Source: Empedobacter tilapiae (GTDB lineage: Bacteria > Bacteroidota > Bacteroidia > Flavobacteriales > Weeksellaceae). From it: a DNA stretch of 64,000 bases. Location: positions 124,001 to 188,000 of the forward strand of contig NZ_SRPE01000006.1 in assembly GCF_004785645.1 (NCBI RefSeq), in the 5' to 3' direction. This document shows positions 1-64,000 of this stretch, in pieces; the stretch's first letter is position 1, and every line of letters starts with the position of its first letter. Made by a program: the position numbers and the translations under genes. Below the pieces are notes generated by a model. That model saw nothing but the letters and a program-made list of their open reading frames with translations. It made no database searches and had not been told where the DNA came from.

Positions 1-2517
1 ACCAATGAATATGATGTTACGAATGGGCGTGCTGGAGGTGGAACTATTAGTACAGTTACTAAGTCAGGAACTAATAAATTAGAAGGAAGTGCCTTTCTTT
101 ATGGACGTGCCGATTGGCTATCGAGTCCATACGACATTCGTGGAAACAAAAGAGACAACGAATTCTCTACATATCAATATGGATTTTCTTTAGGTGGACC
201 AATAAAGAAAGATAAAGCTCATTTCTTTGTTGCTTGGGATAGACAGGTAGATAAACGCCCTTTATTTATTGCGAATATTAATAACCCAAGTGATGAAGCT
301 CTGTATAACGTAACGCAATCAACACTAGATCAATTTTTATCTATTGCACGAGAAAAATATGGTGTATCTAATAATCCTCAATTTGGGTCATTTGATAAAA
401 ATAAAGATACAAATGCTGCATTTTTACGCATTGATTGGCAATTAAATGCTCGAAACTTATTGACATTACGTAACAATTTTGTTCATGAAAAAGATAAACT
501 TTCTGAAGGAGATAATACATCAATTAACATGTATGAATCTTATATTGATAGAAAAAAAACAGATAATAGTTTGATGTTATCGTTAAGAACTGATTTTAAT
601 AATGATATTACAAACGAATTAAAAGTTCAACACTTTGTTGAGCATCAGAATATTATTCCATCAAGTGAATTGCCTAGTCAATCTATTCCACGTGCAATTG
701 TGGAAAGTATAGGATCTCAAATAGGAGAAAAAACACAATATACGAATATACAATTAGGAGGTCAACGATTTTCACCTGAATGGTTCAAAGGGAATGTTAT
801 ACAATTGGTTGATAATGTATATATTAATAAAAATAATATTAAATATACTCTAGGAGGAGATTTTTCTTACTATCATATGAAAAATGTATATGGAAGTGAA
901 ATGAATGGTCGATTCTATTTTACAGGAATGGATAATTTCAAAAATATGACTCCATATCGTTATGCGCGAGAAATTCGACTAACAGATGATCCATCTACAA
1001 CGATTAATCAATTAACATCTGCTGTTTATGGACAATTAGAGACAGAAATTCTTCCTGGTTTAGATTTAATGGCTGGAATTCGTTTTGAGAATATGCAATA
1101 TCTGAATGCAGCGAATTACAATGAGGTTGCGGATAAAAAATTAGGAGTAAGAACAGATAATAAAATTAATACATGGCAACTTCAACCACGTTTCCAATTA
1201 ACATGGGATATTAGTCAGAATAGAAAAGATTTTGTGAAATTTGGAGGAGGTATTTTTGGCTCTTCATTAAATCCATACTCAATGATTAACAACATGTTGT
1301 TTGATGGAACAAAAGTAGCAGCAGTAGATATAGTAGGAGATTTAGTTCCTACTCCAGATTTTATTGATTATAGACAAAATCCAAATCATGCTCCAGGAAG
1401 AGATCTTTTCGATAATCCTGCGATAGAGAAACTAATCACGATTAATGCAAATAGTAAAGATGCTAAAGTGCCTACTGTTTACAAATTAAACGCATCTTAT
1501 AATCACTTTTTTAGTGATCGATTGAGAGTTGGAATTAGTGCTTATGCCAACTGGGCAAGAAATAATTATATGTATGTTGATCGAAATATGGTAGACGAAC
1601 CTTATTTCAGAATAAAAGAAGAAGCTAATCGAGGAGTTTATGTACCTGCGTCAACAATTAACCCTACAAATGGAGCTGCCAATTGGGTTAATGGACGTAA
1701 AACAAATGAATTAGGTCGTGTTTTAGAACTAATTAGTGATGGTAAAAAAGATCAATATGCAATTGTGTTAGATGGAACATATCGTTATTTTAAAGATGGG
1801 CAAATTTCTGTTTCATATACATGGAATGATTCAAAAGATAATACCTCTTATAATGGAAATGTAGCTAACACAGCAACTCTAAGTTTAATGGTTGCGGAAG
1901 ATCCAAGAAATTTAAGTAAAATGAATTATTCAGATACACATTTTCGTCACAAGTTAGTTGTTTATGGACAATCTCCAACTTTTTGGGGAATGACTGCAGG
2001 TATTCGTTTTAGTGGAATTGGGGGAACACGTTATTCATTGGCTGTTAATGGTAATATGAATGGAGATTTCGTAAATTCAAATGATTTGGCATATATCTAT
2101 GATCCTAACTCTATTTCAACTCCTGAATATTTAAGAAAAGGAATTCAAGCTATTCTAGATAATCCTGAAATTGAAAAACATACGAAAGATTATATTCGCA
2201 AAAGTTTTGGAAAAATTGCAGAGCGAAATGGTGGAATTAATGGTTTTTCAGGAACATTTGATTTAAGATTAGCTAAAAAGATAAAAATTGTAGATAAGCA
2301 TCGTTTTGAAGTTGCAGTAGATGTTTTTAATGTAGCTAATTTAATGAACAAAGAATGGGGAGTAGGACCTAGAATAGGAAAACAAAATATTTATTCTATT
2401 AAGAGTTTTGATACAGCAAATGAGCGTTTTGTTTACAATGTGAATACTAATACAGGTAAAACTAGTTATGTATTCAATCCTTATCAAATACAAATAGGAT
2501 TTAGATATAGTTTTTAA
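1..2517 (+). CDS. TonB-dependent receptor, Oar-like (5' end missing)
   Basis: The reading frame is open from base 1, so the start lies outside the window; about 838 residues are visible. The first residues include the plug-domain stretch NGRAGGGTISTVTKSGTN, followed by a long series of amphipathic beta-strands ending in an aromatic C-terminus (GFRYSF), as expected of an outer-membrane beta-barrel. The plug sequence is the type seen in Oar-like receptors, which carry an N-terminal carboxypeptidase-regulatory-like domain; that domain would lie upstream and is not visible. These receptors import large ligands with TonB energy; the ligand cannot be read from sequence. The gene sits 13 bases upstream of a secreted phosphodiesterase, so the pair probably forms a transcription unit, perhaps for scavenging phosphodiester substrates (inference). 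Confidence 0.93.
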   Translation, partial: TNEYDVTNGRAGGGTISTVTKSGTNKLEGSAFLYGRADWLSSPYDIRGNKRDNEFSTYQYGFSLGGPIKKDKAHFFVAWDRQVDKRPLFIANINNPSDEALYNVTQSTLDQFLSIAREKYGVSNNPQFGSFDKNKDTNAAFLRIDWQLNARNLLTLRNNFVHEKDKLSEGDNTSINMYESYIDRKKTDNSLMLSLRTDFNNDITNELKVQHFVEHQNIIPSSELPSQSIPRAIVESIGSQIGEKTQYTNIQLGGQRFSPEWFKGNVIQLVDNVYINKNNIKYTLGGDFSYYHMKNVYGSEMNGRFYFTGMDNFKNMTPYRYAREIRLTDDPSTTINQLTSAVYGQLETEILPGLDLMAGIRFENMQYLNAANYNEVADKKLGVRTDNKINTWQLQPRFQLTWDISQNRKDFVKFGGGIFGSSLNPYSMINNMLFDGTKVAAVDIVGDLVPTPDFIDYRQNPNHAPGRDLFDNPAIEKLITINANSKDAKVPTVYKLNASYNHFFSDRLRVGISAYANWARNNYMYVDRNMVDEPYFRIKEEANRGVYVPASTINPTNGAANWVNGRKTNELGRVLELISDGKKDQYAIVLDGTYRYFKDGQISVSYTWNDSKDNTSYNGNVANTATLSLMVAEDPRNLSKMNYSDTHFRHKLVVYGQSPTFWGMTAGIRFSGIGGTRYSLAVNGNMNGDFVNSNDLAYIYDPNSISTPEYLRKGIQAILDNPEIEKHTKDYIRKSFGKIAERNGGINGFSGTFDLRLAKKIKIVDKHRFEVAVDVFNVANLMNKEWGVGPRIGKQNIYSIKSFDTANERFVYNVNTNTGKTSYVFNPYQIQIGFRYSF

Positions 2518-2530
2518 TATTTCAATTCAC

Positions 2531-3388
2531 ATGAGAAAAATATATTTATGGTTTGCGTTATTAGCTACAGTTACTGTGGCTAATGCGCAATTAAATACAG
2601 TTGATATAAAAAGTTTTGAAGACTTGAAGTCTTATTTCAAACAAGACGAATCAAAACAAATCATTATCTCAGGACATAGAGGAGGTATGATGCCTGGTTA
2701 TCCAGAAAATAGCATCGAAGCTTTTGAAAAAACATTGTCTATTATACCTTCTTTTTTTGAGATTGATCCACAATTGACTAAAGATTCGGTTTTAATTCTT
2801 ATGCACGATGATACATTCAATCGTACAACAAATTTTCAAGGAAAGGTAAAAGATTACACATATACTCAAATAAAGAATGCAAGATTAAAAGACCGAGAAG
2901 GAAATTTAACAAATTTTAAAATTCCAACACTTAAAGAAGCTTTAGATTGGAGTCAAGGAAAAACTATTTTTCAGTTAGATAATAAAGGTGTTCCGTATGC
3001 AACTTATGTTAAATTTTTAAAAGAAAATCCTTATCCAAATGTGGTTTTGGGATTGAGAAAAGATGAAGAAGTTGCTTATTATGCCAAACATTTAGATCAT
3101 GTATTATTTATGAAGCCTTTTCATACAATGAATGATGTCAAGAGTTTTGAAAAGTTGAATGTTCCATTCAATAGAATGATTGCTTGGATTGGAGGAGAAG
3201 TTAAGCAGGAGCAAAAGGAAATGATTACTTATCTTAGAAGTAAAGGTGTTATGATAATGATTGCCATTGCACCAACAACAGATAAGTTGAAAACAGATTT
3301 GGAGCGAGCAAGAGGATATATTCAGCATCTCATTACTCGTCCTGATATTATAGAAACAGATTATCCTTCTCAATTCATTAATAGATAG
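2531..3388 (+). CDS. Secreted glycerophosphodiester phosphodiesterase
   Basis: This 285-residue protein starts with a signal peptide (residues 1-19, ending ANAQ), so it should be periplasmic or surface-exposed. The GDPD TIM-barrel signature is clear: HRGG at residues 49-52, PEN at 58-60, EID at 77-79 and the metal-binding HDD at 92-94 followed by FNRTT. GDPD enzymes hydrolyse glycerophosphodiesters to glycerol-3-phosphate and an alcohol. The C-terminal half keeps a readable barrel (FQLDNKG, near 150; ETDYPSQF at the end). It follows the TonB receptor by 13 bases and is followed by a hairpin terminator. Close relatives include secreted lipid- or teichoate-degrading enzymes, so the exact substrate is open. 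Confidence 0.9.
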   Translation: MRKIYLWFALLATVTVANAQLNTVDIKSFEDLKSYFKQDESKQIIISGHRGGMMPGYPENSIEAFEKTLSIIPSFFEIDPQLTKDSVLILMHDDTFNRTTNFQGKVKDYTYTQIKNARLKDREGNLTNFKIPTLKEALDWSQGKTIFQLDNKGVPYATYVKFLKENPYPNVVLGLRKDEEVAYYAKHLDHVLFMKPFHTMNDVKSFEKLNVPFNRMIAWIGGEVKQEQKEMITYLRSKGVMIMIAIAPTTDKLKTDLERARGYIQHLITRPDIIETDYPSQFINR

Positions 3389-3453
3389 TTGAAAAAACAA
3401 AATAAAATCAACATAATTTATCTATTCCTATCTTTTTCATACTTAAAAACATT

Positions 3454-3490
3454 AAATGGGTCTAGTTTTTATTAAAATTAGACTCATTTT
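3454..3490 (+). terminator. Hairpin terminator after GDPD gene
   Basis: The sequence AATGGGTCTAG pairs, with wobbles, with the later TTAGACTCATT across an AT-rich loop and is followed by a T-rich tail. It lies about 65 bases after the phosphodiesterase stop codon. Confidence 0.6.
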
Positions 3491-3831
3491 GTTAGTACTA
3501 TTTGTTTTATTTTAGAACTTAATGTAGAAAAATGTAATAGTATTACTTTTATTGAATAAATATAATTAAATGAAAATTAAATATTTATAATTTTCACCAC
3601 TGGCTTTAAATAATAAATATTTATATAACCACCAACATTAGACATGTTTTTTTTAGAACTTTTAATGTGTTTATAATTGATTGAAAAAAAGCTAAACATT
3701 TGATAATCTTTATTATATGGAATATATTTGTTCAGCCATTTAGTTGTAAAGACTAATAATATTATATATAGAGGTTAATCTTACTTCTATAAAACCTAAT
3801 CAATCAACCTAACCTTCTTTAATCTAAACCA

Positions 3832-3865
3832 ATGTATTAAGCTTATTAAAATAAGCTTAATACAT
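3832..3865. terminator. 16-bp perfect inverted repeat downstream of the Xre gene
   Basis: ATGTATTAAGCTTATT (3832-3847) is followed after two bases by its exact reverse complement (3850-3865). It sits 6 bases beyond the stop codon of the leftward regulator gene. A terminator is the simplest reading, though there is no strong T-run on the minus strand, so a protein-binding dyad is also possible. Confidence 0.5.
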
Positions 3866-3871
3866 ATTTTC

Positions 3872-4222
3872 TTAATGTTGTGTATTGTTTAAAACAATTT
3901 CTCTAAGAAAATCCATCTCTTTTTCAATTCTTAAAATACGATCTTCGTATAATGATATAAAAACAGCAAGATCAGAAGAGCTAGTGTGCTTAAAATCATG
4001 ATGGTTGATTTTACTGTTTTTATCGTAATTTATTAAATCTCCAATTTCGATTTCAAGAATTTTAGATATAATTTTTAATTTTTCCCAATCTAATTTGGTT
4101 TCACAATTTTCAATTTTACTGTAGGCGCGTTGAGATAAGTTCATTTCTTGAGCCATATATTCTTGTGAGTAACCTTTAGATTCTCTTATTTTTCGAATAC
4201 TTTTTGTTAATATGTCGCTCAT
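3872..4222 (-). CDS. Xre-family helix-turn-helix regulator
   Basis: This 116-residue protein has a Cro/CI-type helix-turn-helix over residues 7-62: IRESKGYSQEYMAQEMNLSQ with AYSKIENCETK as the recognition region. The C-terminal 45 residues (ISLYEDRILRIEKEMDFLREIV) look like a short coiled coil suited to dimerisation. The gene is divergent from the three secreted-protein genes starting at 4598, and the shared 375-base spacer contains TTAGAACTT half-sites in both orientations, including a perfect dyad at 4476-4490, which are candidates for its binding sites. Control of the adjacent secreted-protein operon is inferred from position only. Confidence 0.85.
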   Translation of the reverse strand: MSDILTKSIRKIRESKGYSQEYMAQEMNLSQRAYSKIENCETKLDWEKLKIISKILEIEIGDLINYDKNSKINHHDFKHTSSSDLAVFISLYEDRILRIEKEMDFLREIVLNNTQH

Positions 4223-4597
4223 GTTTAATTATTTATGTTAAATATAATTTTTTTCTTAAAATAATTTGCTAACAACCTTAAAATAAAATTGAAGGATATA
4301 AGGAATGTTATTTTAGTGTAGACTCACGATGTTTATAATATAACATAAATCACAGTCAATTCTAATGCCATAAATCATAGCTTTTATAATGCAGAACTAG
4401 AAGTTCTAATTAAAGATATATAAGAACTATTTAGGTGATAAAAATATAAAAAATAACAGATTAAGTTTTAACAAGGTTCTAAATTAGAACTTTCATGGTG
4501 AATTTAATTGATTTAAATACAGTGTATTATGTGTTTTTTGAAAGTTATTTAGAAGAGAAATTCTTAATTTTATAAGAATTACAAACTACTCCAAAAG
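4223..4597. promoter_or_regulatory. Divergent control region, Xre gene / secreted-protein operon
   Basis: The region contains AGAACTAGAAGTTCTAA (4393-4409) and the perfect 7-1-7 dyad GTTCTAAATTAGAAC (4476-4490). The half-site TTAGAACTT is also found twice on the far side of the regulator (3512, 3653). An element beginning AATACAGTGTA at 4517 resembles one in the tail-locus leader at 48800. No perfect TAnnTTTG box was found here, so transcription probably needs an activator or an atypical promoter (inference). Confidence 0.5.
4476..4490. promoter_or_regulatory. Palindromic operator candidate GTTCTAAATTAGAAC
   Basis: This is a perfect 15-bp dyad (seven bases, one central base, seven bases), 108 bases before the first secreted-protein gene. 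Its half-site occurs four times around the Xre gene. It is the best candidate operator for that regulator, by position and symmetry alone. Confidence 0.45.
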
Positions 4598-5590
4598 ATG
4601 AAGATTTTTATATTTTTAATAGGGATAATTACTGTTCCTAATATTACGTGCGCTCAAGTTGGAATTGGCACATCTACTCCACAAGGAATTCTACATGTTG
4701 ATCCTAAAGAAAATTCTGACGGGACTCTTCTTACAACAAATGATGATGTTATAATTTCTACAGACGGTAAAATAGGAATTGGAACTACAAATCCTACTGA
4801 AAAATTACATGTTGAAGGTAAATCATTTACTACAGGAAATAGTAAGGTTGGGAATCAATTAAATGTTAAAGGTAAAACATTGATTAAAGGTAAAATGGCC
4901 ATTGGTGGTACACATATGCCTACTTCAACAGTACATGTTGCAACAACTGCTAACGAAAATACTATAAGAATAGAAGATACTACTTTTAGTAGTGGTAAAT
5001 ATTTAACTTCCGATAAAGATGGAAATGCTTTTTGGGAAGGTATTGCTCCAGCTACTGAAGTTGTGGGATATGATGTTCCTCTATATAGTTCAGCTAAAAG
5101 AATTAGTACAAATGCACCTAGTCATTGGACGAGTTCAGATTTAGTTTATGTTAATATAACAGATGAGCCACTTAATCTTACAGAAGGGATTTGGCTTATT
5201 ATAGCACGTTATGGTGTACGAATGAATAATTCAACGAATCATAAGAACTATAAACTAGAAGATATGATTTGGACAAAATTAGAACAGAGTTTTAATGGAG
5301 GTGCTACATGGACAGAAGTTATTACAGAAGGAATGATTGGTGAAATTGGAGATAAAGGAACAGGAACAACTGCTAGTAATAGAATGCATAGTGCAATTCC
5401 ACAAGTAACACATATTTTAAATGTAGAAAATACAGCACAAATAAGAGTACAAGCAGGAGTTATTTGCGGTAATAATAGTTATTATATACAAACAGTTCCT
5501 GAAAATGATACAAATACTTATATGTCAGGGTTTAAACCTGTTTTTGTTGCAGTTAGATTAAACAATAAATCTTTAGGTAATGATTTATAA
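4598..5590 (+). CDS. Secreted VGIGT-motif protein, paralogue 1
   Basis: The 330-residue product has a signal peptide (residues 1-19, ending TCAQ), immediately followed by VGIGTSTPQGILHVDP. A second copy, IGIGTTNPTEKLHVEG, lies near residue 58 and a degenerate third near 100. Such GIGT..P...LHV units are common in Bacteroidota secreted proteins and in beta-structured fibre proteins of phages. The C-terminal half after about residue 155 contains a predicted beta-sandwich-like region with LTEGIWLIIARYGV, shared with the next two genes. It is the first of three tandem paralogues, and the next gene starts 13 bases after its stop. The function is unknown; an extracellular structural or adhesive role is a guess. 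Confidence 0.8.
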   Translation: MKIFIFLIGIITVPNITCAQVGIGTSTPQGILHVDPKENSDGTLLTTNDDVIISTDGKIGIGTTNPTEKLHVEGKSFTTGNSKVGNQLNVKGKTLIKGKMAIGGTHMPTSTVHVATTANENTIRIEDTTFSSGKYLTSDKDGNAFWEGIAPATEVVGYDVPLYSSAKRISTNAPSHWTSSDLVYVNITDEPLNLTEGIWLIIARYGVRMNNSTNHKNYKLEDMIWTKLEQSFNGGATWTEVITEGMIGEIGDKGTGTTASNRMHSAIPQVTHILNVENTAQIRVQAGVICGNNSYYIQTVPENDTNTYMSGFKPVFVAVRLNNKSLGNDL

Positions 5591-5603
5591 TATTTATGAA
5601 AGT

Positions 5604-6485
5604 ATGAGAAAAAATATACTTATAATAATCTTATTAATAACAGTTTGTGTTAATGGACAAGTCGGTATTGGTACAGAAAATCCCCAAGGTTATTTACATA
5701 TAGACGCTAAGCAGAATACAAATGGGACATCAAATATTAGCGACGATTTTATAATTAATTCGACAACAGGTAATGTTGGTTTAGGAATTAAACCTTCAAC
5801 AACAGATAAGTTATTAATAAACGGAAGCAGTAATATTACAGGAGATGCTAATAAAAATGAAACTGAAATTATAGAACAAAATGCTGTTACCAAGAAATTA
5901 GGAATTAACGATGTTGTGAATCCAACACATCGTATACATATAAAAACGAATAAAGAAAAGCTTTTTCGTTTGTCAGATGGTTCGGAAAAAACAGGATCTC
6001 TGTTAACTACTGATACAAACGGAAATGTATATTGGGAACCTATGAAACCGTTAGCATCTATTATTGAAGGAAGTTTAGCTTCTGGTCGTGTAGTTCCTTC
6101 AGGAGATGATGGAATTAGTAGTACTAATATAACGGATAAAAATTTGATACTTACTCCTGGAAAATGGATGGTGTTTGCGAGAGCAGTAACAGTAGGTAAT
6201 TTAGAAGGTTTTTCTATGTATATTGAATTAAGAGAAGATGATGGATCAGTTCAAGGAAAAAAAATAACGAGAAGAGGGGCTTATGCTGAAAAAAACACTC
6301 CCTATACCTCGGTAATTCCTTTGACTTTTATAATAGATGTTAAAGCAGATACTCCGACAAAAATATATAAAATACATCTTGCATCTTCTAGATCAGGAAC
6401 AACTACTAATGCAAATGCATTTGCAGGAAAAATGTATTTTTATGCATTAAGAATAGACAGAGATAATACTACTAAAATACCTTAA
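5604..6485 (+). CDS. Secreted VGIGT-motif protein, paralogue 2
   Basis: I take the ATG at 5604 as the start because it places the signal peptide (MRKNILIIILLITVCVNGQ) at the N-terminus; the frame extends 8 codons further upstream. The mature protein (293 residues in total) opens with VGIGTENPQGYLHIDA, like its neighbours, and the C-terminal half contains LTPGKWMVFARAVTV, matching the equivalent block in paralogues 1 and 3. The central part differs strongly, so the copies share an N-terminal module and a C-terminal fold but have diverged between them. No catalytic motif is visible. Confidence 0.78.
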   Translation: MRKNILIIILLITVCVNGQVGIGTENPQGYLHIDAKQNTNGTSNISDDFIINSTTGNVGLGIKPSTTDKLLINGSSNITGDANKNETEIIEQNAVTKKLGINDVVNPTHRIHIKTNKEKLFRLSDGSEKTGSLLTTDTNGNVYWEPMKPLASIIEGSLASGRVVPSGDDGISSTNITDKNLILTPGKWMVFARAVTVGNLEGFSMYIELREDDGSVQGKKITRRGAYAEKNTPYTSVIPLTFIIDVKADTPTKIYKIHLASSRSGTTTNANAFAGKMYFYALRIDRDNTTKIP

Positions 6486-6498
6486 AAGAAAGAGAATA

Positions 6499-7356
6499 AT
6501 GAAAAAAGTAATGATATTATTTGGTATGTTTTATTCTATAAATGTATTTTCTCAAATTGGAATAAATATTAAAAAACCTCAAGCTCCTTTACATGTTGAT
6601 GTTAAGGGAGATACAAATGGATTAGCAAATACAATAGATGATGTGGTTATAGATGCTAACGGTAATTTTGGAATAGGAACAATTATCCCTACAAACCGAT
6701 TAGAAGTACACGGGAATTCTGTTGTAACAAGTGATGATCTTGTAAATGGTAATTTGGATGCAAAAACAATTTCGGCTCAAGGAGGAATTAGAATCGGAAA
6801 AGACAATGTAACCAATGTACAAAGTAGTTTAGAAATTTATGGTAATGGGTTTGGAACAGGATTAAGGCTAGAAAACGAACCACAAATAAATGATACTAAT
6901 TTAAGATATGTACCAGTAATGACTCAGAAAAGTAATGATGGTGTCTTAGCTTGGGAAAATTTACCAATGGTAACTACCACAATAGAAGGAATGGTTAATA
7001 AAGCAATAATCAAAGAAAATTGGACAGATGTAACACCTACTATTACTTTAGATGAGCCTGGTTATTGGATTATATTTATTTCGTTCACAGTGCATACAGG
7101 GTATGTTGGACCAAGTAATGAAAATAGATCAAATATTTTTTTACAGTTAGTAAATGCTACAACAGGAATTGAAATAACACGAGGGGCTTCTCCTACAGAG
7201 AGTATGGGTCTAAGAGTTGGTTCACCACAATTTATGCATGTTTTAAAAGTTGATAATCCAATAACTGTTAAAGCTAGAGCAAAATGTAATTTTAATATAA
7301 ATATTGAGGATGGTCAATGGGGAGATCCCAAATTTTATGCAATTAAAATTAATTAA
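6499..7356 (+). CDS. Secreted VGIGT-motif protein, paralogue 3
   Basis: The 285-residue product has a signal peptide (MKKVMILFGMFYSINVFSQ), then IGINIKKPQAPLHVD, a weaker copy of the VGIGT motif, and a better copy (FGIGTIIPTNRLEVHG) around residue 58. The C-terminal block GYWIIFISFTV corresponds to GKWMVFARAVT and GIWLIIARYGV of the upstream paralogues. It follows paralogue 2 by 13 bases and ends in a good hairpin terminator, so the three genes form one operon. The function is unknown. Confidence 0.78.
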   Translation: MKKVMILFGMFYSINVFSQIGINIKKPQAPLHVDVKGDTNGLANTIDDVVIDANGNFGIGTIIPTNRLEVHGNSVVTSDDLVNGNLDAKTISAQGGIRIGKDNVTNVQSSLEIYGNGFGTGLRLENEPQINDTNLRYVPVMTQKSNDGVLAWENLPMVTTTIEGMVNKAIIKENWTDVTPTITLDEPGYWIIFISFTVHTGYVGPSNENRSNIFLQLVNATTGIEITRGASPTESMGLRVGSPQFMHVLKVDNPITVKARAKCNFNINIEDGQWGDPKFYAIKIN

Positions 7357-7379
7357 AAATTGTCTGGCTATACTTATAA

Positions 7380-7408
7380 AAATCTCTTTAAAATTGAAGA
7401 GATTTTTT
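7380..7408 (+). terminator. Terminator of the secreted-protein operon
   Basis: AAATCTCTT pairs with AAGAGATTT across an 8-base loop and is followed by a T-run, 23 bases after the paralogue 3 stop codon. Confidence 0.85.
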
Positions 7409-7475
7409 ATTTTCACAAATTATCTTTTTCTATATAATAAAAGGAAAACCTAATTATATTTAACTCTTTTTATCC

Positions 7476-7483
7476 TAAATTTG
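7476..7483 (+). promoter_or_regulatory. -7 element TAAATTTG for the aminotransferase gene
   Basis: This is a perfect match to the Bacteroidota -7 consensus TAnnTTTG, 21 bases before the chosen ATG. The -33 element is not clear. The position supports the ATG at 7505, since an upstream TTG start at 7481 would lie inside the promoter. Confidence 0.65.
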
Positions 7484-7504
7484 TACAACAAAAACAACTA
7501 TAAA

Positions 7505-8641
7505 ATGGCAGATAAAATATGGTTATCATCTCCACATATGGGAGGTAATGAGTTAAAATATATACACGAAGCATTTGATGCTAATTGGGTAGCACCATTA
7601 GGACCAAATGTAAATGGTTTTGAAACAGATTTAGAAAAATATTTAAATACTGATGTTAAAGTTGCTGCTCTTTCAGCAGGAACAGCTGCACTTCATCTAG
7701 CTTTAATTGAATGTGGGGTTTCGCATGGAGACGAAGTTATTTGTCAATCAATGACGTTTTCTGCAACAGCAAATCCAATTGCTTATCAAGGAGCATTACC
7801 AGTTTTTGTAGATTCTGAAAAAGATACTTGGAATATTTGTCCAATAGCTTTGGAAGAAGCAATTAAAGATCGTATTGCAAAAGGAAAAACACCAAAAGCT
7901 ATTTTGGCAGTTCATTTATATGGAATGCCTTACAAGGTAGAAGAGGTTACAGCTGTTGCTGAAAAATATAATATTCCAGTTATCGAAGATGCTGCGGAAG
8001 CATTAGGATCTACATTTAAAGGAAAGAAATGTGGAACATTTGGTCGTTTTGGAGCATTATCATTTAATGGAAATAAAATTATTACAACTTCTGGAGGAGG
8101 AGCTTTAGTTTGCCATACACAAGAAGATAAAGATAAAGCTGTCTTTTTAGCAACACAAGCTCGAGATAACGCACCACATTATCAACATTCTCATATTGGA
8201 TATAATTATCGTATGAGTAATATAACTGCTGGTATTGGTCGTGGACAAATGGAAGTTTTATCAAATAGAGTAGAAGCTCGTCGTGCAATGAACAAGTTCT
8301 ATCAAGATCTATTTGCTAATATAGACGGAGTAACAGTATTCAAAGAACCTACAGCTGATTATTTTTCAAACCATTGGTTGTCTGCAATTTTAATTGATCC
8401 AAAAGTAGCAGGAAAAACACGCGAAGATTTACGTTTAGCATTCTTAGAAGATGATATAGAATCTCGTCCATTATGGAAACCTATGCATTTACAGCCTATT
8501 TTTGCTGATTCGCCTTATTATGGAGGAAAAGTAGCTGAAGATTTATTTGAAAATGGATTGTGCTTACCTTCTGGTTCTAATTTAACTGATGTAGAACGAA
8601 AAAGAATCGCTGATAAAGTGAATCAAGTTTTTGGAAAATAA
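7505..8641 (+). CDS. DegT/DnrJ/EryC1-type PLP aminotransferase
   Basis: The 378-residue protein is a full-length sugar aminotransferase of the DegT family (type I fold). It shows the PLP-phosphate region LSAGTAALHLAL (57-68), the cofactor-contacting EDAAEALG (161-168) and the Schiff-base lysine in FNGNKIITTSGGG (Lys191). These enzymes transaminate nucleotide-linked 4-keto sugars to amino sugars used in surface glycans or protein glycosylation. The frame also runs upstream from a TTG at 7481, but that codon overlaps the -7 element, so I use the ATG at 7505. It is monocistronic, with its own promoter and terminator, and has no glycan genes next to it. The precise sugar is undetermined. Confidence 0.9.
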   Translation: MADKIWLSSPHMGGNELKYIHEAFDANWVAPLGPNVNGFETDLEKYLNTDVKVAALSAGTAALHLALIECGVSHGDEVICQSMTFSATANPIAYQGALPVFVDSEKDTWNICPIALEEAIKDRIAKGKTPKAILAVHLYGMPYKVEEVTAVAEKYNIPVIEDAAEALGSTFKGKKCGTFGRFGALSFNGNKIITTSGGGALVCHTQEDKDKAVFLATQARDNAPHYQHSHIGYNYRMSNITAGIGRGQMEVLSNRVEARRAMNKFYQDLFANIDGVTVFKEPTADYFSNHWLSAILIDPKVAGKTREDLRLAFLEDDIESRPLWKPMHLQPIFADSPYYGGKVAEDLFENGLCLPSGSNLTDVERKRIADKVNQVFGK

Positions 8642-8659
8642 ATTTCTTATATATAGATT

Positions 8660-8692
8660 AAAATCCTTTCAAATAATTGAAAGGATTTTTTT
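8660..8692 (+). terminator. Terminator after the aminotransferase gene
   Basis: AAATCCTTTCAA pairs perfectly with TTGAAAGGATTT across a 4-base loop, followed by T residues. Confidence 0.9.
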
Positions 8693-8774
8693 ATAATAAT
8701 TGTAATATCAAGTATTAATTGATAATGAAAGAATTTGTATAATCTTTACATAAAATAAAAAACTATATAACAGT

Positions 8775-9167
8775 ATGAAAAAGCTAACCTTCTGTGTGAT
8801 AATCTTATCATTGCTAATCACTTGTCAGCATAAAACGGAAGAAATAGTAACAAAAACAACTCCGAGAATAGTATTTCAAGAGGTACAAGAAATTTTTAAA
8901 GATAAAACTAACGAACTTTTTATTTATAAGAATAATACATTTGAATGGATTGAAACAGAAAATAATACCTTGAAAACAATCAAAGGAAACGTTAATTATG
9001 AACGAGGTTTCGAAGATGATCAAGATGCAACGGTATATATATTAAACTTTGATAAACCTTCTGAAGAACAATATTTTGTGAGATTTTCAAAAAATGATAC
9101 AGTTATTTTTCCATTGGATACAAATAGAAATAAAAAGAATGCTCCAATACTTTACAGGAATAAATAA
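8775..9167 (+). CDS. Small hypothetical lipoprotein
   Basis: This 130-residue protein has a lipoprotein signal peptide with the lipobox LITC (Cys17), so it should be anchored to a membrane. The mature part is charged and beta-rich, with no domain that I recognise. It stands alone between the aminotransferase and pheS; pheS has its own promoter. The function is unknown. Confidence 0.75.
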   Translation: MKKLTFCVIILSLLITCQHKTEEIVTKTTPRIVFQEVQEIFKDKTNELFIYKNNTFEWIETENNTLKTIKGNVNYERGFEDDQDATVYILNFDKPSEEQYFVRFSKNDTVIFPLDTNRNKKNAPILYRNK

Positions 9168-9217
9168 ATCTTTTTGGAAAGAGTTTTTGTTGAATATAGA
9201 TAAAAGTCTCTGAATAG

Positions 9218-9248
9218 TTTGATATAAGGCTATTATCTGTTAAATTTG
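9218..9248 (+). promoter_or_regulatory. pheS promoter (TTTG, 19 bp, TAAATTTG)
   Basis: TTTG at 9218-9221 and TAAATTTG at 9241-9248 are separated by 19 bases, a textbook Bacteroidota -33/-7 arrangement. It ends 21 bases before the pheS ATG. Confidence 0.75.
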
Positions 9249-9269
9249 TAATCAAATTGATCAGAAATT

Positions 9270-10289
9270 ATGATTGACCAAATCAAACAATATATTGAAG
9301 AAGTAAAAAACTTCCATTCAACAAATGCTGCTGAAATTGAAGAATTCAGAATTAAATTTTTAGGAAAAAAAGGAATTTTAACTGATTTGTTTACACAATT
9401 CAAATCAGTTCCAAATGAACAAAAGAAAGAGTTTGGTCAAGTTGTAAATGAATTAAAAACATTAGCAACTGAAAAATCTACTGTTCTTAAAAATGAAATT
9501 TCAAATGATGGAAAAACAGACACTTCTTTAGATTTAACACGTCCAGGAGAGCCTTTTACATTAGGTTCTCGCCATCCAATTAATGTTACAAAGAATCGTA
9601 TTGTTGAGATTTTTAATCGTATTGGATTCAGCGTTTCTGAAGGACCAGAAATCGAAGATGATTGGCATAATTTTACTGCACTTAATTTACCAGCTCATCA
9701 CCCAGCTCGTGATATGCAAGATACTTTTTTTATTGAAAAAGATCCAGATATCGTATTACGTACACATACATCTTCAGTTCAGATCCGTCACATGGAAAAA
9801 AATCAACCTCCAATGCGTTTCTTATCTCCAGGTCGAGTTTACCGTAATGAAGCAATTTCATCTCGTTCGCATATGATGTTCCACCAAATCGAAGGTTTAT
9901 ATATTGATAAAGGTGTTTCTTTTGCTGATTTGAAACAAACTTTAAGTTATTTTACAACAGAATTGTTTGGTAAGTCTGAAATTCGTTTACGCCCTTCATT
10001 TTTCCCTTTTACAGAACCTTCTGCTGAAGTTGATGTATATTGGGGATTAGAAACTGAAACTGATTATCGTATGACGAAAGGAACAGGTTGGTTAGAAATT
10101 ATGGGATGTGGAATGGTAGATCCTAATGTTTTACGTAATGTAGACATAGATCCTGAGAAATATACAGGTTATGCATTTGGAATGGGAATAGAGCGAATCG
10201 CTTTGTTGTTATATCAGATTGGAGATATCCGTTTGTACACAGAAAATGATAAACGTTTCTTAGAACAATTTAAATCAGAATTATTCTAA
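9270..10289 (+). CDS. pheS: Phenylalanyl-tRNA synthetase alpha subunit
   Basis: The 339-residue protein is the catalytic alpha chain of the heterotetrameric enzyme that charges tRNA-Phe. The N-terminal 85 residues form the usual helical tRNA-binding arm. The class II catalytic core contains [24 protein letters not shown] (motif 2 region), [30 protein letters not shown] and the motif 3 sequence [12 protein letters not shown] near the C-terminus. The length is typical. pheT is not adjacent, so the subunits are encoded apart. A strong consensus promoter precedes it and a hairpin terminator follows. I looked for a Phe-rich leader peptide and found none. Confidence 0.97.
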
Positions 10290-10310
10290 TTTTCAAAAAA
10301 TATAAAGATT

Positions 10311-10340
10311 AAAAGGAGCTCAAATCGAGTTCCTTTTTTT
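10311..10340 (+). terminator. pheS terminator
   Basis: AAAAGGAGCTC pairs with GAGTTCCTTTT (one G-T wobble) across AAATC and runs into a T tract. Confidence 0.85.
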
Positions 10341-10372
10341 ATTTACTACCTTTATGTAAACAAATGTTATTC

Positions 10373-11875
10373 ATGAAAATAATCAATTCAAAACAGATAA
10401 AAGAATGGGATCAATTAACGATTAAACATCAAAATATATCCTCTTGGGATTTGATGGAGCGAGCTGTATTGAAATTGACTGAAAATATAGTGAATGATAT
10501 TCCATCTAAAGCACCAATTATTATTTTTTGTGGAAAAGGAAATAATGGAGGAGATGGATTAGGAGTTGCAAGAGAATTGGAAAAATTAGGCTATAAAACA
10601 TTGATTTATATTTTGAAATCAGAGAATTATAGCGAAGATAATTTAAAGAATCAACAACTTTTGAGTTCTAATGAGTTACATTTTTTTAATTTGAATGAAG
10701 AATTACAACTTCCTGAAAATTCAGTTATTATCGATGCTATTTTCGGAATTGGAATTAATCAACCTTTGGACGATGATTGGAATTCAATTTTCAATCAAAT
10801 AGAAAAGTCAAATCCGACGCAAATTATCTCGATAGATTTGCCTTCTGGTTTTATTGCTGATTTACCGATGCAAAAATATTTTCCGTGTTGTAAATCAAAT
10901 AAAACATATACTTTTCAGGTTCCTAAATTAGGTTTATTATTTCCTGAAAATCAGATTTACACCGATGAATTTATTTTGTTAGATATTGGATTAGAGCAAA
11001 ATGTAAGTAATGAATTTGAGACTGATTATTATTTTATTCAGAAAAATGACATTCAGAAATTTCTTAAAAAAATAAGTAAATTTTCGCACAAAGGTACATT
11101 TGGTCATACGTTGATAATTGGCGGAAGTTTAGGAAAAATAGGTTCAATTGTTTTAACTGCAAAAGCAGCTTTGAAGACGGGTAGTGGTTTGGTAACGACT
11201 TATACTCCTCAATGTGGATTAAATATTTTGCAAACAAATTTGATAGAATCAATGAGTTTGGTTGATGATTCAGAAAAACAAATTGAATATTTTCCTGAGA
11301 TAAAAATTTATCAAGGAGTTGCCGTTGGAATGGGAATGGGGCAACATCCAACTACAGATGCAAATTTTATCAATTGGATTAAGAATCAAAAGCAGCCTTT
11401 GGTGATTGATGCTGATGCATTAAATTGTTTAGCTAAACAGAAAGATTGCTTTACGTTGATTCCACAAGATTCAGTTTTAACGCCGCATCCAAAAGAGTTG
11501 CAACGTTTAATTGGAGAATGGGAAAATGATTTTGAGAAATTAGAAAAAGTTAAAAAACTTGCTGTTTTTCATCAATTGACATTTATTATAAAAGGTTTTT
11601 ATACTGCAGTTATTACATCCGATGGTAAAACTTATTTCAATTCGACGGGAAATTGGGGAATGGCAACTGCTGGATCTGGAGATACGTTGAGTGGAATTAT
11701 TGCGTCGCTAATTGGACAAGGTTATAATTCCTCAGAAGCTTCAATTTTAGGCGTTTATTTGCATGGATTGGCTGGAGATTTTGCTGTAAAGAAAATTCAT
11801 CCACATAGTTTAATTGCGTCAAATATTAGTGATTTTATTAGTGAAGCTTATTTTTATTTGGATTCGAATTTTTGA
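10373..11875 (+). CDS. nnr: Bifunctional NAD(P)HX epimerase / ADP-dependent dehydratase
   Basis: This is a 500-residue fusion of the two enzymes that repair hydrated NAD(P)H. The N-terminal epimerase domain (about 1-215) has CGKGNNGGDGLGVAREL and IDAIFGIGINQPL. The C-terminal ribokinase-like dehydratase domain (about 225-500) has KGTFGHTLIIGGS, LTPHPKELQRL and the ATP/ADP-site motif GMATAGSGDTLSGIIA. I chose the ATG at 10373 over the in-frame ATG at 10364, because family members begin with a sequence like MKIINSKQIKEWD and because a TACCTTTA -7-like box at 10347-10354 lies close upstream. It is probably monocistronic and converges on the mepB-like gene across a shared terminator. Confidence 0.95.
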   Translation: MKIINSKQIKEWDQLTIKHQNISSWDLMERAVLKLTENIVNDIPSKAPIIIFCGKGNNGGDGLGVARELEKLGYKTLIYILKSENYSEDNLKNQQLLSSNELHFFNLNEELQLPENSVIIDAIFGIGINQPLDDDWNSIFNQIEKSNPTQIISIDLPSGFIADLPMQKYFPCCKSNKTYTFQVPKLGLLFPENQIYTDEFILLDIGLEQNVSNEFETDYYFIQKNDIQKFLKKISKFSHKGTFGHTLIIGGSLGKIGSIVLTAKAALKTGSGLVTTYTPQCGLNILQTNLIESMSLVDDSEKQIEYFPEIKIYQGVAVGMGMGQHPTTDANFINWIKNQKQPLVIDADALNCLAKQKDCFTLIPQDSVLTPHPKELQRLIGEWENDFEKLEKVKKLAVFHQLTFIIKGFYTAVITSDGKTYFNSTGNWGMATAGSGDTLSGIIASLIGQGYNSSEASILGVYLHGLAGDFAVKKIHPHSLIASNISDFISEAYFYLDSNF

Positions 11876-11881
11876 AAAAAT

Positions 11882-11915
11882 AAAAAAACGGAACTCAATT
11901 TGGATTCCGTTTTTT
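11882..11915. terminator. Bidirectional terminator between convergent genes
   Basis: AAAAAACGGAA pairs with TTCCGTTTTTT, with T-runs on both strands. It overlaps the stop codon of the leftward mepB-like gene. Confidence 0.9.
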
Positions 11916-12404
11916 GTTGAATATATTTTCTAACTTGGTTTTGTCAATTTGTTGATTATTGACTTCTACGAAATAATCTTGTTGCCAATTTTGAGTTTTT
12001 TCCGCTTGTTTATTTTCAGGTTTTACCCAATTCGGATAAACTCTAAAGCCTCTTTTTCCTTCTTTTTTAATTGAGGTTAAAATATTCTTTTCAATTAAAA
12101 TTACTTTAGAAAAAATATAAAAACCTAGTTTAGAATCTTCTTCTGTAGTAATAATGTAATAATTAAATACATCATTTTCGTCGAAAGGTTCGGTTTGTTT
12201 AACTGAATTTCGTTTCCATAACGTTACAAATTGACCAACTTTTTTAGGTGTAATTTTAGCTTTTCTAAATTTGAATGATAATTCTTTCACTTCGAAATTA
12301 TAACCTATATATTCATCACATTCTAAATCTTTTTCTAGCTTAGAAATGGATAAATTCATTGGTTTTAGAACAAAGTTTTCAAACTGTTGAATAATTTCAA
12401 TCAT
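11895..12404 (-). CDS. MepB-family protein
   Basis: The 169-residue protein resembles the MepB family, named after a gene next to the MepA multidrug exporter in Staphylococcus, whose biochemical role is unknown. Recognisable blocks are RKAKITPKKVGQFVTLWKR (around 48-66), PFDENDVFNYYII and KGKRGFRVYPNW-like sequence (KEGKRGFRVYPNWVKP). There are no signal or membrane segments, so it should be cytoplasmic. It starts directly after the stop codon of the upstream lipoprotein gene and is probably co-transcribed with it. Confidence 0.75.
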   Translation of the reverse strand: MIEIIQQFENFVLKPMNLSISKLEKDLECDEYIGYNFEVKELSFKFRKAKITPKKVGQFVTLWKRNSVKQTEPFDENDVFNYYIITTEEDSKLGFYIFSKVILIEKNILTSIKKEGKRGFRVYPNWVKPENKQAEKTQNWQQDYFVEVNNQQIDKTKLENIFNKKRNPN

Positions 12405-13472
12405 TTATTTTAATTGTTGATAAAAGTACAATTCATGTGTTGGAAATAAATTTGGATAGAAAATCTTTCCTAAATCATTCAAAATAATATCTGGGCGAAG
12501 AATTCCTTGCTCAAAATAATCATTCGATCCTTTTGCATTCATACGTTTATTGTAAGCGTACACATTTCCTTTTTTGAACGCATCAAACCACGCATAATTT
12601 GGATAAGAAGCTTTCATTTCTGCTAAAGAATTTACGTTTGTTACATTGATCCAATAATTTGCAGATTTTCCAGCTGTATAAACTTCTTCAAACGTTAAAC
12701 TCAAACTATTTTCACCTGTTTTATTCTTGAAAATATAATTTCCTTTTGCATCGTCAATCAATTTTGCTTGCAACAAATCATTTGTAGGAACGTACCAAAT
12801 ATCGCCATACATTGTATTCACAATTGTTGAAACGTTGCCTTCGGCTTTAGTTTGAATGATATTTTTGATCGAATCGTAATTATTTTTAACCGTTTCTACA
12901 CGTTTTTCAGCTTCTGTATCTTTTCCGAATAATTTTCCGAAAACCTTCAAATATTCAACTTGTCCCAATGGATTTTGCTCTTTGTATTCATCTAAATACA
13001 ATACTTTTATCCCATTTTGTTCCAATTGTTGATGAAATTTTGCCAAAACAGGATTTGAACTTGCAATAATCAATTGAGGTTTATTTTTTAAGATAATTTC
13101 TGTGAATAATTCGTTCGAATTTCCAACTTTTAAGATCGATTTATTCGCGATTCCTTCGGCTATTTTAGGATTATAAATGAAATCGGCATCGCAAACTCCT
13201 TTGATTAAGTCAAGACTTCCTAATTGATCTAAAAATGTAACAGCAGATGAAGTTTCTACCATAACAGTTTTGATTGGCAAGTCTTTTTTATCAAATGAAA
13301 TCGTATTTCCAGATGATTTTATCGTGATTGTTTCGTTGTTTTCTTCGATAGAAATATTTTTTGCAAACTGAAAAGTTGTGTTTTCCTGCTCGGTTTTAAC
13401 AGCTTCTTTCGACTGTTTACAGCTACTAATGGCAAGAAGAATGAATGAACTTAGAATTATTTTTTTTATCAT
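12405..13472 (-). CDS. ABC-transporter substrate-binding lipoprotein (BtuF/FepB type)
   Basis: I place the start at 13472 because MIKKIILSSFILLAISSC gives a lipoprotein signal peptide with Cys18; the frame extends 23 codons upstream without such features. The 355-residue product has the two-lobed fold of class III binding proteins: TSSAVTFLDQLGSLDLIKGVCD in the first lobe, a linking helix near 190-215, and SLTFEEVYTAGKSANYWIN and GNVYAYNKRMN in the second. These proteins bind ferric siderophores, haem or cobalamin for an ABC importer. No permease or ATPase gene is adjacent, so the ligand is unknown. Confidence 0.85.
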   Translation of the reverse strand: MIKKIILSSFILLAISSCKQSKEAVKTEQENTTFQFAKNISIEENNETITIKSSGNTISFDKKDLPIKTVMVETSSAVTFLDQLGSLDLIKGVCDADFIYNPKIAEGIANKSILKVGNSNELFTEIILKNKPQLIIASSNPVLAKFHQQLEQNGIKVLYLDEYKEQNPLGQVEYLKVFGKLFGKDTEAEKRVETVKNNYDSIKNIIQTKAEGNVSTIVNTMYGDIWYVPTNDLLQAKLIDDAKGNYIFKNKTGENSLSLTFEEVYTAGKSANYWINVTNVNSLAEMKASYPNYAWFDAFKKGNVYAYNKRMNAKGSNDYFEQGILRPDIILNDLGKIFYPNLFPTHELYFYQQLK

Positions 13473-13614
13473 TTGGATTGAATTTAGAGGAAGCAAGTTA
13501 AGAATTCTGCCAAAATCATAAAAAAATATTTTTGTAAACAATTGATACGTTGTAAATTAAATTATTGTTAAAAAAAATATCAAAAAAACTTAGGTTTTTA
13601 CGATAAAAGTGCTG

Positions 13615-13622
13615 TATATTTG
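13615..13622 (+). promoter_or_regulatory. -7 element TATATTTG for tRNA-Arg
   Basis: A perfect TAnnTTTG box followed by C lies 40 bases before the tRNA 5' end. The same TATATTTGC octamer-plus-C is used upstream of tRNA-Phe and mfd. Confidence 0.65.
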
Positions 13623-13662
13623 CATTCGAAAATAAAGGGAAATACTTTCAATTATTTCAAAT

Positions 13663-13736
13663 GGCCGAGTGGCGCAACTGAATAGCGCACTTGATTACGG
13701 CTCAAGAGGTTACAGGTTTGAATCCTGTCTCGGTCA
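13663..13736 (+). tRNA. tRNA-Arg (anticodon ACG)
   Basis: A complete cloverleaf can be drawn. The acceptor GGCCGAG pairs with CTCGGTC, the anticodon stem CTTGA/TCAAG encloses the loop TTACGGC with anticodon ACG, and the T-arm is ACAGG TTTGAAT CCTGT. The discriminator base is A and CCA is not encoded. The A at position 34 would be modified to inosine to read CGN codons. Confidence 0.95.
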
Positions 13737-13743
13737 CAAAAAT

Positions 13744-13771
13744 GCTCAGCGTCAATCGTTGAGCTTTTTTT
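13744..13771 (+). terminator. tRNA-Arg terminator
   Basis: GCTCAGCG pairs with CGTTGAGC (one wobble) across TCAAT and is followed by seven T residues. Confidence 0.9.
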
Positions 13772-13799
13772 ATGAATGTTAAATTCTATTGTTATCAAT

Positions 13800-13835
13800 A
13801 AAAAAGTCCATCTACAAATTGTAAATGGACTTTTT
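13800..13835. terminator. Bidirectional terminator downstream of der
   Basis: AAAAAGTCCAT pairs with ATGGACTTTTT. It lies 10 bases beyond the der stop codon on the minus strand. Confidence 0.85.
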
Positions 13836-13844
13836 GGATTTTTA

Positions 13845-15152
13845 TTATTTCTTTCTGAAGTAAACTTCAACTGGAACTCCTTCAAAATTGAATTCCTTTC
13901 TCAATTGATTTTCGATAAATCGTTTGTAAGGATCTCTAATATATTGCGGCAAGTTACAGAAAAACGCAAATTGAGGCGTTTTTGTAGGTAATTGCGTTAC
14001 ATATTTGATTTTGATGTATTTTCCTTTTACTGCAGGTGGAGGTGTAATCTCGATAATCGGTAACAAGGTCTCGTTTAACTTACTTGTTTTGATACGACGA
14101 CTACGGTTCTCGTAAACTTCGATAAAAGTATCTACAGCTTTCAAGACACGTTGTTTTGTTAAAGCTGAAATAAACAACACAGGAACATCTGTAAATGGTG
14201 CAATACGTCTAAGAATAGCGTCTTTGTATTCTTTCATTGTATTGGTTTCTTTTTCTAATAAATCCCATTTGTTGATTAAGATGACAACACCTTTTCGGTT
14301 ACGTTCTGCTAAATAAAGAATATTCAAATCCTGTGCTTCAATACCACGTTCAGCATCAATTACCAAGACGCAAACGTCACATTCTTCGATTGCACGAACC
14401 GAACGCATCACAGAATAAAATTCTAAATCTTCGCTAACTTTTCCTTTTTTGCGCATTCCAGCAGTGTCTACCAAAACAAATTCGTGTCCAAATTTATTGT
14501 ACAATGTTTCGATAGAATCGCGTGTTGTTCCTGCGATATCCGTTACAATATTACGTTCTTCACCTAATAATGCATTGATTAATGTAGATTTTCCAGCATT
14601 TGGACGACCTACGATTGTAATTTTAGGTAAACCTTCGAATGGATCAATGTGTTCTTCTTCTGTAAAACAATCTACTACATCATCCAATAATTCACCTGTT
14701 CCACTTCCGCTCATTGCAGCGATTGTGTACATTTTTTCGAATCCTAAGTTATAAAACTCATAAGAATCGTCTAAATTTTTGTTGGTATCGACCTTATTCA
14801 CAACTAAGAATGTAGGCTTCTTAGTGCGTCTTAAAAGGTTGCCAACTTCCTTATCCATATCCGTTAAACCAACTTGATTGTCTACCATGAACAAAATTAC
14901 ATTTGCTTCATCAATAGCTAATTCAACTTGCTTGCGGATCTCTTCTTCAAAGGTATCATCTGAACCAACGACATACCCTCCGGTATCGATTACGGTAAAC
15001 TCTTTTCCATTCCAATCAGATTTTCCATAGTGACGATCACGTGTAACACCAGAAGTGTCATCAACGATAGCTTGTCTTTTTTGGATCATTCTGTTGAAGA
15101 ACGTAGATTTACCAACGTTTGGTCTTCCTACAATTGCAACTATATTTGACAT
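13845..15152 (-). CDS. der: Ribosome-assembly GTPase Der (EngA)
   Basis: The 435-residue protein has the unique tandem-GTPase layout of Der, which acts in 50S subunit maturation. G domain 1 has GRPNVGKST (9-17), DTGG (57-60) and NKVD (119-122). G domain 2 has GRPNAGKST (182-190), DTAG (229-232) and NKWD (294-297). The last about 80 residues form the KH-like domain. The length is typical. A consensus -7 box (TACCTTTG, minus strand 15164-15157) ends only four bases before the ATG, which would place the transcription start at or next to the start codon. The gene is monocistronic, with its own terminator. Confidence 0.98.
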
Positions 15153-15156
15153 TTTG

Positions 15157-15164
15157 CAAAGGTA
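15157..15164 (-). promoter_or_regulatory. -7 element TACCTTTG abutting the der start codon
   Basis: A perfect TAnnTTTG match on the minus strand, with four bases between it and the der ATG. If the usual spacing to the transcription start holds, the mRNA has almost no 5' leader. Confidence 0.6.
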
Positions 15165-15219
15165 TAATTTTTAGAATTATTTTTTACATTAATTTTTTGA
15201 TTGAGAAAGTATTGTAAAT

Positions 15220-15246
15220 AAAAAAGGTTAGACAAACTCTAACCTT
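15220..15246 (-). terminator. Terminator after the cytidylyltransferase-like gene
   Basis: On the minus strand AAGGTTAGA pairs with TCTAACCTT and is followed by a T-run. It lies 10 bases beyond the stop codon. Confidence 0.85.
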
Positions 15247-15255
15247 ACTCAATTT

Positions 15256-15684
15256 TTATTTTACAACTTTAAGAAGTTCTTTTTCAGCAACCACTTTTCT
15301 AAGTCCAGAACTTGAGAAACGGTGATCTCTTGAATTGTAATACAATTCAATTCCTTTTTCTTCACAATATTTACGTCCAGTGAAGTTTTTATCTTGGTAT
15401 TCAACACCCAAAATACGAACGTCAATTTTGAAGGATCTCAAAACATCTTCCAAATCTTCTTCAGTTGCATAAGGCACAATTTCGTCAACAAATTTGCAAC
15501 CTTTTAACTGAATATAACGTTCTACAACAGTTTGCGTGGGTTTGTTTTTTTCTGGTCTATCTAATGTTGGATCAGTTTGTAAACCTACAATCAAATAATC
15601 GCAATGTTGTTTTGCGTCTTCTAGCATTTTGATATGACCTGCATGAAGCAAATCGAATGCACTAAATGTAATTCCGATTTTCAT
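15256..15684 (-). CDS. Cytidylyltransferase-like nucleotidyltransferase
   Basis: The 142-residue protein has the nucleotidyltransferase fold of the glycerol-3-phosphate cytidylyltransferase family. It has HAGH at residues 14-17 after FSAFDLLHAGH and GLQTDP after the second strand; the third motif, usually RTEG, is RFSSSGLRK here. The family activates small phosphorylated alcohols with CTP (or ATP) for envelope polymers. The altered C-terminal motif means the acceptor substrate may differ from glycerol phosphate. The neighbouring cupin gene lies 31 bases upstream on the same strand, and both probably serve surface polysaccharide precursor metabolism (inference). Confidence 0.8.
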   Translation of the reverse strand: MKIGITFSAFDLLHAGHIKMLEDAKQHCDYLIVGLQTDPTLDRPEKNKPTQTVVERYIQLKGCKFVDEIVPYATEEDLEDVLRSFKIDVRILGVEYQDKNFTGRKYCEEKGIELYYNSRDHRFSSSGLRKVVAEKELLKVVK

Positions 15685-15715
15685 AGTTATTAGTTTAGTA
15701 TTTTATAGTTAGTTT

Positions 15716-16066
15716 TTAGTCTTCACTTGATCGGTTATAATCATCTTCTAAACGTATGATGTCTTCCTCTCCAAAATATGAGCCATATTGTACTTCTATG
15801 AAAATTAATGTTTCATCTCCAATATTTTGAATACGATGTTTTGCTTTCAGGGGGATGATAACCACCTCACCAGCATTATACTCGTATTCTATATCATCAA
15901 GTGTGACCAAAGCTTTACCTTGTACAATAGTCCATACTTCAGCACGATGATTATGATATTGGTAAGACAGGCGTCCTCCTACATTTACTTCAATTCTTTT
16001 TACTTTATATATGTTAGTATCTTCTAAAACGTAGTAAGATCCCCATGGTCTATTTCCTATTTCCAT
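15716..16066 (-). CDS. Stand-alone mannose-6-phosphate isomerase type II-like cupin
   Basis: This 116-residue single-domain cupin matches the C-terminal isomerase domain of bifunctional mannose-1-phosphate guanylyltransferase/isomerase enzymes. It opens with NRPWGSYYVL, has the metal-site block SYQYHNHRAEVWTIVQGKA (His37, His39 and Glu43 region), IPLKAKHRIQNIG, and ends EVQYGSYFGEEDIIRLEDDY. The guanylyltransferase domain is missing, so it may interconvert mannose- and fructose-6-phosphate or act on another sugar. It precedes the cytidylyltransferase-like gene in the same orientation. Confidence 0.8.
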   Translation of the reverse strand: MEIGNRPWGSYYVLEDTNIYKVKRIEVNVGGRLSYQYHNHRAEVWTIVQGKALVTLDDIEYEYNAGEVVIIPLKAKHRIQNIGDETLIFIEVQYGSYFGEEDIIRLEDDYNRSSED

Positions 16067-16138
16067 CTAATATGCAATTTACTGAAAATTTGTTTACCTT
16101 ATTAATAAATATTCAATTAATAAATTGTTATAATTCAT

Positions 16139-16168
16139 AAAAAAAACCTCAAACATATGCTTGAGGTT
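16139..16168 (-). terminator. tRNA-Phe terminator
   Basis: On the minus strand AACCTCAA pairs with TTGAGGTT and is followed by a T-run, just downstream of the tRNA. Confidence 0.85.
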
Positions 16169-16176
16169 TTAAAATG

Positions 16177-16249
16177 TGGTGCCTCCAGGAATCGAACCAG
16201 GGACACAAGGATTTTCAGTCCTTTGCTCTACCAACTGAGCTAAGGCACC
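16177..16249 (-). tRNA. tRNA-Phe (anticodon GAA)
   Basis: The minus strand folds into a canonical tRNA. The acceptor GGTGCCT pairs with AGGCACC, the D-arm contains TAGCTCAGTTGGTAGAGC, the anticodon stem AAGGA/TCCTT carries loop CTGAAAA with anticodon GAA, and the T-arm contains GGTTCGATTCC. The discriminator is A and CCA is not encoded. Confidence 0.97.
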
Positions 16250-16264
16250 GCTCATTTTGGATTG

Positions 16265-16272
16265 CAAATATA
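16265..16272 (-). promoter_or_regulatory. -7 element TATATTTG for tRNA-Phe
   Basis: A perfect TAnnTTTG box followed by C on the minus strand, 15 bases upstream of the tRNA 5' end. Confidence 0.65.
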
Positions 16273-16383
16273 AGGAGCTTTATTTATAAATTCCAAAATA
16301 AATTTAAAATATTTTTTATTATTTTTTTAAACAATTGATTTTTATTAAATTATTTTTATAAAAAAATTCAAACATCTCAAAAA

Positions 16384-17880
16384 ATGGAATGGTTTACATC
16401 ACTTTTAAAAGTTTGGTATTTTATTAAAGAATGGTATTGGATTCCTCTCGCAATTCTCTATATTATGGTTATTGTGACGATTTTGATAGAAAATAGAAAT
16501 CCAACTAAAACAATTGCATGGATATTAGTGATTGTTTTTTTACCTTTTATTGGAATTATACTTTATTTTTTCTTTGGACAAAAGTTTAAAAAAGATGAAT
16601 TTTTTAAACGAATAGATAAAAATCATCAAAAAATCATTAATGAAAAATGGAGTGAATTGGATGAATTAGTTCAAGATGATTTAAATAAAGTAGAACAAAA
16701 AATAGGTTCTCTTTCGCAGGTTTATCGTTATTTAAATAATGCAAGAATAGCTTATCCATCTACCAATAATAAAGTAAAACTATTAATAAATGGAGAAGAA
16801 AAATTTCCAGATTTTTTAGAGGCATTAAGAGAAGCGGAAGATCATATACATCTCGAATATTATATTTTCGATGAAGATAAAATAGGAAATGAAATTATTT
16901 CAATTCTTGAAGAAAAGGCAAAAAATGGAGTAGAAGTACGTGTAACGGTAGATGACTTTGGCTCTCCAAAGCTCAATAAACATCAAAAAAGATTTGAAGC
17001 TTCAGGAATTGAATTTCAAACTTTTCTTCCTGTTCGATTTTCTTCTTTAGCAAACTCAAATTATCGTAATCACAGAAAAATTCTAATTGTTGATGGAAAA
17101 AGAGCATTTGTTGGAGGAATTAATATTAGTGATAAATACATCAATCTAAATGGGAAAAAAAGTGCTGATAATAAAGTTTATTGGAGAGATACTGCAGTAA
17201 TGATAGAAGGAGAAGCTATAAATAGTTTGCAATTACATTTTTATTTGAACTGGATGATGACTGAAGGAAAGAAATTTAGCATATCCAATCCAAAATATTT
17301 TTATACGTTAGAAACGAGAGGTTTTGAAAATGAATCTACTGTTAGTTTTGGACTCTCTTCACCTGGAAGCGACGTTCATTCAGCGATGGAAGCAATGGTT
17401 TTGGCAATTACTTTAGCAAAAAAGAAAGTACAATTATGCACACCATATTTTATTCCAAGCGATGAGTTTAAAACAGCAATGATGATTGCTGTATCTGCTG
17501 GTATTGAAGTGGAATTAATTATTCCAAAAAAAGGAGATTCAATAATTGTTCAACAAGCATCCTTATCTTTTCTAAAACCTTTGATGAAAAGAGGAGTTAA
17601 AGTGTATTTGTATGAAAAGGGATTTATTCATGCGAAAACCATTACAATTGATGATCAATTAGCTTTTATAGGAACGGTAAACTTAGATTATCGTAGTTTT
17701 ATGATTAATTTTGAAATTACATCTGTTATTGAAAACGATGTGTTATTGAAACAAATGAATGCACAGTTTGAAATTGATCGAAATAATTCGGAGCAATTAA
17801 CTATTGAAAAATGGGAAAATAGACCTTGGTATAACCGTGCGTTTGCATCGATTTGTAGATTATTAGCACCGATATTGTAA
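16384..17880 (+). CDS. cls: Cardiolipin synthase
   Basis: The 498-residue protein belongs to the phospholipase D superfamily of cardiolipin synthases, which condense two phosphatidylglycerols. Two N-terminal membrane helices (about 14-32 and 38-60) are followed by two HKD active sites: NHRKILIVDGKRAFVGG in the first half and FIHAKTITIDDQLAFIGTVN in the second. The length is normal for bacterial Cls. The C-terminal motif NRPWYNRAFASICRLLAPIL is typical. A 47-codon membrane-peptide gene follows 35 bases later and may be co-transcribed. Confidence 0.95.
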   Translation: MEWFTSLLKVWYFIKEWYWIPLAILYIMVIVTILIENRNPTKTIAWILVIVFLPFIGIILYFFFGQKFKKDEFFKRIDKNHQKIINEKWSELDELVQDDLNKVEQKIGSLSQVYRYLNNARIAYPSTNNKVKLLINGEEKFPDFLEALREAEDHIHLEYYIFDEDKIGNEIISILEEKAKNGVEVRVTVDDFGSPKLNKHQKRFEASGIEFQTFLPVRFSSLANSNYRNHRKILIVDGKRAFVGGINISDKYINLNGKKSADNKVYWRDTAVMIEGEAINSLQLHFYLNWMMTEGKKFSISNPKYFYTLETRGFENESTVSFGLSSPGSDVHSAMEAMVLAITLAKKKVQLCTPYFIPSDEFKTAMMIAVSAGIEVELIIPKKGDSIIVQQASLSFLKPLMKRGVKVYLYEKGFIHAKTITIDDQLAFIGTVNLDYRSFMINFEITSVIENDVLLKQMNAQFEIDRNNSEQLTIEKWENRPWYNRAFASICRLLAPIL

Positions 17881-17915
17881 ATATTTATTATATTTAAATT
17901 TCAAATCAAGGTAAT

Positions 17916-18059
17916 ATGAAAAAGCTATCTTTGTTATCAATTGGAAAAATTGCTATAGGTGCAGTTCTTGCATATGGTTTTCTAAATTTTATAGATCAAC
18001 CAGATGTTATGATTGAATCTTTTAAAACTGGATTTTTAGAAGGAATCTTAGGGAAATAA
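17916..18059 (+). CDS. 47-residue single-span membrane peptide
   Basis: An open frame starts with ATG at 17916, preceded by AAGG about 7 bases upstream, and ends at TAA 18057-18059. The peptide has a basic start (MKKLSLLSIGK), a hydrophobic segment (IAIGAVLAYGFLNFI) and an amphipathic tail (SFKTGFLEGILGK). It lies between cls and a strong terminator, so it appears to be the last cistron of the cls transcript. Its good start, stop and terminator position argue for a real gene. The function is unknown; a membrane or lipid-related role with cls is conjecture. Confidence 0.55.
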   Translation: MKKLSLLSIGKIAIGAVLAYGFLNFIDQPDVMIESFKTGFLEGILGK

Positions 18060-18064
18060 AAAAC

Positions 18065-18098
18065 AAAACCTCCACTTCAATTATAGTGGAGGTTTTTT
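18065..18098. terminator. Bidirectional terminator
   Basis: AAAACCTCCACT pairs perfectly with AGTGGAGGTTTT across an 8-base loop and has T-runs on both strands. It serves the cls unit and the convergent membrane-protein gene. Confidence 0.92.
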
Positions 18099-18101
18099 AT
18101 T

Positions 18102-18740
18102 TTATTGATTTTTGAAATCTTCGATTTCTTTTCTGATTTGTTCGTATCTACTTCTTAAATCATCTGATATATTATTTGGCAAATCTTTAATTTTCTTTAA
18201 TTGAAATGAAATAAAGATAGCAAATAGTCCAGAAGAAATAACTGCTAAACCAAGCCAAGCAACAGCTGTTAAACCAGCTAATTGTGGAGATGATAATAAA
18301 ATTAATGAAATAATTAATCCAATAATAGCTAAAAATAAAGAAACACCCCAATCTTTAACTCCGTAATTTTTTAAGTCAAAAGCATAACTAATACCAGAAA
18401 TGGAACGGAATAAGATTAAGAAACCAACATAATAAGCAAATACTTCTAAACTTAAGATTGGATTCACAACTAACATAAAACCAACAATAGTTGTTATGAT
18501 TCCATATGCTAACGTCCAACCCCAACTGTCAATTTCATCTTTATTCGAGATTGAAAAAACGATTTCTGAAATCCCTGAAAATAAAAATGAAACAGCAAAA
18601 AAGACTGAAAGCGCAACATATGAAGCCGTTGGAAATGCAAAACAGTAAATCCCTAATCCAATAAATAATAATCCAATGATAAGTAAAATCCACCAATATT
18701 TGATAGAATTTTTGATTGATTTATAAAAAGTTCTAGCCAT
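18102..18740 (-). CDS. DUF308/HdeD-like membrane protein
   Basis: With the start at MARTFYKSIKN (18740; the frame continues 20 hydrophobic codons upstream) the product is 212 residues. It has about six predicted membrane segments arranged in repeated pairs, as in the HdeD/DUF308 family (IGLLFIGLGIYCFAFP, VSFLFSGISEIVFSI, TIVGFMLVVNPILS). The C-terminal 25 residues are a charged, soluble helix. HdeD of E. coli is linked to acid resistance, but the biochemical function of the family is unknown. Confidence 0.8.
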   Translation of the reverse strand: MARTFYKSIKNSIKYWWILLIIGLLFIGLGIYCFAFPTASYVALSVFFAVSFLFSGISEIVFSISNKDEIDSWGWTLAYGIITTIVGFMLVVNPILSLEVFAYYVGFLILFRSISGISYAFDLKNYGVKDWGVSLFLAIIGLIISLILLSSPQLAGLTAVAWLGLAVISSGLFAIFISFQLKKIKDLPNNISDDLRSRYEQIRKEIEDFKNQ

Positions 18741-18882
18741 TTTGAAAAAAAAATTTATAATTATTCCTATAAATTTAAGGAATATTATAAAAAAAAGCAT
18801 GGTTTATTGATTAATTTATATTAAAATAAAATTTTAGAGATTTCAAGATTTATCTCATAACAAAATAAAATTGAAATAGACT

Positions 18883-18890
18883 TAACTTTG
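18883..18890 (+). promoter_or_regulatory. -7 element TAACTTTG for the HMG-CoA synthase gene
   Basis: A perfect TAnnTTTG box 24 bases before the ATG at 18915. The -33 region is not convincing. Confidence 0.55.
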
Positions 18891-18914
18891 ATGTTCGCTT
18901 AAAATTTACGAATA

Positions 18915-20240
18915 ATGAAGTATGGAATAGAGGCGGCTTCTATCTACGTTCCGCATATATATTTACCAATAAAAGATTTGGCTACTAAACGCAGTATTGA
19001 TCCTGATAAACTTGAAATTGGTTTAGGGTTAAAGAAAATGGCTGTTTTAGATGCTCATGAAGATACAGCAACAATTGCAGCGAATGCTTTGTTGAAATTA
19101 ATTACAGATTTTAACATTAATCCAAATGAAATAGGACGGATTTATTTAGGAACAGAAAGTGCTTTGGATGGTGCGAAACCAACAGCGACTTACGCGGTTC
19201 AATTGGTAGAATCTGTTTTAGCAAATCAATTTGGAGAACGACCTTTTAAGCATACAGATGTTGTTGATATGACGTTTGCATGTGTTGGAGGAGTAGATGC
19301 AATGCATAATTCTATTGATTATGTACGTGTAAATCCAGAAAAAAAGGCGATTGTAATTGCGGCAGATTATGCAAAATATGGCTTAGAATCGACGGGAGAA
19401 TATACGCAAGGTGCTGGTGCAGTGGCGATGTTAATTTCGAATCAACCAGATTTGATTGCGTTTGATAACAATTGGGGAATTGGAATGGAATCTGTTTTTG
19501 ATTTCTTCAAGCCTCATCAATCAACTTCTGATACAGCGATTTTGAATGCTTTAGGAACTACAAAATCTGAAATTGAAATCTTTTCTGATGAACCAGTTTT
19601 CGAAGGTCAATATTCTAACGAATGTTACAAAAATAGAGTAAGAGAAGCTTATTTTAACTTTAAAGAAAAAACTAGTGTTGAAGGAAAATTATACGAAAAT
19701 TGGCGATACATTGCGTTTCACTTGCCTTATGCATTTCAGGGAAAAAGAATGTTTTCTGATGTTTTTGCATTAGAAAATGGTCAAGATAATTCAAATGATA
19801 ATTTGAAAATTGTTTCAAAATCGGATGAATATAAAGCGTTAATCAAAGAAAAAGTAGAACCAACTCAACGTGCTTCTTCTGAGATCGGAAATATGTACAC
19901 AGCTTCTGTTTTCACGGCATTTTTATCGGCTTTACAAGTAAGTGCTGATAATGATGAAGAATTGAATAGACAAACAGTTGGATTTATTGCGTATGGTTCT
20001 GGATCTAAATCGAAAGTTTTTCAAGGACAAATTGGTGAAGGTTGGAAAAATGTGATGAATAAAATGGATTTGTTCAATTATTTGAATCAAAGAGAAGCGA
20101 TTTCTTTTGAACAATACCAAGATCTACACAATAAAAATCTGAAAACATCTATTAATGATTCGAAAGGTTTTGCCTTAGCTCGCATTGAAACTGAAATTCC
20201 AGATTTGAAAGGAGCGAGATATTATACTTACAAAGGATAA
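18915..20240 (+). CDS. mvaS: Hydroxymethylglutaryl-CoA synthase
   Basis: The 441-residue thiolase-fold enzyme condenses acetyl-CoA with acetoacetyl-CoA in the mevalonate route to isoprenoids. It has the catalytic-acid region YLGTESALDGAKP (Glu81 area), the nucleophile Cys123 in TFACVGGVDAMHNS, and the later FHLPYAFQGKRMF containing the active-site histidine, then GSGSKSKVFQG near the C-terminus. It is somewhat longer than Gram-positive MvaS. Other mevalonate genes are not adjacent. It has its own promoter and terminator. Confidence 0.93.
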   Translation: MKYGIEAASIYVPHIYLPIKDLATKRSIDPDKLEIGLGLKKMAVLDAHEDTATIAANALLKLITDFNINPNEIGRIYLGTESALDGAKPTATYAVQLVESVLANQFGERPFKHTDVVDMTFACVGGVDAMHNSIDYVRVNPEKKAIVIAADYAKYGLESTGEYTQGAGAVAMLISNQPDLIAFDNNWGIGMESVFDFFKPHQSTSDTAILNALGTTKSEIEIFSDEPVFEGQYSNECYKNRVREAYFNFKEKTSVEGKLYENWRYIAFHLPYAFQGKRMFSDVFALENGQDNSNDNLKIVSKSDEYKALIKEKVEPTQRASSEIGNMYTASVFTAFLSALQVSADNDEELNRQTVGFIAYGSGSKSKVFQGQIGEGWKNVMNKMDLFNYLNQREAISFEQYQDLHNKNLKTSINDSKGFALARIETEIPDLKGARYYTYKG

Positions 20241-20246
20241 AAACAT

Positions 20247-20277
20247 AAAAAAAATCGCTCAAATGAGCGATTTTTTT
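20247..20277. terminator. Bidirectional terminator
   Basis: AAAATCGCTC pairs with GAGCGATTTT across AAAT, with T-runs on both strands, between the convergent mvaS and MATE genes. Confidence 0.92.
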
Positions 20278-21700
20278 ATACTATTTTCTGCTTCCATTTC
20301 CCTCGTTTAAAGAGAATAAATGCTAAAATTGCAATAAACGTTTCCGAAACAGGAATTGCTATAAAAACGCCTTCTTCTTTTAGGTTGAAATGATACGTTA
20401 ACACATATGCTAATGGAATTTGGAATAACCAAAATCCAACAAAATTGATAATCGTTGGCGTCATTGTATCGCCCGCGCCGTTAAAAGCATTCATCATTAC
20501 CATTCCAATTCCGTATAATAAGAAACCAGTTGCAAGAATGTACATTCCTTCTTTTGCAACAATTTTGATATGTTCTTCCGTTGTAAAAATTGATACTAAA
20601 TAATTGCTTAATCCATAGAAAATAACACTTACAATCAACATGTAAATGATGTTGAATTTCATGGTCATTAAAACTGATTTTTCAGCTTTTTCGGGATCTT
20701 TATTTCCTAAGTTTTGACCAACTAAAGTTGCTGCAGCATTACTCAATCCCCAAGCAGGTAACATAAAAAACATCATCAATCGTAAAGCTGTTTGATAACC
20801 CGATGATGCAATTTCTCCACCACTTTGAGCTACAATTCGTGCAAGAATAATCCAACTACAACTTGCAATAATGTATTGTACAATCGCAGGAACAGCAATT
20901 TTTACAATATTTATAATTAGTTTAGATTTTGGAAGAAAATAGCTCCATTTAATTTGAATTAATGAATCTTTTTTCGTTAAACAATACAATTGATAAACCA
21001 CACCACCACTTCTTCCGATTGCGGTAGCTAAAGCAGCTCCTTCTAATCCCATTTCAGGAAAAATAAACCATCCACGAACGAGAATTGGACACAAAATAAT
21101 ATTAATTCCATTAGCTAACCATAGACTTTTCATCGCAATTGCTGCATTTCCAGCTCCACGAAAAATTCCGTTAATCAAGAATAACAAAACAATGCTGAGA
21201 CAGCTTATCATCATTATTTTTGTGAAATTCTTACCGTATTCAGCAGCTTGTTCGGTTGAGCCCATCCAAATCAATAAGTCTTTGGCGAATATAAATCCGA
21301 AAATACTCAACAAAATTGTAATTATTATCGATAATAAAATTGCTTGCGAAGCACTTTCCGAAGCTTTTTCGGGTTTCTTTTCACCAATTCTCCGTGCAAT
21401 AATTGCAGTTGCAGCCATACTTATTCCGATAGAAATCGAATAAACAATTGTTAATAAAGATTCTGTAAGACCAACGGTTTGTATGGCGAAAGCGCTTTCT
21501 TTTAAATGTCCTACAAAATATAAATCGACCAATGCAAATACAGATTCCATTACCATTTCGAACATCATCGGAATAGCTAATAGAAATACTGATTTCTTGA
21601 TTGGTATCGCGGTTAAATCTAAGTTTTCGCTTGAAAAAGATTGTTTAATCAATGAAAAAATAGACCCAATTTTGGCTGTTAAAGATTTTTCTACAGTCAT
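20276..21700 (-). CDS. MATE-family multidrug/Na+ exporter
   Basis: The 474-residue protein shows twelve predicted membrane helices in two homologous halves. Typical MATE sequences are PMMFEMVMESVFALVDLYFVGHL in the first half (residues 39-61) and PAWGLSNAAATLVGQNLGNKDPEKAE in the second. MATE proteins expel cationic drugs or metabolites using H+ or Na+. The about 28 residues before the first helix are hydrophilic. It has no adjacent regulator and its substrate is unknown. Confidence 0.93.
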   Translation of the reverse strand: MTVEKSLTAKIGSIFSLIKQSFSSENLDLTAIPIKKSVFLLAIPMMFEMVMESVFALVDLYFVGHLKESAFAIQTVGLTESLLTIVYSISIGISMAATAIIARRIGEKKPEKASESASQAILLSIIITILLSIFGFIFAKDLLIWMGSTEQAAEYGKNFTKIMMISCLSIVLLFLINGIFRGAGNAAIAMKSLWLANGINIILCPILVRGWFIFPEMGLEGAALATAIGRSGGVVYQLYCLTKKDSLIQIKWSYFLPKSKLIINIVKIAVPAIVQYIIASCSWIILARIVAQSGGEIASSGYQTALRLMMFFMLPAWGLSNAAATLVGQNLGNKDPEKAEKSVLMTMKFNIIYMLIVSVIFYGLSNYLVSIFTTEEHIKIVAKEGMYILATGFLLYGIGMVMMNAFNGAGDTMTPTIINFVGFWLFQIPLAYVLTYHFNLKEEGVFIAIPVSETFIAILAFILFKRGKWKQKIV

Positions 21701-21898
21701 TTTTTAGGTTTTACAAATTAAAAATACTTGATAAATTTTCTAAATAAAAATGAATTAAACGTTAAGTTGCCGCGAAGTTTTAAGTATTCATTTCAATTAA
21801 AATCTGAGAGGATTTTGTGCAAATTTAAATCATTTTTTTCAATACCAATTTATCTTTTTGATTTTATTATCTTTACCAAAACAGCTATTAAAAAAGAA

Positions 21899-24013
21899 AT
21901 GAAAAAAACTGCTTTTATTTTATTTAACGTTGCCCTTATGGTAGGAGTGAATGCACAGAGTTACAAGAAAAAGTATCCAGATACGAAGAAAATTGATCAT
22001 GTTGATACGTATTTTGGAGAGAATGTACAAGATCCATATCGTTGGTTGGAAGACGATTTGTCTGAGGATACTAAGAAATGGGTGATCGAACAAAATAAAG
22101 CAACTTATGCTTATTTGAATGAAATTCCGTTACGTACACAATTGAAAAAATCGTTGACGGATATCTGGAATTACGAGAAAATTTCGACACCATTCAAAGA
22201 AGGAGATTATACGTATTACTACAAAAATGATGGTTTACAACAACACTCAGTTTTGTACCGTAAATTAGGTGAAAATGGAACAGAAGAAGTTTTTTTAGAT
22301 CCGAATAAATTCTCAAAAGATGGTTCTGTTTCTTTAGCAGATGTTAGTTTTTCTAAAGATGGAAGCTTAGTAGCATATTCTATTTCAGAAGGTGGATCGG
22401 ATTGGAGAAAAGTAATTGTTCTTAACGCAAAAGATAAAAAACAAGTTGGAGAAACATTGATTGATGTTAAATTCTCTGGAACAGCTTGGAAAGGAAACGA
22501 CGGTTTCTATTATTCTTCTTATGATAAACCAAAAGGATCTGAATTATCAGAAAAAACAGATCAACACAAATTATATTATCATAAATTAGGAACAGCTCAG
22601 AAAACAGATCAATTAATTTTTGGAGGAACTGAAACACCTCGCCGTTATGTTGGTGCTTATTTGACGGATGATGAGCGTTTTTTAATTATTACAGCAGCGA
22701 ATACAACAACAGGAAATGAGTTGTATTATCAAGATTTGTCTCAAGCAAATAGCCCAATCAAAACGATTGTGAATAATTTTGAAACAAATACTTCTGTGAT
22801 TGATAATGATGGAGAGACTTTCTATATTTTTACGAATAACAAAGCTCCAAATAACAAAGTAGTTAAAGCAACTATTTCTGATTTGAGCGAAGCTGCTTGG
22901 AAAACGGTTATCCCAGAAACTGAAAATGTATTATCTGTTTCTACAGGAGGAGGTTATTTATTTGCTAAATACTTAAAAGATGCAATTTCGGTTGTGGAGC
23001 AATACAAATATGATGGATCAAAAGTTCGTCAAATTACATTGCCTGGAGTTGGTTCTGCATCAGGATTTGGTGGAAAAAAATCGGAGAAAGAAATCTATTT
23101 CGGATTTTCAAATTATATCACACCTTCTACAAGTTACAAATACAATGTAGAAACGGGTTCTTCAGATGTTTACATTAAACCAAATGTAAAATTTAATTCA
23201 GATGATTACATTTCTGAACAAGTTTTTTATACGTCAAAAGATGGAACAAAAGTTCCGATGATTATTACGTACAAAAAAGGATTGAAAAAAAATGGTAAAA
23301 ATCCTACAATCGTTTATGGATACGGAGGATTCAATATTAGTTTAACACCAGGATTTAGCCCAGCAACTGCTGCTTGGATTGAAAATGGTGGAGTTTACGC
23401 TGTTCCAAACCTACGTGGAGGTGGAGAATATGGTAAAAAATGGCACGATGGAGGTCGTCAATTCAATAAATTAAATGTTTTTAATGATTTCATTGCTGCT
23501 GCAGAATATTTACAAAAGAATAACTATACTTCACCAGATTTTACTGCATTATCAGGAGGATCTAACGGAGGATTATTAGTTGGAGCAACAGAAACAATTA
23601 ATCCAAAAGTAGCAAAAGTAGCATTGCCTGCGGTTGGAGTTTTAGACATGTTACGTTATCATACGTTTACTGCAGGAGCAGGTTGGGGTTATGATTATGG
23701 AACAGCTGATGATAGCAAAGAAATGTTCGAGTATTTGAAAGGTTATTCGCCAGTTCACAATGTTAAAGAAGGAACATGCTATCCTGCGACATTAGTAACG
23801 ACAGGTGATCATGATGATCGAGTAGTTCCTGCCCATTCGTACAAGTTTGCTGCAAATTTACAAGCGAAGCAAGCGTGTAATAATCCAGTTTTAATCAGAA
23901 TCGAAACAAAAGCTGGTCACGGAGCTGGTCGTTCTACAGAAGTTGTAATCAATGAAACAGCTGATAAATACGCATTTACTTTATGGAACATGGGGATCAA
24001 AAAATTAAAGTAA
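21899..24013 (+). CDS. Prolyl oligopeptidase (S9A), secreted
   Basis: The frame is open from 21728, but I start at 21899, where MKKTAFILFNVALMVGVNAQ forms a signal peptide; the product is then 704 residues. An N-terminal strand (YPDTKKIDHVDTYFGENVQDPYRWLED) leads into a seven-bladed beta-propeller (about 90-430), then the alpha/beta-hydrolase domain. The catalytic triad is visible: Ser555 in GGSNGG, Asp639 in GDHDDRVVP (with substrate-binding Arg641) and His674 in AGHGAGR. The enzyme cleaves short peptides after proline, here in the periplasm. It is monocistronic, with a strong terminator. It could equally be described as the post-proline-cleaving enzyme found in many flavobacteria. Confidence 0.95.
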   Translation: MKKTAFILFNVALMVGVNAQSYKKKYPDTKKIDHVDTYFGENVQDPYRWLEDDLSEDTKKWVIEQNKATYAYLNEIPLRTQLKKSLTDIWNYEKISTPFKEGDYTYYYKNDGLQQHSVLYRKLGENGTEEVFLDPNKFSKDGSVSLADVSFSKDGSLVAYSISEGGSDWRKVIVLNAKDKKQVGETLIDVKFSGTAWKGNDGFYYSSYDKPKGSELSEKTDQHKLYYHKLGTAQKTDQLIFGGTETPRRYVGAYLTDDERFLIITAANTTTGNELYYQDLSQANSPIKTIVNNFETNTSVIDNDGETFYIFTNNKAPNNKVVKATISDLSEAAWKTVIPETENVLSVSTGGGYLFAKYLKDAISVVEQYKYDGSKVRQITLPGVGSASGFGGKKSEKEIYFGFSNYITPSTSYKYNVETGSSDVYIKPNVKFNSDDYISEQVFYTSKDGTKVPMIITYKKGLKKNGKNPTIVYGYGGFNISLTPGFSPATAAWIENGGVYAVPNLRGGGEYGKKWHDGGRQFNKLNVFNDFIAAAEYLQKNNYTSPDFTALSGGSNGGLLVGATETINPKVAKVALPAVGVLDMLRYHTFTAGAGWGYDYGTADDSKEMFEYLKGYSPVHNVKEGTCYPATLVTTGDHDDRVVPAHSYKFAANLQAKQACNNPVLIRIETKAGHGAGRSTEVVINETADKYAFTLWNMGIKKLK

Positions 24014-24070
24014 AAAAATATCTAGAATTGAATCTATAATAGATGAAATCATAGTTATAAATTAAATATT

Positions 24071-24113
24071 AAAACAAAGCTTCTTTCTTTTTGATAGAAG
24101 CTTTGTTTTTTTT
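24071..24113. terminator. Terminator, prolyl oligopeptidase / ilv operon end
   Basis: AAAACAAAGCTTCT pairs perfectly with AGAAGCTTTGTTTT and is followed by T residues. It is placed to end the rightward peptidase gene and the leftward ilv operon. Confidence 0.9.
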
Positions 24114-24137
24114 GAATAGTATGATTATGATGGAAAA

Positions 24138-25421
24138 TTATCCAATCATTAATGAAAAAAGTGTGTTGTCTGTATTAAGATATTGATAGCTAAAATGATG
24201 ATTTTCTAATCTAAATATTAAACCATCTAAATCTTCTTTTTTGTCTAATTCAATACCAACAACTGCTGGCCCTGTCTCTTTGTTATTTTTTTGCGTGTAT
24301 TGAAAATATGTGATATCATCATTTTTACCCAAAACTTCATTCACTAATTCTTTTAAAGCACCAGCACGTTGAGGAAAATTGATAATGAAATAATGTTTTA
24401 AACCTTCATATTGCAAACATCGTTCTTTAATTTCTTCCATTCTAGTAATGTCATTGTTGCTTCCACTAAGTAGACAAACTACATTTTTTCCTTTTATATC
24501 TTCCTTGAAAAAATCTAAAGCCGAAATGCTTAAAGCGCCTGCAGGTTCTACTACGATTGCATCTTCATTATATAAACGCAAAATACTAGAACAAACTTTT
24601 CCCTCTGGAACTGCACAAATTGTTTCTAAACCTTCTGCGCAAATTTTATACGTTTTATCGCCTGCTTTTTTTACAGCTGCTCCGTCTACAAAAGGATCAA
24701 TTTTAGTTAATTCAACCGATTTATTTTGTTTGATAGCTTCTGCCATGCTTGCTGCACCAGCTGGTTCTACACCAATAATTTTAGTGTTTGGACTAAGTTT
24801 TTTGATTACAGAAATAACGCCAGATGCTAAACCTCCTCCACCAATTGGAACGAAAATATAATCGATTGGTTGATCACATTGATTCAAAATTTCTAATGCA
24901 ACAGTTCCTTGTCCTGCGATAACTTTATCATCATCAAAAGGATGAATAAAAGTAATGTTTCCTTCTTGCGATAATTGATGCGCAAAAGTCGAAGCATCAT
25001 CAAATGTATCACCATGTAAAATAATTTCGATTTGATCTTTACCAAACCATTTTACTTGTTTTATTTTTTGTTGAGGCGTTGTCGTTGGCATCACAATTTT
25101 TCCTTTGATGTTTAATTGTTGACACGAGTACGCAACACCTTGTGCGTGATTTCCTGCACTTGCGCAGATTACACCATTATTTTTTTCTTGTTCTGATAAC
25201 TGAACGATTTTATTATAAGCACCACGCAATTTATACGAACGAACAACTTGTAAATCTTCTCGTTTCAAATAGATATTTGCCTCAAATTGACGACTTAAAT
25301 TTTCATTTAAAGTGAAAGGAGTTTTTTTGACAACTCCTTTTAAATTCACTTGTGCTAAGTTTATTTCGTCAAGTGAAACACCTAAGGTCTCAGTTTTCTT
25401 ACTTCTAAGCCTGTTTGCCAT
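24138..25421 (-). CDS. ilvA: Threonine dehydratase (biosynthetic)
   Basis: The 427-residue PLP enzyme makes 2-oxobutanoate from threonine, the committed step to isoleucine. The PLP lysine lies in RSYKLRGAYNKI (about residue 63), SAGNHAQGVA binds substrate, and GGGGLASG clasps the cofactor phosphate. The last 90 residues form a single ACT-like regulatory domain (FPQRAGALKELVNEVLG), shorter than the double domain of E. coli IlvA. It is the last gene of the ilv operon. Its ATG lies 40 bases inside ilvC, and no later in-frame ATG gives a full-length enzyme, so translation is probably coupled. Confidence 0.95.
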   Translation of the reverse strand: MANRLRSKKTETLGVSLDEINLAQVNLKGVVKKTPFTLNENLSRQFEANIYLKREDLQVVRSYKLRGAYNKIVQLSEQEKNNGVICASAGNHAQGVAYSCQQLNIKGKIVMPTTTPQQKIKQVKWFGKDQIEIILHGDTFDDASTFAHQLSQEGNITFIHPFDDDKVIAGQGTVALEILNQCDQPIDYIFVPIGGGGLASGVISVIKKLSPNTKIIGVEPAGAASMAEAIKQNKSVELTKIDPFVDGAAVKKAGDKTYKICAEGLETICAVPEGKVCSSILRLYNEDAIVVEPAGALSISALDFFKEDIKGKNVVCLLSGSNNDITRMEEIKERCLQYEGLKHYFIINFPQRAGALKELVNEVLGKNDDITYFQYTQKNNKETGPAVVGIELDKKEDLDGLIFRLENHHFSYQYLNTDNTLFSLMIG

Positions 25422-26419
25422 AATTCACTATTTCTAAGTTCTGTTAATTCTTCCTCTAATTTTTCACGATAATTGGGTTGACTATTTGCTTTAATTGTAA
25501 TCGCAGCTTCGTTACCTGTTGCAACGCTTTCGTATAAATCTTCTAAAACAGGTTTATTTGCTTCTTTAAATTTCCCTTTCCAATCTAAAGCCCCGCGTTG
25601 TGCGGTTGTAGAACAGTTTGCAAACATCCAATCCATTCCATTTTCAGCAACTAAAGGCATTAGACTTTGTGTTAACTCTTCAACTGTTTCGTTGAAAGCT
25701 TCACTTGGTGTATGCCCTTTTGAACGTAAAACTTCGTATTGTGCTTCAAAAATTCCGGCAATAGCGCCCATTAATACGCCACGTTCACCTGTTAAATCAC
25801 TGTAAACTTCTTTTTGGAAAGTTGTTTCGAATAAATATCCAGATCCAATTCCAATACCAATTGCTAATGCTTTTTCTTTTGCTCGACCAGATGCATCTTG
25901 GAAAATGGCATAACTAGAATTTAATCCTTTTCCTTCTAAGAATAAGCGACGTAAAGATGTTCCAGATCCTTTTGGAGCAGCTAAGAATACATCAACTTCT
26001 TTTGGAGGAACAATTCCTGTTTGCTTGTGAAATGTTGCGCCAAATCCGTGCGAAAAGTATAATGATTTTCCTTCTGTTAAATGTGGCTTTATTTGTTCCC
26101 AAGCAGCAATTTGTCCCGCGTCGGAAAGTAAATTCATTAAGATTGTTCCTTTTTCTGCTGCTGCTTCGATCTCAAAAAGTGTTTCACCTTCAATAAATCC
26201 ATCTCTAACAGCATTGTCCCAAGATTTACTTTTTTTTCTTTGCCCAACGATTACATTAAATCCATTGTCCTTTAAGTTCAATGCTTGTCCAGGACCTTGA
26301 ATTCCGTATCCTAAAACAGCTATTGTTTCGTTTGCTAAAACTTCTTTTGCTTTATCTAATGGAAACTCTTCCCTAGTAATTACTTCTTCTTGAGTTCCTC
26401 CGAAATTAATAATTGCCAT
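25382..26419 (-). CDS. ilvC: Ketol-acid reductoisomerase
   Basis: The 345-residue class I enzyme carries out the second step of valine and isoleucine synthesis. The Rossmann motif GYGIQGPGQALNL (38-50) is followed by the cofactor-specificity loop VGQRKKSKSW. The knotted C-terminal domain has the metal-site residues in DLTGERGVLMG and EAQYEVLRSKGHTPSEAFNETVEE. It follows ilvN by 11 bases and overlaps ilvA. Confidence 0.97.
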   Translation of the reverse strand: MAIINFGGTQEEVITREEFPLDKAKEVLANETIAVLGYGIQGPGQALNLKDNGFNVIVGQRKKSKSWDNAVRDGFIEGETLFEIEAAAEKGTILMNLLSDAGQIAAWEQIKPHLTEGKSLYFSHGFGATFHKQTGIVPPKEVDVFLAAPKGSGTSLRRLFLEGKGLNSSYAIFQDASGRAKEKALAIGIGIGSGYLFETTFQKEVYSDLTGERGVLMGAIAGIFEAQYEVLRSKGHTPSEAFNETVEELTQSLMPLVAENGMDWMFANCSTTAQRGALDWKGKFKEANKPVLEDLYESVATGNEAAITIKANSQPNYREKLEEELTELRNSELWQTGLEVRKLRP

Positions 26420-26430
26420 AATATTATTTT

Positions 26431-26658
26431 TTAGTTGTTTGTGTTTATTTTTTTGATTTCAATAATGCGATAAAATTGTAAAGCTAATTTTGCTTTTGTT
26501 AAATGTGTTGGATGATATGTGATTTCGACATCCGCCAAATTATTTTGTTGTTGTGTAACTTCTAAATGATTAATGTTGATACGGTTTCGAGTGAAAACAG
26601 TAATAACTCGTTCCAATGCTCCAACCTGATTTTCTACTGTAAGATGTATTGTTTCCAT
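26431..26658 (-). CDS. ilvN: Acetolactate synthase small (regulatory) subunit, ACT domain only
   Basis: The 75-residue protein is a single ACT domain (HLTVENQVGALERVITVFTRNRININHLEV), which binds branched-chain amino acids and gives feedback control of the large subunit. It lacks the second half present in the usual 160-residue IlvN/IlvH and is closer in size to E. coli IlvM. The 11-base gaps to ilvB and ilvC support co-translation. Whether it confers valine sensitivity cannot be told from sequence. Confidence 0.9.
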   Translation of the reverse strand: METIHLTVENQVGALERVITVFTRNRININHLEVTQQQNNLADVEITYHPTHLTKAKLALQFYRIIEIKKINTNN

Positions 26659-26669
26659 AATATTTTGAT

Positions 26670-28439
26670 TTAATAAAGACGTATTTCACTTACTGAGTTT
26701 CCTGCAGTAATCATAGGGAATACATATTCTTCACGTTTAACCTGTATATTTAATAAATAGCTTTCTTCTGATGTTAATAATCGTTCTAATGCGCCTTCTA
26801 ATTCTGCTGTTTCACTTACATTTTCAGCTTTAACTTCAAATGCTTCCGAAACTTTCGCAAAATCTGGATTCGTCATTTCTACGAAAGAGTAGCGTTTGTC
26901 GAAAAACATACTTTGCCATTGACGTACCATTCCTAAGAAATGATTGTTTAAAACAATTATTTTTACTGGAATTTTATATTGAGCAATTGTTGCCATTTCT
27001 TGAATTGTCATTTGAAAACATCCGTCTCCAATTACTGCAATAACTTCTCTTTTGGGTCGACCTAATTTAGCACCCATTGCAGCAGGTAAAGCAAATCCCA
27101 TCGTTCCTAAACCACCAGAAGTGTAATAACTATTTGGATGATTATAGTTGTAGTATCTCGCCGCCATCATTTGGTGTTGACCAACATCTGCAACAATTAA
27201 TGCTTCACCTTTTGTTTTTTCTGAAAGTTGATGCATAACTTGTGGCATCGTTAAGCTATTTTCTTTTGGTAAAATCGCTTCGTTACGCACATGAAAATTT
27301 TCTTCTTCATCTAATTTTTTGAATTCTTCTAACCATTCTGGATTAGATTTTGTTTGAAGTAGTGGCAATAATTTTTGCAAAACTTTTTTAGCATCTCCTA
27401 ATAAAGCAATCTCTGCATCAATAACTTTATTGACTTCAGAAGGGTCAATTTCGATGTGAATAATCTTTGCTTGTTTTGCATATGTATTTATGTTTCCAGT
27501 TACACGATCGTCAAAACGCATTCCTACAGCTAAGATTACATCCGCTTCGTTTGTCAATTTGTTCGGAGCATAATTTCCATGCATTCCAACCATACCTGCA
27601 AAAAGAGAATGATTAGAGAGGAAATTACTCAAACCATGTAAAGTACAAGCTGTAGGAATATTTTGTTTTTCCGCTAACTCTAAAACTTCACCTTCTGCTT
27701 TTGCAATTCCAACTCCATTTCCTACTAATAGCAAAGGCTGTTTTGCATTGTTCAATAAGTCGGCAGCTCTTTGTAGTTCAATTTTGAGAGAATTATTTTC
27801 TGGCATATAAACAGTTTTTTCTAACTCTTTAAAACATGGATAATGAAAATCTTGTGTTCTAGTTTTTATTTGAGCATCTTTTGTAATCTCAATGACAACA
27901 GGACCTGGTTTTCCTGTTTTTGCAACATAAAAAGCTTTGGCGATGATTTCTGGAATCTCATTTTCATCAACAATTTGATAATTCCACTTTGTAACAGATT
28001 TTGTCACACTCATCACATTTGACTCTTGGAAAGCATCTGTACCTAAAAGTGTAGATGGAACTTGGCCTACAATACAAACCATGGGAACACTGTCCATAAA
28101 AGCATCTGCTAAACCTGTTACCAAATTTGTTGCGCCAGGACCAGAAGTTGCAAATACAACACTTGTTTTTCTTGTTGCTCTTGCATAACCTTCGGCTGCA
28201 TGAGTAGCACCTTGTTCGTGACGAACTAAGATATGATTGATTGTATCTGAATAATCATACAAGGCATCATAAATAGGCATAATTGCACCGCCTGGATAAC
28301 CAAAAATGTATTCAACTTTCTCATTTATTAAACTTTCTAATACAGCATAAGCTCCTGTATTTTTTTTGTAGTTATTGGTCAGTAAGGCATCCTTCTGAAG
28401 CGTTTCCGACTTGCTTTGCGTATTTGTATAAGACTCCAT
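26670..28439 (-). CDS. ilvB: Acetolactate synthase large subunit
   Basis: The 589-residue thiamine-diphosphate enzyme condenses pyruvate with pyruvate or 2-oxobutanoate. It has the catalytic glutamate in [12 protein letters not shown] (Glu75), the FAD-domain sequence [11 protein letters not shown] (306-316) and the TPP/Mg motif from GDG (471-473) to NN (498-499). The ATG at 28439 is the only good start; it places 68 bases of the gene inside ilvD. The first about 24 residues before [11 protein letters not shown] are an unusual extension made of the overlap. Internal starts would delete the TPP domain, so I keep the overlap. Confidence 0.96.
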
Positions 28440-30060
28440 TTTTTACTTTTAATGCGGGTTGTTTCCAATTATTTTTTCGATTTTCTAATGTTTTTTCATC
28501 AACCAAAAGATTTAATTGATTTTTGTTGATATCAATTTCGATGAGGTCATTATTTTCGACTAATGCGATTGGACCTCCTTCAAAAGCTTCTGGTGTAATG
28601 TGACCGACGACAAATCCATGCGTTCCACCACTAAATCGACCATCTGTAATCAAAGCAACTTTGTTTCCTAGTCCAGCTCCGATAATAGCAGAGGTTGGTT
28701 TCAACATTTCTGGCATTCCAGGTCCTCCTTTTGGACCTTCGTTTCGGATAACGATGACGCTTCCAGCTTTAATTTGTAAATCTTCTATCGCTTTTAAAAC
28801 TTCAACTTCGCTATTAAAAACTTGTGCTTTTCCTTTGAAATAGAATCCTTCTTTCCCAGATATTTTTGATACTGATCCTTTAGGAGCAAGGTTTCCGTAA
28901 AGCATTTGTAAATGTCCCGTTTCTTTTATAGGGTTTGATAATGGACGAATAATATTTTGTTTAGAAAAATCTAAATCAGGAACTGCTACTAAATTTTCTG
29001 CTAATGTTTTTCCTGTAACAGTTAAACAATTTCCGTCGATTAAACCTTCTTTTAACATGTATTTTAATACAGCAGGAACTCCACCAACTTTACTCAAATG
29101 TTCCATTAAGTATTTTCCACTGGGTTTTAAGTCTGCTATAACAGGAGTTTTATCGTTTGTTACTTGAATATCGTCTAATGATAATTTGATATTCATTGTC
29201 GCAGCAATTGCTAATAAGTGTAAAACAGCGTTTGTGCTTCCGCCTAAAACAACGATTGTTTTAATCGCATTTTCTAAAGATATTTTCGTAATGATATCAC
29301 TTGGTTTAATATCTTTCTCTAATAAAATTCTTAGATAATGAGCAGCATTTGCACATTCTTTTTTCTTTTCTTGACTAAGAGCAGGGTAAGAAGATGAATA
29401 AGGAAGACTCATTCCCATTGCCTCGATTGCTGCTGCCATTGTGTTAGCTGTATACATTCCGCCGCAAGCTCCTGGACCTGGACAAGCATTTTGGATGATA
29501 CCACAAAAGTCTTTGTCATTAAGATTTCCATTTAATTTTTTTCCTAATGCTTCGAATGCAGAAACAATGTTTAATTCTTCTTCCTTGTAGTGTCCCGGAG
29601 CAATTGTGCCGCCGTAAATCATAATTGATGGACGATTCAAACGTCCCATTGCCATAATTGATCCAGGCATGTTTTTATCACAACCAGGAATTGTGATAAC
29701 ACCATCATAAAAGTGAGCTGCACAAACAGCTTCGATAGAATCTGCTATGATTTCTCTACTCACCAAAGAATATCGCATTCCAGAAGTTCCATTAGTAATT
29801 CCATCGCTAATTCCGATTGTGTTGAATTTTAATCCAGTTAGGTTTTCGGCTTTCATTCCGTCTTGAACCAATTGCGCAAACTGATTCAGGTGCATATTGC
29901 AAGTATTTCCATCGTACCCCATACTTGCAATTCCAATTAGTGGTTTTTCTAGGTCTTCGTTAGTTAGGCCAATTCCATGTAACATTGCTTGTGACGCGGG
30001 TAAAGTGTCATCTTGCGTTACGGTTCGGCTGTGTTTGTTTAATGTTTTGTTGTTGTTCAT
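28372..30060 (-). CDS. ilvD: Dihydroxy-acid dehydratase
   Basis: The 562-residue iron-sulphur dehydratase makes the 2-oxo acids that precede valine and isoleucine. Conserved cysteines lie in [16 protein letters not shown] and [16 protein letters not shown], and [26 protein letters not shown]-like sequence marks the C-terminal domain (DGRFSGG). I start at the ATG at 30060; a GTG three bases earlier is in frame. It is the first structural gene of the operon, directly after two tandem attenuators. Confidence 0.96.
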
Positions 30061-30096
30061 CACTGTTTATTTGATATTTTGTTTGTATTAAAACAT

Positions 30097-30124
30097 AAAA
30101 AAAGCCACCTTGAATAAAGGTGGC
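30097..30124 (-). terminator. ilv attenuator 2 (leader terminator proximal to ilvD)
   Basis: On the minus strand GCCACCTT pairs with AAGGTGGC around a 5-base loop and is followed by seven T residues (30103-30097), a strong intrinsic terminator 36 bases before ilvD. The 5' arm CCACCTTT is complementary to AAAGGTGG at 30159-30166, inside the last codons of leader peptide 2. This gives the alternative antiterminator pairing needed for attenuation. Confidence 0.88.
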
Positions 30125-30150
30125 TCATATAAATTCGTTCAAAAAATTCG

Positions 30151-30225
30151 TCATAAAACCACCTTTCCTAATCGTAAGACTAAGATTAAAATAATGATGA
30201 TAATAATGACGAAATTGTTTTGCAT
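30151..30225 (-). CDS. ilv leader peptide 2
   Basis: A 24-codon frame starts at ATG 30225 and stops at TGA 30153-30151. It encodes 16 branched-chain residues out of 24: residues 7-12 are six consecutive isoleucines, followed by a Leu/Val-rich stretch and a final VVL. This is the hallmark of a branched-chain amino acid attenuator leader, as in the E. coli ilvGMEDA operon. Its last codons (GGA AAG GTG GTT) contain the antiterminator strand AAAGGTGG. A ribosome stalled on the Ile codons would leave this strand free to pair with the terminator arm, whereas a ribosome at the stop codon would cover it. Confidence 0.88.
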   Translation of the reverse strand: MQNNFVIIIIIILILVLRLGKVVL

Positions 30226-30252
30226 AATATTGTTTAATTAATTTTTCTCCAT

Positions 30253-30283
30253 AAAAAAAGCCACTTCATTAAGAAGTGGCTTT
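30253..30283 (-). terminator. ilv attenuator 1 (promoter-proximal leader terminator)
   Basis: On the minus strand GCCACTTC pairs with GAAGTGGC around ATTAA/TTAAT, extended by A-T pairs, and is followed by a seven-T run (30259-30253). The 5' arm can instead pair with AAAGAGTGG at 30315-30323, at the end of leader peptide 1, with one bulge. Confidence 0.88.
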
Positions 30284-30307
30284 AATTGTTATTTTTTACG
30301 TACACAA

Positions 30308-30376
30308 CTAATTACCACTCTTTGGAGAAAGAATGACTAAAATAATTAAGTTAATAATGTTGTGAACTAATTTCAT
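30308..30376 (-). CDS. ilv leader peptide 1
   Basis: A 22-codon frame starts at ATG 30376, 15 bases after the predicted transcription start, and stops at TAG 30310-30308. It encodes five Ile, four Leu and two Val, clustered at residues 3-16 (for example NIINLIILVIL). The codons after that cluster (CCA AAG AGT GGT) contain the strand that can pair with the first terminator arm. The order peptide, competing strand, terminator is repeated for leader 2, so the operon has two attenuators in series. Confidence 0.85.
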   Translation of the reverse strand: MKLVHNIINLIILVILSPKSGN

Positions 30377-30394
30377 TTTCTATTTTTGATAAAT

Positions 30395-30402
30395 CAAAGC
30401 TA
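30395..30402 (-). promoter_or_regulatory. -7 element TAGCTTTG for the ilv operon
   Basis: A perfect TAnnTTTG match on the minus strand, 18 bases upstream of leader peptide 1. The -33 region is weak. Confidence 0.6.
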
Positions 30403-30527
30403 GAATTATTTTTTTAAACGAGTCTGTATTTTTTCTAAAAAATTTTCTAAAAAATACTATTTATTTGAAATTCATATTTATGTGTTTCATTTTTTGAAGA
30501 TTGTTTAAAAATATGCTTATTTAATTT

Positions 30528-30535
30528 TATATTTG
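30528..30535 (+). promoter_or_regulatory. -7 element TATATTTG for mfd
   Basis: A perfect TAnnTTTG box followed by C, only 7 bases before the TTG start codon of mfd, predicting a near-leaderless transcript. Confidence 0.65.
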
Positions 30536-30542
30536 CAAAACT

Positions 30543-33500
30543 TTGGAACAGAAAACTATCCACAACGTTTTTAGCTTATACGATTCTTCAGATTTCGTAC
30601 AGAAGCTTATTGTCAATTTTAAAAATAATCCACAACATAAAGTCAATATCAAAGGTTTTTTAGGTTCAGGATTGAGCATTTTAACTGGTCATTTATATGA
30701 TCGTGTTGCGTGTCCAACGATTCTAATTTTTGATGACAAAGAAGAAGCTGCTTATGTACTGAATGATTTAGAGACTTTGTTTGATAAAGAACAAATTCTA
30801 TTCTTTCCATCTTCTTACAAACGACCTTACGAAATTGAGGAAGTAAATAACGCGAATGTTGTCGTTAGAACTGAGGTGTTAAATGCATTGTCGCATTCCA
30901 AACGCCCAAAAATCGTGGTGACGTATGCAGAAGCCTTGTCAGAAAAAGTAGTGACAAAAAAAGCATTGACAACGAATACTTTAAAAGTAAAAGTTGGAAA
31001 TGATTTAGGAATTGATTTCTTGACAGAGGTTTTATCTTCTTATAACTTTCATCGCGTTGATTTTGTTTCTGAGCCAGGCGAATTCTCGATTCGAGGAGGG
31101 ATTATTGATGTATTTTCGTTTTCTAATGAGCATCCTTATCGTATATCATTGTTTGGTGACGAGGTTGAAACAATCAGAACATTTGATATAGAGAATCAAT
31201 TGTCAATTGCTACAACAAAAGAAATTACAATTATTCCGAATCTTGAAAGTAAATCAATTAATGAAAAACGTGAGAGTTTCTTAGAATATATTTCGAAAGA
31301 TAGTTTAGTTATAGCGAAAAATATTTCTGTTTTAGCCAAACAAATTACTAAAAATTTTGAACAAGCTGAAACTGCTTTTGCTGAATTAAAAGGAGAAATT
31401 AAACAAGCTGAACCGAATCAATTATTTTTGAATGAGAATGGTTTTCTTCAACAAATTTCATCTTTTGGTGTGATTGAATGTTCAATGAAATCTTATTTTG
31501 AGACGGTTGAAGAAATTGAATCACCATTCAAACCTCAACCAAGTTTTAATAAACAATTCGAGTTATTAATTGATGATTTGAACGAGCATAAAATAGAAGG
31601 TTTTAAAAATGCATTGATTTGTTCAAATGAAAATCAAATAAAACGTTTTGAAGAAATTTTTGATGATATCGGAAAAGAAGTTTCGTATATCCCAGTTTTG
31701 GGTTCTATTTATCAAGGTTTCATTGATGAAGAAATCAAATTAGCTTGTTACACAGATCATCAGATTTTTGGACGTTATCATAAATTCAATCTTCGAAATT
31801 CATTTTCCAAAAAAGAAGCGATTACTTTGAAGGAAATCAATTCGTTGCAAGTTGGTGATTTTGTGACGCATATTGATTATGGAATTGGAAAATTTGCAGG
31901 TCTTGTAATTTTGAATAATAATAATATAAGGCAAGAATCCATTAAATTGATTTATCAAAATAATGATATTCTGTACGTTAATATTCATTCGTTACATAAA
32001 ATTGCAAAGTTTAGAGGAAAAGACGGTCAAGAACCAAAAATATCAAAACTTGGTTCACCAGCTTGGAAAAATTTAAAGAATAAGACCAAGGCGAAAGTAA
32101 AAGAAATTGCTTTCGATTTGATTAAATTATATGCGAAACGTCGAGCTAGAAAAGGCTTTGCGTATTCGCCTGATACATATTTGCAAAATGAGTTGGAAGC
32201 GTCTTTTATTTATGAAGATACTCCAGATCAGTACAAAGCGACGCAAGATGTAAAAGCGGATATGGAATCTGAACGCCCAATGGATCGTTTGGTTTGTGGA
32301 GATGTTGGTTTCGGGAAAACGGAGGTTGCGATTCGTGCGGCGATGAAAGCAGCTGTCGATGGAAAACAAGTTGCTGTTTTGGTTCCCACTACGATTTTGG
32401 CTTTTCAACATTTCAAAACATTCTCTGAGCGTTTACGAGATTTGCCTGTGAAAGTTGCTTATCTCAATCGTTTTGTAACTGGTGTGAAGAAAAAAGCAGT
32501 TCTAGATGGCTTAAAGTCAGGTCAAGTTGATATTGTGATTGGGACGCATCAATTGGTTAATCCAAAAATTGAATACAAAGACTTGGGATTATTAATTGTG
32601 GATGAAGAGCACAAATTTGGTGTTGGTGTAAAAGACAAATTGAAAACGCTTCGTGAAAATATTGATACATTAACGTTAACTGCAACGCCAATTCCGCGTA
32701 CACTTCAGTTTTCGTTGATGGCTGCTCGAGATTTATCGGTAATCAAAACTCCTCCGCCCAATAGACAACCTGTCGATACGCAATTGGTTGGTTTCAATGA
32801 AGAGATTTTCCGAGATGCTATTATGTACGAAATGCAACGTGGTGGACAAGTTTATATCATTCACAATCGTGTTCAATCGTTGAAAGATATTGCTGGAATG
32901 GTTCAACGATTAGTTCCTGACGCAAAAGTGGCGATTGGTCATGGACAAATGGATGGAAAAGAATTGGAAGCCGTTTTACTCGATTTTATTGATGGACGAT
33001 ACGATGTTTTTGTTTCGACAACGATTATTGAATCTGGTTTAGATGTACCGAATGCGAATACAATTTTAATCAATGATGCACAGAATTTTGGTTTGGCAGA
33101 TTTACATCAAATGCGTGGACGTGTTGGTCGTAGTAACCGCAAGGCATTTTGTTATTTAGTTGCGCCACCACTTTCAGTTTTAACGGATGAAGCACGTAAA
33201 CGTTTGCAAGCAATTGAGCAGTTTTCTGATTTGGGCTCTGGATTTAATATTGCGATGAAAGATTTGGAAATTCGTGGAGCTGGAAACCTTTTGGGAGCAG
33301 AACAAACAGGGTTTATGATGGATATTGGTTTCGAAACGTATCAAAAAATCTTGAATGAAGCGATAGAAGAATTGAAAGAAACAGATTTCAAAGATTTGTT
33401 TGAAGATCAAAAGTCGGGTGAAGTAAAATCGTATGTTTCAGATGTGCAAATTGATTCTGATTTACAAATTATGTTCCCAGATGAATACATTGAAAGTTCA

Positions 33501-33911
33501 GAAGAACGATTATTGTTGTACAAAGAATTGGCTGACATAGAAAATGAAACAGATTTACTAGTATTTAAGAATAATTTGATTGATCGTTTTGGGAAATTAC
33601 CAGCCGAAGCTGAAAATTTATTAGAATCAATTCAATTGAAATGGGTTAGTAAAAAATTAGGCTTTGAACGTTTAGTCATGAAGAATGGCGTTCTTTTGGC
33701 TTATTTTATTAATAAACCGCAAAGCGAATTTTATCAGTCAGATGAATTTAGATTAATTTTAAATTACATTCAAAATAACCCTAAAAACATCAGTTTTAAG
33801 GAAAAATCACCCAAAAAAGGAGAAGATTATCCTACTTTACTATTACGATTTGAACATATTAAAACTGTGCATGAAGCATTAGAAAATCTACTAAATTTAT
33901 TAATTCATTAA
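30543..33911 (+). CDS. mfd: Transcription-repair coupling factor Mfd
   Basis: The 1122-residue helicase removes stalled RNA polymerase and recruits UvrA to lesions. In order it has a UvrB-like N-terminal module (about 1-330; EFSIRGGIIDVFSF near 180), the CarD-like RNA-polymerase interaction domain (about 435-500; LQVGDFVTHIDYGIGKF), a RecG-like motor with GDVGFGKTEVAIRAA, VDEEHKFGV, TATPIPRTLQ and MRGRVGRSNRKAF, and a C-terminal TRCF domain. The start is TTG at 30543; no ATG or GTG lies upstream in frame before the promoter. The length is normal for Bacteroidota. The gene is monocistronic. Confidence 0.97.
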   Translation: MEQKTIHNVFSLYDSSDFVQKLIVNFKNNPQHKVNIKGFLGSGLSILTGHLYDRVACPTILIFDDKEEAAYVLNDLETLFDKEQILFFPSSYKRPYEIEEVNNANVVVRTEVLNALSHSKRPKIVVTYAEALSEKVVTKKALTTNTLKVKVGNDLGIDFLTEVLSSYNFHRVDFVSEPGEFSIRGGIIDVFSFSNEHPYRISLFGDEVETIRTFDIENQLSIATTKEITIIPNLESKSINEKRESFLEYISKDSLVIAKNISVLAKQITKNFEQAETAFAELKGEIKQAEPNQLFLNENGFLQQISSFGVIECSMKSYFETVEEIESPFKPQPSFNKQFELLIDDLNEHKIEGFKNALICSNENQIKRFEEIFDDIGKEVSYIPVLGSIYQGFIDEEIKLACYTDHQIFGRYHKFNLRNSFSKKEAITLKEINSLQVGDFVTHIDYGIGKFAGLVILNNNNIRQESIKLIYQNNDILYVNIHSLHKIAKFRGKDGQEPKISKLGSPAWKNLKNKTKAKVKEIAFDLIKLYAKRRARKGFAYSPDTYLQNELEASFIYEDTPDQYKATQDVKADMESERPMDRLVCGDVGFGKTEVAIRAAMKAAVDGKQVAVLVPTTILAFQHFKTFSERLRDLPVKVAYLNRFVTGVKKKAVLDGLKSGQVDIVIGTHQLVNPKIEYKDLGLLIVDEEHKFGVGVKDKLKTLRENIDTLTLTATPIPRTLQFSLMAARDLSVIKTPPPNRQPVDTQLVGFNEEIFRDAIMYEMQRGGQVYIIHNRVQSLKDIAGMVQRLVPDAKVAIGHGQMDGKELEAVLLDFIDGRYDVFVSTTIIESGLDVPNANTILINDAQNFGLADLHQMRGRVGRSNRKAFCYLVAPPLSVLTDEARKRLQAIEQFSDLGSGFNIAMKDLEIRGAGNLLGAEQTGFMMDIGFETYQKILNEAIEELKETDFKDLFEDQKSGEVKSYVSDVQIDSDLQIMFPDEYIESSEERLLLYKELADIENETDLLVFKNNLIDRFGKLPAEAENLLESIQLKWVSKKLGFERLVMKNGVLLAYFINKPQSEFYQSDEFRLILNYIQNNPKNISFKEKSPKKGEDYPTLLLRFEHIKTVHEALENLLNLLIH

Positions 33912-33952
33912 CTTTTTTAATTAATAATTAGTAATCTAATAAAATACATAAG

Positions 33953-33985
33953 GAGAATTGACTATGTTGTTAGTTCTCTTTTTTT
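33953..33985 (+). terminator. mfd terminator
   Basis: GAGAATTGAC pairs with GTTAGTTCTC (two wobbles) and is followed by a long T-run. Confidence 0.75.
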
Positions 33986-34139
33986 ATAAATAAACAAATT
34001 GTTCTTAATGTGATAAATTTAAATTTATTTTATTATATTGAGTCTTGCAACTCGCTGAATTAGAATTTAAATAAATAATCTAATATTTTATTATTAATTT
34101 TATCGATAAAAATTTAGTTGGAAAAATAGTAATGTGATT

Positions 34140-34505
34140 ATGGAAACAGCATCTAGTTATATTCCTATTCTGATTCTTTTTATTGTCGCTTTTGCATTTG
34201 TTGTAGGTACAATTGTGGCAACCCATTTATTAGGGCCATCACGTAAAACGGATGAAAAGTTAGAGAATTTTGAATCGGGAATTGAAAAAGTAGGAAACGC
34301 AAGACAGCCATTTGCAATTAAGTATTTCTTAGTTGCGATTTTATTCGTGTTATTCGACGTAGAGGTGATCTTCTTTTACCCATATGCAGCGAATTTCAAA
34401 GAATTAGGTTGGGAAGGTTTTGCAGCAGTTACAACATTTGTTGGATTATTCTTTGTAATGTACCTATATGTACGCAAAAAAGGTGCTCTTAATTGGGAAA
34501 AATAG
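34140..34505 (+). CDS. nuoA: NADH-quinone oxidoreductase subunit A
   Basis: The 121-residue protein has three membrane helices and the NuoA signatures YESGIEKVGNARQPF-like (FESGIEKVGNARQPF) and FLVAILFVLFDVEVIFFYPYA. I start at the ATG at 34140; a GTG two codons upstream is in frame. It is the first gene of a complete 14-gene complex I operon. I could not find a consensus -7 box in the 150 bases upstream. Confidence 0.96.
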   Translation: METASSYIPILILFIVAFAFVVGTIVATHLLGPSRKTDEKLENFESGIEKVGNARQPFAIKYFLVAILFVLFDVEVIFFYPYAANFKELGWEGFAAVTTFVGLFFVMYLYVRKKGALNWEK

Positions 34506-34535
34506 AGCGATTAAATATCTTAAAATAAAAGTATA

Positions 34536-35108
34536 ATGATTCATAATAAAAGACCAGTAACGCACAATACCAATGTGAAGATCGTAGAGTCTCCAGGTGG
34601 TTTTGAAGGCGAAGGTTTTATGGCGATGCAATTATCAAAAGTAGTTGGATTAGCACGTAAAAACTCTATTTGGCCTTTGCCGTTTGCGACAAGTTGTTGC
34701 GGAATAGAATTTATGGCGACAATGGGTTCGACGTACGATTTAGCACGTTTTGGATCTGAACGTTTGGCTTTTACGCCTCGTCAGTGCGATTTGTTGATGG
34801 TAATGGGTACAATATCTAAAAAAATGGCACCAGTTCTGAAGCAAGTTTATATCCAAATGGCAGAACCTCGTTGGGTGATTGCTGTTGGTGCTTGTGCAAG
34901 TTCAGGAGGTATTTTTGATACATATTCCGTTTTACAAGGAATTGATGAAGTGATTCCGGTTGACGTTTATGTACCAGGTTGTCCGCCTCGTCCAGAAGCA
35001 ATTATCGATGGTGTAATGCGTATTCAAGAATTGGTAGAGTCAGAAAGTGTTCGTCGTAGAAGTAGCGAAGAATATCAACAACTTTTAGCAAGTTATGGAA
35101 TTAAATAA
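34536..35108 (+). CDS. nuoB: NADH-quinone oxidoreductase subunit B
   Basis: The 190-residue protein carries terminal cluster N2, the electron donor to quinone. The ligands are the tandem cysteines in FATSCCGIEFMA, then Cys in VGACASSGG and PGCPPRPEA. The flanking YDLARFGSERLAFTPRQ is also typical. It lies on the peripheral arm at the membrane junction and is followed closely by nuoC. Confidence 0.98.
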   Translation: MIHNKRPVTHNTNVKIVESPGGFEGEGFMAMQLSKVVGLARKNSIWPLPFATSCCGIEFMATMGSTYDLARFGSERLAFTPRQCDLLMVMGTISKKMAPVLKQVYIQMAEPRWVIAVGACASSGGIFDTYSVLQGIDEVIPVDVYVPGCPPRPEAIIDGVMRIQELVESESVRRRSSEEYQQLLASYGIK

Positions 35109-35117
35109 GTTGAAATA

Positions 35118-35657
35118 ATGGACAATTCATTTATAAAAGACCGTTTGGTTCAGAAGTTTCAAGAAAATATATACGGATACGAAGAGCATTTCGGAGTATT
35201 GACACTATTCGCGAACAAAGATTTTAATCTAAAGATTTTACAATATTTATATGATGATGAGCAATTGTCTTTTAAATTTTTGAAAGATTTAACAGCTATT
35301 CATTATCCAAATAATGTTGGAGAAGAATTGGTTGTAACGTATTTAGTTTATAATCTATACGAAGGAGTTGAAGTTCGATTAAAATTTGCTTTACCAATCG
35401 AGAAACCTTCGATTTTTACAGCAACTAAATTATTCGAAACGGCTAATTGGTTAGAACGTGAAGCGTATGATTTCTATGGAGTTGATTTTGTAGGACATCC
35501 AAATTTAATTCGTGTCATGAATGTTCCAGAAATGGATTATCATCCATTACGAAAAGAGTTCCCATTAGAGGATCAAACGCGTAAAGACAAAGACGACGAT
35601 ATGTTTGGTCGTGGTGGTGATTTTAATTATGGAGGTTTTAATGTAAAAGCAAATTAA
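35118..35657 (+). CDS. nuoC: NADH-quinone oxidoreductase subunit C
   Basis: The 179-residue 30-kDa subunit has the family signature WLEREAYDFYGVDFVGHPNLIRVM and ends with HPLRKEFPLEDQTR. It is separate from nuoD (not fused as in enterobacteria); nuoD starts 2 bases after its stop. The C-terminal tail GRGGDFNYGG is a Gly-rich extension. Confidence 0.97.
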   Translation: MDNSFIKDRLVQKFQENIYGYEEHFGVLTLFANKDFNLKILQYLYDDEQLSFKFLKDLTAIHYPNNVGEELVVTYLVYNLYEGVEVRLKFALPIEKPSIFTATKLFETANWLEREAYDFYGVDFVGHPNLIRVMNVPEMDYHPLRKEFPLEDQTRKDKDDDMFGRGGDFNYGGFNVKAN

Positions 35658-35659
35658 CC

Positions 35660-36901
35660 ATGGGAAAAGAGAAAACTAAAAAATTAAAGCATCTTGATCT
35701 TCCAGATGGTTCGTTAGAAAAAAGCACAATTACCTTAAACCTAGGGCCTACGCATCCTGCAACACATGGGGTATTTCAAAATATTTTAGAGATTGATGGT
35801 GAAATAATCAAATCTGCGGTTCCTACAGTTGGGTATATTCACCGTGCCTTCGAGAAAATTGCTGAACGCAAACCTTTGTACCAAATTACACCTTTAACAG
35901 ACCGTCTAAACTATTGTTCGGCGCCGTTAAATAACTTAGGTTGGCACATGACAGTTGAGAAATTCGTTGGAATTGAAGTTCCAAAACGTGTTTCTTATTT
36001 GCGTGTTATCATTATGGAATTGGCTCGTTTAGCAGATCATATCGTATGTAATTCGATTATGGGTGTTGATACAGGAGCATTTACAGGATTCCTTTATATG
36101 ATGAAATATCGTGAGTTGATTTATGAGATTTACGAAGAAATTTGTGGTTCTCGTTTAACAACAAATATTGGTCGTATCGGTGGTTTCGAACGTGATTTTT
36201 CTGAGGTCGCTTGGACAAAAATCCATCGTTTCGTGAGAGAGTTTCCAGATGTCTTAACAGAGTTTGAAAACTTATTTTTACGTAACCGAATTTTTATGGA
36301 TCGTACACAAGGAGTTGGAGGAATTTCGGCTGAGCGTGCATTAAATTATGGTTTCACAGGACCAAATTTACGTGCAGCAGGTGTAGATTATGATGTTCGT
36401 GTAGCGAAACCATATTCTCGTTACGAAGAATTCGAATTCGATATTCCAGTTGGTACAACGGGAGATTGCTACGATAGATTCTTAGTTCGTGGTCAAGAAA
36501 TGTGGCAAAGTTTAAGCATCATTAAACAAGCAATTGCAAAGATTGATGCATTAGAAGGAGAAGAAGCTACACAATATCATGCTGATGCTCCAGACTTCTA
36601 TTTACCACTAAAGAAAGATGTTTACACAAAAATGGAAGCGTTAATCTATCACTTCAAAATTATTATGGGAGAGGTAGATATGCCAAAAGGAGAAATTTAT
36701 AATTCAATCGAAGCTGCAAATGGTGAGTTGGGTTATTATTTCGTTTCTGATGGTGGACGTTCGCCATACCGTTTACATTTCCGTAGACCTTGTTTCATTT
36801 ATTATCAAGCTTATCCAGAATTGATCGAAGGATCAATGATTTCAGATGCCATTATTACAATGAGTAGTTTGAATTTGATCGCTGGTGAATTAGATGCTTA
36901 A
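35660..36901 (+). CDS. nuoD: NADH-quinone oxidoreductase subunit D
   Basis: The 413-residue 49-kDa subunit forms the quinone site with NuoB. The signatures are LNLGPTHPATHGVFQ (about 26-40, with the quinone-contacting His), GYIHRAFEKIAE, ITPLTDRLNY and the C-terminal APDFYLP and RAPCF-like block (RLHFRRPCFIYYQAYPEL). It has the usual length. It is preceded by a charged 25-residue segment rich in Lys. Confidence 0.98.
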   Translation: MGKEKTKKLKHLDLPDGSLEKSTITLNLGPTHPATHGVFQNILEIDGEIIKSAVPTVGYIHRAFEKIAERKPLYQITPLTDRLNYCSAPLNNLGWHMTVEKFVGIEVPKRVSYLRVIIMELARLADHIVCNSIMGVDTGAFTGFLYMMKYRELIYEIYEEICGSRLTTNIGRIGGFERDFSEVAWTKIHRFVREFPDVLTEFENLFLRNRIFMDRTQGVGGISAERALNYGFTGPNLRAAGVDYDVRVAKPYSRYEEFEFDIPVGTTGDCYDRFLVRGQEMWQSLSIIKQAIAKIDALEGEEATQYHADAPDFYLPLKKDVYTKMEALIYHFKIIMGEVDMPKGEIYNSIEAANGELGYYFVSDGGRSPYRLHFRRPCFIYYQAYPELIEGSMISDAIITMSSLNLIAGELDA

Positions 36902-36916
36902 TAAAAATTATTAAAA

Positions 36917-37408
36917 ATGGCAATTCAATTTTCAGAAGAGACACAACAAAAAGTAGATAAAATCATTGCACGTTATCCAGAGGATAAAAAACAAAGTGCA
37001 TTGATTCCTTTGCTTCATGTGGCACAAGCTGAGTTCGGTGGTTGGTTAGACACACCTCATTTAGATTATGTTGCAGAAGTATTGAATATTTTACCAGTAG
37101 AAGTTTACGAAGTAGCTTCATTTTATTCGATGTTTAACTTAAATCCTGTAGGGAAATTTGTGTTAGAAGTTTGTCAAACAGGACCTTGTATGTTAAGAGG
37201 TTCAGACAAAATTATCGAGCACATCAAAACAAAATTAAATATCGAAGCTGGAGGAACTTCGGCAGATGGTTTATTTACATTAAAACCTGCCGAATGTTTA
37301 GGAGCATGTGGTTATGCGCCAATGTTACAGTTAGGAAAAACGTATCGTGAAAATTTAACGATCGAGAAAGTAGACGAATTAATCGAGGAATTGAAAAAAT
37401 TAGCATAA
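36917..37408 (+). CDS. nuoE: NADH-quinone oxidoreductase subunit E
   Basis: The 163-residue 24-kDa subunit holds the N1a [2Fe-2S] cluster, with ligands in CQTGPCMLRGSD and CLGACGYAPM. It has a thioredoxin-like fold and partners NuoF. Its stop codon TAA shares its last base with the ATG of nuoF (TAATG), a sign of translational coupling. Confidence 0.97.
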   Translation: MAIQFSEETQQKVDKIIARYPEDKKQSALIPLLHVAQAEFGGWLDTPHLDYVAEVLNILPVEVYEVASFYSMFNLNPVGKFVLEVCQTGPCMLRGSDKIIEHIKTKLNIEAGGTSADGLFTLKPAECLGACGYAPMLQLGKTYRENLTIEKVDELIEELKKLA

Positions 37409-38766
37409 TGGGACAAAAATTACTGTTAAAAAATATTGATGTTCCAGGTATTCGTCATTACCAAGCTTACCGCGAAAACGGAGGTTATGCAAATGCTGAG
37501 AAAGCATTTAAAATGACAACTGATGAAATCTTAGAAGAAGTAAAAACTTCTGGTTTAAGGGGTCGTGGTGGAGCAGGTTTCCCAACTGGAATGAAATGGA
37601 GCTTTTTGGCAAAGCCAGAAGATGTTCCAAGACACTTAGTGGTAAATGCAGACGAATCTGAACCAGGAACGTTCAAAGACCGTTTCTTGATGGAATATAT
37701 TCCTCATTTATTAATTGAAGGAGTTCTTATTTCATCATTCTGTTTAGGTTCTAATACATCATTTATTTATATCCGTGGAGAATATGCGTGGGTTGCAGAA
37801 ATCTTAGAAGAAGCAATCGACGAAGCTAAAGCTGCAGGTTGGTTAGGTAAAAACATTCAAGGAACTGGTTTCGATTGCGAAATTTATGTTCAACGTGGAG
37901 GTGGAGCTTATATCTGTGGTGAGGAAACGGCATTGTTAGAATCGTTAGAAGGTAAACGTGGAAATCCACGTCTAAAACCACCTTTCCCAGCTGTCAAAGG
38001 TTTATGGGGAAGACCAACGGTTGTAAATAATGTGGAAACAATTGCTGCAATTGTTCCAATTATTGAGATTGGAGGAGAAGCATATTCTAAAATTGGAGTT
38101 GGACGTTCTACAGGAACAAAATTAATTTCAGCTTGTGGTAATATTAATAAACCAGGCGTTTATGAAATTGATATGACCATTACGGTTGAAGAATTTATTT
38201 ATTCAGATGAATATTGTGGAGGAATTCCAAACGGAAAACGCCTTAAAGCATGTATTCCTGGAGGAAGTTCTGTGCCAATTGTTCCAGCAAATTTATTGTT
38301 AAAAACTGCCGAAGGTAAACCTCGTTATATGAATTACGAAAGTTTATCAGAAGGAGGTTTCCAAACAGGAACAATGATGGGTTCTGGAGGATTTATCGTG
38401 TTAGATGAAGATCAAGACGTTGTTTATCATACTTATACATTAGCTCGTTTCTATCGTCACGAATCGTGTGGACAATGTTCACCTTGTCGCGAAGGAACAG
38501 GTTGGATGGAGAAAATCTTGAAACGAATCGATGAAGGAAAAGGAAAAATGTCTGATATCGAATTGTTATGGGATGTGCAACGTAAAATCGAAGGAAATAC
38601 AATTTGTCCATTAGGAGATGCAGCGGCTTGGCCAGTTGCAGCGGCAATTCGTCACTTCCGTGATGAGTTCGAATGGCATATTAATAATCCAGAAGAATGT
38701 TTGACGCGTAATTTTGGTTTAGCACATTATGCTGATCCAATCGAAATTAAAGAAACCGCAAATTAA
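37408..38766 (+). CDS. nuoF: NADH-quinone oxidoreductase subunit F
   Basis: The 452-residue 51-kDa subunit binds NADH and FMN and the N3 [4Fe-4S] cluster. It has the nucleotide motif [16 protein letters not shown] (about 50-65), the FMN motif [15 protein letters not shown] and the cluster motif [13 protein letters not shown], with the fourth Cys in NTICPLGD. Presence of NuoE, F and G means the enzyme has a full NADH-dehydrogenase module. Confidence 0.98.
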
Positions 38767-38773
38767 TACGAAG

Positions 38774-39856
38774 ATGGCAGAAGAAACACCATTATTTAAA
38801 GTTACCATCGATAACGAAACGATTGAAGTACCTGCGGGAACAACGATCCTTCAAGCCGCTCGTATGATTGGTAAAGAAGTAGCGCCTCCAGCGATGTGTT
38901 ACTACGGTAAATTAGAAAATACAGGAGGAAACTGTAGAACGTGTTTGGTAGAAGTATCAAAAGGTAGTGAAGCAGATCCTCGTCCAATGCCAAAATTGGT
39001 TCCGTCTTGTCGTACAACAGTTATGGACGGAATGGTTGTAGGCAATAAAACGTCTGAACGTACAGTTGAGGCTCGTAAAGGGATTGTTGAATTATTATTA
39101 ATCAATCACCCTTTAGATTGTCCAGTGTGTGATCAGGCAGGAGAATGTAAATTACAAGATTTAAGTTACGAACACGGAGCAGAAGCAACGCGTTACGAAT
39201 TTGATCGTCGTACATTCCCAAAAGAAGATTTAGGTCCAAATATTCAGTTGAACATGAACCGATGCATTTTGTGTTATCGTTGTGTAAAAACTGCGGATCA
39301 AATCACAGGTTGTCGTGAGCATGGGGTAATGAATCGTGGAGATCACGCTGAAATTTCAACGCATATCAACAAAAGTTTAGATAACGAATTCATCGGAAAT
39401 ATTATTGATGTTTGCCCAGTAGGTGCATTAACGGATAAAACATTCCGTTTCAAAAACCGTGTTTGGTTCTTGAAACCAGTTGATGCGCATCGCGATTGCC
39501 CGACTTGTTCTGGTAAAGCACAAGTGTGGTTCCGTGGAAATGAAGTTTTCCGTGTAACAGCTCGCAAAGATGAATTTAACGAAGTAAAAGATTGGATTTG
39601 TAACACTTGTCGTTTTGATAAAAAAGATATCAACGATTGGACGTTAGAAAAACCATCAGAAATTTCTAAAGACTCTGTTGTTCGTCAAGGTCATTACTTT
39701 GAGAACAAAGTGGAGCCAAAAGAAACACTTCCGAAAGTTATCAAACGCGATCCAAAAATTTTATTAGATATTCACTCGGTTTCAGAAGTAAATGAACCAA
39801 ATCGTGATTTATCTAAAATTGATGGACCGGCAACAAGTAAAGATTTTAAAGATTAA
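38774..39856 (+). CDS. nuoG: NADH-quinone oxidoreductase subunit G, short form
   Basis: Starting at the ATG at 38774 (an in-frame ATG at 38729 lies inside nuoF) the product is 360 residues. It contains the [2Fe-2S] motif CYYGKLENTGGNCRTC, HPLDCPVCDQAGECKLQD with the His/Cys-ligated cluster, NRCILCYRC with later VCPVGALTDKTFRFKNRVW, and a final Cys set (RDCPTCSG, CNTCRF). The large molybdopterin-like domain of E. coli NuoG (about 550 residues) is absent, yet the gene ends cleanly and nuoH follows at once, so this is a lineage-specific short form and not a truncation. Confidence 0.95.
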   Translation: MAEETPLFKVTIDNETIEVPAGTTILQAARMIGKEVAPPAMCYYGKLENTGGNCRTCLVEVSKGSEADPRPMPKLVPSCRTTVMDGMVVGNKTSERTVEARKGIVELLLINHPLDCPVCDQAGECKLQDLSYEHGAEATRYEFDRRTFPKEDLGPNIQLNMNRCILCYRCVKTADQITGCREHGVMNRGDHAEISTHINKSLDNEFIGNIIDVCPVGALTDKTFRFKNRVWFLKPVDAHRDCPTCSGKAQVWFRGNEVFRVTARKDEFNEVKDWICNTCRFDKKDINDWTLEKPSEISKDSVVRQGHYFENKVEPKETLPKVIKRDPKILLDIHSVSEVNEPNRDLSKIDGPATSKDFKD

Positions 39857-39880
39857 TCATTCGTAAATAAAATTAACAAA

Positions 39881-40930
39881 ATGACAGAAGAATTTATTGC
39901 TGATGCATTAGAAAAGTTAGCTTTAGTAGGCGTAATGATTGGTTTTGCATTAGTTGTTGCCATGTACTCTACTTGGGCTGAGCGTAAAGTTGCAGCATTC
40001 TTACAAGATCGTATCGGACCAAACCGTGCAGGTATTTTTGGTTTATTACAACCACTTGCCGATGGTTTAAAATTATTCTCGAAAGAGGAAATTACACCAA
40101 AAGATTCGAATAAATTTTTATTCATCTTAGGTCCATCTTTGGCAATGATTGTAGCTTGTATGACAGGTGCAGTTATTCCATGGTCGACGGCTTTTGAGAT
40201 TGGAGATCGTGTAGTTGTTCCTCAAATTGCAGATGTTAACATCGGGTTTTTATACATTTTAGGTGTATTAAGTTTAGGTGTTTATGGAATTATGATTGGT
40301 GCTTGGGCATCAAACAACAAATACTCTTTAATGGGTGGTTTGCGTGCAGCTTCACAGATTATTTCGTACGAATTACCAATGGGAATCGTGTTAATCACAA
40401 TTTTGATGATGACAGGTTCTTTAAAATTGAGTGATATTGTACATTATCAACAAGAGCATGCGTGGTTTATCTTATTACAACCATTAGGATTTATTATTTT
40501 CTTGGTGTGTTCGTTCGCAGAAACTAACCGTACTCCGTTCGATTTACCAGAAGCAGAAAATGAATTAATTGGAGGTTATCATTCAGAATATTCTTCTATG
40601 AAGATGGGATTCTTCTTATTTGCAGAATACATCAACATGTTTATCAGTTCTGTGGTAATTTCTACCTTATATTTTGGTGGATACGATATCCCATTTGTAG
40701 ACGATGCAACATTAGTAAACTCTATCGGAGTGAATGGAACGGCAATTCTTAATTTCCTTTCATTATTCGGTAAAGCTTGTTTCTTCATCTTCTTCTATAT
40801 GTGGGTGCGTTGGACGATTCCTCGTTTCAGATATGACCAATTAATGGATTTAGGTTGGAAAAAATTATTGCCTTTAGCATTAATCAATATGTTAATAACA
40901 GGCTTAGTGATTTTATTATTAAACAAGTAG
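39881..40930 (+). CDS. nuoH: NADH-quinone oxidoreductase subunit H
   Basis: The 349-residue membrane subunit lines the quinone-entry tunnel. The signatures are ERKVAAFLQDRIGPNRAG with LQPLADGLKL (about 28-60), SQIISYELPMG and SFAETNRTPFDLPEAENELIGG. Eight membrane helices are predicted. Confidence 0.98.
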   Translation: MTEEFIADALEKLALVGVMIGFALVVAMYSTWAERKVAAFLQDRIGPNRAGIFGLLQPLADGLKLFSKEEITPKDSNKFLFILGPSLAMIVACMTGAVIPWSTAFEIGDRVVVPQIADVNIGFLYILGVLSLGVYGIMIGAWASNNKYSLMGGLRAASQIISYELPMGIVLITILMMTGSLKLSDIVHYQQEHAWFILLQPLGFIIFLVCSFAETNRTPFDLPEAENELIGGYHSEYSSMKMGFFLFAEYINMFISSVVISTLYFGGYDIPFVDDATLVNSIGVNGTAILNFLSLFGKACFFIFFYMWVRWTIPRFRYDQLMDLGWKKLLPLALINMLITGLVILLLNK

Positions 40931-40952
40931 AATCATCAAAATCATTAAAAGT

Positions 40953-41453
40953 ATGAAACCAATTACAAATAGAGTAAAACAAGTAGAACGTAAACCCCTT
41001 ACTTTTTGGGAAAGTATCTATTTGATTTCTATCGCAAAAGGGTTGATGATTACATTGAAGCACTTCTTTTCGAAGAAAGCAACAATTAGTTATCCAGAAA
41101 AACAAAGACCGTTTAGTCCTGTATTTAGAGGATTACACGTTTTGAATAGAGACGAAGAAGATCGCGAAAATTGTACGGCTTGTGGACTTTGTGCTTTGGC
41201 TTGTCCAGCAGAAGCGATTACAATGGAAGCAGCAGAAAGACTTCCTGGTGAAGAAAATCTTTACCGCGAAGAAAAATATGCAGCGAAATATGAAATTAAC
41301 ATGTTACGTTGTATTTTCTGTGGATTCTGTGAAGAAGCTTGTCCAAAAGATGCTGTTTATTTATCACAAACAGTTCCTCCAGCAAGTTTCAAACGTCAAA
41401 ACTTTATTTATTCGAAAGAAGATTTATTAATCCCGAAAAAAGCTACAAATTAA
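40953..41453 (+). CDS. nuoI: NADH-quinone oxidoreductase subunit I
   Basis: The 166-residue ferredoxin-like subunit holds clusters N6a and N6b. The two motifs are CTACGLCALACPAEAI and CIFCGFCEEACPKDAV. The N-terminal 50 residues contain the helix that lies on the membrane arm. Its stop codon overlaps the ATG of nuoJ (TAATG). Confidence 0.98.
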   Translation: MKPITNRVKQVERKPLTFWESIYLISIAKGLMITLKHFFSKKATISYPEKQRPFSPVFRGLHVLNRDEEDRENCTACGLCALACPAEAITMEAAERLPGEENLYREEKYAAKYEINMLRCIFCGFCEEACPKDAVYLSQTVPPASFKRQNFIYSKEDLLIPKKATN

Positions 41454-41971
41454 TGGAATTACCTATCATTTTATTCTATGTTTTGTCGAGCTTAACGGTG
41501 TTAAGTGCGCTACTAATGGTGTTCAGTAAAAATCCTGTACATTCCATTTTATATTTAATCGTAACATTCTTCTGCATCAGCGGACATTATGTATTGCTAA
41601 ACGCGCAGTTTTTGGCAATTGTAAACGTCATTGTCTATGCCGGAGCAATTATGGTATTGTTCTTATTCGTGGTGATGTTGATGAACTTGAATAGTGAAAA
41701 GAAATCATTTGGTCGACCAGCAAAAATATTAGCAGCGAGTTTAATCTCTTTGTTATTTGTTGCCTTGACAATTGGTATTTTCTCACAAAATCAAGCTTCA
41801 GCAAATACAGCTGTAGAAATGGGAACAGGTGATTTAGGATTGATTCACAACTTAGGATCATTGTTGTATTCAGAATATGTTTTACCATTCGAGTTGAGTA
41901 GTATTTTGTTTATTTCTGCAATGATTGGAGCGGTGATGTTATCGAAAAAGGACGAAGAATTATTGGATTAA
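41453..41971 (+). CDS. nuoJ: NADH-quinone oxidoreductase subunit J
   Basis: I start at the ATG at 41453, which overlaps the nuoI stop; the frame extends upstream but would encode an unrelated hydrophilic extension. The 172-residue product has five membrane helices with NPVHSILYLIVTFFCISGHY and the conserved VIVYAGAIMVLFLFVVMLMN. It is followed by nuoK after 16 bases. Confidence 0.96.
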   Translation: MELPIILFYVLSSLTVLSALLMVFSKNPVHSILYLIVTFFCISGHYVLLNAQFLAIVNVIVYAGAIMVLFLFVVMLMNLNSEKKSFGRPAKILAASLISLLFVALTIGIFSQNQASANTAVEMGTGDLGLIHNLGSLLYSEYVLPFELSSILFISAMIGAVMLSKKDEELLD

Positions 41972-41987
41972 ATATAAAAAGTAAAAG

Positions 41988-42314
41988 ATGTTACCAATCA
42001 GTTATTATATTACTTTATCATTAATCCTATTCGGAATAGGAATGGCTGGCGTAATGATTCGTCGTAACGCAATTGTCATTTTTATGTGTATAGAATTGAT
42101 GTTAAATTCTGTGAATTTGTTGTTAGTAGCGTTCTCAAAAATGCACTATCACGCAAATCCAGCATTAGAAAAAGGAACAGATGCACAACTTTTAGTATTC
42201 TTTATTATGGTTGTAGCCGCGGCTGAGGTTGCTGTAGGATTATCAGTGATAATTTTATTGTTCCGCAAAGTATACTCGGTAGATATTAATGTGTTAAATC
42301 GTTTAAAAGGTTAA
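41988..42314 (+). CDS. nuoK: NADH-quinone oxidoreductase subunit K
   Basis: The 108-residue subunit has three membrane helices. Two membrane glutamates of the proton path are visible in FMCIELMLNSVNL and VAAAEVAVGLSVII. nuoL starts 2 bases after the stop. Confidence 0.97.
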   Translation: MLPISYYITLSLILFGIGMAGVMIRRNAIVIFMCIELMLNSVNLLLVAFSKMHYHANPALEKGTDAQLLVFFIMVVAAAEVAVGLSVIILLFRKVYSVDINVLNRLKG

Positions 42315-42316
42315 GA

Positions 42317-44209
42317 ATGGAGCAGTATATATGGTTAATTCCTTTGATTCCATTCATCGGATTTTTGATTAACGGTTTAGGACGAAATGTACTTTCTAAA
42401 AGCTTAGTGACTTTCATTGGAAGTGGAGCAGTTTTGGCAAGTTTCATTTTATCAATCATGGTTTTTATGTCAGTTCCATCAGGAGCAGATGCACAACCAT
42501 TAATTTTTAAGGCATTTGATATTATCAATATTCCAACTTTACAAGTTCCGTTTGCATTTCAAATTGATGCATTAACGAGTTTGTTCTTGTTAATTATTAC
42601 AGGAGTTGGATTTTTAATTCACGTGTATAGCTCGGCTTACATGAGCGAAGACAAAGGATTTGCAAAATTCTTTTCTTACCTAAATTTATTCATCTTCTTC
42701 ATGTTGATTCTTGTTATGGGAAACAATTTTGTAATGATGTTTATTGGATGGGAAGGGGTAGGATTATGTTCATTCTTGTTAATTGGTTTTTGGTTTACAA
42801 ATCCAGAATATATCAAAGCAGCAAAGAAAGCTTTCATCATGAACCGTATCGGAGATGTTGGATTCTTATTGGCGATGTTTTGGATTTTTAAAGAATTTGG
42901 AACGTTAGAATATGTAAAAGTATTCAGCCAATTAGCAATTGATCCATCTGCATTTACAGGTTTTGTATTAACAGGAATCACATTATTGTTATTCTTAGCA
43001 GCTACAGGAAAATCGGCTCAATTACCATTATTTACATGGTTACCAGACGCAATGGCAGGACCAACGCCAGTTTCAGCACTTATTCACGCTGCAACAATGG
43101 TAACGGCAGGTATTTTTATGATTACACGTTGCAACGAATTATTTTCGGCAGCACCAATCACATTACAAGTTATTCAGTACGTAGGAATTGCAACAGCTTT
43201 TGTAACAGCAACTATTGCAATGCGTCAAAACGATATCAAAAAAGTATTGGCTTATTCTACAGTTTCTCAATTAGGATTAATGTTCGCAGCAATTGGTTCT
43301 GGAGCGTATATCGCAGCAGTTTTCCACGTAATGACGCACGCATTTTTCAAAGCATTATTATTCTTAGGAGCAGGTTCTGTTATTCACGGAATGCACCACG
43401 AGCAAGATATGCGCAAAATGGGAGGTTTGAAAAAATACATGAAAATTACACATATCACTTTCTTGATTGGATGTTTGGCAATCGCTGGTATTCCAGGTTT
43501 ATCAGGTTTCTTCTCGAAAGACGAAATGTTATTAGGAATGTTTGTTTCTAATCCAGTTGTTTACGGAATCGGGTTTATTGTTTCTGTGATGACAGCATTT
43601 TATATGTTCCGTTTATATGCAATGACTTTCTTAGGAGATTTAAGAGATAAAGATGCTCATCCGCACGAAAGTCCCGCAGCAATGACAATTCCATTAATCA
43701 TCTTAGCAGTTCTTTCTGTATTCGCAGGTTATGTAGGAATTCCAGCATTGTTTATGCAAGACGGACACAAACTTCAGACTTTCTCAAGTGGAGTTGTATC
43801 AATCGGAGAAGCTCATCACGTTTCTCACGCAACAGAATGGATGATGATGGGAGCTTTATTACTTTGTGTGCTTGGTGCAATTTATTATGCCATTAGGAAA
43901 TACACAAACCATGTAGATGGTGAAGCAACTGGAATTGCAAAATTCTTTGAAGACAAATGGTACATCGACGAATTATACGACAATGCAATTGTAAAACCAT
44001 TGTTCGAATTAGGTGATGTCTTGAAAAAATATGTAGAAAAAGCAGGAATTGCAGCTTTTGTTTTAGGAGTTGGAACTGTTTCTGGTCGCGCATCAAAAAA
44101 TGTACGTCAGCTACAAAACGGAAATGTAGGATTCTATATTATGCTAATGGTTGTAGGAATCGTAGCAGGTATCGCAATCTTTTTTATGGGGTATTTAATT
44201 TCAAAATAG
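42317..44209 (+). CDS. nuoL: NADH-quinone oxidoreductase subunit L
   Basis: The 630-residue antiporter-like subunit is the distal proton pump. Conserved blocks are FIGWEGVGLCSFLLIGFW (near 143-160), the lysine helix AKKAFIMNRIGDVG and LFTWLPDAMAGPTPVSALIHAATMVTAG. The C-terminal part includes the long lateral helix and a final membrane anchor (VGFYIMLMVVGIVAG). Confidence 0.98.
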   Translation: MEQYIWLIPLIPFIGFLINGLGRNVLSKSLVTFIGSGAVLASFILSIMVFMSVPSGADAQPLIFKAFDIINIPTLQVPFAFQIDALTSLFLLIITGVGFLIHVYSSAYMSEDKGFAKFFSYLNLFIFFMLILVMGNNFVMMFIGWEGVGLCSFLLIGFWFTNPEYIKAAKKAFIMNRIGDVGFLLAMFWIFKEFGTLEYVKVFSQLAIDPSAFTGFVLTGITLLLFLAATGKSAQLPLFTWLPDAMAGPTPVSALIHAATMVTAGIFMITRCNELFSAAPITLQVIQYVGIATAFVTATIAMRQNDIKKVLAYSTVSQLGLMFAAIGSGAYIAAVFHVMTHAFFKALLFLGAGSVIHGMHHEQDMRKMGGLKKYMKITHITFLIGCLAIAGIPGLSGFFSKDEMLLGMFVSNPVVYGIGFIVSVMTAFYMFRLYAMTFLGDLRDKDAHPHESPAAMTIPLIILAVLSVFAGYVGIPALFMQDGHKLQTFSSGVVSIGEAHHVSHATEWMMMGALLLCVLGAIYYAIRKYTNHVDGEATGIAKFFEDKWYIDELYDNAIVKPLFELGDVLKKYVEKAGIAAFVLGVGTVSGRASKNVRQLQNGNVGFYIMLMVVGIVAGIAIFFMGYLISK

Positions 44210-44216
44210 GTTAGTA

Positions 44217-45635
44217 ATGCTTTTATCTTTATTTATCATTTTACCATTAATAGTAGGAGTTTTTATGCTATTAATGCAAGGTCAAAAACCACAAAGATGG
44301 TTAGGAGCATTCGTTGGTGGAGCGTTGTTGGCGTTGTACTTGTTTATCACTTGCAAAGGTGGAAACAACGAGTTAACGTTTCAAACACAATGGTTCAATT
44401 TCAACAGCGTTAAAACTTATTTCGCGTTAAATGCTCAAGGTTTGGGAGGATTAATGATTTTATTAACTAACCTTACTTACTTAGCTCTTTTTGTTTATTT
44501 ATCAACAACAAAACAAAAATATAGCAATACATTCTACGGATTATTGCTAATAACTTTAGCAGGATTAAATGGAGTTTTCTTAGCAGAAGATTTAATTTTA
44601 TTCTATTTTTTCTGGGAAGTTGTTTTAATTCCAGTTTATTTCTTAATCGGATTATTCGGAATTGGAAAAGACAAAATTCGCGCAAATATGACATTCTTCT
44701 TATACACGATTTTAGGATCGATGTTTATGTTAGGAGGAATTATTTACATCGGATTTTTCTTACAACCAGCATCATTTTTATTAACAGATGTTGTACAAGT
44801 TACAGGACCGCATTATTCAACAAATACAGCGTTGGCATTGTTATTCTTAATTGCTTTTGTGATTAAAATTCCAATCTTTCCATTTCATACATGGCAACCA
44901 ACTATTTACAAAACATCTCCAACTCCATTAACGGTTGTACTTTCAGCTTTGATGGCGAAAATGGGATTATTTGCAGTTGTTACTTGGTATTTAGGAATGT
45001 TCCCAACGATTTCTGAATTGTTCAAATACATTACCTACATCGCAATTTTCGGATTAGTTTACGCTTCGTTAATCGCTTTGAGTGCAAAAAATGTAAAGAA
45101 AATTATTGCATATAGCTCGATTGCTCACTTAGCTTTAATCTTTGTTTCAATATTTTCAGAATTAGCAAATGGTGTAACAGGAGCTTATTTTCAAATGTTT
45201 TCACATGGTTTAGTTGTTTTAGGATTATGGTTATGTGTAGATATTATGGAAAGAAAATATGATTTGACAGATATCAAATCGATTGGTGGTTTAGCGAAAG
45301 TTGATCCAACATTATCTATCTTATTCATGATATTCGGTTTGGCAAACGTAGCATTACCATTGACAAGTTCATTCATCGGAGAGTTTATGATGCTTTCAGC
45401 ATTGTTTACGCACAATCCAGTTTTATGTGTTGTAGCTTGTTTAGGTGTTATTTTATCTGCCGTTTATACGTTGAGATTATCAAGCGCATTATTGTTTGGA
45501 GAAGTGAAAAACATCAAACAAAAAGATGCTCAAAAAGGAGGTTTTGGACCAATTGCAGTTTTATCGGTAATCGCAATCATCGTGATTATTTTAGGAGTTT
45601 ATCCAACACCAATTTTTAATTTATTAGCACATTAA
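44217..45635 (+). CDS. nuoM: NADH-quinone oxidoreductase subunit M
   Basis: The 472-residue antiporter-like subunit has about fourteen membrane helices. Key motifs are LILFYFFWEVVLIPVYFLIG (the conserved membrane glutamate), FPFHTWQPTIYKTSPTPLTV and KKIIAYSSIAHLALI. The spacing to nuoL is 7 bases. Confidence 0.98.
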   Translation: MLLSLFIILPLIVGVFMLLMQGQKPQRWLGAFVGGALLALYLFITCKGGNNELTFQTQWFNFNSVKTYFALNAQGLGGLMILLTNLTYLALFVYLSTTKQKYSNTFYGLLLITLAGLNGVFLAEDLILFYFFWEVVLIPVYFLIGLFGIGKDKIRANMTFFLYTILGSMFMLGGIIYIGFFLQPASFLLTDVVQVTGPHYSTNTALALLFLIAFVIKIPIFPFHTWQPTIYKTSPTPLTVVLSALMAKMGLFAVVTWYLGMFPTISELFKYITYIAIFGLVYASLIALSAKNVKKIIAYSSIAHLALIFVSIFSELANGVTGAYFQMFSHGLVVLGLWLCVDIMERKYDLTDIKSIGGLAKVDPTLSILFMIFGLANVALPLTSSFIGEFMMLSALFTHNPVLCVVACLGVILSAVYTLRLSSALLFGEVKNIKQKDAQKGGFGPIAVLSVIAIIVIILGVYPTPIFNLLAH

Positions 45636-45655
45636 TCATTTTTGAATAAATAGAT

Positions 45656-47044
45656 ATGAATACGATTATTTTATCAGCACTTTCAGGTATTATTTTGATG
45701 TTTAGTGGATTCTACATCAAAAATAATCGTGCCTTAAATATACTTTCTGTTGTTCTGTTTTTCGGAATGATTGTAGGAGGAATTTTCGATTTGAAAGGTT
45801 GCTCAATGTTCGCAGGAAAATTCGATAACATGATTGGACAATCGCTTTACGGCGTTTCGTTCTTTATCGCATTGGCAGGATTGGCAATTTTTTACTTATT
45901 GTTGAACAAAGATTCGTTTGGAAAAGTAGGAAAACATGTGGCAGAATATTATGCCTTAATTTTCTTCTCGTTTACAGGAATCGCAGTTTTAGCACAATTC
46001 CACAACTTAGTAATTATGTTCTTAGGAATCGAATTAATGTCAATTCCAATGTACATTATTGCAGGAACAAACAAAGAAAGTCTTAGAAGTACAGAAGCTT
46101 CTGTAAAATATTTCTTGATGGGAGCTTTCTCAACAGGAATTTTGATGTTAGGTGTAACATTTTTGTATGGCGCAACAGGAACTTTTATGGTTGATCAATT
46201 GGTGAACTATAACAAAGATTTCGAAACAATTTATTACGCAGGATGGTGTTTGATCATTTTCGCATTTTGTTTCAAAGTTTCTGCAGCACCTTTCCATGCA
46301 TGGACACCAGACGTTTACGACGGTACACCAACTGTGTTTACATCGTTTATGTCGACAATCATCAAAGGAGGATCATTTTTAGGATTTATTTTAGTCTTAA
46401 AATCATTCCCAACAAATGTAGAATATACCGAATATTACCGTTTATTATTTGCGTCAATTATCATTTTGACGTTATTTATCGGAAACTTCGGAGCAGTTTC
46501 TCAAAAATCTGTCAAACGTTTGATGGCTTATTCATCAATCGCGCAAGCAGGTTTCATGTTATTTGTTTTGTTCAATATCAATTCAGCTTCTAAAGAGGCT
46601 TTGATGTTCTATACGATTGCTTATTCAGTTGCGAATTTCATTATTTTCTATACGATTGATCAATTCAAAAATCCAAAATTTGATAGTTTTATTGGTTTAG
46701 GAAAAGCAAATCCAGTTTTAGCTGCAGCGATGACAATTTCATTGATTTCGTTAGCAGGTATTCCATTAACAGGAGGTTTCTTCGCGAAATTTATGGCGTT
46801 GAGTATTGGAGGAACAAACGATAAAAACCTATTTTTGATTGTAATTGCATTGGTTATGGCAGTTTTGAGTATGTATTATTACTTCAAAATCATCAACTAC
46901 ATGTATTTCAAAAAAGGGAAAAACAAATTAAAAACACAAGACGGATTAACGAATTTCCTTTTAATCATCGGAATGGTTATCTTAATTGTGATGGGAATTT
47001 TTCCAGGAATATTATCTTCATTTTTGCAAACGCCAATGTGGTAA
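45656..47044 (+). CDS. nuoN: NADH-quinone oxidoreductase subunit N
   Basis: The 462-residue antiporter-like subunit closes the operon. Motifs are MFLGIELMSIPMYIIAG, AAPFHAWTPDVYDGTPTVFT and KRLMAYSSIAQAGFML. A strong hairpin terminator lies 43 bases after its stop. Confidence 0.98.
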   Translation: MNTIILSALSGIILMFSGFYIKNNRALNILSVVLFFGMIVGGIFDLKGCSMFAGKFDNMIGQSLYGVSFFIALAGLAIFYLLLNKDSFGKVGKHVAEYYALIFFSFTGIAVLAQFHNLVIMFLGIELMSIPMYIIAGTNKESLRSTEASVKYFLMGAFSTGILMLGVTFLYGATGTFMVDQLVNYNKDFETIYYAGWCLIIFAFCFKVSAAPFHAWTPDVYDGTPTVFTSFMSTIIKGGSFLGFILVLKSFPTNVEYTEYYRLLFASIIILTLFIGNFGAVSQKSVKRLMAYSSIAQAGFMLFVLFNINSASKEALMFYTIAYSVANFIIFYTIDQFKNPKFDSFIGLGKANPVLAAAMTISLISLAGIPLTGGFFAKFMALSIGGTNDKNLFLIVIALVMAVLSMYYYFKIINYMYFKKGKNKLKTQDGLTNFLLIIGMVILIVMGIFPGILSSFLQTPMW

Positions 47045-47086
47045 TTGCAGAATGATTATTATATAGTTTTTTATTATTTATTATTT

Positions 47087-47124
47087 AAAAAGCTCGTGTC
47101 AATCAATTTGATACGAGCTTTTTT
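47087..47124 (+). terminator. nuo operon terminator
   Basis: AAAAAGCTCGTGTCAA pairs with TTTGATACGAGCTTTTT (one mismatch region) and runs into T residues. Confidence 0.9.
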
Positions 47125-47158
47125 AGTATATTAACATTCTAAATGTTCAACTAATTTT

Positions 47159-47765
47159 ATGAAGTTAATTTTATCGATTATAGTATTTTGCTTGCATTCA
47201 ATATTATTCTCTCAACAAATTGAAGAAATAAATCGAATATTGAAAATTGATTCATTAAAATTGCATGAAAATGAAATTAGAATTTATAAAAAATACGCTA
47301 CATCGACAGGTTTAGAAATGTTTCGTCTTTATAATGTTAAAGATGATTATTGGAAGTCAGAATTGTATCAAACAAAAGCAGGAACAATTGATAATGTAAC
47401 TAAAATTAGAATTGTAAAAGAGAAATTTAACTCTTTGAGTAATCTTGAATTAATTTCGTTTAAAATTTTAGATACAGATATTTTATACTTGCCAGATTTT
47501 GATAAAATAAGCTATAAGCTATAAGCTAAAAAATAAATCAAATCAATATTCTATAGAAGAAGGAAATGTTGTAAACACAAAAAAGAAAACATCGATTCTT
47601 GATGGAGTAAGTTATTACATTTTGATTAATAGTAACAAGAAGAAAAATACGATTCATTATTATAATTCAGAGAACTATCTCGAATATTATCCAAATGTTG
47701 ATGAATTAATATCGGTAAAAGAATTATTAGACTTGATAAGATTAGAGTTTGGTTGTCTAAAGTAA
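47159..47765 (+). pseudogene. Secreted hypothetical protein gene disrupted by a 7-bp repeat expansion
   Basis: The frame from ATG 47159 encodes a signal peptide (MKLILSIIVFCLHSILFSQQ) and about 100 residues, then hits a stop at 47522-47524 within three tandem copies of ATAAGCT. Removing one 7-base copy restores a continuous 199-residue frame ending at TAA 47763-47765 (the second part includes SILDGVSYYILINSN and ends RLEFGCLK). A good terminator follows directly. The restored frame shows that the intact gene had two copies. The current state could be a dead allele, a switched-off phase-variable allele or a sequencing error. The function is unknown. Confidence 0.8.
47507..47527. repeat. Triple tandem heptanucleotide ATAAGCT
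   Basis: Three perfect copies (47507-47513, 47514-47520, 47521-47527) lie inside a coding frame. Seven is not a multiple of three, so each gain or loss changes the frame; two copies keep it open. Confidence 0.9.
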
Positions 47766-47767
47766 TC

Positions 47768-47806
47768 AAAAGCTTGAAACAAGTCAGTTTTGTTTCAAGC
47801 TTTTTT
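47768..47806. terminator. Terminator between the disrupted gene and the repressor gene
   Basis: AAAAGCTTGAAACAA pairs perfectly with TTGTTTCAAGCTTTT and is followed by T residues on the plus strand. It may also serve the leftward repressor gene. Confidence 0.88.
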
Positions 47807-47815
47807 GTATTAGAT

Positions 47816-48586
47816 TTAATATGATCTTTTAATTACATGGAAAATTTGTTTTACATCCTCTATTGGATATAAGAAGGGTTTGAACTCAGGGTTTCTTGAT
47901 GTTAGTACAATCATTCCGTCATCTGTAAGATCAGCAATATCTTTATGAAAAATACCTGTTTTAGTGATGATGATAAAACCATAAGTTGTTTTATGAAAAC
48001 CATCTTTCCATAAATGACGTCCTACTTCTCTACCTAAAATATCTGCACCAGAAGGTGTATCATATCCTCCTTTGTTCCACATGCTATCTCCAATAGATTC
48101 AAAACCTAAATAATAGCCTCTTCCTATATGGTCTACTTTAAATGAAATTGTAGAAAAATCTTCTTTTAATTTTATTTCATCAAAACAACTTTCTATATAA
48201 GAAGCATAAGCTGGAAATGGAATTTTTAAAACTTCTATTCTAATTGTTTGATCAGGATAGATGTAAAATTTATTACCATGAGTGTTTGTAAATATTTCTG
48301 CATTTTGGTTTGTATCGAATAGCCTTACTTCTTCTGTTATATTATCTGTAACATCACTTTTTTCTATTTCTTTATTCTGATTAGTAAACATAGCTCCTTC
48401 TCCTGTTACTAACCAATTAGGATTGATATCTGAGTATGTGTTGAGTATTTGCTCTATTTTTGAAGCTCCTATATCTTTTACTTTATCTAGAAAACCATTT
48501 GAAAGACCAGTTTCAATATAAAATTTGTTTTTTGATATTTTTTTTAATTCTATGATTTTCAGTATTCTATCTATTATTGTATTCAT
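47816..48586 (-). CDS. CI/LexA-like phage repressor (HTH plus S24-like domain)
   Basis: The 256-residue protein starts with a helix-turn-helix domain (KKISKNKFYIETGLSNGFLD, residues 15-34) typical of Bacteroidota phage repressors, followed by NPNWLVTGEGAMF. The C-terminal half (about 120-256) resembles an S24 peptidase domain, with GFESIGDSMWNKGG near residue 165 containing the likely serine. Such repressors are inactivated by RecA-assisted self-cleavage after DNA damage. The gene is divergent from the tail locus and next to repeated operator-like sequences, as in lambda cI. The cleavage site and the catalytic lysine are not obvious, so SOS control is inferred. Confidence 0.82.
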   Translation of the reverse strand: MNTIIDRILKIIELKKISKNKFYIETGLSNGFLDKVKDIGASKIEQILNTYSDINPNWLVTGEGAMFTNQNKEIEKSDVTDNITEEVRLFDTNQNAEIFTNTHGNKFYIYPDQTIRIEVLKIPFPAYASYIESCFDEIKLKEDFSTISFKVDHIGRGYYLGFESIGDSMWNKGGYDTPSGADILGREVGRHLWKDGFHKTTYGFIIITKTGIFHKDIADLTDDGMIVLTSRNPEFKPFLYPIEDVKQIFHVIKRSY

Positions 48587-48590
48587 AAAT

Positions 48591-48638
48591 TTAGATTATC
48601 TACTATATTTATTTTGATTCATTAGATTATTTACTATA
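48591..48638. promoter_or_regulatory. Two direct operator repeats, TTAGATTATyTACTATA
   Basis: TTAGATTATCTACTATA (48591-48607) and TTAGATTATTTACTATA (48622-48638) differ at one base and start 31 bases apart, about three DNA turns. The first contains the dyad TAGATTATCTA. One lies just upstream of the repressor start and the other between the -33 and -7 elements of the rightward promoter, so one protein could block both. A looser related sequence, TAGATAAATTAGATA, is on the minus strand near 48676-48690. Confidence 0.6.
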
Positions 48639-48644
48639 AATTTG
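48613..48644 (+). promoter_or_regulatory. Rightward promoter of the tail locus (TTTG, 20 bp, TAAATTTG)
   Basis: TTTG at 48613-48616 and TAAATTTG at 48637-48644 are separated by 20 bases. The second operator repeat fills the spacer and overlaps the first two bases of the -7 box, which would give direct repression. Confidence 0.65.
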
Positions 48645-48658
48645 CTTTATATATCAAT

Positions 48659-48666
48659 CAAAAGTA
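48659..48666 (-). promoter_or_regulatory. Leftward -7 element TACTTTTG for the repressor
   Basis: A perfect TAnnTTTG match on the minus strand about 73 bases upstream of the repressor ATG. A repressor transcript from here would cross both operator repeats, allowing autoregulation. Confidence 0.45.
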
Positions 48667-48861
48667 TGAAAAAATATCTAATTTATCTAAAAGTATTACT
48701 CTAAAAGTTTAATAATATAGAATATAATCTATTTTATAAGTAGTCATTAATTGAATAATTAACTGACCAGGAATCTTATTGATTATATTTTCTTTGTTTA
48801 ATACAGTGTAATGTATTTATATATAGTGTTTTATGTGTGTTTGAAATTTAAAATAATATTA

Positions 48862-49026
48862 ATGCAGTTAAATAATGAATTAACTCGATTTGGAAAAAAG
48901 AGACAGAGAGCAAAAGCTCAAAGAGCCTTAAAAAAAGCTCAGGAAATTGAAAAAAGACAATTAGAGAATGGTTACAAGTATGTTAGAGAAGGAAAAATCA
49001 TTCGATTAAAGAGAGTAATAAACTAA
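48862..49026 (+). CDS. Small basic protein, early tail-locus gene
   Basis: I start at the ATG at 48862, giving 54 residues; an ATG 17 codons upstream adds a hydrophobic stretch that reads like non-coding AT-rich DNA. The peptide is very basic and helical (RFGKKRQRAKAQRALKKAQE), suggesting nucleic-acid binding. It is the first gene after the rightward promoter, where phages place Cro-like or activator genes. I recognise no family. Confidence 0.55.
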   Translation: MQLNNELTRFGKKRQRAKAQRALKKAQEIEKRQLENGYKYVREGKIIRLKRVIN

Positions 49027-49058
49027 CCAATTAAATAAAATTTATAATCTAAATAGCT

Positions 49059-49262
49059 ATGGCATATCATCGAAAAAATTATTTGGAAAAAGTTCTGAAA
49101 GTTCAGCAAATAACACTTGAGCATCGTAAACAAGGATTGTATTTTAAAGAAATTTATTATCAATATATAGAAAATTCGTTCAATATAAGTAAACGAACAT
49201 ATGACTCTTATTTGGGAATTAATGTCAAAAAACAACTTAAAGAACTTACAGAGAATGTATAA
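49059..49262 (+). CDS. Small hypothetical protein
   Basis: The 67-residue, basic, helical protein (MAYHRKNYLEKVLKVQQITLE and SKRTYDSYLG) may carry a degenerate helix-turn-helix. It follows the 54-residue gene by 32 bases and precedes a bidirectional terminator, so the two form a short early unit under the repressor. It could act as the activator of the tail genes (inference from position). Confidence 0.6.
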   Translation: MAYHRKNYLEKVLKVQQITLEHRKQGLYFKEIYYQYIENSFNISKRTYDSYLGINVKKQLKELTENV

Positions 49263-49280
49263 AATTTTAATGAGTTAAAG

Positions 49281-49323
49281 AAAAACAGCTATTTATAAGA
49301 AAATATAAATAGCTGTTTTTTTT
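49281..49323. terminator. Bidirectional terminator
   Basis: AAAAACAGCTATTTATA pairs perfectly with TATAAATAGCTGTTTTT, with T-runs on both strands, between the early unit and the leftward tape-measure unit. Confidence 0.92.
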
Positions 49324-49344
49324 GATTATTACTATATTGATTGT

Positions 49345-49842
49345 TTAGAAATCATACTTTAATTCATTTTTTAAAGTTACTTTATCATAAGTACCTATGC
49401 GTTCAATAGTGTTATTTCGCCCAAAATAACTACATTCATACTGTAATAAATAAACATTAAGTGTTGATTTTTCATCATGGCTAAATCCTTCATCAATTAA
49501 ACTTAGTTTTCCAGTAGATTTAGTTTCTAAACCTTTTAAAATTTCATGAACTTTATCTATATAAGTTAAGAAGAAATCATCTGTTCCGTGCTCAGAAGTA
49601 TTATGAAATTGTCCATATGATAATCTACATACAAGAGTTGCTATAGGAGATTTTTCTTTATGATTTACAGTCCAATCAATTAATAAATTATTCTTCGTTA
49701 CAAGTTCTGTATTTGTTTCATCAAAGTCTTGTTGACTATATAAATCAATATATTGTGGTTGCGAAATTCCTTCTTTCGTAAAAATATTGATAACATCTTC
49801 TTTGGAAAATTCATTGACGATTTTATGATATAATTCTTTCAT
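49345..49842 (-). CDS. Hypothetical protein paired with the tape-measure gene
   Basis: The 165-residue acidic cytoplasmic protein starts 14 bases after the tape-measure stop codon and ends the leftward unit. No domain is recognisable; visible sequences include FSKEDVINIFTKEGISQPQY and GQFHNTSEHGTDDFFLTYID. The pairing suggests a tail component or an assembly partner, such as a tail-completion or tape-measure chaperone protein. That is inferred from context only. Confidence 0.7.
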   Translation of the reverse strand: MKELYHKIVNEFSKEDVINIFTKEGISQPQYIDLYSQQDFDETNTELVTKNNLLIDWTVNHKEKSPIATLVCRLSYGQFHNTSEHGTDDFFLTYIDKVHEILKGLETKSTGKLSLIDEGFSHDEKSTLNVYLLQYECSYFGRNNTIERIGTYDKVTLKNELKYDF

Positions 49843-49856
49843 TTTTTATAATTTTA

Positions 49857-51743
49857 TTAGTTAGTTGCATTTTCTGCATTAATGATGATACGTTGGAACA
49901 TTTCTTTGAACCAAGTTTCTAAATCTGAAGAACTCATTCCATTTCCTTGTCCATTATTAGAAACTTGAACTCCGCCTTTGATGAAAGAATCAATCTTAAT
50001 TTCAATTCGTTTTTCTTGGCTAGCTTGTTGTGTTACACTGTTGATATCTTCTTTTACTTGTGGAGGTGAAAAGTTTTTGGCGGTTGATTTATTTACTTTG
50101 TTTTGATTAGTGTATAAACTTCTTTTTCCTGAGTTGACTTTATTATTAAGAGTGTTTTGTATTTCTGGTGTAAAAATACTTAATAAGGCATCATTGCCTT
50201 GTTTCATTAATTTGCTTTTCTCTCCATCTGTAACCAATTTATTCTCTATTCTAATTTGATTAATACGTTTTAAAGCTTTTGTGGACAATCCTGTTGGATC
50301 AAACTCTTGAATAGTTTCTAAAATTTGTTGCAATGGTTTAAGAAATCTATCCATTAATACAATGTGAATACGTATTAAACCACCTATTATTCCGTCTGTT
50401 TTAAATGCTTCTACAATGCTGTCCCAATGATCTTTTATAGCTATAAAAGCATTAATAACCCATCCTATAGGACCTAAGAATTGTAACATAGCTGCTCCCC
50501 ATTCATCATAATAATTGATAGCAATAGCAATATAAGCTACTAGAGCCGCAATACCAATTGCTATTGCTCCAACAGGATTTGCAAACATAATTGCATTTAA
50601 TGAAGTTAATAGAGGAATTAATGTTTCTGCTATTCCAATTACAGTAGAAAGACTTTCCAAATAAGGTAAAATACCACCAACTTTATCTGCTATAGAAGCT
50701 TCAATATTTGCCATAATATTTTTTATTCCATCACCAGCACCTTTAAAATTTTCTAATTTATTAGGATCTATGTCTGTACCACCAAGTCCCTGTATAAAAT
50801 TGACTCCTGCTTCTTGTCCTGTTTCAGCAAAAATTGATGTTAAAGCTGCCTTTTTTGCTGGGTCATTGGCTTCTTTTAGCATTGTTTGTAAAATATCAAA
50901 AGAAGATCCAGCTTCTAAATTTTTGGGATTGATGTTTAAGGAAGAAGCTATATCATTTAGTTTATTTTCATCTAGGCTTTCTATTGCAGCAATAGACTGT
51001 TCTAATCCACTAAAAATACTATCAGACGAACCTCCTTTTTTAACACCATTGGTCATTACACCTAGGTAATCTTCTACACTTAATCCCATTTCTCTAATTT
51101 TGGGAAGGTTTTTTTCTAACTGGTTTAACATATCTCCATTCAAATTACCTCCTTTTTCGTAAAATTGCTCCAAAACGTGCATATTACTTTCCATTGATCC
51201 TCCTAACCCATTAGCCATCATATTAGAAGTTTGTAAAATTAGTTTACTTGAATCTCCCCACCTTTTTTCAAGAGAATGTGCTTGGGCATTCATTTCTTCT
51301 GGATTTGGAATTCCTATTTGTTGAAGCATCATTTTATTATTTTGTAATCCTTTTGTGAATTGTAATCCATTTTTTAATGTTTCAAAAGAATTTAATAAAC
51401 CACGTATATTTTTAGAACTAAATGCTTCTCCCATTTGGGAAGAAATAGTGCTAAGACTATTCTTTATTTGAGAAGAAATAGAATTGATAATATTTTTAAT
51501 ATTATTGAATACTTTTCCGAATCTTGTAGTAAAAGGTTCGAGATTAGCCAAGACTTTATTTGTAGCTCCTCTTATCCGTTCGTGTAATATAATAAAGCTA
51601 ATTCCTGCGTCAAGAGCGAAGGATTTTAATTTAGCTTTCATTTTATCTGTTACATTATTTAATCGTTGTTGAATATTGTTTAATGAATTATTAAACAGCT
51701 TGTCAGATAATTCGTGTAGACTTTCTAATTTGTTTACTGCCAT
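49857..51743 (-). CDS. Phage tail tape-measure protein
   Basis: I start at MAVNKLESLHELSD (51743), dropping 30 upstream codons; the product is 628 residues. The N-terminal 140 residues are helical, and a TP901-type core follows (TSNMMANGLGGSMESNMHVL, KNLPKIREMGLSVEDYLGVM, TSIFAETGQEAGVNFIQGLGG). Hydrophobic helices lie at about 377-450 (PVGAIAIGIAALVAYIAIAI, FLGPIGWVINAFIAI), the feature that lets tape measures enter membranes. At about 1.5 angstroms per residue it would set a tail near 90-95 nm (family rule of thumb). It is on the strand opposite the rest of the tail genes, divergent from the sheath gene, which is unusual. Confidence 0.88.
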   Translation of the reverse strand: MAVNKLESLHELSDKLFNNSLNNIQQRLNNVTDKMKAKLKSFALDAGISFIILHERIRGATNKVLANLEPFTTRFGKVFNNIKNIINSISSQIKNSLSTISSQMGEAFSSKNIRGLLNSFETLKNGLQFTKGLQNNKMMLQQIGIPNPEEMNAQAHSLEKRWGDSSKLILQTSNMMANGLGGSMESNMHVLEQFYEKGGNLNGDMLNQLEKNLPKIREMGLSVEDYLGVMTNGVKKGGSSDSIFSGLEQSIAAIESLDENKLNDIASSLNINPKNLEAGSSFDILQTMLKEANDPAKKAALTSIFAETGQEAGVNFIQGLGGTDIDPNKLENFKGAGDGIKNIMANIEASIADKVGGILPYLESLSTVIGIAETLIPLLTSLNAIMFANPVGAIAIGIAALVAYIAIAINYYDEWGAAMLQFLGPIGWVINAFIAIKDHWDSIVEAFKTDGIIGGLIRIHIVLMDRFLKPLQQILETIQEFDPTGLSTKALKRINQIRIENKLVTDGEKSKLMKQGNDALLSIFTPEIQNTLNNKVNSGKRSLYTNQNKVNKSTAKNFSPPQVKEDINSVTQQASQEKRIEIKIDSFIKGGVQVSNNGQGNGMSSSDLETWFKEMFQRIIINAENATN

Positions 51744-51931
51744 ACTTGTTTTTTGAGTTAATATTTTACTTGACTTTATAATATATTGTTTGATATATAA
51801 AGTTTTCTGATGCAAAATTCCAAGAAAAAACAAGCGATTTGCTAATAAGATTGCAACCCTTGCCGACTATTTTTGATTGGGCAAAATTCCGTCTAATCTT
51901 TGCCTTGTCAAATAAATAATTTAATAACTCA
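51744..51931. promoter_or_regulatory. Divergent spacer between tape-measure and sheath genes
   Basis: This 188-base spacer must drive both structural units. The 10-mer GCAAAATTCC occurs twice (51812-51821 and 51881-51890). TAATCTTTG just upstream of the sheath gene is a near, but not perfect, -7 match. I see no perfect TAnnTTTG on either strand, so these promoters may need a locus-encoded activator. Confidence 0.4.
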
Positions 51932-53167
51932 ATGAGCAATCTTAACGGAATTACAATTCAAAAAGGAAAATTAGGTGCGAACAGAACTAACAATAAAAGA
52001 AGCGTTTCTGCTTTGATTATTAGCTCTGCTATAGTAGCAAAACTGGCATACAATACACCTATTACAATTTACAGTACTGACGATTTAGAGCAGTACGGAT
52101 TAACAGCAGAATTTGATGCTGTAAACAATGTTCATGTTTATCGACATGTTTCAGAGTTTTATCGAATGGCTGGAGCAGGAACAGAACTGCATTTAATGTT
52201 AGTCTCACAAACTGAAACATTAAAAACTATTGTTGAAAGTGAAACAGCTAAAACTTTATTAGCTTCTGCAGATTTTGAGATTAGACAATTAGCTATAGCA
52301 GTAAATCCAACAGAAGCTCCAACTGTAGTAAAAGGTTTACCAGAGGAGTTAGTGGAATCTATTCCATTGGCACAAGGATTAGCAGATTGGGCATTTAAAC
52401 AAAATATGCCTTGTCATATTTTCTTAGAAGGTTATCATTTAGATGGAGCATCTAATATAGTAGAAAATTTACGTGAAATTGAGAATGTCCAAGCGACAAA
52501 GGTTTCTGTCGTAATTGGGCAGGATTGGAAATATGCTGAAACAAAAACTGGTTTAGCTCAAAAATTCGCAGATGTAGGAACTGTATTAGGAGTTTGTTCA
52601 GCTGCATCTATTGAACAAAATATCGGAGATAATGAAGCTTTTGATATTAATGATTCTAAAAAAGATGCTTGGATGATTCCAGGTTTATCTAGTCATAAGA
52701 AGAATACAGAGGTTTATTCTCAGCTTCAAAACTTTGAAGATAAAGGATATATTTTCGGTCTAAGTTATTCTGGTTTAGCAGGAATTCGTATCAATAATGA
52801 TCATGTATGTGCTCCTGTAGTTGTGGATCAAGAAGGAAATATGAACGAACATACTATTGCTTATGGGCGTATTATGGATGATGCAATTAGACAATTAAGA
52901 TCTGTTTACTTACCAAAAATAAAAAGAACATATCCAGTAGATGAAAATGGAAAATTATTATCAGGATCCCTTGTTTCATTAGAAGGTGTAGGAGACAAAG
53001 TATTTGAAGACATGATTGCTTCTGGAGAAATTTCTTATGGAAAAACAACTATTGATTCAACAAGTGATTTATTAGTAGAAAAGGAACTTATTGTAAGCTT
53101 TGCTATCGTGCCTATGGGAAGTATTGGAGAAATTAAGGGTACAATTAATATCAAGAATAACATTTAA
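51932..53167 (+). CDS. Contractile tail sheath protein (DUF2586-like)
   Basis: The 411-residue protein has the size and layout of a contractile sheath subunit: an N-terminal arm, a variable middle and a conserved C-terminal domain (SVYLPKIKRTYPVDENGKL, then YGKTTIDSTSDLLVEKELIV and IKGTINIKNNI ending in beta-strands). It resembles the DUF2586-type sheath proteins of Mu-like Bacteroidota phages; I recognise this by general pattern and not by a single motif. It is followed by the tube gene, the canonical order. A contractile sheath excludes a siphovirus-type tail. Confidence 0.85.
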   Translation: MSNLNGITIQKGKLGANRTNNKRSVSALIISSAIVAKLAYNTPITIYSTDDLEQYGLTAEFDAVNNVHVYRHVSEFYRMAGAGTELHLMLVSQTETLKTIVESETAKTLLASADFEIRQLAIAVNPTEAPTVVKGLPEELVESIPLAQGLADWAFKQNMPCHIFLEGYHLDGASNIVENLREIENVQATKVSVVIGQDWKYAETKTGLAQKFADVGTVLGVCSAASIEQNIGDNEAFDINDSKKDAWMIPGLSSHKKNTEVYSQLQNFEDKGYIFGLSYSGLAGIRINNDHVCAPVVVDQEGNMNEHTIAYGRIMDDAIRQLRSVYLPKIKRTYPVDENGKLLSGSLVSLEGVGDKVFEDMIASGEISYGKTTIDSTSDLLVEKELIVSFAIVPMGSIGEIKGTINIKNNI

Positions 53168-53190
53168 TAATCAAATAAAAATAAAGTTTA

Positions 53191-53610
53191 ATGGCAACAA
53201 TTAATAGAAACGGAAAAACATATGATAGTGTTGATGTGACAGCATTTATTGATGGAATTCCAATTGAAGTAACATCTTTAACATATGGAAATGAACAAGA
53301 ACATCAATTAAACTGGACATTAGGATCTTCTCAAGCAACAAGTTGGAGCGCAGGGAAACGCACACCTTCTGCAACAATGGGAGTGATGATGCATGATATT
53401 GCTCCAATTGAAATGGCTGCTAAAGGAAGTATTTTGGATATCAAACCATTTAAATTGATTGTAAGTTTTACAAATGAATTTAATGCTCCTGTTTTCGATG
53501 AGTTAACAGTTAAGTTTCAGAATGAAGGTAGAGAAGTTACTGGGGAAATGGGCTTGAAAAAAGAATATACAATGTTCGCATTGTCAGTGAAATTAAACAC
53601 AAAACCTTAA
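53191..53610 (+). CDS. Tail tube protein
   Basis: The 139-residue, beta-rich protein follows the sheath gene by 23 bases, the fixed position of the inner-tube gene in contractile tails. Visible elements are DVTAFIDGIPIEVTSLTYGN at the N-terminus, WSAGKRTPSATMGVMMHDIAP in the middle and EVTGEMGLKKEYTMFALSV near the end, like tube proteins of Mu-like phages. A weak hairpin follows, which would keep sheath and tube expression above that of the downstream genes. Confidence 0.82.
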   Translation: MATINRNGKTYDSVDVTAFIDGIPIEVTSLTYGNEQEHQLNWTLGSSQATSWSAGKRTPSATMGVMMHDIAPIEMAAKGSILDIKPFKLIVSFTNEFNAPVFDELTVKFQNEGREVTGEMGLKKEYTMFALSVKLNTKP

Positions 53611-53629
53611 TCAATAATTAAAATTTTAT

Positions 53630-53652
53630 AAAGCCTGTTTTAGGCAGGCTTT
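53630..53652 (+). terminator. Internal hairpin after the tube gene
   Basis: AAGCCTG pairs with CAGGCTT around a 7-base loop, followed by TTATTACTT. The short T-run suggests partial termination, which fits the need for more sheath and tube than baseplate protein. Confidence 0.55.
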
Positions 53653-53694
53653 ATTACTTAATAATTTTTAAAATAATCAAAAAATATAAATAAA

Positions 53695-54021
53695 ATGGCA
53701 ACAAATAAAAATCAAAAAACAGTATCTCAAGAAACAATTGATAAAGTAGGAGGGAAACAAAATTTAAGACGATTGGTTTTACGTGATGAATTTCAAGATT
53801 TAGAATTAGAAGTTATTAGCCGTATTCCGGATCGTACAACAATGGGAGAATATTTGAAATATGCGAATGTAAATCCTAAAAAAGCGCAAGAAGTATTGGT
53901 AAATGGGTGCTTACTAACTGATCGAGATGAGGTTTTGTCAAGTGATGCTCTATTTAATTCTTGTGTTGCAGGTATTGCCGAAACAATCCCTATGGCTGCA
54001 GCAAAAGTGGAAAAGTACTAA
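53695..54021 (+). CDS. Tail assembly chaperone, short form (G-like)
   Basis: The 108-residue protein begins MATNKNQKTVSQETIDKVGG and has a helical chaperone-like body (LVLRDEFQDLELEVISRIPD). It lies directly after the tube gene and overlaps an alternate-frame extension, the hallmark of the lambda G/GT-type tail chaperones, which bind the tape measure during assembly. The termination codon is TAA at 54019-54021. Confidence 0.75.
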   Translation: MATNKNQKTVSQETIDKVGGKQNLRRLVLRDEFQDLELEVISRIPDRTTMGEYLKYANVNPKKAQEVLVNGCLLTDRDEVLSSDALFNSCVAGIAETIPMAAAKVEKY

Positions 54022-54215
54022 CCGATTGTACAGGTTTGATAGATGATGACGAATATGATCAGATTTTCAAAATTAATGCATTCATCAGTCATTTTCTACA
54101 CATACCATTTCCTGAACAATTGGATGATGATACATGGGCCCTAAAATGGGCTCAAGTAAAATGGTTGATGGAAAAAGGAATTATAACCCCTAAAAAAGCA
54201 GAGAATGGCTTATAA
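53695..54215 (+). CDS. Tail assembly chaperone, -1 frameshift product (GT-like)
   Basis: A second open frame in the -1 register runs from before 54001 to TAA 54213-54215 and has no ATG in the overlap. Joining it to the upstream frame near AAAAG at 54003-54007 or 54011-54015 (Lys codons able to slip back one base) gives an extended chaperone whose tail includes LIDDDEYDQIFKINAFISHF and AQVKWLMEKGIITPKKAENG. Two-frame chaperones made by programmed frameshifting are almost universal in long-tailed phages. No canonical X XXY YYZ heptamer is present, so the exact site is uncertain. Confidence 0.65.
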
Positions 54216-54912
54216 AAATTATAGCAAAATTTTAAATGATAGCATCAAATCTCCTCAGAATATAACCATTGATTTAGCATCTCGTTTTGCAGCAGCTTTT
54301 GGATTAAATGCAGCATCTAAAGTAGTGTCTAAGGTTTTTGGAGAAAAAATGGCAGGTAAAATAAAAGGATTCGAGTACTATCCTTCAACTAATACGAATG
54401 TAGAGTATGTTAAACTAATAACTCCTCAAAAAGATTCTTTAGAATTTTCTGCAGTGTTAGATAGTGCTAGAGGTAACGTTTTTGCACCACCATTAATGAT
54501 GACTTTTTCTCAAGAAAAATCTTTGATTGAAACAGAGGTTAATGATGACGATCCTATTGTAATAGAACGATGGGGAACAAAACCCTGGAATATAGAAATG
54601 AAAGGTCTACTTATCGATTTAGATAACCGAATTTATCCAACAGAAGAGATTAAAAAATTAAAAAAGGTCTGGAGCTATAATGGAGTTATAGCAGTTGAAG
54701 GAATACAATTTCAAGAAAAAGGAATAGATAGTATTTATTTCAAATCGATTGATTTTTCACCTATAGAAGGATTTCAAGATACGATGCAAGTAAGTATTAG
54801 TGCAAGTAGCATTAAGTCTGTAAACTTTATATTGGGTAAGGGTAAAATAATTACAGATGAATTAAATCAAGAGCCAGACCCTGTAGACAAAAGTGAGGAA
54901 TATGGATACTAA
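54205..54912 (+). CDS. DUF6046-like tail/baseplate protein
   Basis: The 235-residue protein begins 11 bases inside the preceding frame. It resembles the DUF6046 proteins found next to tail genes in Bacteroidota Mu-like elements, here with FGEKMAGKIKGFEYYPSTN, FAPPLMMTFSQEKSL, IERWGTKPWNIEMKG and the C-terminal FSPIEGFQDTMQVSISA. In standard contractile loci the tape-measure gene sits between the chaperone and this kind of baseplate-proximal (LysM-like/DNA-circularisation-type) protein, but here it does not. The function is probably baseplate or tail-tip assembly. Confidence 0.7.
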   Translation: MAYKNYSKILNDSIKSPQNITIDLASRFAAAFGLNAASKVVSKVFGEKMAGKIKGFEYYPSTNTNVEYVKLITPQKDSLEFSAVLDSARGNVFAPPLMMTFSQEKSLIETEVNDDDPIVIERWGTKPWNIEMKGLLIDLDNRIYPTEEIKKLKKVWSYNGVIAVEGIQFQEKGIDSIYFKSIDFSPIEGFQDTMQVSISASSIKSVNFILGKGKIITDELNQEPDPVDKSEEYGY

Positions 54913-55987
54913 CATAAAAAATCATTTATATCATAATATTAATATTAAGATTTTGATTGTTGGTAATGATGATCAAGGTCTTCATTTTTCTAGATGTACA
55001 TCTGTTCAAATAGAAAAAAGTGTTCAGAACTTGACAAGTACAGCTAAAATTGAATTACCTCGTGAATTTAGAAACGTGTTAAAAGAATCAGATAACCAAT
55101 TAAATAAGACGATAAGTATAGAAGGTAAATCAATTTTAGATTTTATTCGAAAAGGTGATAGAGTTGAAATAAGATTTGGTTATGATGGAGAATATAACTT
55201 AGAGTTTGTAGGGTATATAACAAAAATAAGTGCTGATACTCCTTTAATTATTGAATGTGAAGACGAAATGTATCAACTAAAAAAAGCAAAAAGATATTCT
55301 GGTTATTTCAAATCTGGGAATCTCAAAGAAATTTTACAAGCTGTATTACCTGAAAATTTTCAAAAAAGGCATGATTTGGAATATGATGCAGATTATAATG
55401 TTGGAAAATGGAAAATAGAAAATGCAACTCCTTACGAAGTATTGCAACAACTGAAAGAAAAAACATTTATTCGATCTTGGTTTTCTAGAGCAGAAGGGTC
55501 TGAATATACTAAACAGTTGAATATTGGAATGACTGCTGATTTTTTTACACGAGATTTAAAAACACATAAACTCAATTTCTCTCAAAACATTAGAAGAGGC
55601 TCTGATATCAAATTTATAAATGATAAAAATGACACAAAATTATTTTTAACTGTAAAGTCTAAACAAAATAATGGAAAAATTTTAGAAGGGACTGCTGGAG
55701 AAAAAGGTGAAATAGAAGAGTCTGTAGAAATGCCTCCGAATATTGATAAAGCTACTTTGCAAGATATGGCGAAGAAATTACATAAAGGTAGAGTAACAAA
55801 TAGACTTGAAGGTTCTATCAATACATGGTGTTACCCTATCGTAGAACCAGGTGATGCCGTGGATATTGTTCGCCCTTTTTATCCTGATAAACATCAAGAT
55901 GGAAGATATTTTGTGGAGGGAGTTACTATAAATGTTAACGCTTCAGATGGAATAAAAAGAAATGTAAAAATTAGCTATATACTATAA
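54902..55987 (+). CDS. Baseplate hub protein (gpD-like)
   Basis: With the ATG at 54902 (an in-frame GTG at 54893 is possible) the product is 361 residues. It fits the gpD/Mu gp44-like hub family: an N-terminal beta-barrel segment with STAKIELPREFRN and KGDRVEIRFGYDGEYNLEFVGYITKI, a middle domain (GNLKEILQAVLPENF, ATPYEVLQQLKEKTF), and a C-terminal block with EPGDAVDIVRPFYP and GRYFVEGVTINVNASDG. Hubs form the trimer that connects tube and spike. It is followed by the spike-like gene with a one-base overlap. Confidence 0.8.
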   Translation: MDTNIKNHLYHNINIKILIVGNDDQGLHFSRCTSVQIEKSVQNLTSTAKIELPREFRNVLKESDNQLNKTISIEGKSILDFIRKGDRVEIRFGYDGEYNLEFVGYITKISADTPLIIECEDEMYQLKKAKRYSGYFKSGNLKEILQAVLPENFQKRHDLEYDADYNVGKWKIENATPYEVLQQLKEKTFIRSWFSRAEGSEYTKQLNIGMTADFFTRDLKTHKLNFSQNIRRGSDIKFINDKNDTKLFLTVKSKQNNGKILEGTAGEKGEIEESVEMPPNIDKATLQDMAKKLHKGRVTNRLEGSINTWCYPIVEPGDAVDIVRPFYPDKHQDGRYFVEGVTINVNASDGIKRNVKISYIL

Positions 55988-56472
55988 TGGAACTAGGAGA
56001 ATTATTTGAACAAGCAGTAAAGCTAACCAATAAAAAAGGAGTTCGGAGATTTCCATTAATGATGGAAACTGTTGTAGCTGTAGATGAAAATACTTGCGAA
56101 ACTTCAGATGGAATAGATGATATAAAACTCAATGCAATAGATGATAAATTAGGTTCAAAACTAACAGTTTATCCAAAAATAGGTTCACAAATCATTTATG
56201 GAAGACTTAATGATACAGACGATTTGTTTGTGATTAAATATTCAGAAATAGACCGTGTGGTAATTAGAATAGAAGAGCAGGAATTCGAAATGAAAGAAGG
56301 AAAATTCAGAATTTTAAACAAAGAAGCTAATCTAAAAAATATTCTAAATGATCTTTTCCAAACACTCGAGAACGCAATTATTCAGACTCCATCAGGACCA
56401 GGAAAATTTATAGAAGTGAATACACAAGTGTTTAAAGACTTAAAACAAAAAACAAATCAACTTTTATTCTAA
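55987..56472 (+). CDS. Baseplate spike-like protein (gpV-type OB fold candidate)
   Basis: The 161-residue protein directly follows the hub gene (TAATG overlap). Residues 28-95 could form an OB-like barrel (VVAVDENTCETSDGIDDIKL, YPKIGSQIIYGRLNDTDDLF), as in gpV/Mu gp45 spike proteins, followed by a helical C-terminus (LKNILNDLFQTLENAI). The usual beta-helical needle with HxH metal site is missing, so a separate tip protein, or a short spike, is possible. Confidence 0.6.
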   Translation: MELGELFEQAVKLTNKKGVRRFPLMMETVVAVDENTCETSDGIDDIKLNAIDDKLGSKLTVYPKIGSQIIYGRLNDTDDLFVIKYSEIDRVVIRIEEQEFEMKEGKFRILNKEANLKNILNDLFQTLENAIIQTPSGPGKFIEVNTQVFKDLKQKTNQLLF

Positions 56473-56476
56473 TTAT

Positions 56477-56680
56477 ATGGCTTTAAATAAAGAACAATTT
56501 GTGCAAAATATTATTGCGATTCAAGATGAAATGATTAGATCCGAAGATTACGAATCAGGAAAAAGGATTTATGCTGAGAAACTAGCATTAGCTATTGAAA
56601 GTTATTTATTAACAGCAACAATTCAAATTACAGGAACTTCTAATCAAGGGCCATTTACAGGAACAGGAAAAATTGAATAA
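56477..56680 (+). CDS. Small hypothetical tail-locus protein
   Basis: The 67-residue protein is mostly helical (EQFVQNIIAIQDEMIRSEDY, EKLALAIESYLLTATIQITG) with a Gly/Thr-rich end. It starts 5 bases after the spike gene and shares the last base of its stop with the next ATG. Its place within the baseplate genes suggests a structural or assembly role; no family is recognised. Confidence 0.6.
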   Translation: MALNKEQFVQNIIAIQDEMIRSEDYESGKRIYAEKLALAIESYLLTATIQITGTSNQGPFTGTGKIE

Positions 56681-56967
56681 TGAAAGATTTTTTAAGAAAT
56701 GAAAAAAATGATTTGGTAATTAACAAATTAGGAGATTTTGATTTAGGAGAAAGTGATCAACAGCATGTGGGAGATATTTTTATTGCTCAGAAAGGAGAGT
56801 TTAAAGAGTTTCCCTTACTAGGATTTGGAGCTATAAATTATGTAAAAACAACGATATCTGAATACCAATTTGCAAGAGAACTGAGTATCCAACTTGAATA
56901 TGATAATTACTTAAATCCTACAATTGATACAACAGAAGGTATTGAAAAAACAAAAATTATAATTTAA
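56680..56967 (+). CDS. Baseplate wedge candidate (gp46/gp25-like)
   Basis: The 95-residue protein has FDLGESDQQHVGDIFIAQKG followed by EFPLLGFGAINYVKT, a pattern found in small baseplate proteins of Mu-like phages (gp46-like) that occupy the place of gp25/gpW. It lies between spike and J-like genes in the expected region. The assignment is by position and general pattern only. Confidence 0.6.
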   Translation: MKDFLRNEKNDLVINKLGDFDLGESDQQHVGDIFIAQKGEFKEFPLLGFGAINYVKTTISEYQFARELSIQLEYDNYLNPTIDTTEGIEKTKIII

Positions 56968-57320
56968 TGAATGAGATACTCATAACAATAACAGGATTAA
57001 TCAGTGTTGGAGGCAGCGCTTTTTTTGGATGGATTTTCGGAAGAAGAAAATCAAATGCAGAGGCTCAGACTACAGAAATAGACAATGAAATAAGAATGTC
57101 TAATTATTATAAAGAAATGCTTGATGATTTACGAAATCGTTATGAGAAGAAATATCAAGATTATGAAGCATTAATGAATTCGAAAGAAAAAGTATTGAGA
57201 GAAGAAGTGACAATCCTCAATAGGAAAATAGAAATGCTCCAAACTGAGAATACTGAATTACGTAAAAGAGTGATAGAACTAGAAAGATTAACAAAACATG
57301 GAAATAAAAGTCTTACATAA
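56967..57320 (+). CDS. Membrane-anchored coiled-coil protein
   Basis: The 117-residue protein has one N-terminal membrane helix (ILITITGLISVGGSAFFGWIFG, written in two parts: residues 4-15 and 16-25), then a long charged coiled coil (residues 40-110, for example LNRKIEMLQTENTELRKRVI). This layout resembles an inner-membrane spanin or a cell-envelope anchor, or could be a holin-associated protein. Lysis genes inside a baseplate cassette are unusual. Its stop lies inside the next gene (23-base overlap). Confidence 0.65.
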   Translation: MNEILITITGLISVGGSAFFGWIFGRRKSNAEAQTTEIDNEIRMSNYYKEMLDDLRNRYEKKYQDYEALMNSKEKVLREEVTILNRKIEMLQTENTELRKRVIELERLTKHGNKSLT

Positions 57321-57600
57321 TCAAACCTTACTGGATGTTTCTATCTATCTATTCGGAACCGCCAAAGGAGCATTTCAGTTAGCAGAAGTTAATAATTTAT
57401 CTGTAACAGATGATATTATAGCTGGACAGATTTTAGAAATTCCGAATGACTTAGATTTTGGCGAACGCTTAACTGTAGAATATTATCAATTAGAAAACTT
57501 AAAACCAGCAACAGCTATACAGTTAGAGACCTTAGAAATAATTGAATTACCATCAGGTATCGATTATTGGGCAATACAAATTGACTTTGAAATACAATAA
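57298..57600 (+). CDS. LysM-like tail protein (gpX-like)
   Basis: The 100-residue protein contains a LysM-type pattern, VLHNQTLLDVSIYLFGTAKG then LAEVNNLSVTDDIIAGQILEIP, as in gpX of P2 and the LysM proteins that stabilise hub-tube contacts. It overlaps the preceding gene by 23 bases and ends 3 bases before the J-like gene. Confidence 0.75.
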   Translation: MEIKVLHNQTLLDVSIYLFGTAKGAFQLAEVNNLSVTDDIIAGQILEIPNDLDFGERLTVEYYQLENLKPATAIQLETLEIIELPSGIDYWAIQIDFEIQ

Positions 57601-57603
57601 ATT

Positions 57604-58482
57604 ATGAGTGTAGAAAGCTATAAAAATGAAATGATTGCAGCTAAAGAAAATAATAGTTCTTTAAGAGGATTAACTAGTAATTCTAAAACCTCTATTTGGG
57701 GACAAATGTTTTACGTAATGGCATATAGTCTTGATCTTTTAGCGCAATTATTTACAACACATCGAAAAGAGATTGATGAAAAGATAAAAACTCAAAAAAC
57801 ACATCGGTTAGAATGGATTAGACAGTTATACCTCAACTTTCAATATGGTAAAGCAATAGGAAAAGATATTTATCTAAAACCTGAAACGGATATTTATGAT
57901 AATACAGGATTAACAGAAGATCAGGTAGAGAGATCTAAAATTATCAAATATTGTGCAGTAAGCGAAAGTAACAGTCAAAAGGAGGTTTTGATAAAAATTG
58001 CTACAGAAGATGAAGATAAAGAATTGTCGCCAATTACAGATCAAGATGTTATAAAAGCAGTCGAAGCTTATACTAAAGAAGTAAAAGGAGTTGGTATTCC
58101 TTATCGTATCATCAATTCTTTACCAGATTTATTACAATTAATAATTACAATCTATAGAGACCCTCTTGTATTAGATAGTCAAGGAGGATTTGAAGGAGAG
58201 TATCCTGTAAACGAAGCTCTAAAAGAATTTATGAGAGAACTCCCTTTTGATGGAGAGTTAAGACTTCAGGACTTATCGAATAAGTTAGAAAAAATAGATG
58301 GAGTGAAATTAGTTGATATTGAAGCTGCTAATAGTTCTTGGATTGATGCAAGTACTCGTTCATACGGAGGACTTATAAACTTTAAAGTAAGAAAGACACC
58401 TGCAAGTGGATATTTCAAAATAACATTCGATAAGTCAGAAGAATCAATCGATTATAAATCAATTATTAAATATGCGGTATAA
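57604..58482 (+). CDS. Baseplate J-like protein
   Basis: The 292-residue protein fits the baseplate wedge J role by size, position and pattern: an N-terminal helical part (LEWIRQLYLNFQYGKAIG), a middle beta domain (GVGIPYRIINSLPDLLQLII, PLVLDSQGGFEGEYPVNEAL) and a C-terminal domain with LSNKLEKIDGVKLVDIEAA. J-like proteins form the triangular wedge complexes that trigger contraction. Sequence conservation with classical gpJ is weak, so the call leans on synteny. Confidence 0.7.
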   Translation: MSVESYKNEMIAAKENNSSLRGLTSNSKTSIWGQMFYVMAYSLDLLAQLFTTHRKEIDEKIKTQKTHRLEWIRQLYLNFQYGKAIGKDIYLKPETDIYDNTGLTEDQVERSKIIKYCAVSESNSQKEVLIKIATEDEDKELSPITDQDVIKAVEAYTKEVKGVGIPYRIINSLPDLLQLIITIYRDPLVLDSQGGFEGEYPVNEALKEFMRELPFDGELRLQDLSNKLEKIDGVKLVDIEAANSSWIDASTRSYGGLINFKVRKTPASGYFKITFDKSEESIDYKSIIKYAV

Positions 58483-58969
58483 TATAGATTTTAATAAGCT
58501 GATAGTATTATTGCTCCCTACTTTTCTGAGAAATCCTCGCTTAATAGGTTTTTTGAGAGCAGCTGTAAATCCTTTGTCTAAGCTATATGATGATTTTAAT
58601 AAATATAGAACAGAAGATCATAAAAGATTAGATCATAATTGGCAAAAATGTTACTTCGAAAAAAGGTTAAATGACATTTATGATTCTACAGAGAGAAAAA
58701 TAAAAATTATAGAAGGTGAAAAATATTCTAGAGAATATATCTATACTCATGGAGAAAGAAAGCCAATAAACTTAGGAATTATTTACATAAGATCAAGTAA
58801 TGATTTTGCGGATACAGGCTCTGATTTTACAATAGATATGAATAAAGTGAAAGCAAATGAAGACGATTTGAATGCACAAATTAACTTTTACAAATTAGCA
58901 GGAACGAGATATAATATTATTAATCTTCCTAAAAGATTTCAATTAACAGACAATATTCAAAGAATATGA
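58472..58969 (+). CDS. Baseplate protein (gpI-like)
   Basis: The 165-residue protein starts 11 bases inside the J-like gene. It opens with IDFNKLIVLLLPTFLRNPRLIG and LYDDFNKYRTEDHKRLDHN, like the small wedge proteins next to gpJ that link the baseplate to the fibres. It overlaps the collar gene by 4 bases (ATGA). Confidence 0.65.
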   Translation: MRYNIDFNKLIVLLLPTFLRNPRLIGFLRAAVNPLSKLYDDFNKYRTEDHKRLDHNWQKCYFEKRLNDIYDSTERKIKIIEGEKYSREYIYTHGERKPINLGIIYIRSSNDFADTGSDFTIDMNKVKANEDDLNAQINFYKLAGTRYNIINLPKRFQLTDNIQRI

Positions 58970-59826
58970 ATAAAATAGATTTTCAACAAACAGGAGGGTT
59001 CCCTCTAGAAACAGATACATTAGATGCTATGCAAACAGCTTACAATATTTTCAATTCCTTAGGAAATATTATAGCTCCTTTAGCAATTATTAGCGGTTGT
59101 GACCAAATAGGAAACCAAATATCTAACGGTATAGTTTACATAAATGGAGAGGTTATCGAGTTTCGTGGAGGAACTCCTACACAATTTGTTATTATTGGAG
59201 AAGAAGTTAAAAGCAGACTTTTCTATGAAGAAACTAAAGAAAAACCTGTTTACCGCACACGTTATGCAACATTTGGTGAAAGTGCAGGGAATAAAAATTA
59301 CAGATGGTCAGATTTTCATCGTCCATTTTCTTTGAAAGACATAGGAAATCGTTTGGTACATCCAGGATTTATTCAGGATTATTATGGAGATATTAACCAA
59401 ATTCCTTATGGTTGGTTTTTATGCAACGGACAAAACGGAACTCCTGATTTACGAGGAATGTTCATTGTTGGATATGACGATAGAAATGCAGATTATAACG
59501 CTATTGGTAAAACAGGTGGTGCAAAAGAAGTTACCTTGAATGTTAATCAAATACCTGCACATAAGCATAGTGGTATAACTAATACAGATGGTGATCATGT
59601 GCATATTGGACTTAAATTAAGAGGTTCAAATGCTGATAATGGAGATCCTGGTAATTATGTGAATACTTCAAAAGTTCAAGATAATGGTTTACAAGATAAT
59701 GCTGGTTTTACTGAAAGAGCAGGAGCTCACGGGCATACTTTTGAAACGAATGAAGTTGGAGGTAATCAAGCACATGAAAACAGACCACCATACTATGTTT
59801 TAGCAAAAATAATGTACAAAGGATAA
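58966..59826 (+). CDS. Tail-collar-domain protein
   Basis: The 286-residue protein has a baseplate-binding N-terminus (KIDFQQTGGFPLETDTLDAM) and a classical phage collar domain from about residue 135: GWFLCNGQNGTPDLRGMFIV and GGAKEVTLNVNQIPAHKHSG, ending with the His-rich GHTFETNEVGGNQAHENRPP and YYVLAKIMYKG. The metal-binding His residues (AHKHSG, DHVHIG, HGHTF) suggest a trimeric knob. It probably is the short fibre or fibre-connecting protein at the tail tip. Confidence 0.85.
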   Translation: MNKIDFQQTGGFPLETDTLDAMQTAYNIFNSLGNIIAPLAIISGCDQIGNQISNGIVYINGEVIEFRGGTPTQFVIIGEEVKSRLFYEETKEKPVYRTRYATFGESAGNKNYRWSDFHRPFSLKDIGNRLVHPGFIQDYYGDINQIPYGWFLCNGQNGTPDLRGMFIVGYDDRNADYNAIGKTGGAKEVTLNVNQIPAHKHSGITNTDGDHVHIGLKLRGSNADNGDPGNYVNTSKVQDNGLQDNAGFTERAGAHGHTFETNEVGGNQAHENRPPYYVLAKIMYKG

Positions 59827-59830
59827 GATA

Positions 59831-60315
59831 ATGGCAAATATAGAAAATCAACAACCAGAATATAAGTATACAGAAAAAAGTACTTTAAAAAATTGGTTCA
59901 AAAGTAAATTAAAGCCCACTCAAGCTCAATTTTGGGCTTGGATGGACAGTTATTGGCACAAAGGAGAAAAATTGCCAATTAGTACAATTGATGGATTAGG
60001 AGAAGCAGTAGATGGAAAAGCTCCATTAGTCCATTATCATGATCAATATGCTACGAATGATGCAACTTCATTATCAAACGAAAATGTAGAACAATGGAAA
60101 AAGAAATTGGATGTAGATAATTTACAATTCGATGATCAAGCAATTTCTTTAACGAATGAATATGTAGATTTTGGTTTAACAAATGTTTCAAAACAAGCTC
60201 AATTTAACCAAGCAATTTACGAATCAAATGCAAGTAAATTAAAAGAACCTACTTATGAAGGAGATAGCAAAGAATATCCTTATTTGGTAGGAATTGATGA
60301 AGAAGGTTATTCAGC
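59831..60315. repeat. Fibre N-terminal module, copy 1
   Basis: This stretch is almost identical to 62693-63177, apart from scattered substitutions in the first 60 bases and a few elsewhere. Beyond it the two fibre genes are unrelated. The sharp border near the codons for SAKI indicates module duplication or domain swapping. Confidence 0.9.
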
Positions 60316-62314
60316 CAAGATTTCTGTAAATACAATAGGTAAAGTAAAAACTGTAAACAATCAAGAACCTAATGAAGAAGGAAATATTGAATTAGAGAAA
60401 AATGAATTTGTAAAAAATGGTTTAGGTTGGTCTACAAAATACAGAAAAAATAATCCGACATTTTTTGGTATACTAGGGGAAAACGCAGTCGACTTAAGCC
60501 ATTCTTTAGGGGCTAGTACTGTTGATGGATTTTTGTTTGGGGCTAATGGTATGAATAGTTTTGTTGGGGGGGTATCGAATTCAGCTATGGGAGCAGGTAG
60601 TGTAGTTTTTGGAGGGCAAAATTACTCGCAAGGCCAGACTAATCATATTATATCATATAGAAGTATAATAAATGAAAATAGAGGTACCGTTAACAAAGGT
60701 AAATATGCCAATGGTATTTTTGGAGGAGAAGCTAATACCATAACTAATAGTATTGGAAGTGTCATAGCTGGAGGTTCTTGGAATGAAATTACAGGAGAAT
60801 CTGAACCTAGAGCGGGTAATTCTTATAATTCTAATAATGCTATAGTTGGAGGTTATAGAAATAAGATAATATCAGCATCTGGAACTTCAAGACAATCTTA
60901 TGGGACAGTTATATTTGGAGGAGAAGAAAATATAGCCCAAGGCCATTACAATATGATTGCAGGTTATAAAAACCATGCAGTAACTATTGGTGAGACATTA
61001 TTTGGAATGTATGCCACTGTACAGAACACATCACTAAGTGGTTTTGATTATATAGTTGATAGTAGGATATTTAGTGTAGGTGTAGGTTATTCAAACTCGA
61101 ATGGTTCAGTAGTGCGTAGAGATGGTTTATCTATATATAGAAATGGACTTGTGACAGCTCCTACAATAACAAATACACTTATTAATAATAATCCTAAAGC
61201 ATTAGTAACAAAAGAATTCGTTGAAGATAGAATATCTAATTTCACATTACCAACTAACTGGTCTAATGCTTCTCATACATTTAATGCTATACCTAACAAA
61301 AGTAAAGTAGCAACAGCATCAGAGTTTATTGTAAGAGATTCAGTAACTAAAGAGCTAGGTTATGCAGATGGAACAATACCTTTTAAATCTCTACCTGATA
61401 ATCTTACAGATTTTGAAAAGACAGAATGGAAAACTAAAATGAATGGGGGATGGACAACTGCAACTATGAGTGTAGGTTTGATAACTCCTATGGTGATTAA
61501 ATTAGAAGATTCACCTTCATGGTTGATGCTGAAAGGTGCTAATTTGAATTTGAATCCAACTAATTTCAAAATTGAGATAATGTCAAAAGATGGTTTGACA
61601 GTTTTAGCTACTATTCCTAATTCTCAAGTTCAATTATATACTAATGGTACCGATTTAACATTTTGGTACAATTTCTATTCATTAGGTATCAATGAATATA
61701 AAATACGTCTTAATAATGGTATTGCTACTTATATTGCACCTTTAACTTTTCGAGTTTCTCAAAATATTGATTTTATTGATTTATCAAATAACACTTGGGA
61801 AGTCAAAGTTTATGATGATAAAATAAACAGTACTGTGCAGACAGGGCAAAGAACTGTGTCATTTACAAATGATTCGAATGTAAAACCTATTGCAATTGAT
61901 AATAGTATAACTATTACAGCTACTACAAAACCTTTGTGTACAATGGCTGATGATTTTGTTATCGAGTTAAGTATAAAATCAACACCAAAAGGCGCTAGAA
62001 GAGGTGGCGCAGGAATAACACTGAATACTGACAACAATCTTGTTAATGATATGTTAGCTTATGCTCGTGAGTCTGATGCAAGTTGGTTCAATAGTGTAAG
62101 TAACTCTACTGTAGTTGGTAACATAGATGTTACTTTGTTTTTAGTAAAGCAAGGCAATATATTATCAGCTATTATGGTAGGTGCTTCTAATACAGTGGTA
62201 GGTAATATGGCGGTAACATCTGATGTTAATACAGTTGTAAGAGTGAAGCAATATATTGAAAATGGATTTACAGCCACCTACTCAACTAATATAATTAATG
62301 CATATAAATTTTAA
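59831..62314 (+). CDS. Tail fibre protein 1
   Basis: The 827-residue protein starts with an attachment module of about 160 residues (KPTQAQFWAWMDSYWHKGEK, then PISTIDGLGEAVDGKAPLVH) that is nearly repeated in the second fibre gene. Residues about 235-400 contain many FGG/AGG/VGG units (GAGSVVFGGQNYSQGQTNHI, GSVIAGGSWNEITGE, NAIVGGYRNKI, YGTVIFGGEENIAQ) like the left-handed beta-roll of YadA-type heads. The C-terminal 300 residues are a separate beta-rich domain, likely the receptor-binding tip. It should determine target-cell range. Confidence 0.85.
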   Translation: MANIENQQPEYKYTEKSTLKNWFKSKLKPTQAQFWAWMDSYWHKGEKLPISTIDGLGEAVDGKAPLVHYHDQYATNDATSLSNENVEQWKKKLDVDNLQFDDQAISLTNEYVDFGLTNVSKQAQFNQAIYESNASKLKEPTYEGDSKEYPYLVGIDEEGYSAKISVNTIGKVKTVNNQEPNEEGNIELEKNEFVKNGLGWSTKYRKNNPTFFGILGENAVDLSHSLGASTVDGFLFGANGMNSFVGGVSNSAMGAGSVVFGGQNYSQGQTNHIISYRSIINENRGTVNKGKYANGIFGGEANTITNSIGSVIAGGSWNEITGESEPRAGNSYNSNNAIVGGYRNKIISASGTSRQSYGTVIFGGEENIAQGHYNMIAGYKNHAVTIGETLFGMYATVQNTSLSGFDYIVDSRIFSVGVGYSNSNGSVVRRDGLSIYRNGLVTAPTITNTLINNNPKALVTKEFVEDRISNFTLPTNWSNASHTFNAIPNKSKVATASEFIVRDSVTKELGYADGTIPFKSLPDNLTDFEKTEWKTKMNGGWTTATMSVGLITPMVIKLEDSPSWLMLKGANLNLNPTNFKIEIMSKDGLTVLATIPNSQVQLYTNGTDLTFWYNFYSLGINEYKIRLNNGIATYIAPLTFRVSQNIDFIDLSNNTWEVKVYDDKINSTVQTGQRTVSFTNDSNVKPIAIDNSITITATTKPLCTMADDFVIELSIKSTPKGARRGGAGITLNTDNNLVNDMLAYARESDASWFNSVSNSTVVGNIDVTLFLVKQGNILSAIMVGASNTVVGNMAVTSDVNTVVRVKQYIENGFTATYSTNIINAYKF

Positions 62315-62326
62315 TAAAAACTACTA

Positions 62327-62529
62327 ATGGAACAAATTGTAAAAGGAAGAATACTTTTAAAATAACAAATCTCAAATTTTTAAAAATTCAGTACAACATT
62401 CATGATACAAGTTATGGTATTGGAAATCAAGAAATAGATCGTCATATTGTCGATATTATGCTAAAAAACAATATGAAAGATTGGGTATATGCCTATTTTG
62501 AAAATAGAATACCAATTAATTGTTATTAA
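62327..62529 (+). CDS. Mini-gene with -1 frameshift (67 residues if shifted)
   Basis: ATG 62327 opens a 12-codon frame that stops at TAA 62363-62365. The last two sense codons with the base before them read T TTA AAA, a perfect X XXY YYZ slippery heptamer directly before the stop. A -1 slip there opens a further 55 codons (including YNIHDTSYGIGNQEIDRHIV and DWVYAYFENRIPINCY) to TAA 62527-62529. A single-A deletion from a five-A run would give the same picture. The product would be a small protein encoded between two fibre genes; fibre-assembly chaperones often sit there, but no similarity is seen. Confidence 0.5.
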
Positions 62530-62692
62530 TTAATCATCGGATTTTTCGGTTCAATTTCTTCTTTAGAGAAAAATAACAATTTAAACAGCATTTAAATCAA
62601 TTTAAAAACATGTGTAAAATTACACGTGCAGGATAATTCATTTTAAAAATTAAGGAATGAATATAAAAAAAATGGAACCTAACTTATAAAAT
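62530..62692. other. Short non-coding gap between fibre genes
   Basis: The gap contains an imperfect dyad, CATGTGTAA/TTACACGTG (62609-62628), that could be a weak terminator or recombination or protein-binding site, and no convincing gene. Confidence 0.45.
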
Positions 62693-63177
62693 ATGGCAAA
62701 TATAGAAAATCAACAACAAGAGCAAATCTATACAGAAAAAAGCACATTAAAGAACTGGTTTAGGAGTAAATTAAAGCCCACTCAAGCTCAATTTTGGGCT
62801 TGGATGGACAGTTATTGGCACAAAGGAGAAAAAATGCCAATTAGTACAATTGATGGATTAGGAGAAGCAGTAGATGGTAAAGCACCAATTGTACATTATC
62901 ATGATCAATATGCAACGAATGATGCAACCTCATTATCAAACGAAAATGTAGAACAATGGAAAAAGAAATTGGATGTAGATAATTTACAATTCGATGATCA
63001 AGCAATTTCTTTAACGAATGAATATGTAGATTTTGGTTTAACGAATGTTTCAAAACAAGCTCAATTTAACCAAGCAATTTACGAATCAAATGCAAGTAAA
63101 TTAAAAGAACCTACTAATGAAGGAGATAGCAAAGAATATCCTTATTTAGTAGGTATTGATGAAGAAGGTTATTCGGC
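62693..63177. repeat. Fibre N-terminal module, copy 2
   Basis: Direct repeat of 59831-60315 in the same orientation, 2,862 bases apart. Stretches of more than 60 bases are identical, enough for homologous recombination between the copies. Confidence 0.9.
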
Positions 63178-64000
63178 TAAGATTCAGTCAGGAGATATAG
63201 GAAAAAACTTTGCGAATACAGATTTAGTTGTAACAACTAATCGTAAACATACAGGTCCAGCGAGTGTTGAATTAGCTATGTCGTTCATTTGTTCTAATTC
63301 TTCTGTGCGTTATTCGGGCATTGTTGACAAAAGTGCTGATGCAACTTTTAATATTTTTCCTGTATTAGATAGTAGTGGAAATTTAGCTAAATCGACAAAT
63401 GCTATTAATGCAATGATAGCTACTATGAAGATAGCTACGCCAGCACAAAAAGTGGCATTTATGAAAGAAATGAATGGGCAATATTCATCTGGTCAAATAA
63501 CAACTACAATGATATTAATGCCTGTTGTTGCTATTGGTGATAATACAGAAGGTTTATCAAAAATTGACATATATGGAACTGAGCTCAACATAGACCCTGA
63601 TACTTCTTATGTAAGAATTAAAGAGTTAGGAAATGTTACAAATTGGCAAGATTGTGCATGGCAAAGTATAGATTCAACAAGGTTAGAAGTTTATATTGAT
63701 AATTCTTTTATAGATGTAAATAAATCTTATGTTTTCGAACTAAAACATGGTATTCAGGTTCATACTACCACAGTATCCTTAGATGTTGTTTCGAATTTAA
63801 CAGATATTGATTTGTCTACATTAATTTATACACAAACAAAAGATAATGTACCTGATAATTACATAAATGTAACAGTTGATGCTACAGGATTTATTACACA
63901 CACTGTTAAAAATTCAGCCAACCCAGCAAACTTAGATGGTCAAATTCTTAAAAAAATAAAAACCCAACCAATCGCTAACTATGATGATAACTTAATACTT
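62693..64000 (+). CDS. Tail fibre protein 2 (3' end outside window)
   Basis: The frame from ATG 62693 is open to the end of the window (436 codons). Residues 1-162 match the attachment module of fibre 1 almost exactly (QFWAWMDSYWHKGEK, TIDGLGEAVDGKAPIVHYHD, VEQWKKKLDVDNLQFDDQAI). From about residue 165 the sequence is different (GDIGKNFANTDLVVTTNRKH, PASVELAMSF) and lacks the YadA-like repeats of fibre 1. It is a second, alternative fibre that would dock on the same baseplate with another binding specificity (inference). Confidence 0.85.
   Translation, partial: MANIENQQQEQIYTEKSTLKNWFRSKLKPTQAQFWAWMDSYWHKGEKMPISTIDGLGEAVDGKAPIVHYHDQYATNDATSLSNENVEQWKKKLDVDNLQFDDQAISLTNEYVDFGLTNVSKQAQFNQAIYESNASKLKEPTNEGDSKEYPYLVGIDEEGYSAKIQSGDIGKNFANTDLVVTTNRKHTGPASVELAMSFICSNSSVRYSGIVDKSADATFNIFPVLDSSGNLAKSTNAINAMIATMKIATPAQKVAFMKEMNGQYSSGQITTTMILMPVVAIGDNTEGLSKIDIYGTELNIDPDTSYVRIKELGNVTNWQDCAWQSIDSTRLEVYIDNSFIDVNKSYVFELKHGIQVHTTTVSLDVVSNLTDIDLSTLIYTQTKDNVPDNYINVTVDATGFITHTVKNSANPANLDGQILKKIKTQPIANYDDNLIL

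Follow-up and report, generated by a model that had tools for sequence, protein, structure and literature searches.

The ilv leader of Empedobacter tilapiae

We analyzed a 64-kb stretch of DNA from Empedobacter tilapiae, referred to here as the window, whose minus strand carries an ilvDBNCA operon. The predicted first controlled gene is ilvD (28372..30060), which encodes dihydroxy-acid dehydratase and most likely starts at the ATG at 30060. It is followed by ilvB (26670..28439), encoding the large subunit of acetolactate synthase, whose ORF overlaps the end of ilvD and whose true start may be later; by a 75 amino acid ilvN-like small subunit ORF (26431..26658), named by eye; by ilvC (25382..26419), encoding ketol-acid reductoisomerase; and by ilvA (24138..25421), encoding threonine dehydratase. 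The other four genes were assigned by Pfam. The leader lies between ilvD and an mfd-like gene on the opposite strand (30543 onward), and it extends to the ilvD start from a promoter -7 box, TAGCTTTG (30395..30402), found by its match to TAnnTTTG, the motif that we take to be the Bacteroidota -7 box. This is the sole minus-strand TAnnTTTG match within 29900-30700, hence the leader has a single box, and the same single box is kept in 7 of 7 genus relatives.

Two units were identified downstream of this box, both on the minus strand. The first begins with leader ORF 1, read from the sequence as MKLVHNIINLIILVILSPKSGN (22 codons; 30308..30376). By folding, its strand 1 (GTTCACAAC, 30359..30367) is complementary to GTTGTGTAC at 30308-30300, which belongs to the strand 2 region (AAAGAGTGG ... 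GTTGTGTAC, 30300..30323) delimited by folding and alignment. The 2:3 pairing of this unit joins AAAGAGTGG (30323-30315) to CCACTTCTT (30279-30271), and an intrinsic terminator consisting of strands 3 and 4 and a T tract, identified by terminator score and folding, lies at about 30253..30283. The second unit begins with leader ORF 2, read in the same way as MQNNFVIIIIIILILVLRLGKVVL (24 codons, with six consecutive Ile codons; 30151..30225). Folding places its strand 1 (TTTCGTCAT and ATCATC, complementary to ATGACGAA and GGTGGT) at 30196..30214, and folding and alignment place its strand 2 region (AAAGGTGGTT ... ATGACGAA), which overlaps the stop codon, at 30147..30166. Its 2:3 pairing joins AAAGGTGGTT (30166-30157) to AGCCACCTTT (30125-30116), and its intrinsic terminator, again with strands 3 and 4 and a T tract and identified by the same two means, lies at about 30097..30126. 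An earlier note on this DNA had described the box, the two ORFs and the two terminators ahead of ilvDBNCA, and our reading agrees with it base for base; the strand that it had placed near the end of each peptide, complementary to the 5' arm of the following terminator, was likewise recovered in both units, with a bulge in unit 1 of E. tilapiae.

To detect such units, we required an ILV-rich ORF, a strong terminator shortly after its end, and a strand complementary to the 5' arm of the terminator. We set the thresholds of this detector ourselves (terminator score of 18 or more), and a few of the units that it lists look spurious (e.g., L012). Among the 34 terminators with a score of at least 18 on both strands of the window, two passed the unit criteria, both of them in the ilv leader, and dinucleotide shuffles of the leader yielded one unit in 0 of 3000 cases and two strong terminators in 0 of 3000. 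Each unit has a short ORF rich in codons for the end products of the operon: Ile, Leu and Val account for 11 of 21 residues in ORF1 (P = 0.0045) and 16 of 23 in ORF2 (P = 5e-6), in comparison with ten genes of the window. In each unit, moreover, both sequence and folding place the intrinsic terminator between this ORF and the operon.

We also observed that the Val codon GTC (an example in the window is 30210-30208) makes up 48% of the Val codons (205/431) in 148 distinct ILV leader ORFs of the fetched loci, compared with 12% (517/4196) in ilvD genes. The leader GTC codons often lie inside GTCATTATT, and they may have a role in strand-1 pairing or be slowly read codons.

Folding of the two units

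Compared with 200 shuffles, the terminator (3:4) folds had z-scores of -6.4 in unit 1 and -5.4 in unit 2, and the antiterminator (2:3) folds had z-scores of -4.6 and -4.2, respectively. Our analysis also revealed a strand absent from the earlier note, as early codons of each unit are able to pair with the strand 2 region. This 1:2 pairing is significant in unit 2 (z = -3.6) and non-significant in unit 1 (z = -1.5), where the bases of strand 1 and GTTGTGTAC are invariant in 7 of 7 genus genomes. The predicted 1:2 hairpin looks like the protector of E. coli-type attenuators.

In silico, the 2:3 pairing of each unit is exclusive with the terminator and is prevented when a ribosome occupies the stop codon. 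In the six of seven genus genomes for which results are listed, a simulated ribosome footprint at the stop codon left the terminator in the best fold of both units, and strand 3 paired upstream when the A site was set on Ile codons no later than codon 16; a stall at Ile 17 of unit 1 (G002, G005, G008, and G011) comes too late for the release of strand 2. In E. tilapiae, this switch between the stop-codon fold and the stall fold was robust to three footprint sizes, over which the ILV stalls that free strand 2 span codon 3 to codon 15 or 16 in unit 1 and codon 6 to codon 16 or 17 in unit 2.

With nascent RNA ending after strand 3 and free of ribosomes, the best fold was 2:3 in unit 1 of 6/6 genomes and in unit 2 of 4/6, E. 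tilapiae being among the two exceptions, whereas the complete leader folded as a whole into 1:2 plus 3:4. The outcome in the absence of translation would thus depend on timing, and the protector is doubtful, being clear in unit 2 at most and often outcompeted in the modeled nascent RNA. We set aside the alternative of units devoid of any protector, as folding gives a possible 1:2 hairpin, though nascent RNA mostly favors 2:3.

A comparison of predicted energies showed that 2:3 is stronger than 1:2 in unit 1 of 7/7 genus genomes and that 1:2 is stronger than 2:3 in unit 2 of 4/7, an asymmetry that runs the opposite way in a further 40 tandem loci (unit 1 favors 1:2 in 39/40, and unit 2 favors 2:3 in 35/40), although these figures are rough because they include near-identical sequences and some mis-set ORF starts (e.g., L168); L001, L106, L108, L152, L156, and L157 were left out as duplicates. 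Such an asymmetry might point to one strict and one permissive gate, which we do not claim given the roughness of the estimate.

Conservation and recurrence of the doubled leader

A search with IlvD gave matches in 8 of 14 genus genomes, seven of them at 89-100% identity (the source genome included) and one (G010) at 65%; the closest named relative is Empedobacter sedimenti (96%). The six genus genomes with no match to this IlvD may be auxotrophs. It should also be noted that the IlvD of the window (28372-30063) is only about 69-70% like its nearest family relatives outside the genus group, which is about as close as it is to Sphingobacteriales.

Near-full-length DNA matches to the leader were confined to the seven genomes carrying this ilvD, the other 7 of the 14 giving short matches. 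Both units, each with its ORF, strands and terminator, are present in 7/7 of these genomes, down to 81% leader identity, and the six consecutive Ile codons of ORF2 are kept in all seven. The earlier note had proposed that a loss of the units in close relatives keeping the operon would speak against its reading, and no such loss was found in the seven genomes. G010 carries its own, different tandem ahead of an ilvE-ilvD operon.

In these alignments, from which L001 was left out as apparently the same record as G008 (their units agree), the 1:2 pairs are kept in 97.9% of cells in unit 1 and 96.1% in unit 2, the 2:3 pairs in 92.9% and 85.7%, and the 3:4 pairs in 100% and 97.1%, respectively. All six helices lie above their own slid-partner controls (24-70% paired), which flatter the helices because the structures were derived from these same sequences. 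Covariation in the genus is sparse, with slight evidence and none clearly beyond shuffles: no pair of unit 1 changed on both sides, and unit 2 had one both-sided pair in 1:2 (3 cells, a level reached by 52 of 500 shuffles), two in 2:3 (reached by 231 of 500) and none in 3:4. Variability by codon position is weakly coding-like (6, 3, and 6 of 19; 5, 1, and 7 of 15). The ORF ends early in unit 1 of G003 and in unit 2 of G002 and G003, and the strand 2 bases persist there as non-coding sequence, which points to selection on the RNA.

To assess how widespread the doubled leader is, we surveyed the ilvD upstream regions of 123 distinct genomes obtained through genus, family and order IlvD searches, which gave matches in 8/14, 182/320, and 190/395 genomes, respectively. 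A tandem was scored in 47 of the 123 genomes, a single unit in 47 and none in 29, in a set that consists mostly of the better IlvD matches rather than a random draw and in which the class without units includes short contigs (L098, L132). All eight ilvD-bearing genomes of the genus have a tandem. The 58 genomes of a sister genus (g6), presumably Chryseobacterium, comprise 37 with a tandem, 19 with a single unit and two with none, and two genera of a further family (f3), probably Flavobacteriaceae, have one tandem each (G377 and G384). One more locus (L174, from G483) is a tandem by eye that is broken by a contig end, and was not counted as such. Among 80 named loci, we found one tandem (that of the Empedobacter), 24 single units, two far-apart pairs and 53 loci with none, some of these having short flanks.

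It is possible that only one unit works, its partner being a relic or the weak remnant of a duplication, in line with how common a single unit is in the relatives surveyed and with the fact that units 1 and 2 of the source genome are more alike than shuffles (72 vs. 29.6), as in an old duplication. Nevertheless, both units are maintained in full throughout the seven genomes, and it is the upstream unit that is the more conserved (mean column identity of 93% vs. 85%), which makes this explanation quite improbable. The similarity scores speak neither for nor against a recent tandem duplication, the alignment score of unit 1 against unit 2 (72) being no better than that of some pairs with units of other genera (33-89).

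Stem sequences differ among lineages, and the ILV-rich ORF and the layout are shared. In a swap test of 38 stem clusters, the own 2:3 pairing scored 17.4 compared with 12.8 with foreign arms (p = 6e-10); 17 of the 38 clusters outscored 90% or more of the foreign arms and three fell below the swap mean, and at the 5% level 48 of 127 units did better than almost every foreign arm. Covariation in g6 was analyzed in an alignment (A3) of 26 of the 37 tandem genomes, leaving out 11 in which the detector had set another ORF1 start (A4 holds all 37). One pair of the unit 1 terminator is changed on both sides in 9 of the 26 sequences, with 0 of 500 shuffles having as many such cells. The same nine sequences have lost the corresponding 2:3 pair, and little covariation was seen in the remaining g6 helices that we counted. 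In a 51-row IlvD tree, tandem leaders occur in three places (the seven genus genomes, 19 of g6, and G010), requiring at least two changes, with deep branches at 81%; one old origin of the tandem leaders is nonetheless still conceivable from these sequences.

Sequences outside the ORFs are also strongly conserved, notably between ORF1 and terminator 1, as might be expected if the leader sensed a signal other than tRNA, through a riboswitch, a T-box or a protein, and the ORFs were incidental. We found this highly improbable, taking into account that the ILV-rich ORF and the layout are what other lineages share while the stem sequence is not, that the additional conserved bases are consistent with strand 1 and a distal antiterminator pairing, and that the leader matches no Rfam family at gathering score. 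Within the window, no riboswitch or T-box was detected at gathering score, the Rfam matches being two tRNAs only. Three Rfam leader families scored below threshold (Phe_leader, 30.3/55; Thr_leader, 24.4/55; His_leader, 18.6/49 bits), with Phe_leader as the best sub-threshold match and Thr_leader ranking among unrelated sRNAs of similar score.

Several features of other loci were observed in passing. A box, TACATTTG, is identical in all 26 g6 loci of A3 (e.g., L114 and L120) and lies 4 bases ahead of the ORF1 start codon, so that in g6 the first leader peptide may begin very close to the transcript's 5' end. Four g10 genomes (L092, L094, L097, and L105) have an ILV leader before ilvD that starts at GTG rather than ATG (VARLVINIIVIIIQNKSFGSGRYVFK). 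Two Pedobacter records (L042 and L056) have, within a single operon region, two ILV attenuators located about 1.2 kb and less than 0.1 kb ahead of ilvD, the far one being richer in Leu; the translated ends suggest that the gene in between is ilvE, which would place one attenuator before ilvE and the other before ilvD. Finally, in the source genome itself, no ILV leader was detected in the fetched flanks of other branched-chain genes, namely the stronger of two leuA-like matches (L213, the weak one being L214) and three genes with Aminotran_4 domains (L215-L217).

Proposed series gating and its relation to known systems

Our analysis suggests that the leader very probably forms two ribosome-mediated transcription attenuators in series, both acting on a transcript that starts at a single promoter. 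This reading, put forward in the earlier note, draws support from the sequence, from folds computed with simulated ribosomes, from conservation in 7/7 genomes and from recurrence elsewhere with other stems. With charged Ile (and Val/Leu) tRNAs available, a ribosome would reach the leader stop codon and cover strand 2, allowing 3:4 to form and transcription to terminate; a ribosome stalled on Ile, Val or Leu codons would leave strand 2 free to pair with strand 3, and RNA polymerase would read through. With no ribosome loaded, strand 1 could hold strand 2, favoring termination. Each gate would therefore open on a shortage of Ile tRNA and, to a lesser degree, of Val or Leu tRNA. The single promoter box suggests that every transcript must pass both gates, in which case ilvD would be reached only by transcripts that pass both, and leak and induction would multiply. 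From the arrangement of the leader we infer translation of both ORFs, stalling, termination at both sites and a multiplicative output, which would provide a lower leak at the cost of a lower maximum. If readthrough values of 0.1 and 0.6 are assumed, the response would be 6-fold through one gate and 36-fold through two, the latter with a lower maximum. Series gating for a low leak and a steep response is thus our best reading of this locus.

The earlier note had also suggested that the gates may sense different charged tRNAs. On such a reading, which is compatible with attenuators in series, they would mainly sense different amino acids (e.g., Leu/Val/Ile in unit 1 and Ile in unit 2). The residue content does differ in the source genome (I5 L4 V2 in unit 1 vs. 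I7 L5 V4 in unit 2), and in two g6 loci (L120 and L165) the four Leu residues of unit 2 contrast with none in unit 1. However, the tandems L175 and L188 have no such split, and Ile, Leu and Val codons occupy strand-2-freeing positions in both units, so that Val and Leu codons of either leader could cause a stall. Because both leaders are Ile-dominated, different sensing is weakly supported, and we consider a division of labor between the gates rather unlikely.

Regarding the two gates in series, it is also conceivable, albeit unlikely, that they are coupled: once gate 1 is open, the freed 3' arm of terminator 1 would pair with the 5' arm of a terminator 2 that is still incomplete. If this were true, passing gate 1 would help to open gate 2, and RNA alone would produce a cooperative, switch-like response. 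In the seven genus genomes, the predicted cross-pairing amounts to -11.3 to -16.6 kcal/mol and at least equals that of terminator 2's own arms in 3/7, compared with an average of -4.4 to -4.5 kcal/mol for the 3' arms of the 34 window terminators, a control that includes the leader's own two arms and in which 0 to 2 of 34 were as strong. With the arm assumed free in nascent RNA, the cross-pairing was the best partner in 3/3 genomes, either ribosome-free or with a ribosome at the ORF2 stop, and in 1/3 with a stalled ribosome. It is present in L175 and L088 and absent from the three g6 loci tested and L188, so coupling would be a lineage-specific refinement. A plain alternative is that the cross-pairing reflects stems that are alike by descent.

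Classical attenuation is textbook RNA-based control that is as a rule drawn as one gate, and the doubled ilv leader bears on how it works in Bacteroidota. The recurrent natural doubling (47/123) raises a testable question, namely whether attenuators are stacked for a lower leak and a steeper response, and evolution offers a comparison, as the number of gates ahead of this kind of operon varies between one and two among relatives of one family. In E. coli, leader-peptide attenuators precede the cognate biosynthetic operons ilvGMEDA, ilvBN, leu, his, and thr. The Empedobacter leader resembles them in its leader peptides rich in regulatory residues, its mutually exclusive pairings, its intrinsic terminators and its cognate biosynthetic operon, and differs from them in that two complete units follow one another, no Shine-Dalgarno sequence is apparent on visual inspection, and a protector is clear in unit 2 at most. 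Comparative work on leader-peptide attenuators in Bacteroidota has reportedly been carried out by Vitreschak in 2004 and Lopatovskaya in 2010.

The earlier note knew of no described tandem of this kind in Bacteroidota. Among the listed matches from open-licence papers we likewise found no doubled leader-peptide attenuator of amino-acid genes with intrinsic terminators, although an earlier paper, or one outside these matches, may describe such an arrangement, and excerpts of PMC4833913, PMC8632094, and PMC13178558 contain nothing on tandem attenuators. The arrangement is not peculiar to the source genome. Within Bacteroidota, excerpts describe leader-like sORFs in Bacteroides thetaiotaomicron (PMC7366714) and clues to leader-peptide attenuation before amino-acid operons, as found here, in Flavobacterium psychrophilum, with no mention of tandems in the excerpt (PMC9723704).

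The tandem riboswitches of Bacillus clausii metE, as described in an excerpt of PMC3641672, are similar to the ilv leader in having two sensors in series, each with an intrinsic terminator, and unlike it in binding metabolites directly, responding to two signals and having no leader peptides. The nearest described system is that of Salmonella mgtCBR, whose tandem attenuators sense ATP and proline and which the same excerpt calls a singular example, with hairpins unlike intrinsic terminators (PMC3641672). Both leaders contain two short ORFs, each acting, or predicted to act, on an alternative hairpin. Unlike mgtCBR, which responds to two signals without intrinsic terminators (PMC3641672), the ilv units both have intrinsic terminators and serve the same pathway, and with two such terminators and two ILV-rich leaders the locus falls outside the mgtCBR type. 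In its workings, the ilv leader would correspond to classical attenuation in a doubled form that recurs.
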